Below are positions 1-64,000 of a DNA stretch of 64,000 bases, in pieces. Origin of the DNA: Caballeronia turbans (GTDB lineage Bacteria > Pseudomonadota > Gammaproteobacteria > Burkholderiales > Burkholderiaceae). Numbering within the stretch: position 1 is the first letter of the stretch; each line of letters starts with the position of its first letter. The position numbers were made by a program, and so were the translations under genes. The stretch is taken from contig FCOD02000006.1 in assembly GCA_001544655.2 (NCBI GenBank), positions 186,001-250,000 on the forward strand, written 5' to 3'. The notes below the pieces were generated by a model. It ran no database searches. It was not told where the DNA came from and saw nothing but the letters and a program-made list of their open reading frames with translations.

Positions 1-111
1 GTCCGCTCCATTCTAGCGAGAAACGACGGGCGTGCCGCGCAACGTCGCGCGGTCCCGTCGCAACACGACCGTCCAACCTCGCCCACGGTTCTTTTCGATC
101 TCTGACTATGG

Positions 112-117
112 TGTAAT
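112..117 (+). promoter_or_regulatory. -10-like box just before nadK
   Basis: TGTAAT lies exactly 6 nt before the nadK ATG. A transcript from the usual distance would begin at or next to the start codon, so nadK may have a leaderless mRNA. No good -35 box is seen. Confidence 0.35.
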
Positions 118-123
118 GCCGGC

Positions 124-1020
124 ATGGAAATTGGCCAATTCAAGACCGTCGCCCTCGTGGGGCGCACCAACACGCCAGGCATCGAGGCGCCGCTGAGATC
201 GCTCGCCGGTCTTCTTGCGCAGCAAGGCTTCGAGGTCGTGTTCGAGGCGGGCACCGCGAAAGACGTCGGTGTGACGGAGTTTCCCGCGCTGTCCATCGCG
301 GAGATGGGTGCGCGCGCGGACGTCGCAATCGTGCTCGGCGGCGACGGCACCATGCTCGGCATCGGCCGACAGCTCGCACCCTACAAGACGCCGCTCATCG
401 GCGTGAATCACGGGCGGCTCGGCTTCATCACGGACATTCCGCTCAAGGCGATGCAGGAAATCGTCCCGCAACTGCTCGCCGGCCAGTTCGAGCGCGAGGA
501 GCGCAGCCTGCTCGAAGCGCGCATCGTGCGCGACGACAAGCCGATCTATCACGCACTCGCGTTCAACGACGTCGTGGTGAATCGCAGCGGCTTTTCCGGC
601 ATGGCGGAGCTGCGCGTGTCGGTGGACGGCCACTTCATGTACAACCAGCGCTCGGACGGCCTGATCGTCGCGACGCCGACGGGCTCGACCGCTTACGCGC
701 TGTCGTCGGCGGGGCCGATTCTTCATCCTCAGTTGCAAGGCTTTGTGCTCGTGCCGATCGCGCCGCATTCGCTGTCGAACCGTCCGATCGTGCTGCCTGA
801 CGATTCGAAGGTGACCATCCAGATCATCGGCGGACGGGACGTCAACGTGAATTTCGACATGCAGTCCTTCACCGCCGTCGAATTGAACGACGCGATCGAA
901 GTGCGGCGCTCGAAGCACACGGTGCCGGTGCTGCATCCGGTCGGCTACAGCACTTACGCGACGCTGCGCAAGAAGCTGCACTGGAACGAGCATCCGTCGC
1001 AGGACGCCTCTTCGCTCTGA
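124..1020 (+). CDS. nadK: NAD kinase
   Basis: ATP-dependent NAD kinase, which phosphorylates NAD to NADP in the cytosol and so supplies the cell's NADPH pool. The 298-residue protein has the family hallmark GGDG at residues 72-75 (LGGDGTMLG) and the second conserved block [10 protein letters not shown] near residue 184, followed by the C-terminal beta-rich region; the length is typical for proteobacteria. It is followed 35 bp later by recN on the same strand, as usual in Burkholderiaceae. No Shine-Dalgarno sequence is obvious before the ATG. A strong call. Confidence 0.96.
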
Positions 1021-1055
1021 ACTAACTTCTCGTCTTCCCCTTTCCCGAAGCGTCC

Positions 1056-2708
1056 ATGCTCCGTCATCTTTCCATTCGAGATTTCGTCATCGTCGCCACG
1101 CTGGATATCGATTTCGATCCAGGTTTCACGGTCTTTTCGGGAGAAACCGGCGCGGGCAAGTCGATCCTGATCGACGCCCTCGCGCTCACGCTCGGCGCCC
1201 GCGGCGACGCGAGTGTCGTGCGCACGGGCCAGGCGCGCGCCGATATCACCGCGGAGTTCGGCACCCATCCTTTGGTGACGCGCTGGCTGGACGAGCACGC
1301 GTTGGCGCAAGACAGCGACTCGGTCATGCTGCGCCGGGTGATCGATTCGGGCGGCCGCTCCCGCGCATTCATTAACGGCACGCCCGCGACGCTCGCGCAG
1401 CTTCGCGAAGTGGGTGAAATGCTCGTCGACATCCACGGGCAGCACGCGCATCAGTTGCTGATGCGTCCCGACGCGCAGCGCGAACTCTTCGACACGCACG
1501 CGCAGTTGCTCGACACCGCCGGCGCGGTGAGTCGCGCGTGGCGGGCCATGCGCGACGCGCAGCAGGCCGTCGAGGCCGCGCAAAGCCGCGACCGCGAGCT
1601 GCAACTGGAGCGCGAACGCCTCGCGTGGCAACTGAGCGAATTCGACAAACTCGCGCCGCAACCGGGCGAATGGGAAGAAGTGAGCGCGGAGCATCATCGG
1701 CTGTCGCATTCGGCGAGTCTCATCGACGGCGTGCAGGGCGCGCTCGGCGCGCTTTCGGAGTCCGACGAGGCCATGATCTCGCAGCTCGGCACGATCATCT
1801 CGAAGGTGCGCGGCCTCGCCGATATCGATCCCGCGCTTAATGACGTGCTCGCGTCGCTCGAACCGGCGGAGATCCAGTTGCAGGAGGCGTCGTATTCGCT
1901 GTCGCATTACGCGCAGCGGCTCGAACTCGATCCCGACCGGCTCGCGCAAGTCGAAAGGCGCATGGATCAACTTCACTCGACGGCACGCAAGTTCCGCCTT
2001 CAGCCCGAAACGCTGCCCGAGGAACACGACGCGCGCCGCCGCCAGCTCGCCGAACTCGACGCCGCCGCCGATCTCGACGCGCTCAACGCCGCAGCGGACA
2101 AAGCGAAAGGCGAATATCTCGCGCACGCCAACGTGCTGTCGAAGGCGCGCGCGAAGGCCGCGAAGCATCTCTCGAAAGCAGTCACCGCCGGCATGCAGGA
2201 ATTGTCGATGGCGGGCGGCAGCTTCGAAGTCGCGCTCGTGCCCCTCGCCGAAGGCGGCGCCAACGGGCTGGAGCAGGTCGAGTTCCGCGTTGCCGGTCAT
2301 GCGGGCGTCGCGTTGAGACCGCTCGCGAAAGTCGCGTCAGGCGGCGAACTGGCGCGTATCAGCCTCGCGCTCGCCGTGATCGCGAGCACCGCGAGCCCGA
2401 CGCCCACGCTCATCTTCGACGAGGTGGACACGGGCATCGGCGGCGGTGTCGCGGAGGTGGTCGGGCGTCTGCTACATCAACTCGGGCGTGACCGTCAGGT
2501 CCTGTGCGTGACCCACCTGCCGCAGGTGGCCGCGCGCGGCGATCAGCACTTCCAGGTCGCGAAGTCTCCGGACGACGCCGGCGGCACCGTGAGCACGGTG
2601 ACCCCGCTCGACAAGAGCAGGCGCATCGAGGAAGTCGCGCGCATGCTGGGCGGGCTGGAGATCACCGCGACCACGCGCAAGCACGCGAAGGAAATGCTGG
2701 CCGCCTGA
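1056..2708 (+). CDS. recN: DNA repair protein RecN
   Basis: SMC-like ATPase acting early in double-strand-break repair. Walker A is GETGAGKS at residues 29-36; the ABC signature SGGELARIS is near residue 428 and the Walker B/D-loop segment DEVDTGIGG near residue 452. The middle 160-370 is charged and Glu/Arg/Ala-rich, as expected for the coiled coil. At 550 aa it is full length. It follows nadK closely and ends 7 bp before the end of convergent glnE, so the two transcripts must terminate close together or overlap. Confidence 0.96.
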   Translation: MLRHLSIRDFVIVATLDIDFDPGFTVFSGETGAGKSILIDALALTLGARGDASVVRTGQARADITAEFGTHPLVTRWLDEHALAQDSDSVMLRRVIDSGGRSRAFINGTPATLAQLREVGEMLVDIHGQHAHQLLMRPDAQRELFDTHAQLLDTAGAVSRAWRAMRDAQQAVEAAQSRDRELQLERERLAWQLSEFDKLAPQPGEWEEVSAEHHRLSHSASLIDGVQGALGALSESDEAMISQLGTIISKVRGLADIDPALNDVLASLEPAEIQLQEASYSLSHYAQRLELDPDRLAQVERRMDQLHSTARKFRLQPETLPEEHDARRRQLAELDAAADLDALNAAADKAKGEYLAHANVLSKARAKAAKHLSKAVTAGMQELSMAGGSFEVALVPLAEGGANGLEQVEFRVAGHAGVALRPLAKVASGGELARISLALAVIASTASPTPTLIFDEVDTGIGGGVAEVVGRLLHQLGRDRQVLCVTHLPQVAARGDQHFQVAKSPDDAGGTVSTVTPLDKSRRIEEVARMLGGLEITATTRKHAKEMLAA

Positions 2709-2715
2709 AGCCGGC

Positions 2716-5508
2716 TCAGCCCGCCACGCTGAACACCCGCTCCCACAACGCTGTCACCGCGTCGCGCTCGGTCTGAACCTCGGCCGGATCGACGCGCGCC
2801 TTCTCCATGCCGTCGAGCCGCAGCGTGTGCTGGAGCTTGCGGTAATGCCGGTAAGCCGCGCCGATGACTTCCGCTTGCGCTTCGGCGATCAGTCCGCTTT
2901 GCGCAGCGATCTTGAGCAGCGTGATATTGCCCGCGTTGCGCAGAAACGCGCGATGCTCGCGCGCATGCAGCAGCACCCAGTACTGCACGATGAACTCGAT
3001 ATCGACCATGCCGCCGCGATCGTGCTTCAGGTCGAACAGTTCGCTGCGATTCGGATGGCCGTCGGCGACGCGCTGACGCATCGTCGCGATCTCGCGCGCC
3101 AGAGCGGCGGCATCGCGCTCCATGATGAGCACGTCGGCGCGAATCTTCTCGAACTCCGCGCCGATTTCGGCATCGCCCGCGCTATAGCGTGCGCGCGAAA
3201 GCGCCTGATGCTCCCAGACCCACGCGGTGTTCGCCGCGTCGCCCTCGCGGATCTGATAGCGGCGAAACGTTGCGAGATCGGTCACGAGCAGGCCGGATTC
3301 ACCGTTCGGCCGCAGGCGCAAATCGACGTCGAACAGCGTGCCCGCGCCGGTCGCCGCCGTGAGCCACGTGATGAGGCGGCGCGTGAACATCGCGTAGATG
3401 TCGGAGGCCGCGTCGTCGTCATCGTCGTAGAGAAAGATGAGATCGAGATCCGACGCGTAGCCCAGTTCCTTGCCGCCGAGCTTCCCGTACGCGATGACCG
3501 AGAAACGCGGCGTCTCGCGATGCCGCTTCGGGAACTGCTTCCACACGGTTCGTACGGTTACGTCGAGCACGGCATCGGCGAGTTCGGAAAGACGGTCGCT
3601 CACATGCTCGACGCTCAAATGGCCGGCGAGATCGATCAGCAGAATGCGGAACACTTCGGCCTGGTGCGCGTGACGCAACAGATCCATCTGATGCTCGACG
3701 TCCTCGGCAGCATCGAGCCGCGCGATCAGCGAGCGCTTGAACTCGGACCAGTCGAACGGGCTGGCGATCGCTTCGTCGTCGAGTAATTCGTCGAGCAATT
3801 GGGGATGGCGGATCAGATAGCCCGCCGCCCAGCGCGAGCCCGACAGCACCGACAGCACGCGCTCGAGCGCCGCCGGATATTCCGTCAGCAATGCGAGATA
3901 CGCGCCGCGTTTGCCGATCGCTTCGAGCAGATCGAACAGCCGCACGATGATGTCGCCGCGCTTGCCCGCATCGTTCGACTGCACGGCTTCGAGCGCCCGC
4001 TGCGCAACGATGTCGAAGCGCTCGCGGCTCTGCGACGGCAAGCCTGCATAACGCGCCGAATTCCACACGCCGGTCAGACGCGAAAGCACTGGCGCGGGGT
4101 CCGCAAAGCCGAGTTCCGCCAGGCGTGCGGCGAGTTCTTCCTGCGCGGAGTCGTCGGCGAGCGCGCTGCTCCAGATCCACGACGCCGCCGAATCCTCCGC
4201 GACGCCGCAGCCGCCCTGCCCGCTCACCTTGTCGGCGAAGATCGCGTCGAACTGCTGCTCGACGAGCTCGCGATGCGCATCGAGCTTTTCCATCAGCGCG
4301 GCATAGTCCGCGAAACCGAGCGACTTCGCGAGCCGCGCGCGCTCGTCGTCCGCGACGGGCATCGCGTGCGTCTGCGCGTCGTTGCGATATTGCAGCCGAT
4401 GCTCGACCGTGCGCAGGAACAGATACGCGTCGGACAGCGCCGCGCACACGTCGGGCGCGAGCAAGCCGTGCGCGGCGGCGCGTTCGAGCACGGCGAGCGT
4501 CGGACGAATGCGGAAATCCGCCGCCTGACCGCCGCGAATCAACTGAAACACTTGCGCGCTGAACTCGATCTCCCGGATGCCGCCGCGTCCGAGCTTGATG
4601 TCGTCGGCTTTGTCGGGGCGCATCGATGCGCGCCGCCGCGCTTCCTGCCGAATCTGCTGATGCAGCGAGCGGATCGCCGCGATCACGCCGTAATCGAGAT
4701 AGCGCCGGTAGATGAACGGCGTCGCGATCGCTTCGAGCTGTTTCATGAGGCGCCTGGCGGATTCGCTTTGTGTCTCCGAAACGAGCCGCCCCTTGATCCA
4801 TGCGTAGCGCTCCCACTCGCGGCCCTGCACGTAGAAATACTCTTCGAGCATCCCGAGGCTGCACACGAGCGGGCCGGAATCGCCGTTGGGCCGCAGCCGC
4901 ATGTCGACGCGGAACACATAGCCGTCCTGCGTGATCTCCGCGAGCGCGCCGATCAGACGTTTGCCGAGCCGTGTGAAGAATTCCTGCGTCGCGAGCGCGG
5001 AGCGCGTGCCGCCCGAGGTTTCGCCGTCCTCTTCATAAACGAAGATCAGGTCGATGTCCGACGATGCGTTCAGCTCGCGCCCGCCGAGCTTGCCCATGCC
5101 GACGACGCCCAGCGTGAGCCGCTCGCCGTCCGGTCCGCGCGGTTCGCCGAAGAGCGCTTCGAGATCCGCGGACAACACCGCGAGCGCGCGCTGGACGGTG
5201 ACTTCGGCGAGATCGGTCATCGCGCCGGTGACTTCGGCGACATCCGCCGCGCCCGCGAGATCGCGCTCCATCACCGTGCAAAACACATCCGTTCGCAGTC
5301 GACGCAGCGCGGTCTTGAGCGCGGCCTCGTCGAGCACGCCGTTTTCGGTGCACGGCTTGCAGTGCGCATCGAGACGCGCCTCGATCCATGCGCGCGTGAT
5401 GCGCGAGCGCGCCCACTGCGCGACATTCGACGCCAGTTCGGGCCGCGCTGCATACGCGCGCGCCGCATAGTTGGAATAGTCGGAACTGAGGAGAGTGTCG
5501 GCGGTCAT
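2716..5508 (-). CDS. glnE: Bifunctional glutamine synthetase adenylyltransferase/adenylyl-removing enzyme
   Basis: Controls glutamine synthetase by adding and removing AMP in response to nitrogen state (PII/glutamine). The protein is 930 aa, close to the 946 aa of E. coli GlnE, and carries the two expected nucleotidyltransferase motifs: GMGKLGGREL...SDIDLIF near residue 136 (removal half) and YGKLGGKEL...SDLDLIF near residue 671 (transfer half). I chose the start at 5508 (MTADTLLSSDYS) because the 76 codons upstream in the same frame look non-coding and the family N-terminus begins here. It is divergent from yhdP with a 183-bp shared upstream region. Confidence 0.95.
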   Translation of the reverse strand: MTADTLLSSDYSNYAARAYAARPELASNVAQWARSRITRAWIEARLDAHCKPCTENGVLDEAALKTALRRLRTDVFCTVMERDLAGAADVAEVTGAMTDLAEVTVQRALAVLSADLEALFGEPRGPDGERLTLGVVGMGKLGGRELNASSDIDLIFVYEEDGETSGGTRSALATQEFFTRLGKRLIGALAEITQDGYVFRVDMRLRPNGDSGPLVCSLGMLEEYFYVQGREWERYAWIKGRLVSETQSESARRLMKQLEAIATPFIYRRYLDYGVIAAIRSLHQQIRQEARRRASMRPDKADDIKLGRGGIREIEFSAQVFQLIRGGQAADFRIRPTLAVLERAAAHGLLAPDVCAALSDAYLFLRTVEHRLQYRNDAQTHAMPVADDERARLAKSLGFADYAALMEKLDAHRELVEQQFDAIFADKVSGQGGCGVAEDSAASWIWSSALADDSAQEELAARLAELGFADPAPVLSRLTGVWNSARYAGLPSQSRERFDIVAQRALEAVQSNDAGKRGDIIVRLFDLLEAIGKRGAYLALLTEYPAALERVLSVLSGSRWAAGYLIRHPQLLDELLDDEAIASPFDWSEFKRSLIARLDAAEDVEHQMDLLRHAHQAEVFRILLIDLAGHLSVEHVSDRLSELADAVLDVTVRTVWKQFPKRHRETPRFSVIAYGKLGGKELGYASDLDLIFLYDDDDDAASDIYAMFTRRLITWLTAATGAGTLFDVDLRLRPNGESGLLVTDLATFRRYQIREGDAANTAWVWEHQALSRARYSAGDAEIGAEFEKIRADVLIMERDAAALAREIATMRQRVADGHPNRSELFDLKHDRGGMVDIEFIVQYWVLLHAREHRAFLRNAGNITLLKIAAQSGLIAEAQAEVIGAAYRHYRKLQHTLRLDGMEKARVDPAEVQTERDAVTALWERVFSVAG

Positions 5509-5691
5509 GAATGGTTGGGTTCGCTCATTGCTTCCGGTAAGACATAACGCTTCACGCATTGCGCCGCGAGTCTTGCCGGGCGCGACTTTGCGAGCATCCA
5601 CGCGTACACGGGCAGCGGCCTTCCCCGCTTTGCCCGTGTTACATTTCAGCGTCAAACACGCAAAACTACCATATCGCCCGACAGCAGCAGC

Positions 5692-8600
5692 ATGTCCGAC
5701 AGCAGACGATCCGTCGACCCGACCGAAGTTGGACAAGCCAAGCCCAGCGGCAACGCCGAGCGCGTGCTTTCACGCGTCTTCAAAATCGTTCTGGTCATCG
5801 CGGCCATCGCGTATTTCGCGGTGGCGGGCGTGTATGTCGGCCTGCGCTATATCGTCATGCCGCAGGTCGATTCGTTCCGGCCGCGCATCGAGGAACTCGT
5901 CTCATCGAAGATTCAGGCGCAGTTGCATATCGGCAGGATTTCCGCGCGATGGTCGGGGCTTTCGCCGACACTCGATATCGACAATCTGAGCATCGACGCC
6001 GCCGATGGCTCGCCGGGTCTCGCCGTGCCGCACGCGAGCGCGAGCATCGCGTGGGCCTCGCTGCTGCATCTGCGGCCCAAGCTCGCGGACCTGACCGTCG
6101 ACGGCCCCGACGTGATCATCGCGCGCAATGCGGACGGCGCGCTGACCGTCGCGGGCGTGCCGATTCCCACGCATCGGACCGGCTCGAACGCGTTCACGAC
6201 CTGGCTGCTCGGCCAGGACCGCATCCTTCTGCGCGACGGCACGCTGCGCTGGCGCGACGCTCAACGCGCCGCGCCCGAGATCGCGTTCAAGCGCCTGCAT
6301 CTCGCGATCATCAACGACGGCACGCGGCATCGGCTCGCGCTCAAGGCGCCCGCCGACGGCGACGTGCTGCACGGCCCGCTCGACTTGCGCGCGGACTTCC
6401 GTCATCAGCCTTTTTCCGCGATGGGCGCGCCCGCCAACTGGGCCGGCCGTCTCTACATGTCGACCGGGCCGGTCGATCTGCCGATGCTCGCGCGCTACGT
6501 GAAGCTGCCTTTCCAGATGTACGGCGGGCGCATCAACAACCAGATCTGGCTGAACTTCGCCGGCGGCCAGTTGCAGAACGCGACCGGCGAGCTGACCGGC
6601 GCGAACGTCGCGCTGCGCGTGCGCGCGACGCAGCCGCGTCTCGATCTGCCGATCGCGCGCTTCGGCTGGAGCATCGACAGGAACGACACCGAGTACACGT
6701 TGAATCTGCGCGACCTGCATGCGGAGCTCGGCCAGCCGCCGCTCGAGGACGGCACGCCGGTCACGCGCCTGCTCGTGTCGCGCTCGCTGACGGGCACATA
6801 TCGGCCGCCGGGCGTGGGCAAGGGACAACTGGTGCGGCTGACGGGCGATTCCGTCGATATCGGCATCCTTGCGGAATTCACGCGCGCGCTGCCGGTGCCG
6901 GCAAAAGTGCTCAACGAACTCGTGCGCTTCAATCCGCGCGGCCAGGTGTCGAACTACACGATCTTCACCGAGCGCGCCGCGCCGAAGACCGAACAAGAAG
7001 CGCAGGAGCAGCGCAAGAAGGGCGACGCGCCGCTTTTGCACTACGCGCTGAAGGGCGATCTCCAGGGTCTTAGCATCCAGGCGCAGGAGCCGCCACCCGG
7101 ACTCACGATCAACAATCATCCCCGCGCGGGCATTCCGGGCGTCGAGAACATGTGGGGCACGGTCGACGCGAACGAGAAGGAAGGCCGGATCACGATCGAC
7201 ACGAAGAACGTGGCCGTCATCATCCCCGGCGCGTTCGACGATCCCCGCCTCACCTTCGACTCGCTGCAAGGCAATGCGCGCTGGACTGTGGCCGACGCGA
7301 TCGCGCCGGGCGAACTGCGCCGCGCCTTCACGATCCACCTCGAAAGACTGCGCGTCAAAAACGCCGACGCCGAAGGCGAAGCCACCGCCGATTACTGGAA
7401 CCAGGGCCACGGACGCGGCAATCTCGACCTGAAGGCGAAGGTCGCGCATCTGAAGGTGACGAGCCTCGTGCGCTATCTGCCGACGAGCCTGAACGAGCGC
7501 GTGCGCGTCTATCTCGGCCATGCACTGCAGGCGGGCGTCGCGAAGAACGGAACGATCGAAGTGCACGGCGATCTCACGCGCTTCCCTTACGCGAAGTTTC
7601 CCGACGCGGGCATCTTCCGCATCGAGGCGCCGTTCAGCGGCGGCAAGTTCGACCCGACGCCGTTTCCGCCGCGCAAGATGGCCAACGGCCTGCCGAACTT
7701 CTGGCCGGCGTTCGAGGGCATCGACGGCACATTCACGCTCGCGCAGAACAAGCTCGGGTTCGACATCGACAAGGGGCATTACCGCGGCGTGAAGGTTTCG
7801 AAGGTCATCGGACGCATCGACGATACGGGCAATCGTGAGACGAAGTTGTGGATCGACGGCAAGGCACGCGGCCCGCTCACCGACATGCTGCAATACGTCG
7901 ACGACAGTTCGCTCGGCCTGATGGCGAAGCACGCGACGCGCAAGATCGACGCCAAAGGCGACGCCGCACTCGCGCTCACGCTCGGCATTCCGCGCTATCG
8001 TCCGCCCGCGCCGCAACCGCCGATCAAGCCCGAGTACAAAGGCTCGCTCACCTTCGCGGACAACGAAGTCACCTACGGCAATCTGCCGCCGCTCACGCAT
8101 CTGCGCGGCCGCGCCGACTTCGCCGCGAAGACCGTGACGCTCGACGGCCTGACCGCGCAGTTGCTCGGCGGCGACGTGCGTGCAAAAGGCGGCGTGCAGC
8201 CCGACGGCAGCTATGCGATCGACGTGAACGGGCGCATCGGCGCGGACGCCGCCACGCGGCTCAACAAGCGGATCACGCCGCAGGTCGCGGAATTCATGAA
8301 GCGGATCAACGGCACCGCGCCTTACGAGCTGCACGTGCACGGCGCGAGGAACGCGTTGCCGATCGTGCAGGCTCGCTCGGATCTGACGGGACTCGGCATC
8401 GATCTGCCCGCGCCGTTCAGCAAGCCGCAAGGCACGCCGATGCCCTTCTCTTTCACGTTCCAGCCCGCGCCGGGCGGTGCGTCGGACCTGCACGACGCGC
8501 GGCTCAGCTTCGGGCCGGTGGCAGCGCATTACGTACTGCAGCAGATAGGCCGCGCGCAGGTCAGGATCGATCCGCAAAACGCGGCCGAGCCGATGAACAT

Positions 8601-9978
8601 GCGCGCGCGTCTGAAAGTCGTGCGCGGCGCGATCGGCTTGAACAAGGCCGCCGACTTGCCGGCCGAAGGCGTCATCGCGAACGCGGATCTGAACGAGCTC
8701 GATGCCGACGCATGGCGCAAGGTCTTCGCCGATATCGCCGCCGCCGGCGCCGCGACGCCGCAAGCCGCCGACGCGAACGCGCCTGCCCCCCCGATGAGCG
8801 AGAGCGTCAGTCAGTTCGTCCCGACGCGCGCTGCCATCCACATCACGACGCTCAAGCTGCTCGACCGGCGGTGGGAGAACATCGCGATCGACGCGAGCGG
8901 TGCCGATCGCAAGTGGCAGGCGAACATCGCGTCGGATCGGGTGTCGGGCGATGTTGCGTGGACGCCGGGCGCGACCCGGGACAGTCCCGGCGCGTTGCAT
9001 GCGCGCTTCGCGAAAGTCGTGATTCCGGACAAGACGGGAAGCGAATCCACCGGGCAGGTCATGAAAAAGCCGCCGCGCAATGTGCCGACGATCGATCTCA
9101 TCGTGAACGAGCTCGTGTATCGCGGTCACAGCCTCGGGCGGCTCGAAGTCGACGCGCACAACGAAGTCATCGCCGACGAACCGATCTGGACACTCGACAA
9201 GCTCGAGCTCGCGAACCCCGACGCGACGCTCACCGCGAACGCCACGTGGCGCACGCTGCCGGGCGGCGTCGTAAAGGCAAACACCGGCGACGGCCCGCCG
9301 CGCCGCACGTCGCTCGCTTTCAAGCTCGATGTGAAGAACGGCGGACAGTTGATCGACCGTTTCGGCGCGCCGCGCGTCGTCAACTCGGGCAGCGGCACGG
9401 TCGCGGGCCATGCGGGCTGGAACGGCGGTCCGACTGCCGTCGATGTGAACACGCTCGATGGCGACGTCGCCGTCGATCTGCGTCACGGCCAGATCCTGCG
9501 TGCGCCGGGCGCGGCGAAGTGGCTCGGCATCTTCAGCCTGCGCAGCCTCGCCAACCTGCTGACGCTGCACTTCGAGGATGTCGTCGGAAAGGGGCTGCCG
9601 TTCGAGAAGATCACGGGCAATGCGAAGATCGTCGATGGCATCAGCCGCACGGACGACTTTCTCATGGTCACATCGCCCGCGCGCGTGCAGATGCAGGGCC
9701 TCGTCGATATGCCGAAGCAGACGCAGGACCTTCACGTGAAGGTGATTCCGACAGTCGGCGCGGGCGCGGCTGCGATCGGCGCCGCGGTGATCAATCCCTT
9801 GCTCGGCCTCGGCGTGCTTGCGGCGGACATCGCGCTGTCGGCATCGATTCAAAAAGCATTTGCGCTCGACTATTCGATCACCGGCTCATGGAGCAAACCC
9901 GTCGTTAAGCGGCTCACTGGCGATCAGGGTAAGATCGAAACACCCGCCGCCACCGCGGTTCCGTCCGCTGCCCGCTGA
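5692..9978 (+). CDS. yhdP: YhdP-family AsmA-like envelope protein (TIGR02099)
   Basis: A 1428-residue protein with one N-terminal transmembrane segment (about residues 33-58, FKIVLVIAAIAYFAVAGVYV) and a very long periplasmic part, ending in the conserved AsmA-like C-terminal region. YhdP/AsmA-like proteins of E. coli help move phospholipids to the outer membrane; that role is transferred by family only. It precedes a nitrilase-family gene and tldD, an order also seen in gammaproteobacteria. The length is normal for the family and no frameshift is seen. Confidence 0.9.
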   Translation: MSDSRRSVDPTEVGQAKPSGNAERVLSRVFKIVLVIAAIAYFAVAGVYVGLRYIVMPQVDSFRPRIEELVSSKIQAQLHIGRISARWSGLSPTLDIDNLSIDAADGSPGLAVPHASASIAWASLLHLRPKLADLTVDGPDVIIARNADGALTVAGVPIPTHRTGSNAFTTWLLGQDRILLRDGTLRWRDAQRAAPEIAFKRLHLAIINDGTRHRLALKAPADGDVLHGPLDLRADFRHQPFSAMGAPANWAGRLYMSTGPVDLPMLARYVKLPFQMYGGRINNQIWLNFAGGQLQNATGELTGANVALRVRATQPRLDLPIARFGWSIDRNDTEYTLNLRDLHAELGQPPLEDGTPVTRLLVSRSLTGTYRPPGVGKGQLVRLTGDSVDIGILAEFTRALPVPAKVLNELVRFNPRGQVSNYTIFTERAAPKTEQEAQEQRKKGDAPLLHYALKGDLQGLSIQAQEPPPGLTINNHPRAGIPGVENMWGTVDANEKEGRITIDTKNVAVIIPGAFDDPRLTFDSLQGNARWTVADAIAPGELRRAFTIHLERLRVKNADAEGEATADYWNQGHGRGNLDLKAKVAHLKVTSLVRYLPTSLNERVRVYLGHALQAGVAKNGTIEVHGDLTRFPYAKFPDAGIFRIEAPFSGGKFDPTPFPPRKMANGLPNFWPAFEGIDGTFTLAQNKLGFDIDKGHYRGVKVSKVIGRIDDTGNRETKLWIDGKARGPLTDMLQYVDDSSLGLMAKHATRKIDAKGDAALALTLGIPRYRPPAPQPPIKPEYKGSLTFADNEVTYGNLPPLTHLRGRADFAAKTVTLDGLTAQLLGGDVRAKGGVQPDGSYAIDVNGRIGADAATRLNKRITPQVAEFMKRINGTAPYELHVHGARNALPIVQARSDLTGLGIDLPAPFSKPQGTPMPFSFTFQPAPGGASDLHDARLSFGPVAAHYVLQQIGRAQVRIDPQNAAEPMNMRARLKVVRGAIGLNKAADLPAEGVIANADLNELDADAWRKVFADIAAAGAATPQAADANAPAPPMSESVSQFVPTRAAIHITTLKLLDRRWENIAIDASGADRKWQANIASDRVSGDVAWTPGATRDSPGALHARFAKVVIPDKTGSESTGQVMKKPPRNVPTIDLIVNELVYRGHSLGRLEVDAHNEVIADEPIWTLDKLELANPDATLTANATWRTLPGGVVKANTGDGPPRRTSLAFKLDVKNGGQLIDRFGAPRVVNSGSGTVAGHAGWNGGPTAVDVNTLDGDVAVDLRHGQILRAPGAAKWLGIFSLRSLANLLTLHFEDVVGKGLPFEKITGNAKIVDGISRTDDFLMVTSPARVQMQGLVDMPKQTQDLHVKVIPTVGAGAAAIGAAVINPLLGLGVLAADIALSASIQKAFALDYSITGSWSKPVVKRLTGDQGKIETPAATAVPSAAR

Positions 9979-10018
9979 AAACGGGCGGTCGCACCCGCCC
10001 CGGCGACGCCGTTTTTTC
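9977..10018 (+). terminator. Possible intrinsic terminator after yhdP
   Basis: Right after the yhdP stop there is a GGGCGG/CCGCCC hairpin, then a short CGGC-GAC-GCCG hairpin followed by six T. The U-tract is good but the last stem is only 4 bp, so termination may be partial and the next gene may be read through. Confidence 0.45.
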
Positions 10019-10047
10019 GTCCCCTTTTTTATCAGCGCACAAAAGAC

Positions 10048-10878
10048 ATGAGCGAAAGATCGAGCGAAAGCGCGGCCCCGTTTCAGGTCGCCGCGCTGCA
10101 GATGGTCAGCACGCCCGAGCGCGACCGCAATCTGGCCGACGCCGGACGCCTCGTCGCCGAAGCTGCGCGCGGCGGCGCTCAGCTCGTGCTCCTGCCCGAA
10201 TATTTCTGCTACATGGGCTTCAAGGACACCGACAAGCTCGCGATCCGCGAAACGCCCGGCGCGGGTCCGATCCAGCAATTTCTATCCGATGCGGCGCGCG
10301 AGCATCGCGTGTGGATCATCGGCGGGACACTTCCGCTGCAATCGCCCGAACCGAACCGCGTCCTGAACACGACGCTCGTCTTCGATCCGACTGGCAAGCA
10401 GGTCGCGCGCTACGACAAGATTCATCTGTTCAATTTCGAAAAGGGCGAAGAATCCTTCGACGAATCGCGCACCATCTGTCCTGGCAGCGAAGTGCGGACG
10501 TTCGAGGCGCCGTTCGGGCGCGTGGGATTGTCGGTGTGCTACGACCTGCGCTTTCCCGAGCTGTACCGCAAGCTCGGCGATTGCGCGCTGATGGTCGTGC
10601 CTTCCGCGTTCACTTACACGACCGGCAATGCGCACTGGGAAACGCTGCTCAAGGCGCGCGCCGTAGAGAATCAATGCTACGTGCTGGCCGCGGCGCAAGG
10701 CGGCAGCCACGAGAACGGCCGCAGGACGTGGGGCCACAGCATGCTGATCGATCCGTGGGGCGAGATCGTCGCCGTCAAGGACGAGGGCATGGGCGTGGTC
10801 GCGGGCGGTATCGATCTGCAACGCATCGCAGCCGTGCGGCAGAGCTTGCCGGCGTATCGACATCGCGTGATCGGGTGA
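10048..10878 (+). CDS. Carbon-nitrogen hydrolase (nitrilase superfamily, Nit1/YbeM-like)
   Basis: A cytosolic amidase-type enzyme with the full Glu-Lys-Cys triad: E51 in LLPEYF, K124 in RYDKIHLF and C164 in SVCYDLRFPELY. The 276-residue length and the CYDLRFPELYR signature place it with the Nit1/YbeM branch, whose best-known members hydrolyse deaminated glutathione (a metabolite-repair job). Substrate is inferred by family. It lies between yhdP and tldD, 69 bp after yhdP, and may share a transcript with it. Confidence 0.88.
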   Translation: MSERSSESAAPFQVAALQMVSTPERDRNLADAGRLVAEAARGGAQLVLLPEYFCYMGFKDTDKLAIRETPGAGPIQQFLSDAAREHRVWIIGGTLPLQSPEPNRVLNTTLVFDPTGKQVARYDKIHLFNFEKGEESFDESRTICPGSEVRTFEAPFGRVGLSVCYDLRFPELYRKLGDCALMVVPSAFTYTTGNAHWETLLKARAVENQCYVLAAAQGGSHENGRRTWGHSMLIDPWGEIVAVKDEGMGVVAGGIDLQRIAAVRQSLPAYRHRVIG

Positions 10879-11015
10879 TCGCGCGGCTCACTCAACTGAC
10901 GACTCGAAGACGCGGTTTGCCCGCGCACATGACCTGACTGGATCAGACCGTAGAATAGGCTGCAATTCGTCTGAAATATCATCGAACTCGTCACAGAACA
11001 CGTAATAGGCACCGC

Positions 11016-12482
11016 ATGAATATCATCGAACCCGGCATTCGTAACCTGGTCACGGCGAAGGACGTTTTGCTCACGCCCTACGGCCTCGACGAAGGGCTGA
11101 TCACTCGCACGCTCGCGGAAATCTTCACGCATCGTGTCGATTACGCGGACCTCTATTTCCAGTCCACGCGCAGCGAAGCGTGGAGTCTCGAAGAAGGCAT
11201 CGTCAAATCAGGCAGCTTCAGCATCGATCAGGGCGTCGGCGTGCGCGCCGTGTCCGGCGAGCGCACGGCGTTCGCCTATTCGGACGACCTGTCGCCCGAA
11301 TCCATCCGCCAGGCCGCGATCGCGACGCGCGCCATCGCCAAGGCGGGCGGCGGCAAGCACAAGATCAAACCGGCGAGCACGCTCACGGGCGTATCGGGGC
11401 GCGATCTGTATCTGCCTGCCGATCCGCTGCATTCGCTCGATGCGAACGCCAAGGTGAAGTTGCTGGAGCGCGTCGAGCAGATGGCCCGCGGCAAGGATCC
11501 GCGCATCACGCAGGTGATGGCCGGTCTCGCCGGCGAGTATGACGTCGTGCTCGTCGCGCGCAGCGACGGTGCGCTCGCGGCGGACGTGCGCCCGCTCGTG
11601 CGCGTGTCGGTGACGGTGATCGCCGAGCAGAACGGGCGACGTGAAATCGGCACGGGCGGCGGCGGCGGACGCTTCGACTACGGCTATTTCACCGACGACA
11701 TCCTGAACAAGTACGTCGACGATGCCGTGCACGCGGCGCTCGTCAATCTCGAAGCGCGCCCGGCTCCCGCTGGCGCGATGACGGTGGTGCTCGGGCCGGG
11801 CTGGCCGGGCGTGCTGCTGCACGAGGCGGTCGGACACGGGCTCGAGGGCGATTTCAACCGCAAGGGATCGTCGGCGTTCGCGGGGATGATCGGCGAGCAG
11901 GTGGCGGCGAAGGGCGTCACCGTGGTGGATGACGGCACGCTTCCGAATCGGCGCGGCTCGCTCAATATCGACGACGAAGGCAACCCGACGCAGTGCACGA
12001 CGCTGATCGAGGACGGCATTCTGAAGGGCTACATCCAGGATTCGCTCAACGCGCGCCTGATGAAAATGCCGGTGACGGGCAACGCGCGCCGCGAATCGTA
12101 CGCCGCGCTGCCGATGCCGCGCATGACGAACACGTACATGCTCAACGGCGACAAGGACCCGAAGGAAATTCTCGCCTCGGTCAAGAACGGCTTGTATGCG
12201 GTGAATTTCGGCGGCGGTCAGGTCGACATCACCAACGGCAAGTTCGTCTTCTCGGCGTCCGAGGCGTACATGATCGAGAACGGCAAGATCACGTATCCGG
12301 TGAAAGGCGCGACGCTGATCGGAAGCGGCCCGGAATCGCTCAAGTACGTGACGATGATCGGCAACGACATGTCGCTCGATAGCGGCGTCGGCGTGTGCGG
12401 CAAGGAAGGCCAGAGCGTGCCGGTGGGCGTCGGTCAGCCGACATTGCGCATCGAGAAGATGACGGTCGGCGGGACGGTGTGA
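11016..12482 (+). CDS. tldD: Metalloprotease TldD
   Basis: One half of the TldD/TldE (PmbA) protease, known in E. coli for degrading unfolded peptides such as CcdA and for maturing microcins. The zinc motif [12 protein letters not shown] (HExxxH) is present near residue 270, and the 488-aa length is typical. The partner tldE/pmbA is not in this window, which is normal because the two are usually unlinked. The gene starts 137 bp after the nitrilase-family gene. Confidence 0.95.
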
Positions 12483-12573
12483 TTTGTATGCGGCATTTCC
12501 GCATCGGATGGGTGGGTATGCGGCGTGGCCGCGCCGTCCGATGCGGATTGTCCGCGTTTTCTTAGTTGCAGGG

Positions 12574-12602
12574 TTGTCAGCGCCGCACGTTTGAGGTTAT
12601 AA
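12574..12602 (+). promoter_or_regulatory. Sigma-70-type promoter of the aroG leader
   Basis: TTGTCA (12574-12579), a 17-bp spacer, and TTATAA (12597-12602). Transcription would start near 12609, giving about 33 nt before the leader-peptide ATG. It is one of the best promoter matches in the window and stands just upstream of the leader ORF and terminator. Confidence 0.75.
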
Positions 12603-12641
12603 GAGCAGTCACAACTTTTTGCGACACCCCTTCGACCCATC

Positions 12642-12707
12642 ATGTCCGCCAAGTTTTATTTTTATTTCTTTTGGCATCTCAAGCCGCTGGCGGATCGAGA
12701 GGGGTGA
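12642..12707 (+). CDS. Aromatic-rich leader peptide of aroG
   Basis: A 21-codon ORF, ATG to TGA. Residues 5-11 are FYFYFFW: four Phe, two Tyr and one Trp in a row, flanked by MSAK and HLKPLADREG. Such a run is what a ribosome would use to sense charged tRNA-Phe, tRNA-Tyr and tRNA-Trp, as in the E. coli pheA and trp leaders. It lies between a strong promoter and a strong intrinsic terminator, 107 bp before aroG, which makes the first dedicated enzyme of aromatic amino acid synthesis. No clear Shine-Dalgarno sequence precedes the ATG, which is a weakness. The peptide is expected to have no function of its own. Confidence 0.8.
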   Translation: MSAKFYFYFFWHLKPLADREG

Positions 12708-12772
12708 GTCGTACACAGGTTGAACAAACCGAAATTCCCGAAAAACCGCCAGCGAGTCTGGCGGTTTTTTTT
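12646..12772 (+). promoter_or_regulatory. Candidate transcription attenuator of aroG
   Basis: Four pairable segments are visible. Segment 1 is CCGCCA (12646-12651), inside the start of the leader ORF. Segment 2 is CGCTGGCGG (12685-12693). Segment 3 is CCGCCAGCG (12746-12754). Segment 4 is CTGGCGG (12758-12764). Pairings are 1:2 (6 bp), 2:3 (9 bp, antiterminator) and 3:4 (7 bp plus A/U, terminator). A ribosome stalled on the early aromatic codons (12654-12674) would cover segment 1 and free segment 2 to pair with 3; one reaching the stop at 12705 would mask part of segment 2 and let the terminator form. Confidence 0.75.
12741..12772 (+). terminator. Intrinsic terminator in the aroG leader
   Basis: CCGCCAG (12746-12752), loop CGAGT, CTGGCGG (12758-12764), flanked by five A before and eight T after. 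A textbook terminator, 41 bp before the aroG start. It is too far from tldD to be only the end of that gene, and a promoter lies between them. Confidence 0.9.
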
Positions 12773-12813
12773 CGTCTCATATTTTGATTAGAACGTTGCC
12801 GTTGGAGAACGAC

Positions 12814-13887
12814 ATGCCCCCGCACAATACCGATGATGTTCGCATCCGCGAGTTGAAAGAGCTGACCCCGCCCGCGCATCTGATCCGCGAATTTCCCTGC
12901 GCCGAGCCGGTTTCGGAACTCATCTACAACGCGCGGCAGTCGATGCATCGCATTCTTCATGGGATGGATGATCGCCTGATCGTCATCGTCGGGCCTTGCT
13001 CGATTCATGATCCGAAGGCTGCATTGGAGTACGCGGGGCGATTGATCGAGCAGCGTAAGCGGTTTGCTGGTGAACTTGAGATCGTGATGCGGGTGTATTT
13101 CGAAAAGCCGCGGACAACGGTCGGCTGGAAGGGGCTGATCAACGATCCGTACATGGATAACAGCTTCAAGATCAATGATGGGTTGCGGGCCGCGCGGGAG
13201 TTGCTCATGCATATCAATGAGCTTGGCTTGCCTGCGGGGACCGAGTATCTCGACATGATCAGTCCGCAGTACATCGCCGATCTGATTTCGTGGGGCGCGA
13301 TTGGGGCGCGGACCACGGAGTCTCAAGTACACCGCGAGCTTGCCTCCGGGTTGTCTTGCCCGGTGGGATTCAAGAACGGTACTGACGGTAACGTCAAGAT
13401 TGCTGTGGATGCGATCAAGGCGGCTTCGCAGCCGCATCATTTTCTCTCTGTGACCAAGGGCGGCCATTCGGCGATTGTTTCTACCGCTGGTAATGAGGAT
13501 TGCCACATCATTTTGCGCGGTGGCAAGACGCCTAATTTCGATGCGGCGAGTGTGGATGCTGCGTGTAGCGATATTGGGAAGGCTGGCTTGGCTGCGCGAT
13601 TAATGATTGACGCGAGCCATGCCAATAGCTCGAAGAAGCATGAGAATCAGATTCCGGTTTGTGAGGATATTGGCAAGCAACTGGCTGCTGGGGATGAGCG
13701 GATTGTCGGAGTGATGGTGGAGTCGCATCTGGTTGCGGGACGCCAGGATCTGAAGGAAGGATGCGAATTGACCTACGGGCAAAGCGTCACCGATGCCTGT
13801 ATCGGATGGGATGAGAGTGTGAAGGTGCTTGAGGGATTGGCGGAAGCGGTTAAGCAGCGGCGCGTAGTACGTGGCGGCGGAAACTGA
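12814..13887 (+). CDS. aroG: 3-deoxy-7-phosphoheptulonate synthase (DAHP synthase, class I)
   Basis: Condenses phosphoenolpyruvate and erythrose 4-phosphate to DAHP, the first step of the shikimate pathway. The 357-aa protein has the class I hallmarks GPCSIHDPKAALEYAGRL, FEKPRTTVGWKG, KNGTDGN and DASHANSSKKH. The start at 12814 is preferred over an in-frame TTG at 12784 because GGAGAA sits 5 nt before the ATG and the family begins here. Codon use is unlike the neighbours: from about 13400 on there are many GCT, GGT, GAT and ATT codons. Expression is probably set by the leader attenuator; allosteric control by Phe or Tyr is expected by family but cannot be read here. Confidence 0.95.
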   Translation: MPPHNTDDVRIRELKELTPPAHLIREFPCAEPVSELIYNARQSMHRILHGMDDRLIVIVGPCSIHDPKAALEYAGRLIEQRKRFAGELEIVMRVYFEKPRTTVGWKGLINDPYMDNSFKINDGLRAARELLMHINELGLPAGTEYLDMISPQYIADLISWGAIGARTTESQVHRELASGLSCPVGFKNGTDGNVKIAVDAIKAASQPHHFLSVTKGGHSAIVSTAGNEDCHIILRGGKTPNFDAASVDAACSDIGKAGLAARLMIDASHANSSKKHENQIPVCEDIGKQLAAGDERIVGVMVESHLVAGRQDLKEGCELTYGQSVTDACIGWDESVKVLEGLAEAVKQRRVVRGGGN

Positions 13888-13899
13888 GTTTCCTGACAT

Positions 13900-13936
13900 C
13901 GTTGTAGACGGCGATCCGAGTAAGCCGTCTACAACG
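13900..13936. repeat. Perfect 13-bp inverted repeat after aroG
   Basis: CGTTGTAGACGGC, an 11-nt loop, GCCGTCTACAACG. It begins 12 bp after the aroG stop. It would make a very stable hairpin at the 3' end of the mRNA, but no T-run follows, so it is not a canonical intrinsic terminator. It may protect the transcript end, or mark the boundary of the low-GC segment that follows. Confidence 0.7.
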
Positions 13937-13941
13937 TAGGC

Positions 13942-14214
13942 TATGAGAACAGAGCAGTCGTCGCTAGAACCGAATTTGCTGGCATCGGGCGTGAAGGACA
14001 ATCGTTTCCAGAGTTTGACTTAATCTCTTTGGATTATTTCGAACTCGGCGCTTATCGCGTGCATTTCCAATCTAAAAAGAACCCAGAGTGCGAGATGGAA
14101 GACGAAGTTGAATCAAACCAATGGTGTTTTGGCGGTGCTGCTATCGCTCAGTTGCACGAGTCCATAAGATATCGCTTCCTCCGTCCGCCCGATTTAGCAC
14201 CCGAGCCCAAATAA
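13942..14214 (+). pseudogene. Low-GC gene remnant, unrecognised
   Basis: Two overlapping open stretches have a protein-like composition unlike the GC-rich background. One starts with ATG at 13942 (MRTEQSSLEPNLLASG...) and stops at 14022. Another frame is open from 13924 to 14214 without a good start and includes LISLDYFELGAYRVHF and EVESNQWCFGGAAIAQLHES. Together they look like one small gene with a frameshift, cut off on the right where it runs into the 3' end of the minus-strand adenosyltransferase gene (14141). I do not recognise the family. It could also be a chance open stretch. Confidence 0.35.
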
Positions 14215-14698
14215 ACATCAAATCCGACAACCGGTTCACATACCTCCTCGGCGCCTCATTCACTCCCGCGGTCTCTGCACGTCCCAACGCCACGATCCCC
14301 CTCTCCGCCCTCCGACAAACCGTCCGCGCAACATGAGCAAGCGCCGCCGCCCTCGACCCACCCGGCAAAATAAACTCCTTCAACGGAGGCAAAGTCGCGT
14401 TGTACTCTTCCAGCCACGCATCGAGTTGAGCAAGATGAGAAGTCTGAATCATCGAATGCCCGGGAATCGACAACTCGCCACCGAGATCGAATAAATCGTT
14501 TTGAATCTGCGTCAGTGCGGCGCGAATATCGGACGGCATCGGCTCGCATAAAAGCACGCCAATACAGGAATTCAATTCGTCGACATCCCCGATCGCGGCG
14601 ATGCGCGTATCGTCCTTCGAAACCCGGCTCCCATCGCCCAGTCCTGTGGTTCCATCGTCGCCAGTACGCGTGGTGATCTTGCTCAAGCGGTTACCCAT
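14141..14698 (-). CDS. Cob(I)alamin adenosyltransferase, PduO type
   Basis: Transfers adenosyl from ATP to cob(I)alamin or a corrinoid precursor, making adenosylcobalamin. The 185-aa protein has the PduO-type nucleotide motif TRTGDDGTTGLGDGSRVSKDD near the N-terminus, VDELNSCIG after it, and the C-terminal RRYVNRLSDLMFIWARVLNR. The start at 14698 is set by the family N-terminus (MGNRLSKIT) and AGGGAGA upstream; the open frame extends 113 codons further but that part is not conserved-looking. No other cobalamin genes are in the window, and no B12 riboswitch box was seen upstream. Confidence 0.93.
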   Translation of the reverse strand: MGNRLSKITTRTGDDGTTGLGDGSRVSKDDTRIAAIGDVDELNSCIGVLLCEPMPSDIRAALTQIQNDLFDLGGELSIPGHSMIQTSHLAQLDAWLEEYNATLPPLKEFILPGGSRAAALAHVARTVCRRAERGIVALGRAETAGVNEAPRRYVNRLSDLMFIWARVLNRADGGSDILWTRATER

Positions 14699-14734
14699 CG
14701 CTGTCTCCCTGATAAGCAGACAAAAAACCGACCC

Positions 14735-14740
14735 ATTATA
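14735..14740 (-). promoter_or_regulatory. -10 box for the adenosyltransferase gene
   Basis: A perfect TATAAT on the minus strand, 37 bp before the ATG at 14698. The matching -35 is weak. The 239-bp region it shares with the divergent FAD-dehydrogenase gene holds nothing else I can name. Confidence 0.45.
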
Positions 14741-14937
14741 GGCACGCCGACGCACTCGAAACCGCCATAAACCCGCCCCGCCGGCCTCTCTCCGACGGCG
14801 TAAAATGGAATGAACACCGTACGGCTTTCGCGCGAGCCGCAAAACGAGCCAGTCACGAGGCATCACGCGAAAACCGCAACGCCCATACCAAGCGCGCAAG
14901 CAAAGAACACAAAGCCGCACCGCCCGGAGACACGCAA

Positions 14938-16356
14938 GTGAACCACCCCACAGAACATCAAGCACTTCAGAAGCGTCCCTTTCCCGCGTCGCTTTTCGAA
15001 GCGCTGAAAGCAAGATTCGGCGAGCGCGCGACGGCATCGCAAGCCGTCCGCGAACACCACGGCCGCGACGAATCGCCGTTCGATCCGCAACTCCCCGACG
15101 CCGTCGTCTACGCGCGCAGCACCGACGAAGTGCAGGCCATCGTGAAGCTCTGCGCAGAACACGACGTCCCGATCATTCCCTACGGCAACGGCTCCTCGCT
15201 CGAAGGTCACTTGCTCGCCGTTCAGGGCGGCGTCTCCATCGACCTCTCCGAGATGAACCAGATCGTCTCGATCAACGCCGAAGACCTCACGGTCACGGTG
15301 CAACCCGGCATCTCCCGCAAGCAACTGAACGAAGCGCTGAAGGACACGGGCCTCTTCTTCCCGATCGATCCCGGCGCCGACGCGAGCATCGGCGGCATGT
15401 CCGCGACGCGCGCCTCGGGCACCAACGCCGTGCGCTACGGCACGATGCGCGAAAACGTCCTCGGCCTCACCGTCGTGCTCGCCGATGGCCGCGTCATCAA
15501 AACCGGCACGCGCGCGCGCAAATCGTCCGCGGGTTACGACCTCACGCGTCTTTTCGTCGGCTCGGAAGGCACGCTCGGCGTCATCACCGAAATCACGGTA
15601 CGTCTTTATCCGCAGCCCGAAGCGATTTCGGCGGCCGTGTGCGCATTCCCTTCCATGGGAGATGCCGTGCGCGCCGTCATCGAAACCATTCAGATGGGCG
15701 TGCCGATCGCGCGCGTCGAGTTCGTCGACAAACTCGCCGTGCGCGCCATCAACCGTCACTCGAATCTGACGCTGCGCGAATCGCCGATGCTGTTCTTCGA
15801 ATTCCACGGTACCGAATCCGGCGTGCAGGAACAGGCGCAGACCGTGCAGGACATCGTCGCGGAGAACAACGGCGAGGACTTCGAATGGGCGACGCGTCCC
15901 GAAGACCGCAGCCGTCTCTGGAACGCGCGCCACTCGGCCTACTTCGCGATGCTGCAACTGAAGCCGGGCTGCCGCGCCGTCACCACCGATGTCTGCGTGC
16001 CGATCTCGCGTCTCGCCGAATGTGTCGAGGAAACGGAAAAGGATCTGCAAGGCTCGTACTTGCCGAGCCCGATCGTCGGTCACGTCGGCGACGGCAATTT
16101 TCACGTCGCGATGCTGCTCGATCCCAACAAGCCCGAAGAGCTGGACGAAGCCGAGCGCATCAACCGGCGCATCGTCGGACGGGCGCTCGAGATGGGCGGC
16201 ACCTGCACCGGCGAACACGGCGTCGGGCTGCACAAGATGAGCTTCATGATCGAGGAGCACGGCGAGGACGCCATCGCGACGATGCGCGCCATCAAACAGG
16301 CACTCGATCCGAGAAACCTGATGAACCCCGGGAAAATCTTCACTTTCGAAGGCTGA
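14938..16356 (+). CDS. FAD-binding oxidoreductase, D-lactate/2-hydroxyacid dehydrogenase type (GlcD/Dld-like)
   Basis: A 472-aa flavoprotein of the vanillyl-alcohol-oxidase fold. The N-terminal FAD_binding_4 domain has IPYGNGSSLEGH and PGADASIGGMSATRASGTNAVRYGTMRENV; the C-terminal FAD-oxidase_C domain ends with GTCTGEHGVGLHKMSFM and DPRNLMNPGKIF. The family passes electrons from D-lactate or glycolate to quinone or cytochrome c; the exact substrate is not certain. The start is GTG with GGAGA upstream. It precedes glcD by 64 bp on the same strand and may be co-transcribed. It is a distant paralogue of glcD, not a duplicate. Confidence 0.88.
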   Translation: MNHPTEHQALQKRPFPASLFEALKARFGERATASQAVREHHGRDESPFDPQLPDAVVYARSTDEVQAIVKLCAEHDVPIIPYGNGSSLEGHLLAVQGGVSIDLSEMNQIVSINAEDLTVTVQPGISRKQLNEALKDTGLFFPIDPGADASIGGMSATRASGTNAVRYGTMRENVLGLTVVLADGRVIKTGTRARKSSAGYDLTRLFVGSEGTLGVITEITVRLYPQPEAISAAVCAFPSMGDAVRAVIETIQMGVPIARVEFVDKLAVRAINRHSNLTLRESPMLFFEFHGTESGVQEQAQTVQDIVAENNGEDFEWATRPEDRSRLWNARHSAYFAMLQLKPGCRAVTTDVCVPISRLAECVEETEKDLQGSYLPSPIVGHVGDGNFHVAMLLDPNKPEELDEAERINRRIVGRALEMGGTCTGEHGVGLHKMSFMIEEHGEDAIATMRAIKQALDPRNLMNPGKIFTFEG

Positions 16357-16420
16357 AGAAGCGCAAGATGCACGCATGAAATAAGCGCCACTGACCGCGC
16401 AGGCATCAAAAGGAGGAGAC

Positions 16421-17965
16421 ATGAACGCACCCGACGAGCTCAAGGCCGAGCAGATGTCGCCCAATCTGCCGCACGAAGACGCGCCCGAGCTGACCGAAGA
16501 TCAGCTCGCCGCGCGTCAGCGTGAAGTCGTGCAGGCGCTGATGGCCGTGCTGCCGACGCACTGTCTGCTCTTTCGCGACGAAGACACCGCCCCGTATGAA
16601 TGCGATGGCCTCGCCGCGTACCGGCGCCTGCCGCTCGCGGTGGCGCTGCCGGAAACCGAGGCGCAGGTGCAGCGTGTCGTGCAAATCTGCGCGCGTCTTT
16701 CCATTCCGATCGTCCCGCGTGGCGCGGGCACCGGCCTCTCCGGCGGCGCGATGCCGATTCGCCACGGCATCGTGCTGTCGCTTGCGCGCTTTCGCAAGAT
16801 CGTCGAAGTCGATCCATACGCGCGCACCGCGACCGTGCAGCCGGGCGTGCGCAACCTCGCCATTTCGGAAGCTGCCGCGCCCTATGGGCTGTATTACGCG
16901 CCCGATCCGTCATCGCAGATCGCGTGCACGATCGGCGGAAATGTGTCCGAGAACTCCGGCGGCGTGCACTGCCTGAAATACGGCCTCACGGTGCACAACG
17001 TCCTGCGCGTGCGCGCGGTGACGATGGAAGGCGACGTCGTCGAGTTCGGCTCGCTCGGCCCCGACGCGCCGGGCCTCGATCTGCTCGCGGTGCTGATCGG
17101 CAGCGAAGGCATGTTTGCGATCGTCACCGAGATCACCGTCAAGCTGATCCCGAAGCCGCAAACGGCGCAGGTCATCATGGCGAGTTTCGACGATGTCGTG
17201 AAAGGCGGCGACGCCGTCGCGGCGATCATCGCCGCGGGCATCATCCCGGCCGGCCTGGAAATGATGGACAAACCCGCGACGCGCGCGGTCGAAGAGTTCG
17301 TCAACGCGGGCTACGACCTCGACGCCGCCGCGATCCTGCTGTGCGAATCCGACGGCACGCACGACGAAGTCGCCGAGGAAATCGTCCGCATGACGGCGGT
17401 TTTGCGCGAGCACGGCGCGTCGCGCATCCAGATCTCGCGCTCCGAAGCCGAGCGCCTCAAGTTCTGGTCGGGCCGCAAGAACGCGTTCCCGGCGGCGGGC
17501 CGCATCTCGCCGGACTATTACTGCATGGACGGTACCGTACCGCGCCGCGCGATCGGGCCGCTGCTCAAGCGCATCGAAGAGATGGAGAAGAAGTACGCGC
17601 TGCGCTGCATCAACGTGTTCCACGCCGGCGATGGCAACATGCATCCGCTGATTCTGTTCAACGGCAACGATCTCGATGAATGGCATCGCGCCGAGGCGTT
17701 CGGCTGCGACATCCTGGAGTGTTGCGTCGAACTGGGCGGCACGGTGACGGGCGAGCACGGCGTCGGCATCGAAAAGATCAATTCGATGTGCGTGCAGTTT
17801 TCGCCGGAAGAGCGCGACGCGTTCTTCGCGGTCAAGCGCGCGTTCGATCCGCCGGGCCTGCTCAATCCCGACAAGGGTATCCCGACGCGCGCGCGCTGCG
17901 CCGAGTACGGCAAGATGCATGTCCGGGGCGGGCTGTTGCCGCATCCCGAATTGCCGCGCTTCTGA
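16421..17965 (+). CDS. glcD: Glycolate oxidase subunit GlcD (FAD-linked)
   Basis: Catalytic FAD subunit of glycolate oxidase, converting glycolate to glyoxylate at the membrane. The 514-aa protein has PRGAGTGLSGGAMP and IGGNVSENSGGVHCLKYG in the FAD domain and TGEHGVGIEKINSMC with FDPPGLLNPDKG in the C-terminal domain. A strong ribosome site AAGGAGGAG precedes the ATG. glcE and glcF follow, giving the complete three-subunit enzyme; the regulator glcC and the accessory glcG are absent here. Confidence 0.94.
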   Translation: MNAPDELKAEQMSPNLPHEDAPELTEDQLAARQREVVQALMAVLPTHCLLFRDEDTAPYECDGLAAYRRLPLAVALPETEAQVQRVVQICARLSIPIVPRGAGTGLSGGAMPIRHGIVLSLARFRKIVEVDPYARTATVQPGVRNLAISEAAAPYGLYYAPDPSSQIACTIGGNVSENSGGVHCLKYGLTVHNVLRVRAVTMEGDVVEFGSLGPDAPGLDLLAVLIGSEGMFAIVTEITVKLIPKPQTAQVIMASFDDVVKGGDAVAAIIAAGIIPAGLEMMDKPATRAVEEFVNAGYDLDAAAILLCESDGTHDEVAEEIVRMTAVLREHGASRIQISRSEAERLKFWSGRKNAFPAAGRISPDYYCMDGTVPRRAIGPLLKRIEEMEKKYALRCINVFHAGDGNMHPLILFNGNDLDEWHRAEAFGCDILECCVELGGTVTGEHGVGIEKINSMCVQFSPEERDAFFAVKRAFDPPGLLNPDKGIPTRARCAEYGKMHVRGGLLPHPELPRF

Positions 17966-18093
17966 AGTCTCACGACGCGCGGCGCGCGTTGCGCTATCCA
18001 CGTTTCTCCGAGTGTGGCGGGGTTAAGCGGCCGGTACAATCGATCGGACAGCCATTAGAAAGCTGAACACGGAAGTCGGATCGAAATCGACGA

Positions 18094-19197
18094 ATGAGCG
18101 GAACATCCATGGAACAGGACGACATCGTCGCCGGCTGGTCGGAGAGGATCGCCCGGGCCACCGAAACCGGCACGCTGCTGCGCGTGCGCGGGGGTGGCAC
18201 GAAAGACTGGTACGGGCAGACGCTCCAGGGAGAGATCCTCGACACGCGCGTGTATCGCGGCATCATCGCTTACGATCCGGCGGAACTCGTCATCACTGCG
18301 CGAAGCGGCACGCCGCTCGCCGAAATCGAAGCGGCACTCAGAGAGCACAACCAGATGCTGCCGTTCGAGCCGCCGCACTTCGGGCGCAACGCGACGCTGG
18401 GCGGCTGCATCGCCGCGGGGCTCGCGGGCCCGCGCCGCGCATGGACCGGCGCGCCGCGCGATTTCGTGCTCGGCGCGGTCGTCATGAACGGTCACGGGCA
18501 AGTGCTGCATTTCGGCGGACAAGTGGTGAAGAACGTCGCCGGGTATGACGTGTCGCGCCTGCTAGCGGGTTCGCTCGGCACGCTCGGGCTGATTCTCGAA
18601 CTCTCGATCAAGGTGCTGCCGCGCCCCGTCGCCGAAGCCACGCTCAAGTTCGACATGCACGCCACCGACGGCGTGCGCAAGCTCAACGAATGGGGCGGCC
18701 ATCCATTGCCGATCTGCGGCAGCGCGTGGCGCGACGGCACGCTTGCGCTGCGTCTCGCAGGCGCGGAAGCTGCTGTAAAGACAGCGCGCAATACGCTCGG
18801 CGGCGAGGTCGTCGATGCGGTCGAAGCCGACCGTTTCTGGATCGGCATGCGCGAGCAGACGGACCCGTTCTTCGCGGTGATCGAACCGCGCTCGGCGCTG
18901 TGGCGGCTCGCGTTGCCGTCGATCGCGGAGCCGCTGCATCTGCCGGGCGCGCAGTTGATGGAATGGGGCGGCGCGCAGCGCTGGTGGATCACCGACACCG
19001 ATCCGCAAACCGTGCGCATCAGCGCGAAGCAGGCGGGCGGGCACGCGACGATATTCCGCGCAGGCTCCGCCTACGATCGCAACGCGGGCGTGTTCACGCC
19101 GCTGCCCGCGCCGCTGATGAAGATTCATCGTGGATTGAAAGCCGCATTCGATCCGGCGCGCATCTTCAACCGCGCGCGTTTGTACCCCGACTTTTAG
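18094..19197 (+). CDS. glcE: Glycolate oxidase subunit GlcE (FAD-binding)
   Basis: Second FAD-domain subunit of glycolate oxidase, shorter (367 aa) than GlcD because it lacks the full FAD-oxidase C-terminal domain. Visible motifs are RVRGGGTKDWYG near the start, PFEPPHFGRNATLGGCIAAGLAGPRR and VVKNVAGYDVSRLLAGSLGTLG. The end KAAFDPARIFNRARLYPDF fits the family. An alternative ATG lies at 18109. It is 8 bp from glcF. Confidence 0.93.
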   Translation: MSGTSMEQDDIVAGWSERIARATETGTLLRVRGGGTKDWYGQTLQGEILDTRVYRGIIAYDPAELVITARSGTPLAEIEAALREHNQMLPFEPPHFGRNATLGGCIAAGLAGPRRAWTGAPRDFVLGAVVMNGHGQVLHFGGQVVKNVAGYDVSRLLAGSLGTLGLILELSIKVLPRPVAEATLKFDMHATDGVRKLNEWGGHPLPICGSAWRDGTLALRLAGAEAAVKTARNTLGGEVVDAVEADRFWIGMREQTDPFFAVIEPRSALWRLALPSIAEPLHLPGAQLMEWGGAQRWWITDTDPQTVRISAKQAGGHATIFRAGSAYDRNAGVFTPLPAPLMKIHRGLKAAFDPARIFNRARLYPDF

Positions 19198-19205
19198 GCG
19201 CTTCG

Positions 19206-20432
19206 ATGCAAACCAATCTCGCCGAATTCATCCGCGGCACGGCCGATGGCGACGAAGCCGACGCCATCCTGCGCAAGTGCGTGCACTGCGGCTTCTGCAC
19301 GGCGACCTGCCCGACGTATCAGATACTCGGCGACGAGCTCGACGGGCCGCGCGGGCGCATCTATCTGATGAAGCAGATGTTCGAAGGCGCGCCGGTCTCG
19401 CGCAGCACGCAACTGCATCTGGACCGCTGTCTCACGTGCCGCAATTGCGAAAGCACGTGTCCATCGGGCGTGCAGTACGGACGGCTCGTCGAGATCGGGC
19501 GCAAGATCGTCGAAGAAAAGGTCGAGCGGCCGATGCGCCAGCGCCTGCAACGGCGCCTCCTCGCGAGCTTCCTGCCGAACAGCACGCTCTTCACGCCCGC
19601 GATGAAGCTCGGGCAGCAGTTCCGCGGCATCCTGCCGCGCAAGCTGCGCGCGAAGATTCCCGTGCCCGAGCGGCCGCTCGCGGCGCCCACGAACAAGCAT
19701 GAACGCAAGATGCTGATGCTCGCCGGCTGTGTGCAACCGGCGATGATGCCTAACGTCAACACCGCAACGGCCCGCGTGTTCGACGCGCTCGGCATCGAGA
19801 TCGTCACGGCGCCGTCCGCGGGCTGCTGCGGCGCGATCCGCCTGCATCTCGGCTACAACGAAGACGCGCTCGACGACGTGCGCAACAACATCGACGCATG
19901 GTGGCCGTATGTGGAAAGCGGCGTCGAGGCGATCGTGATGAACGCGTCGGGCTGCGGCGCGACGGTGAAGGAGTACGCGCATCTGCTGCGCAACGATCCG
20001 GCGTACGCGGAAAAGGCGCAGAAGATCGTCGACCTGACGCGCGATCTCGCCGAAATCCTGCCGATGTACGAGGAGGAGCTCGTCGCGCTTTCGCGTCGGC
20101 GCGGCGTGCATACCGTGGCGTTCCATCCGCCGTGCACGTTGCAGCACGGACAGCAGATCCGCGGACGCGTCGAGCAATTGCTGACCGCGCTCGGGCTCGA
20201 AGTGCGCCTGCCCGCCGACAGCCACTTGTGCTGCGGATCGGCGGGGACGTATTCGGTCCTGCAGCCGAAGCTCTCGTACACGCTGCGCAATCAGAAGCTC
20301 GACCGGCTGGAGAAGCTGGAGCCGCAGATGATCGTATCGGCCAATGTCGGCTGCATCGCGCATCTGCAAAGCGGCACGTCGACGCCCGTCACGCACTGGA
20401 TTCAACTGCTGGAGCATCTGCTGTACGGTTGA
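19206..20432 (+). CDS. glcF: Glycolate oxidase iron-sulfur subunit GlcF
   Basis: Carries electrons from the FAD subunits to the quinone pool. The 408-aa protein has two 4Fe-4S ferredoxin motifs, CVHCGFCTATCPTY near residue 24 and CLTCRNCESTCPSG near residue 75, then two CCG domains (SAGCCGAIRLHLG and LCCGSAGTYSVLQP) that bind a further cofactor in the family. It begins 8 bp after glcE and completes the glcDEF set. Confidence 0.95.
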   Translation: MQTNLAEFIRGTADGDEADAILRKCVHCGFCTATCPTYQILGDELDGPRGRIYLMKQMFEGAPVSRSTQLHLDRCLTCRNCESTCPSGVQYGRLVEIGRKIVEEKVERPMRQRLQRRLLASFLPNSTLFTPAMKLGQQFRGILPRKLRAKIPVPERPLAAPTNKHERKMLMLAGCVQPAMMPNVNTATARVFDALGIEIVTAPSAGCCGAIRLHLGYNEDALDDVRNNIDAWWPYVESGVEAIVMNASGCGATVKEYAHLLRNDPAYAEKAQKIVDLTRDLAEILPMYEEELVALSRRRGVHTVAFHPPCTLQHGQQIRGRVEQLLTALGLEVRLPADSHLCCGSAGTYSVLQPKLSYTLRNQKLDRLEKLEPQMIVSANVGCIAHLQSGTSTPVTHWIQLLEHLLYG

Positions 20433-20440
20433 GCGATTCG

Positions 20441-20446
20441 TATAAT
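20441..20446 (+). promoter_or_regulatory. Consensus -10 box at yggS
   Basis: A perfect TATAAT, 8 bp after the glcF stop and 6 nt before an in-frame ATG at 20453. It suggests that yggS-proC has its own promoter, with transcription starting on or near that ATG. The -35 region is poor. Confidence 0.5.
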
Positions 20447-20476
20447 GGCCGGATGGTTCTCATGGCTGTCTCAGGT

Positions 20477-21172
20477 ATGTCCATCGCTCAACACCTCGAA
20501 GAAGTCCGTCGACGCATCGCGAAGGCCGCGCAAAGCGCGTCGCGCGATGCGGCGTCCATCAAGCTGCTCGCCGTGTCCAAGACCTTTCCCGCCGACGACG
20601 TGCGCGCCGCCTTCGACGCCGGCCAGCGCGCGTTCGGCGAGAACTACGTGCAGGAAGGCATCGCGAAGATCGCCGCGCTCGGTGATCTGCGCAGCGACAT
20701 CGAATGGCATTTCATCGGGCCGCTGCAATCGAACAAGACGAAGCTCGTCGCCGAGCAGTTCGACTGGGTGCATTCCATCGACCGGCTCAAGATCGCGGAG
20801 CGGCTCTCCGCGCAACGTCCCGAAGGCACGCCCGCGCTCAACGTGTGCATTCAGGTCAACGTGAGCGGCGAGGCGTCGAAGAGCGGCGTCGAGCCGGATG
20901 AAGCCACCGCGCTCGCGCACGCGGTCGCCGCCCTGCCCGGCCTGCGTTTGCGCGGCCTGATGGCGATACCCGAGCCCGCCGATACCCTCGATGCGCAACG
21001 CGCGCCGCATGTCCGCCTGCGCGAGTTGATGAACACGCTACGCGCCGATGGCCTCGAACTCGACACGCTCTCGATGGGCATGTCCGCCGATCTCGAAGCC
21101 GCCGTGATCGAAGGCGCGACGATCGTGCGTATCGGCACCGCCATTTTTGGCGCGCGCACTTACACCACCTGA
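20477..21172 (+). CDS. yggS: YggS/PROSC family pyridoxal-phosphate homeostasis protein
   Basis: A PLP-binding protein of alanine-racemase fold that buffers free PLP and amino-acid/keto-acid balance. The 231-aa protein has the PLP-lysine segment KLLAVSKTFPADDV, GENYVQEG, WHFIGPLQSNK and the C-terminal LSMGMSADLEAAVIEGATIVRIGTAIFG. The start at 20477 (MSIAQHLEEV) aligns with E. coli YggS; ATGs at 20462 and 20453 are also in frame, and the last is favoured if the mRNA is leaderless. It is next to proC, a linkage common in many bacteria. Confidence 0.92.
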   Translation: MSIAQHLEEVRRRIAKAAQSASRDAASIKLLAVSKTFPADDVRAAFDAGQRAFGENYVQEGIAKIAALGDLRSDIEWHFIGPLQSNKTKLVAEQFDWVHSIDRLKIAERLSAQRPEGTPALNVCIQVNVSGEASKSGVEPDEATALAHAVAALPGLRLRGLMAIPEPADTLDAQRAPHVRLRELMNTLRADGLELDTLSMGMSADLEAAVIEGATIVRIGTAIFGARTYTT

Positions 21173-21186
21173 CCTCACCTTCAACC

Positions 21187-21999
21187 ATGAAAATTGCATT
21201 CATCGGCGGCGGCAACATGGCCGCGGCGCTCATCGGCGGTCTGATCAAGCGCGGCGTCCAGCCGTCCGACATCTACGCCGTCGACATCAACGACGAAGCG
21301 CGCGAGCGCACGGCGAAACAGTTCGGCATCGCGACCGGCGCGGCCGTCGATGCAACGCTCGCCGGTTACGACGCGATCGTGCTCGCCGTGAAGCCGCAAG
21401 TGCTCAAGAGTGTGGCCGAAGCGCTCGCGCCGCATCTGTCGAAGCAGACGATCATCAGCATCGCGGCGGGCATCCGCGCGACCGATCTTTCGCGCTGGCT
21501 GAACGGCTATACGCAGATCGTGCGCACGATGCCGAACACGCCCGCGCTGATCGGCATGGGCGTGACGGGTCTGGCCGCGCTGCCCGGCGTGAGCGACGCG
21601 GCGAAGGCGCTCAGCAGCCAGGTCCTGGAAGCGGTCGGCACGGCCGTCTGGTTCGACGACGAAGCCAAGCTCGACGCGGTCACGGCAATCTCCGGCAGCG
21701 GCCCGGCCTACGTGTTCTATTTCATCGAAGCGATGCAGGAAGCGGCCCGCCAGCTCGGCATGGACGAGGAGCAAGGCCGCGCGCTCGCGGTCGCCACGTT
21801 CACGGGTGCGGCGCAACTGGCGGCGCAATCGGGCGAGCCGGCGAGCGTGCTGCGCGAGCGCGTGACGTCGAAGGGCGGCACCACGGCGGCCGCGCTCGCC
21901 TCGTTCGATGCTCAGGGCGTGAAGGACGCGATCGTGCGCGGCGCACTGGCGGCGCAAGCGCGGGCGAAAGAGATGGGGGATGAACTGGGCGGCGCCTGA
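21187..21999 (+). CDS. proC: Pyrroline-5-carboxylate reductase
   Basis: NAD(P)H-dependent last step of proline synthesis. The 270-aa protein has the N-terminal dinucleotide motif FIGGGNMAAALIGGL, the central VRTMPNTPALIGMGVTG and the C-terminal dimer motif GSGPAYVFYFIEAM followed by RERVTSKGGTTAAAL. It starts 14 bp after yggS and is almost certainly co-transcribed with it. The length is normal. Confidence 0.96.
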   Translation: MKIAFIGGGNMAAALIGGLIKRGVQPSDIYAVDINDEARERTAKQFGIATGAAVDATLAGYDAIVLAVKPQVLKSVAEALAPHLSKQTIISIAAGIRATDLSRWLNGYTQIVRTMPNTPALIGMGVTGLAALPGVSDAAKALSSQVLEAVGTAVWFDDEAKLDAVTAISGSGPAYVFYFIEAMQEAARQLGMDEEQGRALAVATFTGAAQLAAQSGEPASVLRERVTSKGGTTAAALASFDAQGVKDAIVRGALAAQARAKEMGDELGGA

Positions 22000-22022
22000 T
22001 CGAGCGACGCCACCCTGAACGA

Positions 22023-22048
22023 GCGGCGCGCGCAAGCACGCGCGCCGC
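22023..22048. terminator. Strong hairpin between convergent proC and the methyltransferase gene
   Basis: GCGGCGCGCG, loop CAAGCA, CGCGCGCCGC: a perfect 10-bp GC stem in the 55-bp gap between two convergent genes. No clear T-run follows on either strand, so it is a terminator candidate by position rather than by a full motif. Confidence 0.45.
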
Positions 22049-22054
22049 GCTCGC

Positions 22055-23299
22055 TCAAAGCTTCTGCACGACGAACTCGATGCCGCACTCCGCGAAGGCA
22101 GTCCGCGTCTGGTCGAAGCGCTCCATGCCGTGCATGAAGCTGTGATCCAGCAGTTCGGCCTTCTTCACGCTGACTTCGCGTTCGAAATCGCGCAGCAAAT
22201 CGAGCACGTTGATCGACACAGGCGACCAGCTTTTGCGCTTGAAGAGGGTGAACGTGTGCTTGTGGTCGGTGTTGAATGTCGACGGCCATACACCTTGCTC
22301 GTACATGTCCTCGTCCGGCACGGTGATGACGAGATGGCCGCCCGGCTTGAGCACGCGCAACCAGTGGCGCAACGCGACGCGCGGGTCCATCACGTGTTCG
22401 AGGCAGTGCCCCGAATAGACGAAGTCGAAGCTGTTGTCCCGAACGTTCTCGAGGTATTGCGCGTCCCCCTGCGCCCACTCATAGACCGTCACGCTCTCGA
22501 TGCGCGGAAACAACGTGCTATACAGCGCGATGCTGTCGTTGCCACCGCCGATATCGAGCCCCTTGCCCACGAGCCAGCGATTGCCGAAGCGAGCGTCGAG
22601 CAGACGGCGATTGACCGATATGCACGTCGTACCCGGAACACCCAGCGTCAGCACAAACGGCTGCGTCTGATCGCCGGGAACGACCCATTTCTTCAGCGCG
22701 TACTCGCCCCACGCACGCGGCCATAGCACCGCGTAGCCCGTATCCTCTCCATGCCAGTGCACCGTATGCGTGGACTCGAACGACGCGAGCAATTCGAGGA
22801 ACGCCGCTTCCTGATCGAAGCCGTTCTCGACCCAATCCGGAAGGGTCCCTGCGTTCGTCCGGAAGTCGCGCCGGTAGATGCGCACATCGTCCAGCACGAT
22901 GAGTGCGTTAGCCGTCCGGCCGCGCAGGAGTTCGAGTTCAGCGAGCAGCGGCAGGCGCTCGGTCGGAGCGTGCTCCTGGCTGATATAGCTGTTGCCGCCA
23001 TAGTCCGCGCCGGGATAATGCGCGTCCAGAAAAACGAGGCAGCGTCGCCCGGCCAGTGTGTCTTCCACCGGGGCCGAGCGCAAAAAGGCAAGACTGTCAG
23101 CATTCGCCACATGGAGACGTTCGCTTTGTTCCGCCTCTGCGAAAAGCGGCTTGAAGATTTCGCAGGACAGCGCTTTGGCGAACCCGGCGGACAATGCGGC
23201 TCGGCAAGAATCGCCCTTTCCATAACCGGTTTCAATGAGATGTGTGACCCGATTCCGGGAAACGAGTGCAGCCAGATCGAAGCGAGCAAGAGAACCCAT
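22055..23299 (-). CDS. Two-domain SAM-dependent methyltransferase
   Basis: A 414-residue protein with two Rossmann-like halves. The N-terminal half (about 1-200) has LIETGYGKGDSC at residues 21-32 and LDAHYPGADYGG at 91-102, like TylF/CmcI-type or degenerate methyltransferases. The C-terminal half (about 245-345) is a clear class I methyltransferase: LDIGGGNDS at 248-256, then HCLEHVMDPRVALRHWLRVLKPGGHLVITVP, a Methyltransf_11/23-type signature. The substrate is unknown; surface glycan modification is one possibility. It is alone between proC and ubiA, with a lower-GC upstream region, which suggests acquisition. Confidence 0.75.
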   Translation of the reverse strand: MGSLARFDLAALVSRNRVTHLIETGYGKGDSCRAALSAGFAKALSCEIFKPLFAEAEQSERLHVANADSLAFLRSAPVEDTLAGRRCLVFLDAHYPGADYGGNSYISQEHAPTERLPLLAELELLRGRTANALIVLDDVRIYRRDFRTNAGTLPDWVENGFDQEAAFLELLASFESTHTVHWHGEDTGYAVLWPRAWGEYALKKWVVPGDQTQPFVLTLGVPGTTCISVNRRLLDARFGNRWLVGKGLDIGGGNDSIALYSTLFPRIESVTVYEWAQGDAQYLENVRDNSFDFVYSGHCLEHVMDPRVALRHWLRVLKPGGHLVITVPDEDMYEQGVWPSTFNTDHKHTFTLFKRKSWSPVSINVLDLLRDFEREVSVKKAELLDHSFMHGMERFDQTRTAFAECGIEFVVQKL

Positions 23300-23618
23300 G
23301 ATTCACACGCTGAAAATGAAGCAAGCGAACGATTGCCACCGCGCGGAAAACCCCGCAGTGTTCAACCGGCTTGTCGAGGGAAGGGACGGTGCGTTCGTGA
23401 GAATCACCGGGCGCCACGGGAGGCTTTGCTTTGAGCGTTCCCGGGCAACCAATCGTTTGACTGGCGCACGACGTTATCAAAACATAAGGCCGCGACGCCG
23501 CGATGTGATCAAATTTTTCGTTCTCAAACCATTTCGCAGATTGACATAAAGCAGCGAGCTATGGTTTTACGCAACGTGCGTTGTGCACGTTGCGGGCACT
23601 CGATCCACGCAAAAGGGC
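23300..23618. other. Intergenic region upstream of the methyltransferase gene
   Basis: A 319-bp region with AT-rich patches and no convincing gene. It holds a perfect 9-bp inverted repeat GCAACGTGC-GTTGT-GCACGTTGC at 23571-23593, just beyond the ubiA stop on the minus strand. That hairpin may end the ubiA transcript, though only a weak T/A tract (TAAAACC) follows it. The methyltransferase promoter is presumably in 23300-23560, but I see no clear -35/-10 pair. Confidence 0.5.
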
Positions 23619-24479
23619 TCAACTCGAAATCGCGTAGTGAAGGGCGATTCCCGCGAACAGCATCCCTCCGAGCCAGTTGTTATGCTTGAACGCCGCGAAG
23701 CACGCCATCCGCTCGCGATTGCGGATCAGCCCGTAGTGATACACCGCGCAACCCGCCGCCGCGAGCCAGCCGAGCCAGTAGAGCCAGCCATATCCCAGTG
23801 CGATGCCGATGCCCACGTAGATCGCGAGCGTCACCGCGTAACACAGCATGACGGCCAGCACGTCGTATCGGCCGAACGTGAGCGCGGACGTGCGAATGCC
23901 GATCTTGATGTCGTCGTCGCGGTCGACCATCGCGTATTCGGTGTCGTACGCGACCGACCAGAACACGTTCGCCGCGAGCATGATCCACGCGAGCATCGGC
24001 ACGTGGTTCTGCACGGCGGCGAAGGCCATCGGGATGCCGAAGCCGAACGCGATGCCGAGATACGCCTGCGGAATCGCGAAGAAGCGCTTGGTGAACGGAT
24101 ACGTGCCCGCGACGAACAGCGCGAACACCGACAACTCCTTGGTTAGCGTGTTGAGCGGCAGGATCAGCAGGAACGCGACGAGCGCGAGCGCCGCCGCGAG
24201 CGCCACCGCTTCCCATGCCTTGATCTTGCCCGACGTGATCGGCCGCTCGGCGGTGCGCTTCACGTGGCGGTCGAAATCGCGGTCGGCGTAGTCGTTGATC
24301 GCGCAGCCCGCCGAGCGCATCAGGATCGTGCCGATCGTGAAGATGACGAGCAGCATCGGCGACGGACGGCCATCGGACGCGATCCACAATGCGTTGAGCG
24401 TCGGCCATAGCAGCAACAGGCTGCCGATGGGCTTGTCGAGGCGCACGAGGCGCATGTAAAGCGGAAGACGGGCGAGCAT
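23619..24479 (-). CDS. ubiA: 4-hydroxybenzoate octaprenyltransferase
   Basis: Integral-membrane prenyltransferase joining 4-hydroxybenzoate to octaprenyl diphosphate in ubiquinone synthesis. The 286-aa protein has both aspartate motifs: NDYADRDFD at residues 62-70 and [13 protein letters not shown] in the second half, with about eight hydrophobic segments around them. It is followed (leftward) by the hairpin at 23571-23593. In relatives ubiA is near proC; here the methyltransferase gene lies between. Confidence 0.95.
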
Positions 24480-24548
24480 GGCGAATGTCGAGGCAGAGAA
24501 ACGCGATCCGGCTATTTTAGATCAGCGTGCCGGGACATCCTCAAAAGC

Positions 24549-24574
24549 AAAAACCCCGCTTGAGAGCGGGGTTT
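24549..24574 (-). terminator. Intrinsic terminator of dps
   Basis: Read on the minus strand: AAACCCCGCT, loop CTCA, AGCGGGGTTTTTG. A 7-bp GC stem followed by five T, 25 bp after the dps stop. A good match. Confidence 0.9.
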
Positions 24575-24598
24575 CATCGCTTCGAAACGGAAGAAGCA

Positions 24599-25087
24599 TC
24601 AGGCCAGCATCGCGCGCAGCATCCACGCGGTCTTCTCGTGCGTCTGCATGCGTTGCGTGAGCAGGTCGGCCGTCGGCTCGTCGTTCGCGGCTTCGGTCGC
24701 CGGGAAAATCTCGCGCGCCGTGCGCACCACCGCTTCCTGACCTTCCACCAGCTGACGGATCATGTCTTCGGCAGCCGGCACGCCGTCCGCTTCCGGGATT
24801 GACGACAGCTTCGCGAATTCCTTGTAGCTGCCCGGCGCATGCACGCCCAGCGCGCGGATGCGTTCCGCGATCGAATCGACGGCGAGCGCGAGTTCGTTGT
24901 ACTGCGTCTCGAACATCAGATGCAGCGTGTTGAACATCGGACCCGTGACGTTCCAGTGAAAGTTGTGCGTCTTCAGATAGAGCGTGTACGTATCGGCCAG
25001 CAGCCGGGACAGCCCGTCGGCGATCTTCTTGCGGTCTTTGTCGCTGATGCCGATGTTGACGGCAGGTGCAGTGCCTTTCTTCGCCAT
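24599..25087 (-). CDS. dps: Dps-family ferritin-like DNA-protecting protein
   Basis: Dodecameric ferritin-like protein that oxidises and stores iron with H2O2 and shields DNA under stress. The 162-aa protein has the Dps ferroxidase block [21 protein letters not shown] at about residues 40-60, followed by [26 protein letters not shown] precedes the ATG at 25087; the open frame upstream is not part of the gene. It lies downstream of katA and oxyR in the same orientation, consistent with peroxide control. Confidence 0.95.
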
Positions 25088-25233
25088 GATGACTCCGTGA
25101 GAGAGTGATTCGAACGTTGCGAACGCCGCGCGCATCGCCTTGCCGCGCGGCGCTTCGAGCGCTCGACAGTTTATCGTAGAGAAACAGGAAGCGCCGTATT
25201 GCTTCGCAAGTCTGTCGAACGCTTCGACGACGC

Positions 25234-25386
25234 TCAGGCGCCGACGACACCGCTCGCCACGACGAGTCCATAGCCCGCCGCGACGATGCCGAATGCAATC
25301 GCGACGCGCACGCCGCGCGACGCCTGACGGCTGGATGCTTCGATGTGGTCGACCGCCTGTGCGATGTGATTCAACGCTTGCGACAT
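25234..25386 (-). CDS. Small single-pass membrane protein downstream of katA
   Basis: A 50-codon ORF ([20 protein letters not shown]...) with a short amphipathic N-terminus, then a hydrophobic segment at about residues 29-49 ([20 protein letters not shown]). GGGAGA lies about 8 nt before the ATG, a convincing ribosome site. It begins 33 bp after katA on the same strand, so it is probably in the katA transcript. I do not recognise a family. The good ribosome site, GC-rich codon use and position make it likely to be a real gene. Confidence 0.6.
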
Positions 25387-25419
25387 GATGTTTTCTCCCG
25401 GTGTATCCCAGCGCCGCCG

Positions 25420-26892
25420 TCACGCAGCGGCGGTATCCTTCTCGTCGACGTACTGGCCGAGCTTCGCGAGGGCGTCGATCACGCCCTGCGCGTAAGCCGC
25501 GTCGATGCGGCGGAAATGCCCGATTTGCCGCGCGACGATTTCGTTCGGCACGCCATGAATGTGCCGCGCGATGTTGCCGAAGAAGCGCTCGCGCTGCGCG
25601 TCGTCGAAGAGCCTGAACAGGGCCGCCGGCTGGCTGTAGTAGTCGTCGTCCTCGCGATGGTCGTAGCGATGCACCGTGCCGCCCGCGAGCGGCGGCTCGT
25701 TCGCGTTGGCGTCCTGCGCGAATTCGCCGTAGCGGTTCGGCTCGTAATTCACGCGCCCGCCGAGATTGCCATCGGTGCGCATTGCGCCATCGCGATGAAA
25801 CGGATTGGCGATCGGCGCGCGCGGCGCATTCACCGGAATCTGGTGATGATTGATGCCGAGACGATAACGCTGCGTGTCGCCATACGAGAACAGGCGGCCC
25901 TGCAACAGGCGATCCGGCGAGAAGCCGATGCCCGGCACCACGTTCGCCGGCGAGAACGCGGCCTGCTCGACATCCGCGAAGTAATTCTGCGCGTTGCGAT
26001 TCAACTCGATCACACCGACGTCGATCAGCGGATAGTCCTTGTGCGACCACACTTTGGTGATGTCGAACGGATTCACCTTCGACTTCGCCGCCTCTTCTTC
26101 CGTCATCACCTGAATGCGGAAATTCCAGCGCGGGAAGTTGCCGTTGTCGATGTTCTCCACGAGGTCACGCTGCGCGCTTTCGCGATCGTTCGCGATCACC
26201 GCCGCGGCTTCGGCATCCGTGTAATGGTCGAGCGGTTGCTGCGACTTGAAGTGGAACTTCACATAGAAGCGCTCGCCGTCCTTGTTGACGAACGAAAACG
26301 TGTGCGATCCAAAGCCGTGCATCTGCCGGTAGTTTTTCGGAATGCCACGGTCGCTCATGAGAATCGTCACCTGATGCAGCGATTCCGGGTGACGCGACCA
26401 GAAATCCCACGCCGCGACATTGCTGCGCATGTTCGTGTACGGATCGCGTTTTTGCGTGTGAATGAAGTCGGGAAACTTGAGCGGATCGCGGATGAAGAAC
26501 ACCGGCGTGTTGTTGCCGACGACGTCCCAGTTTCCCTCTTCCGTATAGAACTTGAGCGAGAAGCCGCGCACGTCGCGCTCGGCGTCGGCGGCGCCGCGCT
26601 CGCCCGCGACCGTCGAGAAGCGCATGAAGATCGGCGTTTCCTTGCCGATGTCGGCGAACAACTTCGCCTTCGTGTAGCGCGAGATATCGTGCGTCACGCG
26701 AAACGTGCCGAACGCGCCCGAGCCCTTCGCGTGCACGCGGCGCTCCGGAATCACTTCACGGTCGAAGTGGGCGAGTTTCTCGACGAGCCAGAAATCCTGC
26801 AGCGCGACCGGGCCGCGCGGGCCAGCGGTCTGCGAGTTCTGGTTGTCGCCGACCGGTGCGCCTGCTGCGGTCGTGAGTCGTTGAGTCGTCAT
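25420..26892 (-). CDS. katA: Catalase (small-subunit haem catalase)
   Basis: Splits H2O2 to water and oxygen. At 490 aa it is a clade-3-type monofunctional catalase. The distal-side motif is [14 protein letters not shown] with H54, and the proximal haem-ligand motif is [14 protein letters not shown] near residue 338; [16 protein letters not shown] is also present. The start is supported by AGCAGGAGC before the ATG. It is the second gene after oxyR on the same strand, but an intrinsic terminator follows oxyR, so it should have its own promoter, probably OxyR-controlled. Confidence 0.96.
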
Positions 26893-26943
26893 CGTGATGC
26901 TCCTGCTTTTTTGGGTTGCGTGGGATGATGCGAGCCGCGCGCT

Positions 26944-27030
26944 TCAGGCGACGCGAGCGAAATCGGCGAGGATCGAAACCGTCATGTCGCGCAGGCTGTT
27001 CCAGCGGTCGAAGAAGGTCGTGGCGGTCAT
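26944..27030 (-). CDS. Candidate 28-residue protein upstream of katA
   Basis: MTATTFFDRWNSLRDMTVSI... ends in DFARVA. It lies between the oxyR terminator and katA, same strand, and ends 52 bp before katA. AGAGAGG precedes the ATG at a suitable distance. Alternating hydrophobic and charged residues suggest an amphipathic helix. It would be the first ORF of the katA transcript, so it could be a small protein or a translational coupler. Its short length keeps confidence low. Confidence 0.4.
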   Translation of the reverse strand: MTATTFFDRWNSLRDMTVSILADFARVA

Positions 27031-27091
27031 GGAATCCTCTCTCTGTCGTGATGTCGGCTGAGAACCGGCAGTGAGAGAATCCTAGCTTAGA

Positions 27092-27133
27092 CTATCGACA
27101 TTTATAATTCGATTAAATTTATCTATTCGATAG
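27092..27133 (-). promoter_or_regulatory. AT-rich dyad upstream of katA (possible OxyR site)
   Basis: A 42-bp AT-rich block bounded by the perfect inverted repeat CTATCGA...TCGATAG, with further ATAA/TTAT symmetry inside. It lies 62-103 bp before the small ORF and stands out from the GC-rich surroundings. OxyR sites are long AT-rich dyads, and OxyR is encoded next door, so an OxyR operator is likely. The match to the E. coli ATAG/CTAT consensus is not exact. Confidence 0.5.
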
Positions 27134-27176
27134 GCCGAACTTCGCGCCAGCTTTGCCTTAAGGCGTGCGCCAAACG

Positions 27177-27212
27177 AAAACGCCGCGCTCCGTTGCCAGA
27201 GCGCGGCGTTTT
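27177..27212 (-). terminator. Intrinsic terminator of oxyR
   Basis: A perfect 10-bp stem CGCCGCGCTC/GAGCGCGGCG with an 8-nt loop, flanked by AAAA and TTTT on either side, 16 bp after the oxyR stop. It separates oxyR from katA transcription. Confidence 0.88.
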
Positions 27213-27227
27213 CAGGGAAAAGGTAGA

Positions 27228-28187
27228 TCAGTTCACGGCGACAGGCATGTCGAGCTTTCTCACGCCCGGCAAATCGCAATTGGCGATCGCTTCGCAGATG
27301 GCGTCGATGGCAGGCATGCGCGTGAAACTCTTGCGCCATGCCAGCACGACGCGCCGGTCCGGCACCGGTTCATCGAACGGCACGTAGCTGAGCAGACCCG
27401 AATCGATGCCCCCCGCGTGGGGCTTCACCTCGCTCACCGACATGCGCGGCAGCACCGTAATTCCGACGCCGCTCGCGACCATATGACGGATCGTCTCCAG
27501 CGAGGAGCCTTCGAACGTCTTCTGGATGCCGTCCGCGTTCTGCGAGAAGCGCATCAATTCGGGGCATACGCCGAGCACGTGATCGCGGAAGCAGTGACCG
27601 CTGCCGAGCAGCAGCATGGTTTCCTGCTTGAGATCGTCCGGATCGATCTTCGCGCGGTTCTCCCACGCGTGTCCGGAAGGCATCGCGACGACGAACGGCT
27701 CGTCATAGAGCGCGCGCACCATCAGCCCGGTTTCGGGGAACGGCAGCGCCATGATCGCGACATCGATTTCGCCCTGCTTCAGCAACTCGATCAGCTTGAG
27801 CGTGTAGTTCTCCTGGAGCATCAGCGGCATCTGCGGGACCGACTTGATCATCTGCTTGACGAGCGTGGGCAGCAGATACGGTCCGATGGTGTAGATCACG
27901 CCGAGGCGCAACGGACCGACGAGCGGATCCTTGCCCTGCTTGGCGATTTCCTTGATGGCGAGCGTCTGTTCGAGCACGCGCTGCGCTTGCGTCACGATCT
28001 GCTCGCCGATCGGCGTCACGCTGACTTCGCTCGTGCCGCGCTCGAAGATCTGCACGTTGAGTTCGTCTTCGAGCTTCTTGATTGCCACCGACAGCGTCGG
28101 CTGGCTGACGAAGCACGCCTCGGCCGCGCGGCCGAAATGCCGCTCGCGCGCGACCGCGACGATGTACTTCAGTTCAGTGAGGGTCAT
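27228..28187 (-). CDS. oxyR: LysR-family hydrogen-peroxide regulator OxyR
   Basis: Peroxide-sensing transcription factor. The 319-aa protein has the N-terminal LysR helix-turn-helix (FGRAAEACFVSQPTLSVAIKKLE, residues 18-40) and the two redox cysteines C199 and C208 in GHCFRDHVLGVCPE, exactly as numbered in E. coli OxyR, so disulphide sensing should be intact. katA and dps lie downstream on the same strand and are its likely targets. Confidence 0.96.
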   Translation of the reverse strand: MTLTELKYIVAVARERHFGRAAEACFVSQPTLSVAIKKLEDELNVQIFERGTSEVSVTPIGEQIVTQAQRVLEQTLAIKEIAKQGKDPLVGPLRLGVIYTIGPYLLPTLVKQMIKSVPQMPLMLQENYTLKLIELLKQGEIDVAIMALPFPETGLMVRALYDEPFVVAMPSGHAWENRAKIDPDDLKQETMLLLGSGHCFRDHVLGVCPELMRFSQNADGIQKTFEGSSLETIRHMVASGVGITVLPRMSVSEVKPHAGGIDSGLLSYVPFDEPVPDRRVVLAWRKSFTRMPAIDAICEAIANCDLPGVRKLDMPVAVN

Positions 28188-28216
28188 TGGCGGCCAATGA
28201 AATACATTGATTCAAT
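28185..28216 (-). promoter_or_regulatory. Tandem palindromes at the oxyR start (possible autoregulation)
   Basis: CATTGG-CGG-CCAATG (28185-28199) overlaps the oxyR start codon, and ATTGA-T-TCAAT (28206-28216) lies next to it; the centres are 19 bp apart, two helical turns, on the same DNA face. LysR-type regulators usually repress their own gene from such paired sites. OxyR as the binder is an inference. Confidence 0.4.
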
Positions 28217-28317
28217 AGGTTTGAGTTATACACCTGCGTGCCGTCGTTCGACAACTTCTGCCGAATCGCCGGTCCGCGGCGGCTAAATAGGGACCGACAT
28301 GACCCGCGCGAGTTCAG

Positions 28318-30507
28318 TCAGGCCTTCAAATAGTGCTCCCTCGCGCCGAGCCAGCGCGCGAGGTGCCGCGTGACGGCCTCGGGGAACTGCGCGAGCATCT
28401 GATCGGCGGCGGCGCGCGCCGGTTCGATCAGCCAGCCATCGTTTTCGAGACTCGCGAAGCGCAACATCGCTTCACCCGATTGCCGCGCGCCGAGAAATTC
28501 GCCGGGGCCGCGAATCTCGAGATCGCGGCGAGCGATCTCGAAGCCATCGGTCGTCTCACGCATGGTTTTCAGGCGCGCGCGGGCGGTCTGCGACAGCGGG
28601 TTCGAATACATCAGCACGCACACGGACGCCGCGCTGCCCCGACCCACGCGCCCGCGCAACTGATGCAGTTGCGCGAGACCGAAACGCTCCGCATGCTCGA
28701 TCACCATCAGCGACGCATTCGGCACGTCGACGCCGACTTCGATCACCGTCGTCGCGACGAGCAGTTGCACTTCGTTGCGCGAGAACGCGTCCATCACCGC
28801 CGCTTTTTCGGCGGGTGCGAGCCGGCCGTGAACCAGCCCGACGCGCAGTTCGGGCAGCGCGGCAACCAGCGTCTCGTAGGTCTCGACGGCCGTCTGCAAC
28901 TGCAGCGTCTCGCTTTCCTCGATCAGCGGACAGACCCAGTACACCTGCCGTCCGGTCAGCGCCGCTTCACGCACGCGGCCGATAATTTCGTCGCGCCTGC
29001 CGTCCGACACCACCTTGGTGAGGATCGGCGTGCGGCCGGGCGGAAGTTCGTCGATGGTCGAGACGTCGAGATCCGCGTAGTAGGTCATCGCGAGCGTGCG
29101 CGGGATCGGCGTCGCGGACATCATCAGTTGATGCGGCTGGAAGTCGCGCGCGCCGTCCGCCGCATTCAGGGCTTTCGCCCGCAGGGCAAGCCGTTGCGCG
29201 ACGCCGAAGCGATGCTGCTCGTCGACGATCACGAGTCCGAGGCGCGCGAACTCCACCGCATCCTGAATGATCGCGTGCGTGCCGATGACGAGCTTCGCCG
29301 TGCCGAGCGCCGCCGCCTCGATCGCGGCGCGCTTTTCCTTCGCCTTAAGGCTGCCCGCGAGCCACGCGACCGTGACGCCCAGCGGCTCCAGCCAGCCGCG
29401 GAGTTTGCGCGCGTGCTGCTCCGCGAGGATTTCGGTCGGCGCCATGAGCGCGGCCTGATATCCGGCGTCGATGGCCTGTGCCGCCGCCAGCGCCGCGACG
29501 ATCGTCTTGCCGCTGCCGACATCGCCTTGAAGCAGACGCTGCATCGGATGCGCGAGCGTCAGTTCGCCCGCGATTTCCGCGACCACGCGCTGCTGCGCGC
29601 CGGTCAGCGCGAAAGGCAGCGTGCGCAACAGCCTCACGACGAGCGACGCGTCATCGTCGGGCAGGCGGCGCGGCATCGCGGGCGCGGCGCGCGTGCGTCG
29701 CTCCTCGTGTGCGCGCTTGAGCGACAGTTGCTGCGCGAGCAATTCCTCGAATTTGATGCGCGTCCACGCCGGATGCGTGCCGTCGATGAGCGCGGTTTCA
29801 TCCGAATCCGCGCGCGGATGATGCAGCGTCTTAACGGCGTCGAGCAGGCCGGGCACGTTCAGCGGCGCGAGATGCGCGCGCGCGATCGGCTCGGGCAGCA
29901 GTTCCGGCAGCGACACGCGGGAAATGGCCGAGTCGATGGCCTTGCGCAAGTACGCCTGCGAAATGCCCGCCGTCGACGGATAAACCGGTGTGAGCGCTTG
30001 CGGCAGCGGCGTGTCGTCATCGACGGGACGCACCGCCGGATGCACCATTTCCATCCCGAAGAAGCCGCCGCGCACATCGCCACGCACGCGCAGGCGCACG
30101 CCGATGGCCATCTGCTTGACCTGCGAGCCGTAGAAGTTGAGGAAGCGCAGCGTAAGCTCGTCGCCTGCGTCGTCGTGAATCTTCACGAGCAACTGGCGAC
30201 GCGGCCGATACGCGATCTCGTTGTCGAACACGACGCCTTCGGTCTGGGCAATATCGCCGGGAATCAGTTCGCCGATGGGCGTGAGCGAGGTCTCGTCCTC
30301 GTAGCGCATCGGCAGATGCAATACGAGATCGATGTCCGATTTCAGGCCCAGCTTCGCGAGCTTGTCCGCCGTCCTCACGACCGGTTTGGTTTTTTTCCCG
30401 GCGCTTTCCGCCGTCTTCGCCCGCTTGCGCGCGACAGGCGCGTCGGCTTCGTCCGCGGTCGGGAGTGCATCGGTCGGGGAAGCCAGGCGGCGGTCGGACA
30501 AGGGCAT
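28318..30507 (-). CDS. recG: ATP-dependent DNA helicase RecG
   Basis: Branch-migrating helicase that remodels stalled forks. The 729-aa protein has an N-terminal wedge/OB region, then Walker A GDVGSGKTIVAAL, the DEQH box VIVDEQHRFG and helicase motif VI QLRGRVGRG. The start at 30507 (MPLSDRRLA) is chosen because an AGAGAG ribosome site precedes it; the frame is open 28 codons further up. A Lys/Ala-rich N-terminal extension (RKRAKTAESAGKKTK) is typical of Burkholderia versions. It is divergent from queA. Confidence 0.95.
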   Translation of the reverse strand: MPLSDRRLASPTDALPTADEADAPVARKRAKTAESAGKKTKPVVRTADKLAKLGLKSDIDLVLHLPMRYEDETSLTPIGELIPGDIAQTEGVVFDNEIAYRPRRQLLVKIHDDAGDELTLRFLNFYGSQVKQMAIGVRLRVRGDVRGGFFGMEMVHPAVRPVDDDTPLPQALTPVYPSTAGISQAYLRKAIDSAISRVSLPELLPEPIARAHLAPLNVPGLLDAVKTLHHPRADSDETALIDGTHPAWTRIKFEELLAQQLSLKRAHEERRTRAAPAMPRRLPDDDASLVVRLLRTLPFALTGAQQRVVAEIAGELTLAHPMQRLLQGDVGSGKTIVAALAAAQAIDAGYQAALMAPTEILAEQHARKLRGWLEPLGVTVAWLAGSLKAKEKRAAIEAAALGTAKLVIGTHAIIQDAVEFARLGLVIVDEQHRFGVAQRLALRAKALNAADGARDFQPHQLMMSATPIPRTLAMTYYADLDVSTIDELPPGRTPILTKVVSDGRRDEIIGRVREAALTGRQVYWVCPLIEESETLQLQTAVETYETLVAALPELRVGLVHGRLAPAEKAAVMDAFSRNEVQLLVATTVIEVGVDVPNASLMVIEHAERFGLAQLHQLRGRVGRGSAASVCVLMYSNPLSQTARARLKTMRETTDGFEIARRDLEIRGPGEFLGARQSGEAMLRFASLENDGWLIEPARAAADQMLAQFPEAVTRHLARWLGAREHYLKA

Positions 30508-30602
30508 TGACTCTCTTCGCAAGTACAATATGAGGTTTGTTCGGCGCGATTGCGGTTTTTTCGCGTCCTGTTCGCGCCTAAGTTGCGTCACCCAGTCACG
30601 CC

Positions 30603-32857
<2,255 letters not shown>

Positions 32858-33065
32858 GCCGCGTCTTGAAATGGCGCGGCAGTATTACAATTGCCTTTCT
32901 ACTGTTTGCCGAGCATGCAGCGAAAGTCCGGAAATGCGAGTCGTAACGGCTTGATGACAAAGCGCATTCCCGGAGTGTCGCGTCATGGGCGAGTGGTAGA
33001 ATACCGGGCTAATTTCCATTCGAGTTTTTCGAACGTATTTGTGACGTTTTAACGGAGAGACCAAC

Positions 33066-33395
33066 GTGTCGTTCATTTCCAATGCCTTTGCACAAGGCGT
33101 AACCGCGGGTGGCGCGGAATCGAGCCTGATGAGCTTCCTGCCGCTGATCCTGATGTTCGCGGTGCTGTACTTCATCATGATCCGTCCGCAGATGAAGCGT
33201 CAGAAGGAGCATCGCAACATGCTCGCCGCCATGGCCAAGGGCGATGAAGTGGTGACCAACGGCGGTATCGTCGGCAAGATCACGAAGGTCACGGATGCTT
33301 ACGTGGGCGTGGAAATCGCCGAAGGCACGGAAATCACGATCCAGAAAGCGGCTGTGACCACCATTCTCCCGAAGGGCACGATCAAGTCGCTGTAA
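33066..33395 (+). CDS. yajC: Sec translocon accessory protein YajC
   Basis: Small inner-membrane partner of SecDF. The 109-aa protein has one transmembrane helix at about residues 22-40 (FLPLILMFAVLYFIMIRP) and a basic cytosolic tail with GDEVVTNGGIVGKI. The start codon is GTG, with GGAGAG upstream. The 208 bp before it, after tgt, hold no gene; a TAGAAT box at 32997-33002 could be its promoter, with a poor -35. Confidence 0.95.
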   Translation: MSFISNAFAQGVTAGGAESSLMSFLPLILMFAVLYFIMIRPQMKRQKEHRNMLAAMAKGDEVVTNGGIVGKITKVTDAYVGVEIAEGTEITIQKAAVTTILPKGTIKSL

Positions 33396-33522
33396 GGCCA
33401 CTCGTTCCACCGCGTCCGGCGCGGCCTCGCTCACCGAGCCGTCCGATCCTTCATCACCGGCTCATCGCGCATAACGCCGGACGCCCTCTCCTCCGAAGCC
33501 AACTTTCCGGTCGGCCATTCCC

Positions 33523-35589
33523 ATGAATCGTTATCCCCTCTGGAAGTATGTCGTGATGCTGGTGGCGCTCGTCATCGGCCTCGTGTACACGCTCCCCAAC
33601 TTCTTCGGCGAGGCGCCCGCAGTTCAGGTGTCGAGCGGCAAGGCGACGGTCAAGCTCGATTCTTCGACGCTTGCGAACGTCGAAGCAGCGCTCGCCGCGA
33701 ACAATATCAAGGCCGACGAAGTCACCTTCGATAATTCGCAACTGAACGCGAACATCCGCGTGCGCCTGAAGGACACCGACACGCAGTTGCACGTGAAGGA
33801 CCTTCTCTCGAAGACGCTCAACACGGATCCGGCCGATCCGCAGTACATCGTCGCGCTGAACCTGCAGAGCGCTTCGCCGCGCTGGCTGACGGCCCTGCAC
33901 GCACTGCCGATGTACCTCGGTCTCGACTTGCGCGGCGGTGTGCACTTCCTGCTGCAGGTCGACATGGCCGGCGCGCTCAACAAGAAGCTCGACTCCGACG
34001 CCGCCGACGCGCGCACGTATCTGCGCGACCGCAATATCCGCGATGGCGGCGTGAACCGCATCGGGCAGTCGGTCGTCGTGAACTTCTCGGATCAGGACAG
34101 CGCCGACAGCGCGCGCACGCAGCTCCAGACTGGCGTGTCGGAACTGCAATGGGTGACGCGCCAGGGCGGCGACGGCTTCCAGGTGGTCGGCACGTTCTCG
34201 GCGGCTGCGCAGAAGACCGTCGAGGACAGCGCGCTCAAGCAGAACATCACGACGCTGCATAACCGCGTGAACGAACTCGGCGTCGCGGAGCCGGTGATCC
34301 AGCAGCAGGGCTCGGACCGCATCGTGGTCGAGCTGCCGGGCGTGCAGGACACCGCGAAGGCGAAGGACATCATCGGCCGCACGGCGACGCTCGAAGCGCG
34401 CCTCGCCGATCCGGTCAACACCTACATCGGTCCGAACGACGCTGTGCCGCCCGGCGACGAAGCGTTCAAGCAGGGCGATCGCCTGGTGCTCTTGCGCAAG
34501 CAGGTGATTTTCACGGGCGACCGCATCATCGATGCGTCGGCGGGCTTCGACGATCATCAGCGCCCGTCCGTCAACATCCGGCTGGACTCCGCCGGCGGCC
34601 GAGCGGTGTCGGCCGTGTCGCGCGACAACATCGGCAAGCCGATGGCCATGGTCCTGTTCGAAAAGGGCAAAGGCGAAGTGCTGACGGTCGCGACGATCCA
34701 GTCCGAGCTCGGCGACCGCTTCTCGATCACCGGCCAGCCGACCCCGCAGGCCGCCACCGACCTCGCGCTGCTCCTGCGCGCCGGTTCGCTCGCGGCACCG
34801 ATGGACATCATCGAGGAACGCACGGTCGGCCCGAGCCTCGGCGCGGACAACATCAAGAAGGGCTTCGATTCGGTGACCTACGGTTTCGCCGCGATCGCCG
34901 TCTTCATGGTCGCGTACTACCTGCTGTTCGGCGTGTTCTCGATGCTGGCGCTCTCGGTCAACCTTCTGTTGCTGGTCGCGGTGCTCTCGCTCCTGCAGGC
35001 GACGCTGACCTTGCCGGGTATCGCGGCTATCGCGCTCGCGCTCGGTATGGCGATCGACGCGAACGTGCTGATCAACGAACGTATCCGCGAGGAACTGCGT
35101 AACGGCGCGCCGCCGCAGACCGCGATCCAGGAAGGCTTCAAGCACGCCTGGGCGACGATTCTCGACTCGAACGTGACCACGCTGATCGCCGGTCTGGCGC
35201 TGCTCGCATTCGGTTCGGGCCCGGTGCGCGGCTTTGCGGTCGTGCACTGTATCGGCATTCTCACGTCGATGTTCTCGGCGGTGTTCTTCTCGCGCGGGCT
35301 CGTGAACCTGTGGTACGGCGGCAAGAAGAAGCTGAAGTCGCTCGCAATCGGTCAGGTGTGGCGTCCGGAAGGCTCGAATGCCGAAGCGGCCGCGGCGGCG
35401 TATCTCGCGGCGCAACGCGGCGACGAATCGCCTGTCGACGAAATCGTGAAGACCGCGAAGGGCAAGACGAAGACGGCGGCGGCTGCGCCGCGCCCGGCAG
35501 CTCAAGCGCAAGCGCGCACGGGCAAGCCGACGGTGCGCCGTCGTTCGGGCCCCGGCATCGATCAACAGAAACCGGGCGAGTCCCGCTGA
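33523..35589 (+). CDS. secD: Protein translocase subunit SecD
   Basis: Proton-driven subunit that pulls secreted proteins out of the Sec channel. The 688-aa protein has an N-terminal membrane helix, a long periplasmic P1 domain with LDLRGGVHFLLQVD, and five further helices at the C-terminus including LALGMAIDANVLINERIREEL. The last 80 residues are a Lys/Ala/Pro-rich tail ending in PGESR, longer than in E. coli (615 aa) and probably disordered. It is 26 bp from secF. Confidence 0.97.
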   Translation: MNRYPLWKYVVMLVALVIGLVYTLPNFFGEAPAVQVSSGKATVKLDSSTLANVEAALAANNIKADEVTFDNSQLNANIRVRLKDTDTQLHVKDLLSKTLNTDPADPQYIVALNLQSASPRWLTALHALPMYLGLDLRGGVHFLLQVDMAGALNKKLDSDAADARTYLRDRNIRDGGVNRIGQSVVVNFSDQDSADSARTQLQTGVSELQWVTRQGGDGFQVVGTFSAAAQKTVEDSALKQNITTLHNRVNELGVAEPVIQQQGSDRIVVELPGVQDTAKAKDIIGRTATLEARLADPVNTYIGPNDAVPPGDEAFKQGDRLVLLRKQVIFTGDRIIDASAGFDDHQRPSVNIRLDSAGGRAVSAVSRDNIGKPMAMVLFEKGKGEVLTVATIQSELGDRFSITGQPTPQAATDLALLLRAGSLAAPMDIIEERTVGPSLGADNIKKGFDSVTYGFAAIAVFMVAYYLLFGVFSMLALSVNLLLLVAVLSLLQATLTLPGIAAIALALGMAIDANVLINERIREELRNGAPPQTAIQEGFKHAWATILDSNVTTLIAGLALLAFGSGPVRGFAVVHCIGILTSMFSAVFFSRGLVNLWYGGKKKLKSLAIGQVWRPEGSNAEAAAAAYLAAQRGDESPVDEIVKTAKGKTKTAAAAPRPAAQAQARTGKPTVRRRSGPGIDQQKPGESR

Positions 35590-35615
35590 TTCCGCTGAGT
35601 CCGGAGATATAGACA

Positions 35616-36566
35616 ATGGAATTCTTCCGCATCCGCCGCGACTTGCCGTTCATGGAACGCGCGTTGATCTTCAACGTGATTTCGTTCGTGACGTTTCTCG
35701 TGGCCGTATTTTTTCTCGTGCATCGCGGCCTGCATCTGTCGGTGGAGTTCACCGGCGGCACGGTCGTCGAGGTGCAGTATCCGCAAGCCGCGCAGCTCGA
35801 ACCGGTGCGCGGTTCGATGGCAAGGCTCGGCTACCCCGACGCGCAGGTGCAGAACTTCGGTACGTCGCAGGACGTGCTGATTCGTCTGCCGCTCAAGCAG
35901 GGTCTCACGTCCGCGCAGCAGAGCGATCAGGTGATGACCGCGCTCAAGGCCGACAACGCCGAAGTGAAGCTGCAACGCGTCGAGTTCGTCGGTCCGCAGG
36001 TCGGCAAGGAACTGGTGACGAACGGCCTGCTCGCGCTCGCGTGCGTGGTCATCGGCATCGTGATTTATCTGTCGTTCCGCTTCGAATGGAAGTACGCGGT
36101 GGCGGGCATCATCGCGAACCTGCACGATGTGGTGATCATTCTCGGCTTCTTTGCGTTCTTCCAGTGGGAGTTCTCGCTGTCCGTGCTGGCGGCGATTCTC
36201 GCGGTGCTCGGCTACTCGGTGAACGAGTCGGTCGTTATCTTCGACCGGATTCGCGAAACCTTCCGCAAGCAGCGCAAGATGACGGTGAAGGAAGTGATCG
36301 ATCACGCGATCACGAGCACGATGTCGCGAACCATCATCACCCACGGCTGTACGGAAATGATGGTGCTGTCGATGTTCTTCTTCGGCGGCCCGACGTTGCA
36401 TTATTTCGCGCTGGCGCTCACCGTAGGTATTCTGTTCGGTATCTATTCGTCGGTGTTCGTCGCGGCGGCGCTCGCGATGTGGTTCGGCGTGAAGCGCGAA
36501 GATCTCGTGAAGGACAAGAAGGACAAGTTCGATCCGAACGATCCGAACGCGGGCGCGCAGGTTTGA
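35616..36566 (+). CDS. secF: Protein translocase subunit SecF
   Basis: Partner of SecD. The 316-aa protein has six predicted membrane helices, the conserved EFTGGTVVEV near the N-terminus and GYSVNESVVIFDRIRE and SRTIITHG in the helical core. It ends the queA-tgt-yajC-secD-secF cluster and is followed by a strong terminator. Confidence 0.97.
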   Translation: MEFFRIRRDLPFMERALIFNVISFVTFLVAVFFLVHRGLHLSVEFTGGTVVEVQYPQAAQLEPVRGSMARLGYPDAQVQNFGTSQDVLIRLPLKQGLTSAQQSDQVMTALKADNAEVKLQRVEFVGPQVGKELVTNGLLALACVVIGIVIYLSFRFEWKYAVAGIIANLHDVVIILGFFAFFQWEFSLSVLAAILAVLGYSVNESVVIFDRIRETFRKQRKMTVKEVIDHAITSTMSRTIITHGCTEMMVLSMFFFGGPTLHYFALALTVGILFGIYSSVFVAAALAMWFGVKREDLVKDKKDKFDPNDPNAGAQV

Positions 36567-36596
36567 GCGTGAACCTGGCGTCTGCCTGGAAAAGCA

Positions 36597-36629
36597 AAAG
36601 GGCCGGTCTGTGAAAGACCGGCCCTTTTT
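36597..36629 (+). terminator. Intrinsic terminator after secF
   Basis: AGGGCCGGTCT, loop GTGAA, AGACCGGCCCT, followed by TTTTG. An 11-bp perfect stem 30 bp after the secF stop. The A-run on the left lets it work for the minus strand too. Confidence 0.93.
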
Positions 36630-36681
36630 GTTTCCGGCTCACCGCCTTCAGCCCGACAGAATTCGCTCAACCCGGAACCGT

Positions 36682-37548
36682 TCAGGGCGCAGGCTCGCGG
36701 ATCAGCGCTTCGCAAAGCGACACGCAATATGCGGCCAGATCTGCGCTCACGCCTACTTTGAGGAGCGTCTTTCGCACATGATCGGCGTCGACCGTTTTCA
36801 TCATGCCGGAGTACAAGATCCTGAGCGGAACGAGCCGATTGCGAACGAGGTAGTTTGCCAGCAGGCAGATCATGCTGTCCGTGGCGACCGTGCCCGGATG
36901 CGCCATATCGACCAGTTCCTTTAGTTCCAGGTCAGTCAGGTGTTGGAAAAAGTTATGCGGAGAGTGAAATCCGAACGTCGGCGCTGTTGGCTCGGCATTT
37001 TCATATGAGAACCGGTCCGCAACTTCATTGGGCGAGAACTTGATGCCATGTTGCGCCTCCAGAACCGGTCGATAAATCCGGCCGATCAGCTCGTCTTCGT
37101 TGATTCCGTCACGCAGCGGAAATTCATCGCTCGCAAGCAGATGCATGAGTTTCGCCGAGCGCAGCGAGAATCCGCCATTTCCGACGGCCATGCCATCGTT
37201 ATGCGCCGGCCAGCGCGCGCCGATATAGTCGTAGTCCAGAAAGTCCGCGCTCCACGCCGACGGATCGACAACGTAACCGTCCCATTGGATGAGCAAGACC
37301 CACGGCGTGTGGATATGGCGAATGACGTTCTTGAGGATGAAATCGTTATATTGCTCGCGCGACGCGATGTGAGGCGTAGTGACGATTCGCGCTTCGGTAT
37401 CGATTTCTTCGTGCGTGAAGAGCACGACATCGCCGAACTTGCAATGTCTGCTCGAAATCCCCAACGCACGCGACGCCAGCCGGGGATTGAGCGAGTCCAC
37501 GGCACATACCGTCACGTTGCTCAGATCGGTTCTGGAGTCGCTATTCAT
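36682..37548 (-). CDS. DUF5672-type glycosyltransferase-like protein
   Basis: A 288-aa protein with LLIQWDGYVVDPSAWSADF at about 85-103, YIGARWP at 108-114 and VGNGGFSLRSAKLM at 122-135, the hallmark blocks of DUF5672, a family that often sits in glycan or lipopolysaccharide loci and resembles GT-A glycosyltransferases. The substrate is unknown. It stands alone between secF and the yceI operon, with looser codon use and lower GC than both, so it looks acquired. Confidence 0.7.
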   Translation of the reverse strand: MNSDSRTDLSNVTVCAVDSLNPRLASRALGISSRHCKFGDVVLFTHEEIDTEARIVTTPHIASREQYNDFILKNVIRHIHTPWVLLIQWDGYVVDPSAWSADFLDYDYIGARWPAHNDGMAVGNGGFSLRSAKLMHLLASDEFPLRDGINEDELIGRIYRPVLEAQHGIKFSPNEVADRFSYENAEPTAPTFGFHSPHNFFQHLTDLELKELVDMAHPGTVATDSMICLLANYLVRNRLVPLRILYSGMMKTVDADHVRKTLLKVGVSADLAAYCVSLCEALIREPAP

Positions 37549-37737
37549 TGCACCAGCTTGCTTTTCAGATGGTTGTTTATCTTACTTTCATGCAGCCATG
37601 CACGCTGCTGACGTGCGCAGAATAGCAGTCCGCCTTGCCGAATCAGCAAAAGTCTGTAGCTTGTCTGGAAAGGAGAAGACGCGGGGGAAAATGGAAGAAC
37701 TTCAGGCAAGGCGCCGGAGCGCCTGACGTCATGCGGC

Positions 37738-37765
37738 GCCGCTTCGCGTCGGCGCGCGAAGCGGC
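37738..37765. repeat. Perfect 11-bp inverted repeat after the yceI operon
   Basis: GCCGCTTCGCG, loop TCGGCG, CGCGAAGCGGC, 22 bp beyond the yceI stop on the minus strand. No T-run follows in that direction, so it is a candidate U-less terminator or a 3'-end protecting hairpin. Confidence 0.55.
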
Positions 37766-37787
37766 TTGCCGGTAAAACCGAAGACAC

Positions 37788-38378
37788 TTACTGCTTCACG
37801 CCTTCGGCCTGAATATGCAGCACCGTCTTCAGGCTGAAACCATACGCCTTGCCGTAATCCATCCCGAAGTCGCCGCGATCGAAGGTCGTCGTCGCTTCCA
37901 CGCCGCACACTTCCTTCTTCATCATCGGGTTCACGAAGCACTTGAAGCTCTCGACCTTCAGGTTGATCGGCTTCGTCACGCCGTGCATCGTGAGCGTGCC
38001 GATAACTTCCGAAGGCTTGTCGCCGTCGAACTTGATCGACGTACCCTTGTACTCGGCCGTCGGATACTTCGCGACATCGAAGAATTCGGCCTTCTGCAGA
38101 TGCTCGTCCAGCTTCACATTGCCCGTGTTGACCGAAGAAAGGTCGATGGTCACGTTCACCGTGCCCGTCTTCGCCGCGCGATCGAGCGTGACTTCACCGC
38201 TGCTCTTGTTGAACTTGCCGCGCCACGTCGACACGCCACCGAAGTGATCGGCCTCGAAGCTCGGATAGGTGTGGTTCGGGTCGAGCTTGTACGTGTCGGC
38301 GGCGAGTGCGCTCACCGAGGCGCCGAACGACAGACCCAGTGCGAGCGCGCCCGCGGCGATGATCGAAAGCTTTTTCAA
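37788..38378 (-). CDS. YceI-family periplasmic protein (second copy)
   Basis: A 196-aa lipocalin-like protein that in the family binds isoprenoid chains. It has a signal peptide [19 protein letters not shown]...ALA, then [21 protein letters not shown] and the C-terminal [11 protein letters not shown]. The start codon is TTG at 38378: AGGAGAAGAAC stands right before it and the signal peptide begins exactly there, while no ATG fits. It is the last gene of cybB-yceI-yceI and shares only family-level similarity with the copy before it. Confidence 0.88.
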
Positions 38379-38437
38379 GTTCTTCTCCTGACTAACTAAG
38401 TACGCTGAATATGCGTCGTGTGTAACAAAAGCGCCGC

Positions 38438-38995
38438 TCACTTCTTCGCGGCAACGATGTGAAACTTGATGACGACGTCGTCCGCGACGATCGACGTATC
38501 TTTCCATTCACCCGTCCCGACATCGAACTGGGTGCGCTTGATCGGCAGCGCGCCGTCGAAGGTTTCCGTCGCGCCCTGCTGCGTGACCGTCACAGGAACC
38601 GTGACCGTCTGCGACTTGCCCTTGATCGTGATCTTGCCGGTCACGTTGTACTTGTTGCCGCCGGCCGGCGCGATCGCGCTGGAGACGAAAGTCGCGGTCG
38701 GATACTTGGCGGCATCGAACCATTCCGCGCCGCGTACCTGCTTGTTGTAGTCGTCGTCGCCAAGGTCGTAGCTGCCCGTGTCGATCGTGATGTTCGCCGT
38801 GCCCGCGGTCGGCTTCGCCGGATCGAAGGCGATCTGCGCGCTGAACTTGTTGAACTTGCCGTCGGTGGGGACGTTCATCTGCTTCGAGGTGGCAATCACC
38901 GTGCTCTTGCTCACGTCCACCTGCGCCTGCGCGCCCGCGACCAGCGCAAGCGAAGCCGCCGTAGCCATCATCCAACGATTGAGTTTCACTTTCAT
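38438..38995 (-). CDS. YceI-family periplasmic protein (first copy)
   Basis: A 185-aa exported protein. The signal peptide is [24 protein letters not shown], followed by [24 protein letters not shown] and the family segment [17 protein letters not shown]. In the family it binds polyisoprenoids such as ubiquinone in the periplasm. The start at 38995 is set by the signal peptide. It lies 116 bp from the cytochrome b561 gene, a pairing seen widely in proteobacteria. Confidence 0.9.
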
Positions 38996-39111
38996 GTGTG
39001 CCCTATTCAAACGGTTCGATCGAACAGACCGGTATTGGAAATCATAAGAACGCGATAACAATCAGCCGCCGGGAAACGCCCTGCCAACGGCCAGGAAACA
39101 ATGCGGCGCGC

Positions 39112-39681
39112 TTATCTGTGGAACGGCAGCATGCGCCCGAGCAAGCCGTCGCGATCGACGAAATGATGCTTGAGCGCAGCGAGAACGTGCATCGCGACGA
39201 AGAACAGCAACGTGTAGTTCAGCGCGATATGGACGATGCGCAGCGTCGCCTTCAGCGCCTTGTCCGGGCCGATGATCGTCGGCAGCGGCAGCACGCCGAG
39301 ATAGACGACCTGAATGCCCGCCGCCGAGCTGTAGAGATAACCTGACGCGGGAATGACGAGCATCAGCAGATAGAGCAGAAAATGCGTGAGATGCGCGGCG
39401 CCCTGCTGCCAGCGCGGCATGCCATCGGGCATCGACGGCGCCTGGTGCGTCGCGCGCCAGATAAGGCGCAGCAGCGCGAGCGCGAACACCGTCACGCCGA
39501 TCCACTTGTGCCATGAGAAGTACTTGAGCTTCGTCGGCGTGATGCCCGGAATGTCGGTCATGATCCAGCCGAGCCAGAAGCCGCACACGATCAACAACGC
39601 GATCAGCCAGTGCAGGCCGATCGCCGTGGCGCTGTAGCGTTGCGCCGGCGGCGTCGCCGCGATGCGAGCGGTGCTTTCCAT
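39112..39681 (-). CDS. cybB: Cytochrome b561
   Basis: Four-helix membrane dihaem cytochrome that oxidises superoxide or exchanges electrons with ubiquinone. The 189-aa protein has YSATAIGLHWLIALLI near the N-terminus, FSWHKWIGVTVFALALLRLIWR, and the C-terminal HIALNYTLLFFVAMHVLAALKHHFVDRD, supplying the haem histidines. It heads the operon with two YceI proteins, which may handle its quinone partner. Confidence 0.92.
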   Translation of the reverse strand: MESTARIAATPPAQRYSATAIGLHWLIALLIVCGFWLGWIMTDIPGITPTKLKYFSWHKWIGVTVFALALLRLIWRATHQAPSMPDGMPRWQQGAAHLTHFLLYLLMLVIPASGYLYSSAAGIQVVYLGVLPLPTIIGPDKALKATLRIVHIALNYTLLFFVAMHVLAALKHHFVDRDGLLGRMLPFHR

Positions 39682-40141
39682 TTTGCTTTCACCTCAAGTG
39701 TTCGATGTTGGCCGGCGCAGTCGCCGGCTGACGACAAGTATTCAAGGCCGCCATGCTACCTCAACGATAACGAATTGCCAGCGCACGCAAAACGGCCCGC
39801 ACTGAGCCGGCAAACCCAGTCCCGGCGCGGGTTTGGCGGCTTTGCACAATGTTTCCGGGTCTTTGCGTGCCGCGCGTGCAACGAACTATTCCACGCGTGC
39901 AACGGTCGATGGAGGCACGACGAAGCGGCGCGACCCGCGCCGGATTCCGGCATCAAAGTATTAACGAGCGGACCAGCGATTTAATTCCGTGTGGCGCGAA
40001 GCACTCTGCGCAATCAGATAACGACTCGCCATTTGATACCATGCTGATACTTTTTGTGCTGGCCCGCTGCTTGCTAAGTCCGCTCGGAGCCGGTCCTCGC
40101 GGCGCCCGACCAACACGCTCGACCCGTCTCGGGCCTCGACC
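39682..40141. other. 460-bp intergenic region between divergent cybB and pqiA
   Basis: No convincing gene in either strand. It should hold the divergent promoters, but I see no clear -35/-10 pair. It contains an AAACCC...GGGTTT hairpin near 39807-39832 and a tandem 11-bp direct repeat CGCGTGCAACG at 39873-39883 and 39894-39904. Confidence 0.5.
39873..39904. repeat. Tandem 11-bp direct repeat CGCGTGCAACG
   Basis: Two exact copies with starts 21 bp apart (two helical turns), about 240 bp before pqiA. The spacing suits a dimeric regulator, but none is identified. Confidence 0.45.
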
Positions 40142-40822
40142 ATGAACGCGAACGAACCGGATGATCTGATCGCGTGTCACGAATGCGACGCGCTCTTCCA
40201 TAAACGTGCGCTGCCTCAACGCACTTCGGCGAAATGTCCGCGTTGCGGCTCGCTGCTCTATCGCAGCATCTCGTCGAACCTCGACAAAATCTGCGCGATG
40301 ACGCTCGCGGCGCTCGTCACGTTCTTGATCGCGCAGGGCTTTCCCATCGTCGAACTGGAGGCGAATGGCCTCACGTCGCAGACCACGCTCATCGGCGCGA
40401 TCGTCGCGCTGTGGAACGAGCAGATGGAGATCATGGCGGTTCTCGTCTTCTGTTCGACCATCCTGTTTCCGTTGTGCGAATTGCTCGCGCTGCTCTACGT
40501 GCTGCTTCCGCTGCGCTCGGGCTACGTCCCGCCGGGCTTCAACGGGCTTCTGCGCGGCATCCAGTTCGTGCGTCCGTGGGGCATGATCGAAGTCTTCATG
40601 CTCGGCGTGCTCGTCACGCTCGTGAAGATGGTCAGCATCGCGCGCGTGATTCCCGAAGCCGCGCTCTTCGCGTTCGGCGCGCTGACGCTCATGTTCGCGG
40701 TCGTCGTGAGCTTCGATCCGCGCGCGCTGTGGGACATCGCGAACACGCTCCGCCCGCGCGGGGGTACACACCCAGCCAACGGCCGCAAGCACATTCCCTC
40801 TGAAGCGAGTCAGAAATCGTGA
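40142..40822 (+). CDS. pqiA: PqiA family membrane protein, N-terminal-half equivalent
   Basis: A 226-aa protein with a zinc ribbon (CHECDALFHKR and CPRCGSLLYRS, residues 12-42) followed by four predicted membrane helices. E. coli PqiA is one protein of two such halves; here they are separate genes. PqiABC is an MCE system for lipid movement between inner and outer membrane, induced by paraquat and envelope stress in E. coli. The stop overlaps the next start in GTGA, so the halves are made together. Confidence 0.9.
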   Translation: MNANEPDDLIACHECDALFHKRALPQRTSAKCPRCGSLLYRSISSNLDKICAMTLAALVTFLIAQGFPIVELEANGLTSQTTLIGAIVALWNEQMEIMAVLVFCSTILFPLCELLALLYVLLPLRSGYVPPGFNGLLRGIQFVRPWGMIEVFMLGVLVTLVKMVSIARVIPEAALFAFGALTLMFAVVVSFDPRALWDIANTLRPRGGTHPANGRKHIPSEASQKS

Positions 40823-41508
40823 ACGATCCGATCGATCCGGCCGATCCGGCAACCGGCGGAGAAGCCAGCGAGCCTTACTACACGACGGCGTCGCGCGCGA
40901 ATGTCGTGGCGTGTCACGCTTGCGGGCTCGTGCAGCCGCTCGCGTACACCGTCGAGAAGCAACGCTGCACGCGCTGCGGCGCGGCCGTGCACCGGCGCCA
41001 CCCGGACAGCATCGCGCGCACCTGGGCGCTGCTCATCAGCGCGGCGATCCTCTATATCCCTGCGAATCTCTTTCCGATCATGCACACGTCGTCGATTCTC
41101 GGCTCCGAGGACGACACCATCATGAGCGGCGTCGCGCTCTTCTGGAACGACGGCGACTATCCGCTCGCCGCGGTGATTTTCGTCGCCAGCATTCTCGTGC
41201 CGATGCTCAAGCTCTTCACGCTCGCCTTTCTCACCATCAGCGTGCAGCGGCGCTCGACCTGGCGGCCGCGTCAGCGCACGACGCTCTTTCGCATCGTCGA
41301 AGGTATCGGCCGCTGGTCGATGCTCGATGTCTTCGTGATCACGCTCACCGTCGCGCTCGTGCGCTTCAAGTCGCTCGCGGTCATCACGCCGGGTCCGGGC
41401 GCGCTCGCGTTCGCATCGGTCGTCGTGCTGACGATGATCGCTTCCATGCAATTCGACCCTCGCCTCATGTGGGACAACATCGAACCGTCAGGAAAGAAAT
41501 ATGACTAG
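40819..41508 (+). CDS. pqiA: PqiA family membrane protein, C-terminal-half equivalent
   Basis: A 229-aa protein with its own zinc ribbon (CHACGLVQPLA, CTRCGAAVHRR, residues 32-58) and four membrane helices (for example TWALLISAAILYIPANLFPIM). It starts with GTG overlapping the previous stop by 4 bp and overlaps pqiB by 8 bp. It is the second half of the split PqiA. Confidence 0.9.
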   Translation: MNDPIDPADPATGGEASEPYYTTASRANVVACHACGLVQPLAYTVEKQRCTRCGAAVHRRHPDSIARTWALLISAAILYIPANLFPIMHTSSILGSEDDTIMSGVALFWNDGDYPLAAVIFVASILVPMLKLFTLAFLTISVQRRSTWRPRQRTTLFRIVEGIGRWSMLDVFVITLTVALVRFKSLAVITPGPGALAFASVVVLTMIASMQFDPRLMWDNIEPSGKKYD

Positions 41509-43174
41509 CGCCCAAGGTCCGAACGACCCGAAGCAGCCGGTGCCGCCCGCCGGCAATGGCGACACAGGCAAAGGCGGCGGCCTCCCGCCGAATCTGCCCG
41601 AGCCCGTGATCGAGCCGCGCAGCCGCTGGCTACCCTCGCTCGTGTGGCTCATTCCGCTCGTTGCGGCGCTGATCGGCGTGATTCTCGTCGTGAAGACGGT
41701 GTCGAGCCGCGGGCCGACCGTGACCATCAGCTTCGTCAGCGCGGAAGGACTCGAGCCGGGCAAGACGAAGGTGAAGTTCAAGGACGTCGATATCGGCACG
41801 GTCAAGACCATCACGCTGTCGAAAGATCATTCACGCGTGCTCGTCGATGTTCAGCTCACCAAGGAAGCCACCGATTTCGCCGTGAAGGACACGCGCTTCT
41901 GGGTCGTGCGCCCGCGCGTCGCGGCAAGCGGCGTGACCGGTCTGTCGACGCTATTGTCGGGCGCGTATATCGGCGTCGATGCGGGCAGGTCGACTGAAGA
42001 CCAGACGTACTTCGTCGGCCTGGAGACGCCGCCCGCCGTCACGGGCGACCAGAAGGGCCACACCTTCACGCTGCACGGCGAGTCGCTCGGCTCCCTCGAC
42101 ATCGGCTCGCCGGTCTATTACCGGCGCGTGCAGGTCGGTCAGGTCGTGGCGTTTTCGCTCGACAAGGACGGCACCGGCGTCACGCTGCAGGTGTTCGTCA
42201 CCGCGCCTTACGATCAGTATGTCGGCACCAATTCGCGCTGGTGGCATGCGAGCGGCGTCGATCTGCGGCTCGATTCGAGCGGCTTCACGCTCAACACGCA
42301 ATCGCTCGCGACGGTCGTGCTGGGCGGCATTGCGTTCCAGACGCCGCCGAACCAGCCGCCCGGGCCGCAGGCGCAAACCAATGCGACCTTCCGGCTCGCC
42401 GGCGATGAGGCCGACGCGATGCGCGACCCCGATGGCCAGGCCGTTCATGTCGTGATGAACTTCAATCAGTCGCTGCGCGGGCTGTCGGTCGGCGCGCCGG
42501 TCGATTTCCGCGGCATCGTGCTCGGACAGGTCACGGGCATCGGCGTGCAATACGATCCGAAGTCGCATGCTTTCATGATGCCGGTCACGATCGATCTCTA
42601 TCCCGATCGTCTCGGCAGGCGTGCGAAGCAGGCGCTGCCGGAGCAAGGTTCGACAGCGAGCCAGGACATGCTGCAACTGCTCGTGAATCGCGGCCTGCGC
42701 GGACAGTTGCGCACCGGCAACCTGCTAACGAGCCAGTTGTATGTCGCGCTCGACTTCTTCCCGAAGGCGGCGCCCGCGAAGGTCAATGCCAACAATGATC
42801 CGCTCGAACTGCCGACCGTGCCGAACACGCTCGACGAACTGCAACTGCAGATCGCGGACATCGCGCGCAAGATCGACAAGATTCCGTTCGACGAAATCGG
42901 CACCAATCTGAATGGCTCGCTCAAGAACGCGAACGCGCTCTTCGACCGGGTCGGCAAGGAAGTCCTGCCGGAAATGCAGGACACGCTCGCGCAGGCGAAG
43001 AAGACCTTCGGCCAGGCGCAGTCGACGCTGCAATCGGACTCGCCGCTTCAGTCGGACGTCCATCAGGCGCTGCAGGAACTCACGCGCACGCTGCAGTCGC
43101 TCAACTCGCTCGCGGATTACCTTGAACGCCATCCGGAATCGCTCGTGCGCGGAAAATCGGGAGACAAACCATGA
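41501..43174 (+). CDS. pqiB: MCE-domain lipid transport protein PqiB
   Basis: Periplasm-spanning protein of the Pqi lipid-transfer bridge. The 557-aa protein has a cytosolic Pro/Gly-rich N-terminus, one membrane helix at about 45-67 (SLVWLIPLVAALIGVILVV), then three MCE/MlaD domains (beginning near TVTISFVSAEGLEPGKTKVKF, GHTFTLHGESLGSLDIGSPV and VVMNFNQSLRGLSVGAPVDF) and a C-terminal coiled coil (about 440-540). It overlaps pqiC by 4 bp. Confidence 0.93.
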   Translation: MTSAQGPNDPKQPVPPAGNGDTGKGGGLPPNLPEPVIEPRSRWLPSLVWLIPLVAALIGVILVVKTVSSRGPTVTISFVSAEGLEPGKTKVKFKDVDIGTVKTITLSKDHSRVLVDVQLTKEATDFAVKDTRFWVVRPRVAASGVTGLSTLLSGAYIGVDAGRSTEDQTYFVGLETPPAVTGDQKGHTFTLHGESLGSLDIGSPVYYRRVQVGQVVAFSLDKDGTGVTLQVFVTAPYDQYVGTNSRWWHASGVDLRLDSSGFTLNTQSLATVVLGGIAFQTPPNQPPGPQAQTNATFRLAGDEADAMRDPDGQAVHVVMNFNQSLRGLSVGAPVDFRGIVLGQVTGIGVQYDPKSHAFMMPVTIDLYPDRLGRRAKQALPEQGSTASQDMLQLLVNRGLRGQLRTGNLLTSQLYVALDFFPKAAPAKVNANNDPLELPTVPNTLDELQLQIADIARKIDKIPFDEIGTNLNGSLKNANALFDRVGKEVLPEMQDTLAQAKKTFGQAQSTLQSDSPLQSDVHQALQELTRTLQSLNSLADYLERHPESLVRGKSGDKP

Positions 43175-43872
43175 AGTTCGGCTCGTTGATATTGACCTTG
43201 AGCGCGGCGGCGATGCTCGCCGCCTGCGCTTCGCCGACGAGCCGTTTCTATACGCTCGGCGGCGGCGACGCGCGTCCAATGCCGACCGCGCAGGCGTCGT
43301 TCTATTTCGAGCTCGCGCCCGTCGACGTGCCGCAGCAGGTCGCCAAGAATCAATTGGTCGTGCAGACGAGTCCCGCGCAGGTGCGCGTGCTCGAAGAAGA
43401 GCGCTGGGCGTCGCTGCCCGGCGACGAAGTCCGGCGCGCGCTGTCCGCCGATCTCACGCAGCAGCTCGGCGCGATCGACGTGTACGGCACGCCGCATCCG
43501 GAGTCGGTGCCGGTGTATCGCGTGAAGGTGAACGTGCGGCGCTTCGAGTCGTGGCCAGGCTCGCAGGCGGTGATCGACGCGGTGTGGAGCGTGCGCGCCG
43601 CCGGATCGGATACGGTGCTGACGTGCCGGACCGTCGCGCAGGAACGCGTGGACGCAGGCTACGACGCGCTCGTCGACGGTCATCGCAAGGCGGTCGATGC
43701 GCTGGCCTCCGCGATCTCCGCGGGCGTGCGCAGCCTGAGTTCGCTCCCCTCGGCGACGAGCGCGCCTGCCGCGTCCGCGAAGAGCAAGAGCGGTGCGAAC
43801 GTGAAGCCCGCGTCCGCGGCGGTTTTGCCGTGTCCGTCCACGAACCCCGCGACGACGGCCAGCGCGCAATGA
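43171..43872 (+). CDS. pqiC: PqiC outer-membrane lipoprotein
   Basis: ABC-type transport auxiliary lipoprotein, the outer-membrane ring of the Pqi system. The 233-aa protein has a lipoprotein signal with lipobox LAAC (Cys19) followed by ASPTSRFYTLGG, the family hallmark. The Ser/Ala-rich tail after residue 190 is probably disordered. It closes the four-gene pqiA-pqiA-pqiB-pqiC operon. Confidence 0.9.
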   Translation: MKFGSLILTLSAAAMLAACASPTSRFYTLGGGDARPMPTAQASFYFELAPVDVPQQVAKNQLVVQTSPAQVRVLEEERWASLPGDEVRRALSADLTQQLGAIDVYGTPHPESVPVYRVKVNVRRFESWPGSQAVIDAVWSVRAAGSDTVLTCRTVAQERVDAGYDALVDGHRKAVDALASAISAGVRSLSSLPSATSAPAASAKSKSGANVKPASAAVLPCPSTNPATTASAQ

Positions 43873-44021
43873 TCCATGCCGCGTCCGGCATCGTGCCGGG
43901 CGCGGCTCATGTTGTCGGCAGACGACATCGACGCTGGAAGCTATCTCTAAATATCCGATGGTGCGTGCGCGCCCGGTTAAGATCGTCGTCGCCCGCATTT
44001 CGAATCAACCGTGAAAACTAG

Positions 44022-44633
44022 ATGATGAAACTGATCGGTTCGCATCCCAGCCCATTCGTCCGCAAAGTGCGGATCGTCATGGCGGAGAAGAAGATCGATT
44101 GCGAACTGGTGCTCGAGGACGTCTGGGCATCCGATTCGAAAATCCACGACTACAACCCGCTCGGCAAGGTGCCGTGCCTCATCCTGGACGACGGCGAAGC
44201 GGTGTTCGATTCGCGCGTCATCTGCGAGTACGTGGACACGCTTACGCCTGTCGGCAAACTGCTGCCGCAAGAGCGCCGCGAGCGCACCGAAGTGCGTTGC
44301 TGGGAAGCGCTCGCTGACGGCATGCTCGATGCCGCCGTGCTGATCCGTCTCGAAGGGGTCTTGCGCGAAGAAGCGCATCGCAGTGAAAAGTGGACGACGC
44401 GCCAGCGTCACAAGATCGAGGACGGCCTGAGCGCGATGGCGCGCGGTATCGGCTCGAAGCAGTGGTGCTCGGCGAACCGCTTCACGCTTGCGGATATCGC
44501 CTGCGGCTGTGCGCTCGGCTATCTCGACTTCCGTATGCCCGATCTGAACTGGCGCGACGCGCATCCCAATCTCGACAAGTACTACGCGCGAATCTCGCAG
44601 CGCCAGTCATTTGTGGATACCGCGCCGGTCTGA
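44022..44633 (+). CDS. Glutathione S-transferase family protein (YibF-like)
   Basis: A 203-aa protein with an N-terminal thioredoxin-like domain: SHPSPFVRKVRIVMAEKK carries the likely catalytic Ser, NPLGKVPCLILDDG holds the cis-Pro and FDSRVICEYVD binds the glutathione glutamyl group. The C-terminal half is all-helical with FTLADIACGCALGYLD. The substrate is unknown. It lies upstream of a convergent TetR gene whose operator-like sites cluster in the gap between them. Confidence 0.9.
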   Translation: MMKLIGSHPSPFVRKVRIVMAEKKIDCELVLEDVWASDSKIHDYNPLGKVPCLILDDGEAVFDSRVICEYVDTLTPVGKLLPQERRERTEVRCWEALADGMLDAAVLIRLEGVLREEAHRSEKWTTRQRHKIEDGLSAMARGIGSKQWCSANRFTLADIACGCALGYLDFRMPDLNWRDAHPNLDKYYARISQRQSFVDTAPV

Positions 44634-44678
44634 TCCGGACGCGGAAGCACTTCTGCGTGCGGCGGGAGCGTCGCGGCT

Positions 44679-44906
44679 CTAGTTCGTCACTTCGATATCG
44701 TGTTTGCCTGGGCGGTCGGCGTGCGCGTCAGTAATGCGCATGAGCGTCGGCCCTCCGTCGCTCAGCACATCGCGGTCGCGGGAGAAGCGAAACGCGATGC
44801 CAAAACCTGCCGTCATATCTACTGCTAGATAGATTTTGAATGGCAGTAAGCCCGAATGTACGTTGACACAGGCGCTTTCTACTCGAGATAGTCCACCTTT
44901 CGCCAT
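44679..44906 (-). CDS. Doubtful 75-residue hypothetical protein
   Basis: MAKGGLSRVESACVNVHSGLL... to DIEVTN, with no Shine-Dalgarno sequence and no recognised family. An operator-like palindrome lies within it (44818-44833) and another 58 bp upstream (44964-44979). An internal ATG at 44816 is right after the first palindrome. It may be the remnant of a gene once controlled by the adjacent TetR. Confidence 0.25.
   Translation of the reverse strand: MAKGGLSRVESACVNVHSGLLPFKIYLAVDMTAGFGIAFRFSRDRDVLSDGGPTLMRITDAHADRPGKHDIEVTN
44818..44833. promoter_or_regulatory. TetR operator-like palindrome, site 2
   Basis: TCTACTGCTAGATAGA matches the site in the tetR promoter at 14 of 16 positions. On the minus strand it lies between TTCAAA and TATGAC with 17-bp spacing, the same arrangement as at tetR but with weaker boxes. 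Confidence 0.5.
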
Positions 44907-44963
44907 ATCGACAGACTAAAAATCGGCGGCATCCACGAAATAGCCTTCCCGAATCAAAATCTA

Positions 44964-44979
44964 TCTACTCAACGGTAGA
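44964..44979. promoter_or_regulatory. TetR operator-like palindrome, site 3
   Basis: TCTACTCAACGGTAGA: perfect 5-bp arms TCTAC/GTAGA and the same 16-bp length as sites 1 and 2. It lies 51 bp beyond the tetR stop. A more degenerate copy, TCTACTCGAGATAG, is at 44878-44891. Confidence 0.4.
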
Positions 44980-45029
44980 AAGCCCCCCGTTAATTCAGGT
45001 GTTTCTCACAAGGTTATCCACAGCCTTGT

Positions 45030-45596
45030 CTACCGCCGAAATGCGTCCGCGACTTCTTCCAGTCGCGCTCGTGTCTGAAAGAGACGGCACCCAAGCAGGC
45101 TGCCCTGAAATGCGGCATACAAGGTGCGCGCCGCGGCTTCGGGTTTTCCACCGGCGTCGAGCGTATCCTGCGCTTCGCCTTCGGCGAGCACCTTCGCCAG
45201 CCAGTTCTCGTTCGCTTTATAGAATGACTGCACGGCGTGACGGACCTTCTCCGGCAGCGATTCGATGTCCGCCGCCAGCATGCCGCACAGGCAAATCCGA
45301 TTTCCACCGCCGATGATTCGCCCGAACAGCTTCGTGTAGCGGTCGAGTTTCTTGTCGGCGGGGGCGGAACTGTCGATCGCGTAGATCGACGACATCAGAT
45401 CCGCGCTGTATGCGTTCACCGCCTCGAGCGCGAGATCTTCCTTCGCTGGAAAGTAGTAGTGGATGCTGGAGGTCTTTACGCCGACCAGTTCGGACAAGTC
45501 ACGGTAGCTGAATCCGTTGTAGCCGTGCGTCATCAACAACGTCTGAGCGTGGTCCAGCAGCGCTTCCCGTACCGTGTTCTTGTCCATTTGCGGCAT
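45030..45596 (-). CDS. TetR/AcrR-family transcriptional regulator
   Basis: A 188-aa repressor. The N-terminal helix-turn-helix is YNGFSYRDLSELVGVKTSSIHYYFPAKEDL (about residues 26-55). The ligand domain carries CLCGMLAADIESLP with Cys102 and Cys104, a segment common in NemR/AcuR-like members, some of which sense electrophiles through cysteine; that mode is only a possibility here. An ATG at 45587 is an alternative start. Its promoter holds a palindrome in the spacer, so autorepression is likely. The convergent GST gene is a natural but unproven partner. Confidence 0.88.
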   Translation of the reverse strand: MPQMDKNTVREALLDHAQTLLMTHGYNGFSYRDLSELVGVKTSSIHYYFPAKEDLALEAVNAYSADLMSSIYAIDSSAPADKKLDRYTKLFGRIIGGGNRICLCGMLAADIESLPEKVRHAVQSFYKANENWLAKVLAEGEAQDTLDAGGKPEAAARTLYAAFQGSLLGCRLFQTRARLEEVADAFRR

Positions 45597-45617
45597 TCCC
45601 CTGCGTTCGATGTGCGT

Positions 45618-45646
45618 AATTTATCTATCGCTAGATAGACGGTCAA
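45618..45646 (-). promoter_or_regulatory. tetR promoter with operator filling the spacer
   Basis: On the minus strand: TTGACC (45646-45641), a 17-bp spacer, TAAATT (45623-45618). The spacer contains the perfect palindrome TCTATC-TAGC-GATAGA (45624-45639), so a bound repressor would directly block RNA polymerase. The tetR ATG is 22 bp downstream. Confidence 0.7.
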
Positions 45647-45687
45647 GCGCTTGTATCGAAAAAGGTTTTATCGGACCGATAGGCAAG

Positions 45688-45715
45688 AAAAAGCCCTGAC
45701 CGAAGCCAGGGCTTT
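45688..45715 (-). terminator. Intrinsic terminator of mnmA
   Basis: A 9-bp stem AAAGCCCTG/CAGGGCTTT with an 8-nt loop. On the minus strand it is followed by TTTTTC, 22 bp after the mnmA stop. Confidence 0.85.
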
Positions 45716-45736
45716 CGTTCGTTGCTGCCGGCGACG

Positions 45737-46867
45737 CTAACGCGCGGCTGCAAGCACCGCCGTTTGCGTCGCCCCTTGCCCCGCCGCCGCGTGCTCGATG
45801 ATGCCACCGCCCAGACACACGTCGCCCTGATAGAGCACGGCGGATTGCCCCGGCGTGACGGCCCATTGCGCGTCGTCGAAATGCAGCGCGAAGCGGCCGT
45901 CGTCTGCGTTCGCAAAGCGGCACGCCGCGTCCTGCTGCCGATAGCGCGTCTTCGCCCCGCACGCCACACCCTCGTCAGGCGCGAAACCCGCGACCCAGCT
46001 TGTATTGCCCGCGACGAGCGTCGGCGACAGAAGCCACGGATGGTCGTGACCCTGCACCACATAGAGCGTGTTCGTCGCCATGTCCTTGCCGGCGACGAAC
46101 CACGGCTCGCCGCTGCCCTCCTTCGCGCCGCCGATGCCGATGCCCTTGCGCTGCCCGAACGTATAGAACGCGAGCCCGATATGTTCGCCGACGATCTTCC
46201 CGTCGGCCGTCTTCATCGGACCGGGCTTCGTCGGCAGGTAGCGGTTCAGGAATTCGCGGAACGGCCGTTCGCCGATGAAGCAGATGCCGGTCGAATCCTT
46301 TTTCTTCGCGTTCGGCAGGCCGATTTGCGCAGCGATCTCGCGCACTTTCGTCTTCGGGATTTCGCCGAGCGGGAACAGCGTCTTCGACAGTTGCGCCTGA
46401 TTCAGCCGATGCAGGAAATACGACTGATCCTTGGTCGAATCCGTGGCCTTGAGCAACTGGAAGAGGCCGTTGTGCTCGCGCACTCGCGCGTAATGGCCCG
46501 TCGCGATGGTCTGCGCGCCGAGCGACATCGCGTGATCGAGGAACGCCTTGAACTTGATTTCCGCATTGCAGAGCACGTCCGGGTTCGGCGTGCGGCCCGC
46601 CGAATATTCGCGCAGAAACTCCGCGAACACACGGTCCTTGTACTCGGCGGCGAAGTTGACCGCCTCGACATCGATGCCGATCAGATCCGCGACCGACACC
46701 ACGTCGATCCAGTCCTGGCGGGTCGAGCAATATTCGCCGTCGTCATCGTCTTCCCAGTTCTTCATGAAGAGGCCGACGACGTCGTAGCCTTGTTCCTTCA
46801 GAAGCCATGCCGTCACGGACGAATCCACGCCGCCCGACATGCCCACTACCACCTTTCGCTTGCTCAT
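45737..46867 (-). CDS. mnmA: tRNA-specific 2-thiouridylase MnmA
   Basis: ATP-dependent enzyme that puts sulfur on U34 of Lys, Glu and Gln tRNAs. The 376-aa protein has the PP-loop GMSGGVDSS at residues 9-17 and the two catalytic cysteines C100 ([11 protein letters not shown]) and C196 ([12 protein letters not shown]). The start at 46867 is the family N-terminus [10 protein letters not shown]; the 30 codons before it belong to the overlapping end of nudJ. It starts 7 bp after nudJ, the same pair as in E. coli. Confidence 0.97.
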
Positions 46868-46874
46868 AGGGATA

Positions 46875-47357
46875 TCACGCCCGCACCACCGGCGCGACCG
46901 AATGCGTATGAATGAAATCGAGCGGCACGCGCCGCCCGGATAAATAGTCGTCGACACACTTCATCACGAGCGGCGTCCGGTGCCGGTCGGCGGACGCGCG
47001 CAGCTCGTCGGCGGTGAGCCACATCGCGCGCACGATGCCTTGATCGAGAGAACGATCGGCCTCTTCACCCAACGACTTGCCGCAGAACGTGAAACGCAGA
47101 TACGTGACATCGCGCCCCGGTCGCGCGAAGTGCGTCATATAGGCGCCGACGAGCGCCTCGGGCTCGAATCGATGCGCCGTTTCTTCGAGCGTCTCGCGGA
47201 TTACCGCTTCGACGAGCGTTTCGCCCGCTTCGAGGTGACCGGCCGGTTGGTTGATCCGCAAACCTGCGGACGTGTGCTCTTCGATGACGAGAAAGCGCCC
47301 GTCTCGCTCGACGATCGCCGCCACCGTAACGTGGGGGGCCCAAGTATCTGATTTCAT
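46875..47357 (-). CDS. nudJ: Nudix hydrolase (NudJ-like)
   Basis: Hydrolyses diphosphates linked to another moiety; E. coli NudJ acts on thiamin pyrophosphate and its precursor. The 160-aa protein has a complete Nudix box, [21 protein letters not shown] at about 40-60. It is the gene upstream of mnmA in E. coli as well, which supports the assignment. A TAAAAT box 8 nt before the ATG (47366-47371, minus strand) suggests a very short mRNA leader. Confidence 0.88.
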
Positions 47358-47582
47358 GGTGAGATATTTTACCGTCCCGGCGACGTTCCCGCGCGCCCTG
47401 TCCTAAGGGTAAGCGCTGACGCTCGACGGGTGGAACGAGTGCCGGATCGGATTCTTGCGCGTGCCATCTTCGGTTACAGTTGCGATAGCCGTCCGTTCCA
47501 GCATTTGAATAACAACTCAGCCTTAAGCCTTCCTAACCCTTCCCCGGGGTGACGATGGCAACAAAGACAGGAGGATTTGAAG

Positions 47583-48728
47583 ATGCACATCGGAGTGCCT
47601 GCTGAAACGCGGGCGAACGAGGCGCGCGTCGCCGCTACGCCCGAAACGGTCAAAAAGCTCGTCACGCAAGGACATCGCGTTTCTGTCCAGAGCGGCGCGG
47701 GCTTGCCGGCAAGCTATATCGACGATGCCTTCGCGCAAGCGGGCGGGGATCTCGTCGATGCGGCCACGGCCCTTTCCGCCGAAATCGTCCTCAAGGTGCA
47801 GTCACCGAGCGAAAGCGAACTGGCGATGCTCAAGCCGGGCGCCGTGCTCGTCGGCATGCTCGATCCCTTCAATACGGAAAACACCGCGCTGCTCGCGTCG
47901 TCGGGCGTCACCGCGTTCGCGCTCGAAGCCGCGCCGCGAACGACGCGCGCGCAGAGTCTCGACGTGCTGTCGTCGCAGGCGAACATCGCCGGGTACAAGG
48001 CGGTGCTGATGGCTTGCCAGTATTACCAGCGCTTCATGCCGATGCTCATGACCGCTGCCGGCACCGTCAAAGCCGCGCGCGTGCTCGTGCTCGGCGCGGG
48101 CGTCGCGGGCCTGCAGGCGATCGCCACGGCCAAGCGTCTCGGCGCGGTCGTCGAAGCCTCCGATGTGCGTCCGGCCGTGAAGGAGCAGATCGAGTCGCTC
48201 GGTGCGAAGTTCGTCGACGTGCCCTTCGAAACCGACGAGGAGCGCGAAGCGGCGGTCGGCGTCGGCGGCTACGCGCGTCCGATGCCGCCGAGCTGGCTCG
48301 CGCGGCAATCGGCGCAGGTGCATGAGCGTGCGAAAGCGGCGGATATCGTCATCTCGACGGCGCTGATTCCCGGCCGTCCGGCGCCGACGCTGATCTCGGT
48401 GGAAACGGTCAAGCACATGAAGCCAGGCTCCGTGATCATCGATCTCGCCGCGGGTCGCGGACCCGAGTTCGAAGGCAAGAAAGGCGGCAACTGTCCGCTC
48501 ACCGAAGTGGATCAGGTGGTGATGAAGCACGGCGTGCATATCGTCGGCCACACGAACCTCGCTTCGATGGTCGCAGCCGATGCCTCCGCGCTCTATGCCC
48601 GCAATCTTCTGGACTTCCTGAAACTGATCCTCACCAAGGAAGGCACGCTCAACATCGACCTCGCGGACGACATCGTCGCGGCCACGCTCCAGTGCCGCGA
48701 CGGACAAGTCACGCGTCCGGCCGCTTAA
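47583..48728 (+). CDS. pntAa: NAD(P) transhydrogenase alpha subunit part 1
   Basis: Soluble NAD(H)-binding domain (dI) of the proton-pumping transhydrogenase, which makes NADPH from NADH. The 381-aa protein has [14 protein letters not shown] near the start and the dinucleotide fold [23 protein letters not shown] near 165-187. AGGAGG stands 8 nt before the ATG at 47583, so that start is preferred over a TTG two codons earlier. The alpha subunit is split: the membrane part is the next gene. Confidence 0.95.
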
Positions 48729-48747
48729 CGCCGATACGGAGACGCAC

Positions 48748-49068
48748 ATGGATGTCATCAATCACACGGTGATCAATCTCATCATCTTCGTGCTGGCCAT
48801 TTACGTCGGCTATCACGTCGTGTGGAACGTCACGCCTGCGCTGCATACGCCGCTCATGGCCGTGACCAATGCGATTTCGGCGATCGTCATCGTCGGCGCG
48901 ATGCTCGCGGTCGGCCTCACGGTCGGCGTGGCGGGCAAGTTCTTCGGCACGCTCGCCGTGCTGCTCGCGGCGGTGAACGTGTTCGGCGGCTTTCTCGTCA
49001 CACGGCGAATGCTGGAGATGTTCAAGAAGAAGGAACCGAAGAAGATCGTCAGCAAGGAGGGCGCGTAA
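48748..49068 (+). CDS. pntAb: NAD(P) transhydrogenase alpha subunit part 2
   Basis: Membrane part of the alpha subunit (dII): 106 aa with three hydrophobic segments ([58 protein letters not shown]) and a Lys-rich C-terminus. E. coli PntA fuses this to part 1; the split form is typical of many alpha- and betaproteobacteria. Its TAA is directly followed by the pntB ATG. Confidence 0.95.
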
Positions 49069-50511
49069 ATGAGCCTGAACGTCGTCACTCTCCTGTATCT
49101 CGTCGCCTCGGTGTGTTTCATCCAGGCGCTGAAAGGCTTGTCCAATCCGAAGACCGCGCGCATCGGCAATACGTTCGGCATGGCGGGCATGGCGATCGCC
49201 ATTCTCACCACGCTCGCGCTGATCGTGAAACAGGCGGCTTATCTCGAAGCCAATCTGGCGCTCGGGCTGTCGCTGTTGTTCGTCGCGCTGATCGTCGGCG
49301 GCGGTGCGGGCGCGTACATCGCGGCGAAAGTCGAGATGACGAAGATGCCCGAGCTCGTCGCGGCGATGCACTCGCTGATCGGTCTCGCGGCGGTGTGTAT
49401 CGCGTATGGCGTGGTGGCCGAACCTGCCGCGTTCGGACTGGCCCCGCTCGGCGAGCCGATTCCCTATGGCAATCGCGTCGAGTTGTTCATCGGCACGTTC
49501 GTCGGGGCGATCACGTTCTCGGGCTCGGTCATCGCGTTCGGGAAACTGTCGGGCAAGTACAAGTTCCGGCTGTTTCAGGGCGCGCCGGTCACCTATTCGG
49601 GACAGCATCTGATCAACCTGCTGCTCGCCATCGCGATGGTCGGCTTCGGCGTGATCTTCATGCTCACCGAGTCGTGGCTGCCGTTCGTCGTCATGACGCT
49701 GATCGCGTTCGCACTCGGCGTGCTGATCATCATTCCGATCGGCGGCGCGGACATGCCGGTGGTCGTGTCGATGCTGAACTCGTACTCGGGCTGGGCGGCG
49801 GCGGGCATCGGCTTCTCGCTGAACAATCCGATGCTGATCATCGCGGGGTCGCTGGTGGGTTCGTCGGGTGCGATTCTGTCGTACATCATGTGCCGCGCGA
49901 TGAACCGGTCGTTCTTCAACGTGATTCTCGGCGGGTTCGGCGGCGAAGCCGGCGGCGCGGCCGCGGGCGGCTCGACGGAGCAACGTCCGGTGAAGTCCGG
50001 TTCCGCCGACGATGCCGCGTTCATGCTCGGCAACGCGGAAAGCGTGGTGATCGTGCCGGGTTATGGTCTTGCCGTCGCGCGCGCCCAGCACGCGTTGAAG
50101 GAGCTGACCGACAAGCTGGTCGAAAAAGGCATCGATGTGCGCTACGCGATTCACCCGGTCGCCGGGCGCATGCCGGGGCACATGAACGTGCTGCTGGCGG
50201 AAGCCGAAGTGCCGTACGAAATGGTGCAGGAGATGGAGGACATCAACAGCGAGTTCGGTCAGACGGACGTGGTTCTCGTGCTCGGGGCGAACGACGTGGT
50301 GAATCCCGCCGCGAAGAACGATCCGAAGTCGCCGATCGCAGGGATGCCCATTCTCGAAGCGTACAAGGCACGGACGATCATCGTGAACAAGCGCTCGATG
50401 GCGGCGGGTTATGCCGGACTCGACAACGAACTGTTCTATATGGACAAGACGATGATGGTGTTCGGGGATGCGAAGAAGGTGGTTGAGGACATGATGAAGG
50501 CGGTCGAATAA
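49069..50511 (+). CDS. pntB: NAD(P) transhydrogenase beta subunit
   Basis: Membrane (dII) and NADP(H)-binding (dIII) part of transhydrogenase. The 480-aa protein has about eight membrane helices up to residue 290 and the dIII motifs VIVPGYGLAVARAQHALKEL and MPGHMNVLLAEAEVPYE, then VLVLGANDVVNPAAKNDP. AAGGAGG in the end of pntAb is its ribosome site, with no gap between the genes. Confidence 0.96.
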   Translation: MSLNVVTLLYLVASVCFIQALKGLSNPKTARIGNTFGMAGMAIAILTTLALIVKQAAYLEANLALGLSLLFVALIVGGGAGAYIAAKVEMTKMPELVAAMHSLIGLAAVCIAYGVVAEPAAFGLAPLGEPIPYGNRVELFIGTFVGAITFSGSVIAFGKLSGKYKFRLFQGAPVTYSGQHLINLLLAIAMVGFGVIFMLTESWLPFVVMTLIAFALGVLIIIPIGGADMPVVVSMLNSYSGWAAAGIGFSLNNPMLIIAGSLVGSSGAILSYIMCRAMNRSFFNVILGGFGGEAGGAAAGGSTEQRPVKSGSADDAAFMLGNAESVVIVPGYGLAVARAQHALKELTDKLVEKGIDVRYAIHPVAGRMPGHMNVLLAEAEVPYEMVQEMEDINSEFGQTDVVLVLGANDVVNPAAKNDPKSPIAGMPILEAYKARTIIVNKRSMAAGYAGLDNELFYMDKTMMVFGDAKKVVEDMMKAVE

Positions 50512-50523
50512 CGACGAGTGCAG

Positions 50524-50550
50524 CCTGGCAGCCGCAGCGCGGCTGCCAGG
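50524..50550. terminator. 27-bp perfect hairpin between pntB and the DUF2188-like gene
   Basis: CCTGGCAGCCGC, AGC loop, GCGGCTGCCAGG: a 12-bp GC stem in the 55-bp gap of two convergent genes. No T-run on either side, so it is called a terminator by place and strength only. Confidence 0.5.
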
Positions 50551-50566
50551 ACAAGAAGGCGCGTAA

Positions 50567-50785
50567 TCAATCTGCTGCGCGCCAGTGATCGGGATTGCCC
50601 TTGTCGGTTTGTCTCACGCGCGCGACCAGCGGTTTATAGCCGTTGGCGCGCGCAGCTTTTATCGCATCAGCCTGGGTTCGGTAGTCGACGGTGGTCAGCC
50701 GTTGCGTGGCTGAGAGCTCGAGTGCGTAGCCTTCGATTGCCCCGTCGCGATGTTTCGGAAGTGGTTCAACGTACACGTTCGGCAT
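50567..50785 (-). CDS. DUF2188-like small protein
   Basis: A 72-aa protein, MPNVYVEPLPKHRDGA... to DHWRAAD. The pattern of a short two-strand start, TQADAIKAARANGYKPLVARVRQTDKGNPDHWR at the end, resembles DUF2188 and similar small soluble proteins common in Burkholderia. Function unknown. AAGGAGATTCC stands just before the ATG at 50785, a strong ribosome site; the long open frame further upstream is not conserved-looking. Confidence 0.75.
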   Translation of the reverse strand: MPNVYVEPLPKHRDGAIEGYALELSATQRLTTVDYRTQADAIKAARANGYKPLVARVRQTDKGNPDHWRAAD

Positions 50786-51009
50786 GGAATCTCCTTTGAT
50801 TGGCAGGTTCGCCAAATCAGACTCTGGAGATCCGACTGACGTAGCAACAGGCGAATAGTCCCAATTCGGACGAGCGGAAACGACCGGCCAACGGTTCGTA
50901 CCCGACGCCATTGCGAAAGGCGCGGGTTTGTTTGCAAAGAGCGACGACGTCCTGGGCCGGTGAAGCACGCGCGTACAATACCGCCTTTCAACGTCCCTCA
51001 AAGCAGCTC

Positions 51010-52314
51010 ATGTCCTCCCCACTCTTCGACTGGTTTGTCCCCTGCCCGCGCGGTCTCGAAGCGCCGCTCGCCGCCGAGCTTTCGGAGATCGGCGAGCGTC
51101 ATGTGGCGAGCGCGCCGCTGTCGGGCGGCGGATCGCTGGTCGTCGGCGCACAAGTGCCCGGCGGCGTGCATTTCCGGGGCGGCTGGGTCGCGGGCATGGC
51201 GGCGAACCTGCATTCGCGCATCGCGAGCCGGGTGCTTCTGAAGGTCGCGCAAGGCCCGTATCGCAGCGAGCAAGACATCTACGAACTCACGCATCGGCAA
51301 CGCTGGGAGCAATGGTTCACGCCCAGCCAGACGATGCGCGTCGACCTCACCGCGATCAAATCGCCGGTGAAGAGCCTCGAATTCACGACGCTGCGCGTCA
51401 AGGACGCCGTCTGCGACCGCCTGCGCGATGTCGCCGGCGCGCGTCCGAGCATCGACACCGCGCAGCCCGACGTTCGCGTGTTCGCGTTCCTCACGGTGAA
51501 CGAGTGCACGCTCTATCTCGACACCTCCGGCGAACCGCTCTTCAAGCGCGGCTGGCGCCTGGACAAGGGCGCCGCGCCGCTGCGCGAAAATCTCGCGGCT
51601 GGCATCCTGCGCCTCACCGGCTGGACGCCCGGCACGCCGCTCTTCGATCCGATGTGCGGCAGCGGCACCTTCCTCGCCGAAGCGGCGCAGACCGCGCTCA
51701 ACATCGCGCCGGGCAACGATCGGCGTTTCGGCTTCGAAAAGCTCAAGCCGTTTCATCCGGGCATGTGGCAGAAGCTCAAAACGGCCGCCCTCGAACAGCG
51801 CCGCGCCGCGCGCGCCACGCAAGCCGAGCTGAACATCTTCGGCAGTGACATCTCCGGCGACATGCTCGAAAAGGCGCGCGCGAACCTGAGCCGCGCGGGC
51901 ATTACCGATTTGTCGCTCAAGCAGGTCGACGCCCGCAACATGGTCCCGCCCACCGACGCCCCGGGCATCCTCATCGCCAATCCGCCCTATGGCGAGCGGA
52001 TAGAAGTGCGCGGGCGCGGACCGCGCGGCGAGATCCGCGATACGGCGCGCTCGCGCCGCGAGGACGACGACGCGTTTGCACGCGCACAGCCCGATCCGGC
52101 CGACACGGAATTCTTCGTCTCGTTCGGCAACGCGCTCAAGCAGCGCTTTCCCGGCTGGCGGGCGTACGTGCTCACATCCGACCGCAAATTGCCGGGCCTC
52201 TTGCGGCTGCGCGAATCGACCAAGACGCCGCTTTTCAATGGCGCGCTCGAATGCCGCCTGTTCCGCTTCGATCTGATCGCGGGCAGCGTGCGCAATCGTC
52301 CTGCTGGCGAATGA
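51010..52314 (+). CDS. THUMP-domain 23S rRNA guanine-N2 methyltransferase (RlmL-like)
   Basis: A 434-aa RNA methyltransferase corresponding to the N-terminal RlmL half of E. coli RlmKL. An N-terminal ferredoxin-like/THUMP region (1-170) precedes the methyltransferase domain with DPMCGSGTFLAEAA near residue 213 and the catalytic NPPYG near 324, the N2-guanine type. The start at 51010 (MSSPLFDWFVPCPRGLE) fits the family; the frame is open further up. A TACAAT box lies 30 nt upstream (50974-50979). Exact target (G2445 of 23S rRNA in E. coli) is inferred. Confidence 0.85.
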   Translation: MSSPLFDWFVPCPRGLEAPLAAELSEIGERHVASAPLSGGGSLVVGAQVPGGVHFRGGWVAGMAANLHSRIASRVLLKVAQGPYRSEQDIYELTHRQRWEQWFTPSQTMRVDLTAIKSPVKSLEFTTLRVKDAVCDRLRDVAGARPSIDTAQPDVRVFAFLTVNECTLYLDTSGEPLFKRGWRLDKGAAPLRENLAAGILRLTGWTPGTPLFDPMCGSGTFLAEAAQTALNIAPGNDRRFGFEKLKPFHPGMWQKLKTAALEQRRAARATQAELNIFGSDISGDMLEKARANLSRAGITDLSLKQVDARNMVPPTDAPGILIANPPYGERIEVRGRGPRGEIRDTARSRREDDDAFARAQPDPADTEFFVSFGNALKQRFPGWRAYVLTSDRKLPGLLRLRESTKTPLFNGALECRLFRFDLIAGSVRNRPAGE

Positions 52315-52371
52315 GCCGCGCCGCCGTATGCGCTGCCTTCGAAACAAGTATGCAGCGGCGGCACACGTGAA

Positions 52372-52389
52372 GCCATTCGGCCGAATGGC
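52372..52389. repeat. 18-bp perfect palindrome upstream of pepP
   Basis: GCCATTCGGCCGAATGGC. It is part of a longer imperfect inverted repeat: GGCCGAATGGCATAGGC (52379-52395) and GCCTATGCCGAATGGCC (52489-52505), 13 of 17 positions complementary, in the gene-free 229 bp before pepP. It may be a regulator site or a REP-like element. Confidence 0.5.
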
Positions 52390-52531
52390 ATAGGCAGATT
52401 GCACGAATCGCACGCCTCCCGCCGACGATCGCGAGAAGGCATGCGCTGCCACGTCCGGGCGATACTGCATCGTCCCGGATGCGTTTCGGCCTATGCCGAA
52501 TGGCCAGGTGCCGTGATCGCGAAGCCGGCGC

Positions 52532-52537
52532 TACAAT
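52532..52537 (+). promoter_or_regulatory. -10-like box just before pepP
   Basis: TACAAT lies exactly 6 nt before the pepP ATG, so the transcript may start at the ATG. No good -35 box and no Shine-Dalgarno sequence are seen. Confidence 0.4.
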
Positions 52538-52543
52538 CGGCGC

Positions 52544-53941
52544 ATGAACTCACCGACCGAACTCGCCAGTCCCATCGCCGTCGATATTTACCGCGCGCGT
52601 CGCGAGCGCGTGCTCGCCGCGCTGCGTGCGCGAGGCGGCGGCGTGGCCATCGTCCCCACCGCGCCGGAAGTCATGCGCAACCGGGACACGGACTACCCTT
52701 TCCGGCACGACAGCTACTTCTACTATCTGACGGGCTTCAACGAACCCGAGGCGACGCTCGTGCTGAACGCGAGCGCGAAGGACGGCGAGCCCGCGTCGAT
52801 TCTCTTCTGCCGCGAGAAAAACACGGAACGCGAAACGTGGGAAGGCTTTCGTTTCGGCCCAGAAGCCGCGCGCGACGCCTTCGGCTTCGATGCCGCATTC
52901 CCCGTCAGCGCGCTCGACGAGGAAATGCCCCGGCTGATCGCCGACAAGCCCGCGCTGCACTATGCGCTCGGCACGTCGGCGGACCTCGATGCGCAAGTGC
53001 GCGACTGGCTCGCCGCTGTGCGCGCGCAAGGTCGTACCGGCGTGCGCGCACCCGCCCGCGCGGAAAATGTGCTGCCCATCCTCGACGAGATGCGCCTCGT
53101 GAAAGACGTGCACGAAATCGCCATCATGCGCCGCGCAGCTTCGATTTCGGCCGAAGCTCACCGCCGCGCGATGCGCGCATGCCGCCCCGGCATGCGCGAG
53201 TACGAGATCGAAGCCGAGTTGCTTTACACGTTCCGCCGGCACGGCGCGCAGGCGCCTGCATACGGATCGATCGTCGCGGCGGGCGCGAACGCCTGCGTGC
53301 TGCACTATCCGGCGGGCAACGCAATCGCCCGCGACGGTGACCTGATCCTCATCGACGCCGCGTGCGAACTCGACGGCTACGCCTCCGACATCACGCGCAC
53401 ATTCCCCGCAAGCGGCCGCTTCACGCCCGCGCAGCGCGAGCTCTACGACATCGTGCTCGCGGCCCAGGCGGCAGCCGTCGATGCGACGCGCCCCGGCGTG
53501 AGCTTCGACGCGCCGCATCAGGCGGCGTTGAAAGTGCTGTCGCAAGGCTTGCTCGATACCGGCATCCTCGACAAGACAAAGTTCGCAAGCCTCGACGATG
53601 TCCTCGCGCAACGCGCCTACGCGCGCTTTTACATGCATCGCACGGGACACTGGATCGGCATGGACGTACACGACGCGGGCGAATACCGCGAGGCCGACGG
53701 TCCGCTCGACGAGCAAGGCGCGCGGCCCTGGCGCACGCTGGCGCCCGGCATGGCGCTCACGATCGAACCGGGTCTCTACGTGCGCGCCGCCGAAGACGTG
53801 CCGGAACAGTACTGGAACATTGGCATCCGCATCGAGGACGACGCGGTCATCACGGAAAGCGGCTGCGAGTTGATCACGCGCGAGGTGCCCGTCGCGGCCG
53901 ACGAGATCGAAGCGCTGATGCGCGATTCAAACGCAAACTGA
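52544..53941 (+). CDS. pepP: Xaa-Pro aminopeptidase P
   Basis: Removes N-terminal residues that precede proline. The 465-aa protein has the N-terminal AMP_N domain (YRARRERVLAAL...DYPFRHDSYFYYLTGFNEP) and the M24 catalytic domain with all metal ligands visible: D271 and D282 in LIDAACELDGYASDITRTF, His in HRTGHWIGMDVHDAGEY, Glu in LTIEPGLYV and Glu in GIRIEDDAVIT. It is 2 bp from the next gene, the same pepP-ubiH pair as in E. coli. Confidence 0.96.
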   Translation: MNSPTELASPIAVDIYRARRERVLAALRARGGGVAIVPTAPEVMRNRDTDYPFRHDSYFYYLTGFNEPEATLVLNASAKDGEPASILFCREKNTERETWEGFRFGPEAARDAFGFDAAFPVSALDEEMPRLIADKPALHYALGTSADLDAQVRDWLAAVRAQGRTGVRAPARAENVLPILDEMRLVKDVHEIAIMRRAASISAEAHRRAMRACRPGMREYEIEAELLYTFRRHGAQAPAYGSIVAAGANACVLHYPAGNAIARDGDLILIDAACELDGYASDITRTFPASGRFTPAQRELYDIVLAAQAAAVDATRPGVSFDAPHQAALKVLSQGLLDTGILDKTKFASLDDVLAQRAYARFYMHRTGHWIGMDVHDAGEYREADGPLDEQGARPWRTLAPGMALTIEPGLYVRAAEDVPEQYWNIGIRIEDDAVITESGCELITREVPVAADEIEALMRDSNAN

Positions 53942-53943
53942 CC

Positions 53944-55140
53944 ATGAGCGACGTGCAAGGCATCGAACCGCATTTCGACTACGACATCGCCATCGTCGGC
54001 GCGGGGCCGGTCGGGCTCGCGCTCGCCGGCTGGCTCGCGCGGCGCAGCGCCACGTCGCGCCTGTCCATCGCGCTGATCGACGCGCGCACGCCCGAAGCAG
54101 CCGCCAACGATCCGCGCTCACTCGCGCTGTCGCACGGCAGCCGCGTGATGCTCCAGCCGCTCGGCTTTCCCGGTGACGCCACGCCGATCCGCCGCATTCA
54201 CGTGTCGCAGCGCGGGCACTTCGGCCGCACGCTGATCGAGCACGACGAGCATGAGCTGCCCGAACTGGGCTACGTGGTGCGTTACGGCTCGCTCGTCGGC
54301 GCGCTTGCCGATGCGGTGCGCGCGACCAAGGTCCACTGGCTCACCGATACCTCGGCACTCGCGCCGCTGCAGGATCACGACGGCGTCACACTGCCGCTGC
54401 AGTCGTCCAGCGGCGAGCGCACGATCCGTGTGAAGGTGCTCGTGAATGCCGAAGGCGGTCTTTATCAGAAGAGCGACGTGACCGCGCCCGGCGAGCGCCG
54501 CGCGCGGGATTACGGGCAAACGGCCATCGTCGGCACGGTAAGCGTCTCGGATCCGCGCGCGAACGTCGCGTGGGAACGCTTCACCGGCGAAGGACCGATC
54601 GCGCTTTTGCCCTGTGGCGGTCAGCGTCACGCGGACTACTCGCTCGTCTGGTGCTGCACGCCCGACGAAGCCGCGCGCCGCATGCAGCTCGACGACGACA
54701 CTTTCCTCGCCGAACTGGGCGCCGCTTTCGGCTCGCGCATGGGCCGCTTCACGCGCATCGCGTCGCGTGCGGCGTTCCCGCTCGGCCTGACCGCGCTCGA
54801 TGGGCTCGTCGACCGGCGCACCGTCGCCATCGGCAATGCCGCGCAGACGCTGCATCCGGTCGCGGGTCAGGGCCTGAATCTCGGCTTGCGCGACGCGCTC
54901 GCGCTTACCGACGCCCTGTCCGCCGACGGCCCGCGCCCGCTCGCGCTCGCCCGCTTCGCGCAGCGCCGCACGCTCGACCGGCGCCTGACGATCGGCGCGA
55001 CCGACGCCCTCGCGCGCATTTTCACGGTCGATTTCCCGCCGTTCGCCGCGGTGCGCGGTCTCGCCCTCACCGCGCTCGAGTTCCTCCCGCCGGTGAAATC
55101 CGCGCTCGCCCGGCAGATGATGTTCGGCCAACGGCGCTGA
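53944..55140 (+). CDS. ubiH: UbiH/UbiF/VisC-family FAD-dependent hydroxylase
   Basis: Flavin monooxygenase of ubiquinone ring hydroxylation. The 398-aa protein has the Rossmann motif IVGAGPVGLALAG at about 17-29, DPRSLALSHGS, and the second FAD motif AIGNAAQTLHPVAGQGLNLGLRDALAL near 300. The symbol ubiH is chosen from the pepP-ubiH neighbourhood; ubiF or ubiI equivalents share the same motifs, so the ring position is uncertain. Confidence 0.88.
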   Translation: MSDVQGIEPHFDYDIAIVGAGPVGLALAGWLARRSATSRLSIALIDARTPEAAANDPRSLALSHGSRVMLQPLGFPGDATPIRRIHVSQRGHFGRTLIEHDEHELPELGYVVRYGSLVGALADAVRATKVHWLTDTSALAPLQDHDGVTLPLQSSSGERTIRVKVLVNAEGGLYQKSDVTAPGERRARDYGQTAIVGTVSVSDPRANVAWERFTGEGPIALLPCGGQRHADYSLVWCCTPDEAARRMQLDDDTFLAELGAAFGSRMGRFTRIASRAAFPLGLTALDGLVDRRTVAIGNAAQTLHPVAGQGLNLGLRDALALTDALSADGPRPLALARFAQRRTLDRRLTIGATDALARIFTVDFPPFAAVRGLALTALEFLPPVKSALARQMMFGQRR

Positions 55141-55352
55141 CCCGGCACGGAATATGGCAACCGTCTGCGCTAAGCCGTGGGAGTTATCCTCTATGAGCGC
55201 CCGTTCTTTCATAGAAGATTTAAAGACTTGCAGACGATTGCTCTTAATTTCAGCACGCTCTTCGCGTTAAAATAGGCGTTTCCCCTTCAGCAACGTTGCA
55301 TCCGCCTGACGCGGCTCTTGCCGAGATCATCAGCGCGGATCGTTCAGCCTTC

Positions 55353-56447
55353 ATGCTCACCATCGGTTCACACGTTCTGCGCAATAACCTGTTCGTCGCT
55401 CCGATGGCAGGCGTCACCGACCGCCCGTTCCGGCAGCTCTGCAAACGCATGGGCGCTGGCTACGCGGTGTCGGAGATGGTCGCCTCGAACGCGCAGTTGT
55501 GGAAAAGCGAAAAGACCATGCGCCGCGCGAACCACGCCGGCGAGGTCGAGCCGATCTCGGTGCAGATTGCCGGCGCCGATCCGCAGATGCTGGCCGAGGC
55601 CGCGCGCCACAACGTCGCGAACGGCGCGCAGATCATCGACATCAACATGGGCTGTCCGGCGAAGAAGGTGTGCAACGTCGCGGCGGGGTCGGCGCTGCTG
55701 CAGAACGAGCCGCTCGTCGCGCGCATCGTGGAAGCCGTGGTGCAGGCGGTCGGCGTGGGTCCGGGCGCCGTGCCCGTGACGCTCAAGATTCGCACGGGGT
55801 GGAATCGCGAAAACAAGAATGCGCTGACCATTGCGCGGATCGCGCAGGACGCGGGCATTTCGATGCTCACCGTCCACGGCCGCACGCGCGCCGATCTCTA
55901 CAAGGGCGACGCGGAGTATGAAACCATCGCGGCCGTGAAGGCATCGGTGACGATTCCCGTCGTCGCGAACGGCGACATCACGACGCCCGAAAAAGCGCGC
56001 GACGTGCTCGCCGCGACCGGCGCCGACGCCATCATGATCGGCCGCGCGGCGCAGGGGCGTCCGTGGCTGTTTCGCGAGATCGAACATTTCCTGACGACCG
56101 GCGAGCGCCTGCCGCCGCCGCGCATCGACGAGATCCAGCAGGTGATGAACGAACACCTCGAAGATCACTACGCCTTTTATGGGGAATTCACCGGCGTACG
56201 GACTGCGCGCAAGCATATCGGCTGGTACACTCGCGGCCTTTCCGGCGCCAACACCTTCCGGCACCGGATGAATACGCTGGACACGACCAAAGAACAATTG
56301 CTCGCTGTCAACGAATTCTTTGACGCGCAAAAGGCGTTGTCGGACCGCCTCGTCTATGTGGACGAGTCCGGTGACGCCGAAGACGCGGAAGGGGAAGAAT
56401 CGTGCGGCGGGCTCAACAACACGACAGACCGACTGATTGCCGCATGA
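55353..56447 (+). CDS. dusB: tRNA-dihydrouridine synthase B
   Basis: FMN enzyme reducing uridine in the tRNA D-loop. The 364-aa protein has LFVAPMAGVTDRPFRQLC, the catalytic Cys101 in NMGCPAKKVC, KIRTGW and the FMN-phosphate segment GADAIMIGRAAQGRPWLF. The start at 55353 is the family N-terminus MLTIGSHVLRNN. The stop overlaps the fis start in ATGA, the classic dusB-fis pair. The C-terminus is about 30 residues longer than in E. coli. Confidence 0.96.
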   Translation: MLTIGSHVLRNNLFVAPMAGVTDRPFRQLCKRMGAGYAVSEMVASNAQLWKSEKTMRRANHAGEVEPISVQIAGADPQMLAEAARHNVANGAQIIDINMGCPAKKVCNVAAGSALLQNEPLVARIVEAVVQAVGVGPGAVPVTLKIRTGWNRENKNALTIARIAQDAGISMLTVHGRTRADLYKGDAEYETIAAVKASVTIPVVANGDITTPEKARDVLAATGADAIMIGRAAQGRPWLFREIEHFLTTGERLPPPRIDEIQQVMNEHLEDHYAFYGEFTGVRTARKHIGWYTRGLSGANTFRHRMNTLDTTKEQLLAVNEFFDAQKALSDRLVYVDESGDAEDAEGEESCGGLNNTTDRLIAA

Positions 56448-56677
56448 GCAGACATAACATCGAACAATGCGTCCGCCAGAGCCTCGACAACTACTTCCAG
56501 GATCTGGACGGCTCCAACCCGCACGACGTCTACGACATGGTGATTTCGTGCGTGGAAAAACCGATGCTCGAAGTGGTGCTCGAGCAGGCGGGCGGGAACC
56601 AATCGCTCGCGGCCGAGTATCTCGGCATCAACCGCAACACGTTACGCAAGAAGCTTCAGCAGCACGGATTGATTTGA
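56444..56677 (+). CDS. fis: DNA-binding protein Fis
   Basis: Nucleoid protein that bends DNA and activates rRNA promoters. The 77-aa protein is shorter than E. coli Fis (98 aa) because the N-terminal arm is reduced, as is usual in betaproteobacteria. The helix-turn-helix GNQSLAAEYLGINRNTLRKK spans residues 51-70. Its ATG overlaps the dusB stop, so translation is coupled. Confidence 0.95.
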   Translation: MSRHNIEQCVRQSLDNYFQDLDGSNPHDVYDMVISCVEKPMLEVVLEQAGGNQSLAAEYLGINRNTLRKKLQQHGLI

Positions 56678-56741
56678 TTCATCGGACTGAGGCGCGCGCC
56701 TTGGTCCGGCCTGGTTTCCCTTTTCGGTTTCAGTGTTCATC

Positions 56742-58307
56742 ATGATCAAGCAAGCGCTCCTTTCCGTTTCCGACAAATCCGGCATCGTCGATTTCGCCAA
56801 ATCGCTGTCGGCGCTCGGCGTCAAGCTCCTCTCGACCGGCGGCACCGCGAAACTGCTCGCCGACGCGGGCCTGCCCGTGACCGAAGTCGCCGACTACACC
56901 GGCTTTCCGGAGATGCTCGACGGGCGGGTGAAGACGCTGCATCCGAAAGTGCATGGCGGGATTCTCGCGCGCCGCGACCTGCCCGAGCACATGGCCGCGC
57001 TCGAGAAACACGATATCCCGACCATCGACCTGCTGGTCGTCAATCTGTATCCGTTCGTGCAGACGGTGTCGAAGGAAGAGTGCTCGCTGGAAGACGCGAT
57101 CGAGAACATCGATATCGGCGGCCCGACCATGCTGCGCTCCGCAGCGAAGAATCATCGCGACGTGACGGTCGTCGTCGATCCGGCCGATTACGCCGCCGTG
57201 CTCGACGAAATGCGCGCGAACAATAACGCCGTCGGCTACAAGACGAACTTCCGTCTCGCGACGAAGGTGTTTGCGCACACCGCGCAATACGATGGCGCGA
57301 TCACGAACTATCTGACGAGCCTCACGGAAGAGCTGCAGCATTCGAGCCGCAACACGTATCCGGCCACCTTCAACATGGCGTTCGAGAAGGTTCAGGACCT
57401 GCGCTACGGCGAGAATCCGCATCAGAGCGCGGCGTTCTATCGCGACCTTTCGGTGCCCGCAGGCGCGCTCGCGAATTATGAGCAGTTGCAGGGCAAGGAA
57501 CTGTCGTACAACAACATCGCCGATTCGGACGCCGCGTGGGAATGCGTGAAGACGTTCGATGCGCCCGCCTGCGTCATCATCAAGCACGCGAATCCTTGCG
57601 GCGTGGCGATCGGCGCGAACGCCGCCGACGCGTATTCGAAGGCGTTCCAGACGGATCCGACCTCCGCATTCGGCGGCATCATCGCGTTCAATCGCGAAGT
57701 CGATGAAGCCGCGGCGCAAGCGGTCGCGAAGCAGTTCGTCGAAGTGCTGATCGCACCGTCGTTCAGCGAGGCGGCGCGCGCCGTGTTCGCGGCGAAGCAG
57801 AACTTGCGCCTGTTGCAGATCGCACTCGGGGACGGTCACAACACGTTCGACCTGAAGCGCGTCGGCGGCGGCCTGCTAGTGCAATCGCTCGATGCGAAGA
57901 ACGTGCAGGCGCACGAACTGCGCGTCGTGACGAAGCGCCACCCGACGCCGAAGGAAATGGACGACCTGATGTTCGCGTGGCGCGTCGCGAAGTACGTCAA
58001 GTCGAATGCCATCGTGTTCTGCGGCGGCGGCATGACGCTCGGCGTCGGCGCGGGCCAGATGAGCCGCGTGGATTCGGCGCGCATCGCGGGCATCAAGGCG
58101 CAGAACGCCGGTCTGACGCTGAACGGCTCGGCAGTGGCCTCCGATGCATTCTTCCCGTTCCGTGACGGCCTCGACGTCGTCGTGAACGCGGGCGCGACCT
58201 GCGTGATCCAGCCGGGCGGCTCCATGCGCGACGACGAAGTGATCGCCGCCGCCGATGAGCACAATGTCGCGATGATCGTCACCGGCACGCGTCATTTCCG
58301 CCATTAA
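56742..58307 (+). CDS. purH: Bifunctional AICAR transformylase/IMP cyclohydrolase
   Basis: Last two steps of IMP synthesis. The 521-aa protein begins [22 protein letters not shown] and has [14 protein letters not shown] (cyclohydrolase half), then [13 protein letters not shown] and [11 protein letters not shown] (transformylase half) and the C-terminal [27 protein letters not shown] 56742 is preferred over an in-frame GTG at 56733. It is followed by a strong terminator. Confidence 0.97.
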
Positions 58308-58330
58308 TCTCGCCCGCTTCATTTAAGATT

Positions 58331-58368
58331 GGCCTGTTTGCGCTTCGAGAGCGCAAGCAGGCCTTTTT
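58331..58368 (+). terminator. Intrinsic terminator after purH
   Basis: A 13-bp stem GGCCTGTTTGCGC/GCGCAAGCAGGCC with one G-U pair and a 7-nt loop, then TTTTT. It lies 24 bp after purH and ends just before ruvC. Confidence 0.92.
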
Positions 58369-58395
58369 GATTTGGACTACGCGCATCGCGAACGA

Positions 58396-58938
58396 ATGAG
58401 AATCCTCGGCATCGACCCCGGCCTGCGTGTGACGGGCTTCGGCATCATCGACAAGACGGGGCACACGCTCACTTACGTCACGAGCGGCGTCATCAAGACG
58501 GCCGATGCCGACTTGCCTTCGCGCCTGAACACCATCTTCAGCGGTATCTCGACGCTCATCACGCAGCACAATCCGGATCAGGCCGCGATCGAAAAGGTCT
58601 TCGTCAACGTGAATCCGCAATCGACCCTGTTGCTCGGCCAGGCCCGCGGCGCGGCCATTTGCGGGCTCGTCGCGAGCGGCGTGCCGGTGGCGGAGTACAC
58701 GGCGTTGCAGTTGAAGCAGGCCGTCGTCGGCTACGGACGCGCGACGAAGGAACAGATGCAGCAGATGGTCGTGCGGCTCCTCAGCCTCTCCGGCGTGCCA
58801 GGCACCGACGCCGCCGACGCGCTCGGCATGGCCATCTGCCACGCGCACGGCGGCACGGGCCTCGCGGCGTTGGGCGGCATCGCGCCGGGGCTTGCGAAGA
58901 AAGGCTTGCGCGTGCGGCGCGGTCGTCTCATCGGCTAA
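58396..58938 (+). CDS. ruvC: Crossover junction endodeoxyribonuclease RuvC
   Basis: Holliday-junction resolvase. The 180-aa protein has the catalytic acidic residues D7 ([10 protein letters not shown]), E66 (AIEKVFVN) and the Asp pair in [11 protein letters not shown] near 138-141, as in E. coli. The ATG at 58396 is the family start; an upstream in-frame TTG at 58372 would add eight unrelated residues. It is the first of ruvC-ruvA-ruvB. Confidence 0.96.
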
Positions 58939-58962
58939 TAACACTTCTTCTGGTTCAAACAC

Positions 58963-59544
58963 ATGATCGGTCGCATCGCCGGCGTTCTGCTGGAAAAAAA
59001 TCCGCCGCACTTGCTCGTCGATTGCGGCGGCGTCGGCTACGAAATCGACGTGCCGATGAGCACCTTCTATAACCTGCCGAATGCCGGCGAAAAAGTCGTG
59101 CTGCTCACCCAGCTGATCGTGCGCGAAGATGCGCATCTGCTGTACGGCTTTCTCACCGCGCAGGAGCGCTCGACGTTCCGCGAGTTGCTGAAAATAAGCG
59201 GCATCGGCGCGCGGATGGCGTTGGCGGTGCTTTCGGGCATGAGCGTGCACGAGCTCTCGCAGACGGTGACGACGCAAGACGCCGCGCGCCTCACGCGCGT
59301 GCCCGGCATCGGCAAGAAGACGGCGGAACGGCTGCTGCTCGAACTGAAAGGCAAGCTCGGCGCGGATCTCGGCGCGATTGCGGGGACGGTTTCCCAGTCG
59401 GATCACGCGTCCGATATCCTCAACGCGCTGCTCGCGCTCGGCTATTCCGAGAAGGAAGCGCTCGCCGCCGTCAAGAATGTGCCGGCGGGAACGGGGGTGT
59501 CCGAGGGTATCAAGCTGGCGCTGAAGGCACTTTCGAAGGCGTGA
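58963..59544 (+). CDS. ruvA: Holliday junction DNA helicase subunit RuvA
   Basis: Tetrameric junction-binding partner of RuvB. The 193-aa protein starts [28 protein letters not shown] (OB fold), has the helix-hairpin-helix motifs [18 protein letters not shown] and [19 protein letters not shown], and ends with the flexible linker and the RuvB-contacting domain III ([17 protein letters not shown]). It lies 24 bp after ruvC. Confidence 0.97.
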
Positions 59545-59587
59545 CGGCCTGGCCCATTCGGCCGATTCCCCGCGAGAAGCCTAGCTG

Positions 59588-59593
59588 TACAAT
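59588..59593 (+). promoter_or_regulatory. -10-like box just before ruvB
   Basis: TACAAT is exactly 6 nt before the ruvB ATG, the same geometry as at nadK and pepP. No -35 and no Shine-Dalgarno sequence are evident; the gene may have its own leaderless transcript besides readthrough from ruvCA. Confidence 0.4.
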
Positions 59594-59599
59594 CGACCC

Positions 59600-60661
59600 A
59601 TGATCGAAACCGACAAACTCGCCGCCGAACGCGTCATCTCGGCTACGCCCGTCTCGCCGAACGAAGAAGCGTTCGAGCGCGCGCTGCGCCCGCACAAGCT
59701 CGACGAGTACATCGGGCAGGAAAAGGCGCGCGGTCAACTCGAAATCTTCATCGAAGCGGCCAAGCGGCGCTCCGAAGCGCTCGATCACGTACTGCTGTTC
59801 GGGCCGCCGGGTCTCGGCAAGACGACGCTCGCGCATATCATCGCGCGGGAAATGGGTGTGAATTTGCGGCAGACGTCGGGCCCGGTGCTCGAACGCGCGG
59901 GCGATCTCGCCGCGCTTCTCACGAATCTCGAAGCGAACGATGTGCTGTTCATCGACGAAATTCACCGGCTTTCGCCGGTCGTCGAGGAAATCCTGTATCC
60001 GGCACTCGAGGATTATCAGATCGACATCATGATCGGCGAAGGACCGGCCGCGCGCAGCGTGAAGCTGGATCTGCAGCCGTTCACGCTCGTCGGCGCGACC
60101 ACGCGCGCGGGCATGCTGACGAATCCGCTGCGCGACCGCTTCGGCATCGTGTCGCGGCTGGAGTTTTATAACGCGAGCGAACTGGCGCGCATCGTGTCGC
60201 GGTCGGCGTCTTTGTTGAAGGCGGAGATCGTACCCGAAGGCGCGCTGGAAATTGCCAAGCGCTCCCGTGGCACGCCGCGGATTGCGAACCGCCTGCTGCG
60301 CCGGGTGCGCGACTACGCCGAGGTGAAAGCGGACGGCGTGATTTCCGCCGATGTCGCGGACCGCGCGCTAAAGATGCTCGACGTCGATCCCGTCGGCTTC
60401 GATCTGATGGACCGCAAGCTGCTCGAAGCGATCCTGCACAAGTTCGATGGCGGGCCAGTCGGCGTGGACAATCTCGCCGCGGCAATCGGCGAGGAGCGCG
60501 ATACGATCGAGGACGTGCTCGAACCGTATCTGATCCAGCAAGGCTTCCTGCAGCGCACGCCGCGCGGACGCGTCGCGACCATGCTCACGTATCGGCACTT
60601 CGGCATCGCTGCGCCGGATGCCGGGCCGATTCGGGATCTTTGGGATACGAGCAACGGCTAG
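59600..60661 (+). CDS. ruvB: Holliday junction branch-migration ATPase RuvB
   Basis: Hexameric AAA+ motor driving branch migration. The 353-aa protein has Walker [10 protein letters not shown] at about 70-78, Walker [10 protein letters not shown], sensor GATTRAG and the C-terminal winged helix with [17 protein letters not shown]. The final codons overlap the end of the convergent histidine phosphatase gene by 4 bp. Confidence 0.98.
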
Positions 60662-61308
60662 GCGCGCTTGCGCAAGCTGTCGTCGTCAGTGTCCGTCGAC
60701 AGATGCGCGACATCCCCCCACGACACGACCCTCGCCCCGCCATCCTGATAATCCACCACATTGACGCTGCAATTGAGCAGCGGCCAGTTGCGCGGTTCAT
60801 GGAGCGACAGCTTCATCGCGAATCGATAGATGCAATCGAGCACGCCGCCATGCGCGACGACCGCGATACATCCGTCCGGATGCGCGGCAACGATCGGTTC
60901 CATCGCATGCACGACGCGGTGATAAAACACGCGCTGCGACTCACCATCGCCGGGCGGTGAAAAACCGGGATCGCGTGTCTGCCATTCGACGTATTCAGCG
61001 GGAAACCTGTCGCTGATCTCGTCGCTGTCATGGCCTTGGAACGCGCCGTAGAACCGCTCGCGCAACTTTTCCGACAAGCGCAACTCGAGCCCGAGCGCAT
61101 CCGCGAATGGACGCGCCGTCTGCTGCGCGCGTTGCAGATCGCTCGAATAGACCGCATCGATCCCGCCTTCTCGAGCCAGGCGTTCTCCGAGCTGTTCGGC
61201 TTGCAGGAAGCCGTGCTCGGACAACGGAATATCGATATGCCCTTGAATGCGCTTGATGCGATTCCAGTCGGTTTCGCCGTGCCGGATGAAGAGTACCCGA
61301 GTCGTCAT
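60658..61308 (-). CDS. Histidine phosphatase family protein (phosphoglycerate-mutase-like)
   Basis: A 216-aa member of the RHG branch: the catalytic motif [18 protein letters not shown] is at residues 6-23, the second RxxQT region is [13 protein letters not shown], and the distal His is in [14 protein letters not shown]. The substrate is unclear: cofactor-dependent mutase, alpha-ribazole phosphatase and broad phosphatases look alike. It overlaps dtd by 4 bp (ATGA), so it is translated with tyrS-dtd. Confidence 0.88.
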
Positions 61309-61763
61309 GGACGTACCTGAAGCCAGAAAGTAACCGGCCCGTCATTGACGAGCGACACCTGCATCTCCGCGCCGAATTCGCCCGTTTCGACGATCGGATG
61401 CTTCGCGCGTGCCTGCTCGACGAAGTAATCGAAGAGCCGCTTGCCTTCGTCGGGCGGAGCGGCAGGCGTGAAGCTCGGGCGCAAGCCGCTCGACGTATCG
61501 GCGGCAAGCGTGAATTGCGAGACCAGCAAGACGCCGCCCGCGCGGCCCGCGCCATCCATGTTCGAGACGGACAGGTTCATCTTGCCGGCGGCGTCGCTGA
61601 ACACCCGGTACGCGAGCATCTTGGCGAGCAGCTTGTCGGCTGCTGCTTCGTTGTCGCCGCGCTCGGCGCAGACCAGCGCGAGCAAGCCCGCGTCGATCGC
61701 ACCGGTTACGCGCTCGCCCACGCGGACATCGGCGCGCTTCACACGCTGAATGAGCGCGATCAT
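61305..61763 (-). CDS. dtd: D-aminoacyl-tRNA deacylase
   Basis: Removes D-amino acids and glycine wrongly attached to tRNA. The 152-aa protein has the SQFTL region ([24 protein letters not shown]) and the cross-subunit Gly-Pro motif NDGPVTFWL at the C-terminus. It lies 4 bp after tyrS. D-tyrosyl-tRNA-Tyr is a classical substrate, so sitting behind tyrS makes functional sense. Confidence 0.96.
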
Positions 61764-61767
61764 CGGC

Positions 61768-63027
61768 TCAAGCGGTCAGCGTGACGCGTGCGAAACGGCG
61801 CTTGCCCACCTGCACCACGAACTCGCCCGCCTCGATCTTCAGGCCCTTGTCGGAGACGGTCGCGCCGTCGATCTTCACGCCGCCCTGCTCGATATTGCGC
61901 AGCGCCTCGCTCGTCGACGGCACGAGGCCCGCCTGCTTCAGCAACTGGCCGATCGCGATTGGGGCGCCCGCGAGCGTCACCGTCGGAATGTCGTCCGGAA
62001 CGCCACCCTTCGCGCGATGGTTGAAGTCGTCGAGCGCGCGCTGTGCGTCCGCCGACGAGTGGAAGCGCGCAACGATCTCCTGCGCGAGCATCACCTTGAA
62101 GTCACGCGGGTTGCGGCCGCCTTCCGCCTCCTTCTTGAAGCCCGCAATCTCATCGATGCTGCGGAACGACAGCAGCTCGAAGTAGCGCCACATGAGCACG
62201 TCCGAAATACTCATCAGCTTGCCGAACATCTCGGTCGGCTTCTCGCTGATGCCGACGTAATTGTTCTTCGACTTCGACATCTTCTCGACGCCGTCGAGGC
62301 CTTCGAGCAGCGGCATCGTCAGGATGCACTGCTGTTCCTGGCCGTATTGCTTCTGCAATTCACGGCCGACGAGCAGGTTGAACTTCTGATCCGTGCCGCC
62401 GAGCTCGAGATCCGCGTTCAGCGCGACGGAGTCGTAGCCCTGCATCAGCGGGTACAGAAATTCATGGATCGAAATCGGCACGCCGCTTTGGAAGCGCTTC
62501 GTGAAGTCCTCGCGCTCGAGAATGCGCGCCACCGTGTAGCGCGACGCGAGCTTGATCATGCCGTCGGCGCCGAGCGGCATCGACCATTCGCTGTTGTAGC
62601 GGATTTCGGTCTTCTCGCGATCCAGCACGAGCGCAGCCTGCTCGAAATACGTCTTCGCGTTGTTTTCGATCTGCTCGCGCGTGAGCGGCGGGCGCGTCGC
62701 GTTGCGGCCGGACGGATCGCCGATCAGCGAAGTGAAATCGCCGATCAGGAAAATGACCTGATGGCCGAGATCCTGCAACTGGCGCATCTTGTTCAGCACG
62801 ACCGTATGGCCGATGTGGATGTCGGGCGCGGTCGGGTCGAGACCGAGCTTGATGCGCAGCGGCTTGCCCGTCGCGGCGCTTCTTGCGAGCTTCTGCGCGA
62901 ATTCGTCTTCGATCAGCAATTCGTCGCAGCCACGCTTCGCGATGGCGAGCGCGTTTTTCACATCGTCGGTGATCGGAAAGCTCTGCGCGGCGGCGGGCGC
63001 GGAAGAAGCGTTGGAATCTGTGGTCAT
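61768..63027 (-). CDS. tyrS: Tyrosyl-tRNA synthetase
   Basis: Charges tRNA-Tyr. The 419-aa protein has the class I signature [13 protein letters not shown] near residue 70 and KMSKSKNN, then the C-terminal S4 RNA-binding domain ([15 protein letters not shown]). The start at 63027 gives the N-terminus [16 protein letters not shown], a short variable lead seen in Burkholderia; the long open frame further upstream is non-coding. It heads a tyrS-dtd-histidine phosphatase operon. Confidence 0.96.
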
Positions 63028-63387
63028 GCTTGCGGCTTGTGAAGTCAAAAGGGTTCGATGACTGGCGAACGGGGCGGCGCGATCTGGCCTCAACACCGTC
63101 GCAGCGGTCCGGCGCGGCCGGATGGGACGCCGCGCGTCGAAACGCGGCGTGCGCGGAAAAAATGACGAAATCGCGCGCAATTGCTTGTTCAGGCTCAGGA
63201 TTTTACGCGATGACGCGGCCATTCGCGCCGTTTCGTGTCGGATGAGGCGCGTTTGCGCGTGCTGCGGCCTGGCGAAAGGCGTCGGTCCATGAGGACGACG
63301 CCAGACGCGTCTTAACGATTCGATGCATAACGCGGATAATCGCCGCTTGAGCGAAATCCGCAACACGGCATCGACGAGGAGAGCAGC
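63028..63387. other. 360-bp intergenic region between divergent tyrS and anmK
   Basis: No gene is seen in any frame. It holds a promoter candidate for anmK at 63312-63340 and presumably the tyrS promoter. From memory, some Burkholderia relatives carry an M23 peptidase gene near here; none is present in this window. Confidence 0.5.
63312..63340 (+). promoter_or_regulatory. Promoter candidate for anmK
   Basis: TTAACG (63312-63317), a 17-bp spacer, GATAAT (63335-63340); four of six and five of six matches to the sigma-70 boxes. It lies 47 bp before the anmK start. Confidence 0.5.
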
Positions 63388-64000
63388 GTGCCCAAGAAAA
63401 CCGAAGCAATCGAAACCGGCAAGGCCGATGGCGTGTACTTCGGTTTGATGTCCGGAACTAGCATGGACGGCGTGGACGGCGTCGCGGTGCAATTCGCGGC
63501 GGGCAAGCCGCCCGTCGTGCTCGGCGAGGCGCATGTCTCCTTCTCGAAAGGCTTGCGCGACGCGCTCTTCGAATTGCAATCACCCGGTGACCACGAAATC
63601 GAGCGCGAGGCGCTCGCCGCCAATGCGCTCGCGACGCGTTACGCCGTGTGCTGTCATGAATTGCAGAGCATGAGCGGCTATTCGGCGGCGAAGGTGCGTG
63701 CGATCGGCGTTCACGGCCAGACGGTGCGGCATCGGCCGGAGAAGGGCTATACGCGACAGATCAACAATCCCGCGCTGCTTGCGGAGATGACCAACATCGA
63801 CGTCGTCGCCGATTTCCGCAGCCGCGATGTCGCCGCGGGCGGCCAAGGCGCGCCGCTCGTGCCGGCCTTTCATGCAACGGTGTTCGGCGAAAAGAACGAG
63901 ACGCGCGTGGTGTGCAATCTCGGCGGCATCAGCAATATCACGATCCTTGCGGCAAGCGGCGAAGTGCGCGGCTTCGATTGTGGTCCGGCGAACGCGCTGA
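63388..64000 (+). CDS. anmK: Anhydro-N-acetylmuramic acid kinase (partial, runs off the window)
   Basis: Recycles the cell-wall sugar anhydroMurNAc by cleaving and phosphorylating it. The 204 codons seen start with GTG after GAGGAGAG and show the ATP-binding motif [13 protein letters not shown] at about 19-31, [43 protein letters not shown] and [11 protein letters not shown]. The family is about 370-380 aa, so roughly the last 45 per cent lies beyond position 64000. Confidence 0.93.

Follow-up and report, generated by a model that had tools for sequence, protein, structure and literature searches.

A putative phenylalanine- and tyrosine-reading attenuator upstream of aroG in Caballeronia turbans and other Burkholderiales

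How is the entry enzyme of the shikimate pathway, 3-deoxy-7-phosphoheptulonate (DAHP) synthase, controlled in Burkholderiales? The question arises at the tldD-aroG gap of the window, by which we mean the whole 64,000-nucleotide stretch of Caballeronia turbans DNA analyzed here. In this gap a sequence-only reading had proposed a ribosome-mediated attenuator, and comparative evidence (its parts, their conservation, codon and RNA constraints, and model folding) supports that interpretation. In E. coli DAHP synthase is subject to feedback inhibition and its genes are repressed by TyrR and TrpR (accessible text of PMC5343134 and PMC11802643). In many Burkholderiales control of the same enzyme step appears to be tied to ribosome activity, through an RNA switch rather than DNA-binding repressors.

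All features described below lie on the + strand of the window, and the promoter-like site, the 21-codon leader, segments 1 to 4 and the U8 terminator were all found before aroG at the coordinates first given for them. A pattern scan detected a terminator-like hairpin 3' of tldD (12540..12558), which would separate tldD from the leader transcript, and therefore the leader probably has a promoter of its own. The candidate is a sigma-70-like site read directly at 12574..12602, with a -35 box TTGTCA (12574-12579), a 17-nucleotide spacer and a -10 box TTATAA (12597-12602), the -10 box having the alternative reading TATAAG with an 18-nucleotide spacer. Relatives carry TATAAA boxes at this place, together with TTGCCA-like boxes in several. 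A simple promoter scan of the window called no promoter before the leader; the rules of the scan bar both -10 readings. The leader peptide open reading frame (12642..12707, assigned from sequence and conservation) begins with the ATG at 12642 and encodes MSAKFYFYFFWHLKPLADREG in 21 codons, followed by the TGA stop at 12705-12707. Its putative control codons 5-11 (12654..12674) read F Y F Y F F W. Segment 1 (12645..12651) is UCCGCCA, including the CCGCCA of 12646-12651, and can pair with UGGCGGA (12688-12694). Segment 2 (12685..12693; DNA CGCTGGCGG, RNA CGCUGGCGG) is the 5' arm of the candidate antiterminator, which has 9 bp with segment 3, the shared arm CCGCCAGCG (12746..12754). Segment 4 (12758..12764; CTGGCGG in DNA, CUGGCGG in RNA) is the 3' arm of an intrinsic terminator completed by the U8 tract (12765..12772). 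Thus the proposed alternation, in which segment 3 pairs either with segment 2 over 9 bp or with segment 4 as a terminator with eight U, can be read in the window, and the pattern scan also called the 3:4 terminator. A local hairpin surrounds segment 2 (12677..12700; RNAalifold consensus and pair conservation), with arms UCUC (12677-12680) with GAGA (12697-12700) and CCG (12684-12686) with CGG (12691-12693). The gene that follows, the DAHP synthase gene aroG (12814..13887, ATG at 12814), encodes a protein matching the NCBIfam AroG equivalog NF006723 (E 6e-180, 597.6 bits).

The window has the marks of an attenuator: a leader open reading frame with aromatic codons, an intrinsic terminator before the structural gene and an antiterminator that, judged by sequence and the folding model, would exclude the terminator. 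This layout is like that of pheL-type leaders, which have a Phe-rich leader peptide and a mutually exclusive antiterminator and intrinsic terminator. The fold of the window leader is better than those of 200/200 shuffles (z -4.68). Our preferred reading, which we consider very probable given the comparative and modeling data, is that aroG is under ribosome-mediated transcription attenuation that would read the charging of tRNA-Phe and tRNA-Tyr, with tRNA-Trp optional. RNA polymerase would start near 12609 and make the leader, and a ribosome would initiate the 21-codon frame without a Shine-Dalgarno sequence. Upon scarcity of Phe-tRNA or Tyr-tRNA the ribosome would stall on codons 5-11 and cover segment 1 and, at codons 9-11, also the 5' arm of the local hairpin. 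The freed segment 2 would then pair over 9 bp with segment 3, no terminator would form and aroG would be transcribed. When charged tRNA is plentiful, the ribosome would cross segment 2 to the stop codon, the 3:4 helix would form with the U8 tract and transcription would stop before aroG. We infer every step of this scheme, from the transcription start and the translation of the leader through stalling and termination to the response to amino acids.

Conservation among close relatives was evaluated with 110 aroG loci (L001-L110), 30 of which came from the genome of the window and genomes of the same genus. The closest relatives bearing a name are Caballeronia. The 80 others included Caballeronia, Paraburkholderia, Burkholderia, Trinickia, Mycetohabitans, Pararobbsia, Robbsia, Ralstonia, Cupriavidus and Pandoraea loci plus one from Collimonas. 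These loci gave 102 distinct upstream regions, and all 102 have an ATG-initiated leader with an aromatic run, a hairpin followed by 7-9 T residues and a segment 2 that pairs over 6-9 bp with segment 3. A region that keeps the terminator while having lost the aromatic codons or segment 2, the pattern named at the outset as contrary to attenuation, was found in 0/102. The alignments contained 46 diverse regions (A1) or 44 of these (A2), the Collimonas (L108) and Robbsia (L110) sequences being left out of A2 because they were misaligned.

Codon-level variation was analyzed in the 75 leaders of close relatives that keep one codon register. At codons 6, 8, 9 and 10 TTT and TTC or TAT and TAC are swapped and the residue stays Phe or Tyr (at codon 10 F is exchanged for Y in two cases). 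One synonymous variant occurs at codon 7 and none at codon 5, which is TTT in 75/75. Codons 13, 16, 17 and 20 (CTC, CTG, GCG and GAG) show no changes in any of the 75 leaders and codon 15 shows one. As the aromatic codons vary synonymously and the segment 2 codons hardly vary, selection seems to act on tRNA identity in one part of the leader and on RNA in a separate part, which is the pattern that a tRNA sensor combined with an RNA structure would predict. In the frameshifted leaders L009/L032, L041 and L043 the peptide differs past the aromatic run and segment 2 (CGCTGGCGG) is intact. These data bear on peptide-dependent arrest, in which the nascent FYFYFFW...PLADREG would stall the ribosome on free aromatic amino acid, much as TnaC arrest responds to Trp. 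The peptide is highly conserved among close relatives as such arrest would demand, but its C-terminal residues are the ones frameshifted away with retention of the RNA, and the lack of synonymous freedom at codons 13, 16, 17 and 20 points to an RNA constraint. Moreover, peptides elsewhere in the order are very different (MSQRFYFFFYFWSYLSHRRAK, MYTRAAHWFFFGFFLPLAEGIDRRC and MQTQRAYFFYFWFSPPAAER) and have little in common but their aromatic density. Residues conserved independently of RNA pairing, as expected of a TnaC-like element, were not seen in the sequences, and we consider arrest very unlikely relative to attenuation by tRNA charging.

Which amino acids would be sensed? The proposal of a mixed Phe/Tyr/Trp sensor holds for Phe (present in 80/80 distinct peptides) and very nearly for Tyr (77/80), but fails for Trp as a conserved component (52/80). 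Codon 11 encodes Trp in 67 of the 75 in-register leaders and S, A or G in the others. As W is absent from 28/80 distinct peptides, Trp as an obligatory third input was ruled out; the peptides point to Phe and Tyr as the core signal with Trp as an optional third input. The leader would give a ready sensor of Phe/Tyr charging. In several Caballeronia leaders (L002, L004, L006/L033, L012/L034, L035, L036 and L037) there is one G fewer near the leader end, and the stop codon falls five codons later, 29 nt past segment 2. The leader of Candidatus Burkholderia humilis (L045) has a frameshift such that the open reading frame runs on through the terminator without a stop, and this leader is probably decaying.

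Alignment of the gap had been proposed as a check for compensatory changes in segments 1-4, and such changes were seen in the 3:4 stem (at two pairs) but not in the 2:3 helix. In the 44-row alignment 100% of the 3:4 terminator pairs are kept, and there are seven compensated cells (a number reached by 0/500 shuffles) at two pairs (reached by 29/500). The 2:3 antiterminator is kept in 95.5% of cells, with G-U replacements, and has no compensatory changes in the same alignment because segment 2 varies too little. Of 46 sequences tested from close relatives, 45 had a 2:3 match that no more than 10 of 200 shuffles equaled, whereas outside the family it exceeded chance (by the same limit of 10/200) in only 18/32. 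Segment 1 (codons 2-4) is paired in 90-93% of cells in the 44 relatives, whereas the local hairpin around segment 2 is paired in 99-100%, and the RNAalifold consensus prefers this hairpin (UCUC:GAGA plus CCG:CGG). Being better kept than segment 1, the local hairpin behind the aromatic codons is a second candidate for the role assigned to segment 1. The best support for it is that CTC at codon 13 and GAG at codon 20 are invariant (75/75), and it is conserved with covariation unproven. When its arms were swapped among 31 distinct leaders from outside the family, the native score was 11.39 versus 11.14 for swapped arms (standard deviation 0.40) and 538/2000 swaps were as good; with one leader per family (14 leaders) 1900/5000 swaps equaled the native hairpin. 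Native arms were thus no better than swapped ones, and the swap gives the local hairpin no support beyond a general pyrimidine-purine match. Single-sequence fold z-scores for this hairpin are near zero (median -0.28, 18/78 below -1). In the window the 1:2 stem is extended 5' of the start codon, for example by CACCCC:GGGGUG.

Stalling was modeled by folding only the RNA that lies more than 10 nt past the A-site codon, everything before it being masked. In the window before segment 4 is made, the predicted P(2:3) rises from 0 with no ribosome to 0.92-1.00 when one sits at codons 5-11. The suggestion that segment 1 can sequester segment 2 held when the 5' UTR was included (P(1:2)=0.92 without a ribosome) but not when the window RNA (L001) began at the ATG, in which case segment 2 was not closed and P(2:3) was 1.00, and therefore the off state of the window would lean on the 5' UTR. 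On the full transcript of the window the terminator prevails when the ribosome is stalled at codons 2-8. Only at codons 9, 10 and 11 does 2:3 compete with it (P(2:3) 0.69, 0.37 and 0.56), and at these positions the 5' arm of the local hairpin lies under the ribosome. With stalling at aromatic codons before segment 4 is made, 75 of 78 leaders had a mean P(2:3) above 0.5. When no ribosome was included, P(2:3) was below 0.5 in 48 of the 78 with a 34 nt 5' UTR and in 20 when folding began at the start codon. By the footprint rule of this analysis, only 31/78 leaders have a segment 2 that is reached by a ribosome standing at the stop codon. The model gives good support to the on step and less, and less uniform, support to the off step. 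Among the leaders listed the terminator often wins on the full transcript despite the stalled ribosome, so in many species the on state would have to be kinetic according to this model.

The leader ATG was said to lack an obvious Shine-Dalgarno sequence, and relatives bear this out. Scored as the longest match to TAAGGAGGTGA, the Shine-Dalgarno match is less than 3 nt in 82 of the 102 close-relative leaders and reaches 3-4 nt in the remaining 20. For comparison, aroG in the window has GGAGA (12804..12808, read directly) and the aroG starts have matches of at least 4 nt in 95/102. Over 136 leaders the match is less than 3 nt in 95, 3 nt in 37 and 4 nt in 4, the likeliest exception being L219, which has GGAG. 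Judged by this score, the missing leader Shine-Dalgarno is a lineage-wide property, and the leader offers a case in which to study how attenuation would work without one. In 37 leaders from outside the family of the window there are 21 places at which the end of a TAnnnT box is 6-9 nt upstream of the start codon, versus 14 places over 54 other distances tested in the same leaders. Owing to the position of these boxes, transcripts in several families are predicted to have their 5' end at the AUG or close to it, and many relatives look as if their leader mRNA were leaderless. Examples of such -10-like boxes are seen in L113, L121, L144, L168, L224 and L226. The arrangement resembles that of Sinorhizobium meliloti trpL, which has an aromatic leader peptide and a transcript that begins at the AUG (accessible text of PMC7298713), the differences being that trpL serves the Trp operon of an alpha-proteobacterium and that for the window leader a 5' UTR of about 30 nt is predicted. 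In 24 window-set sequences a TATAAA-like box lies mostly 34-67 nt before the ATG, with a few further up, and L103, L106 and L110 showed no such box. From these distances the window leader is expected to have a short 5' UTR, without a Shine-Dalgarno sequence.

Does the element occur apart from aroG? A covariance model of the leader (R1) matched 43 of 61 genomes at E ≤0.01: 34 at aroG in the genome of the window and the same genus, 5 at aroG in other families, 1 displaced and decayed copy and 3 weak matches away from aroG in other families. The weak matches in G049 and G051 are terminators after other genes and were rejected, and the G057 match is confined to the terminator end of the model. In the genome of the window the model matches over its full length once, at aroG. 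Three further matches are partial (E 0.3-8), and the best of them is the opposite strand of the aroG-leader terminator. The exact aromatic-run pattern occurs once in this genome, and with up to two mismatches there are 8 genome sites versus 16 in the reversed control. A second DAHP synthase gene (L111; G000:C54:264720-265763), the protein of which is 61% identical, has no aromatic leader upstream, and therefore the two isoenzymes are probably differently controlled. In one genome of the same genus (G035, 3.7 million bases) the leader is on a contig other than that of aroG. Its leader-like match (L281, contig C112, 39784-39912) is followed by other sequence where aroG would be; ACG stands in place of the ATG, the reading frame is disrupted and the terminator contains mismatches, and the G035 aroG has a new upstream region. 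This single case from a fragmented assembly is consistent with an element that acts in cis and decays after separation from its gene. The displaced copy matters for the alternative that the terminated leader is a small RNA or small-protein mRNA with remote targets, with or without attenuation. A short terminated RNA would indeed arise, conservation is strong and there is a precedent in rnTrpL/peTrpL of Sinorhizobium (accessible text of PMC7298713), but 39 of the 40 leader-like R1 matches in the 61 genomes adjoin aroG, the displaced copy has decayed and the peptides differ freely between families. We think a trans-acting product improbable, with only a slight chance of being the explanation, and favor cis attenuation of aroG. 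The window leader is not a member of the Rfam families tried; there were only sub-threshold matches, to Phe_leader RF01859 (20.3 bits versus a gathering score of 55) and to Leu_leader RF00512 (22.4 versus 50 bits; the leader lacks a Leu run), and both were rejected.

In the wider order 154 genomes had a match, and 116 of them contributed one upstream region each; these were mostly the better matches, and thus the fractions that follow are not a census. An open reading frame of 8-60 codons with at least five aromatic codons in nine was present in 40/116 aroG upstream regions versus 3/580 shuffles. The full module was found in 39/116 genomes from 14 families including that of the window (38 without L135, which repeats the sequence of L105). 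A script requiring at least four aromatic codons in nine plus a perfect hairpin called 34 leaders, and L120, L183, L220, L221 and L226 were added by eye because the terminator has a mismatch; calls used ATG, GTG or TTG starts, and leaders with other starts may be missed. Segment 2 falls in varied reading frames across the order. At one position of segments 2, 3 and 4, 13 of 32 leaders from outside the family have T/A/T and 5 have C/G/C. As 12 of the 32 mismatch at segment 2 and 2 are unscorable, this triple change gives only partial support. No leader was called in 77/116 genomes, and 18 sampled families have none. A terminator kept without the aromatic codons, absent from the close relatives, does occur once in these 77: L212 (G164, family f43) has a similar CCGCCA/TGGCGG terminator with T7 before aroG and no aromatic open reading frame, and the other three genomes sampled from this family carry the leader. 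That the element is an ordinary terminator (or a Rho- or translation-coupled element) preceded by a chance AT-rich open reading frame could draw on the terminator-like hairpins upstream in 13 of the 77 genomes lacking a called leader (of the same type in at least L212), but it is exceedingly improbable given an aromatic density beyond that of shuffles, the codon pattern and the presence of segment 2 in 102/102 close-relative regions.

The attenuation mechanism we favor is classical and for this gene has one unrelated precedent, the aroR-aroF attenuator of Corynebacterium glutamicum (Neshat et al. 2014, via the accessible text of PMC11802643 and PMC4046766), which likewise places a Phe-Tyr-Phe leader peptide and ribosome stalling before a DAHP synthase gene. 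That system is reported to respond to Phe, not Tyr, limitation (accessible text of PMC11802643). It belongs to an actinobacterium and has three named aromatic codons versus seven in the window; homology is not expected. Given this unrelated setting, the Burkholderiales leader is probably a second, independent instance. The pheA (pheL) and pheST leaders of E. coli, named in the accessible text of PMC11802643, share the Phe-rich leader and exclusive antiterminator and terminator but precede other genes in another taxon. A description of a Burkholderiales aroG leader was not found in the mainly open-access literature searched. The leader goes unnamed in the accessible text of attenuator and RNA-regulon surveys (PMC2965389, PMC3766115, PMC1173090, PMC8632094 and PMC5343134), and the main texts of two transcription-start papers (PMC4603805 and PMC7563307) lack the terms attenuat and heptulosonate. 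The annotation (leader peptide plus attenuator) should be transferable to genomes having such a gap before aroG. We also put forward a broader scheme, tentatively and with more doubt than belief, of order-wide Shine-Dalgarno-free and often leaderless-mRNA attenuators that would place the shikimate entry enzyme under joint Phe/Tyr-tRNA control. In this scheme a hairpin set against the control codons would leave only the last of them (9-11 in the window) fully effective, leaky initiation and codon position, besides codon number, would set the response, and the terminated leader RNA might also act in trans.

Outside the order 40 upstream regions were inspected, these being the best-matching of 82 genomes with a match, and within the class 2 of the 40 reach five aromatic codons in nine, one of them with a terminator. 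The latter (L241, from G246, another family of the class) has a possible aromatic leader ...ARFYRWYYFPKPPAEEG and a CCGCCAG/CTGGCGG terminator, and its leader start lies about 276 nt from the end of that upstream region.
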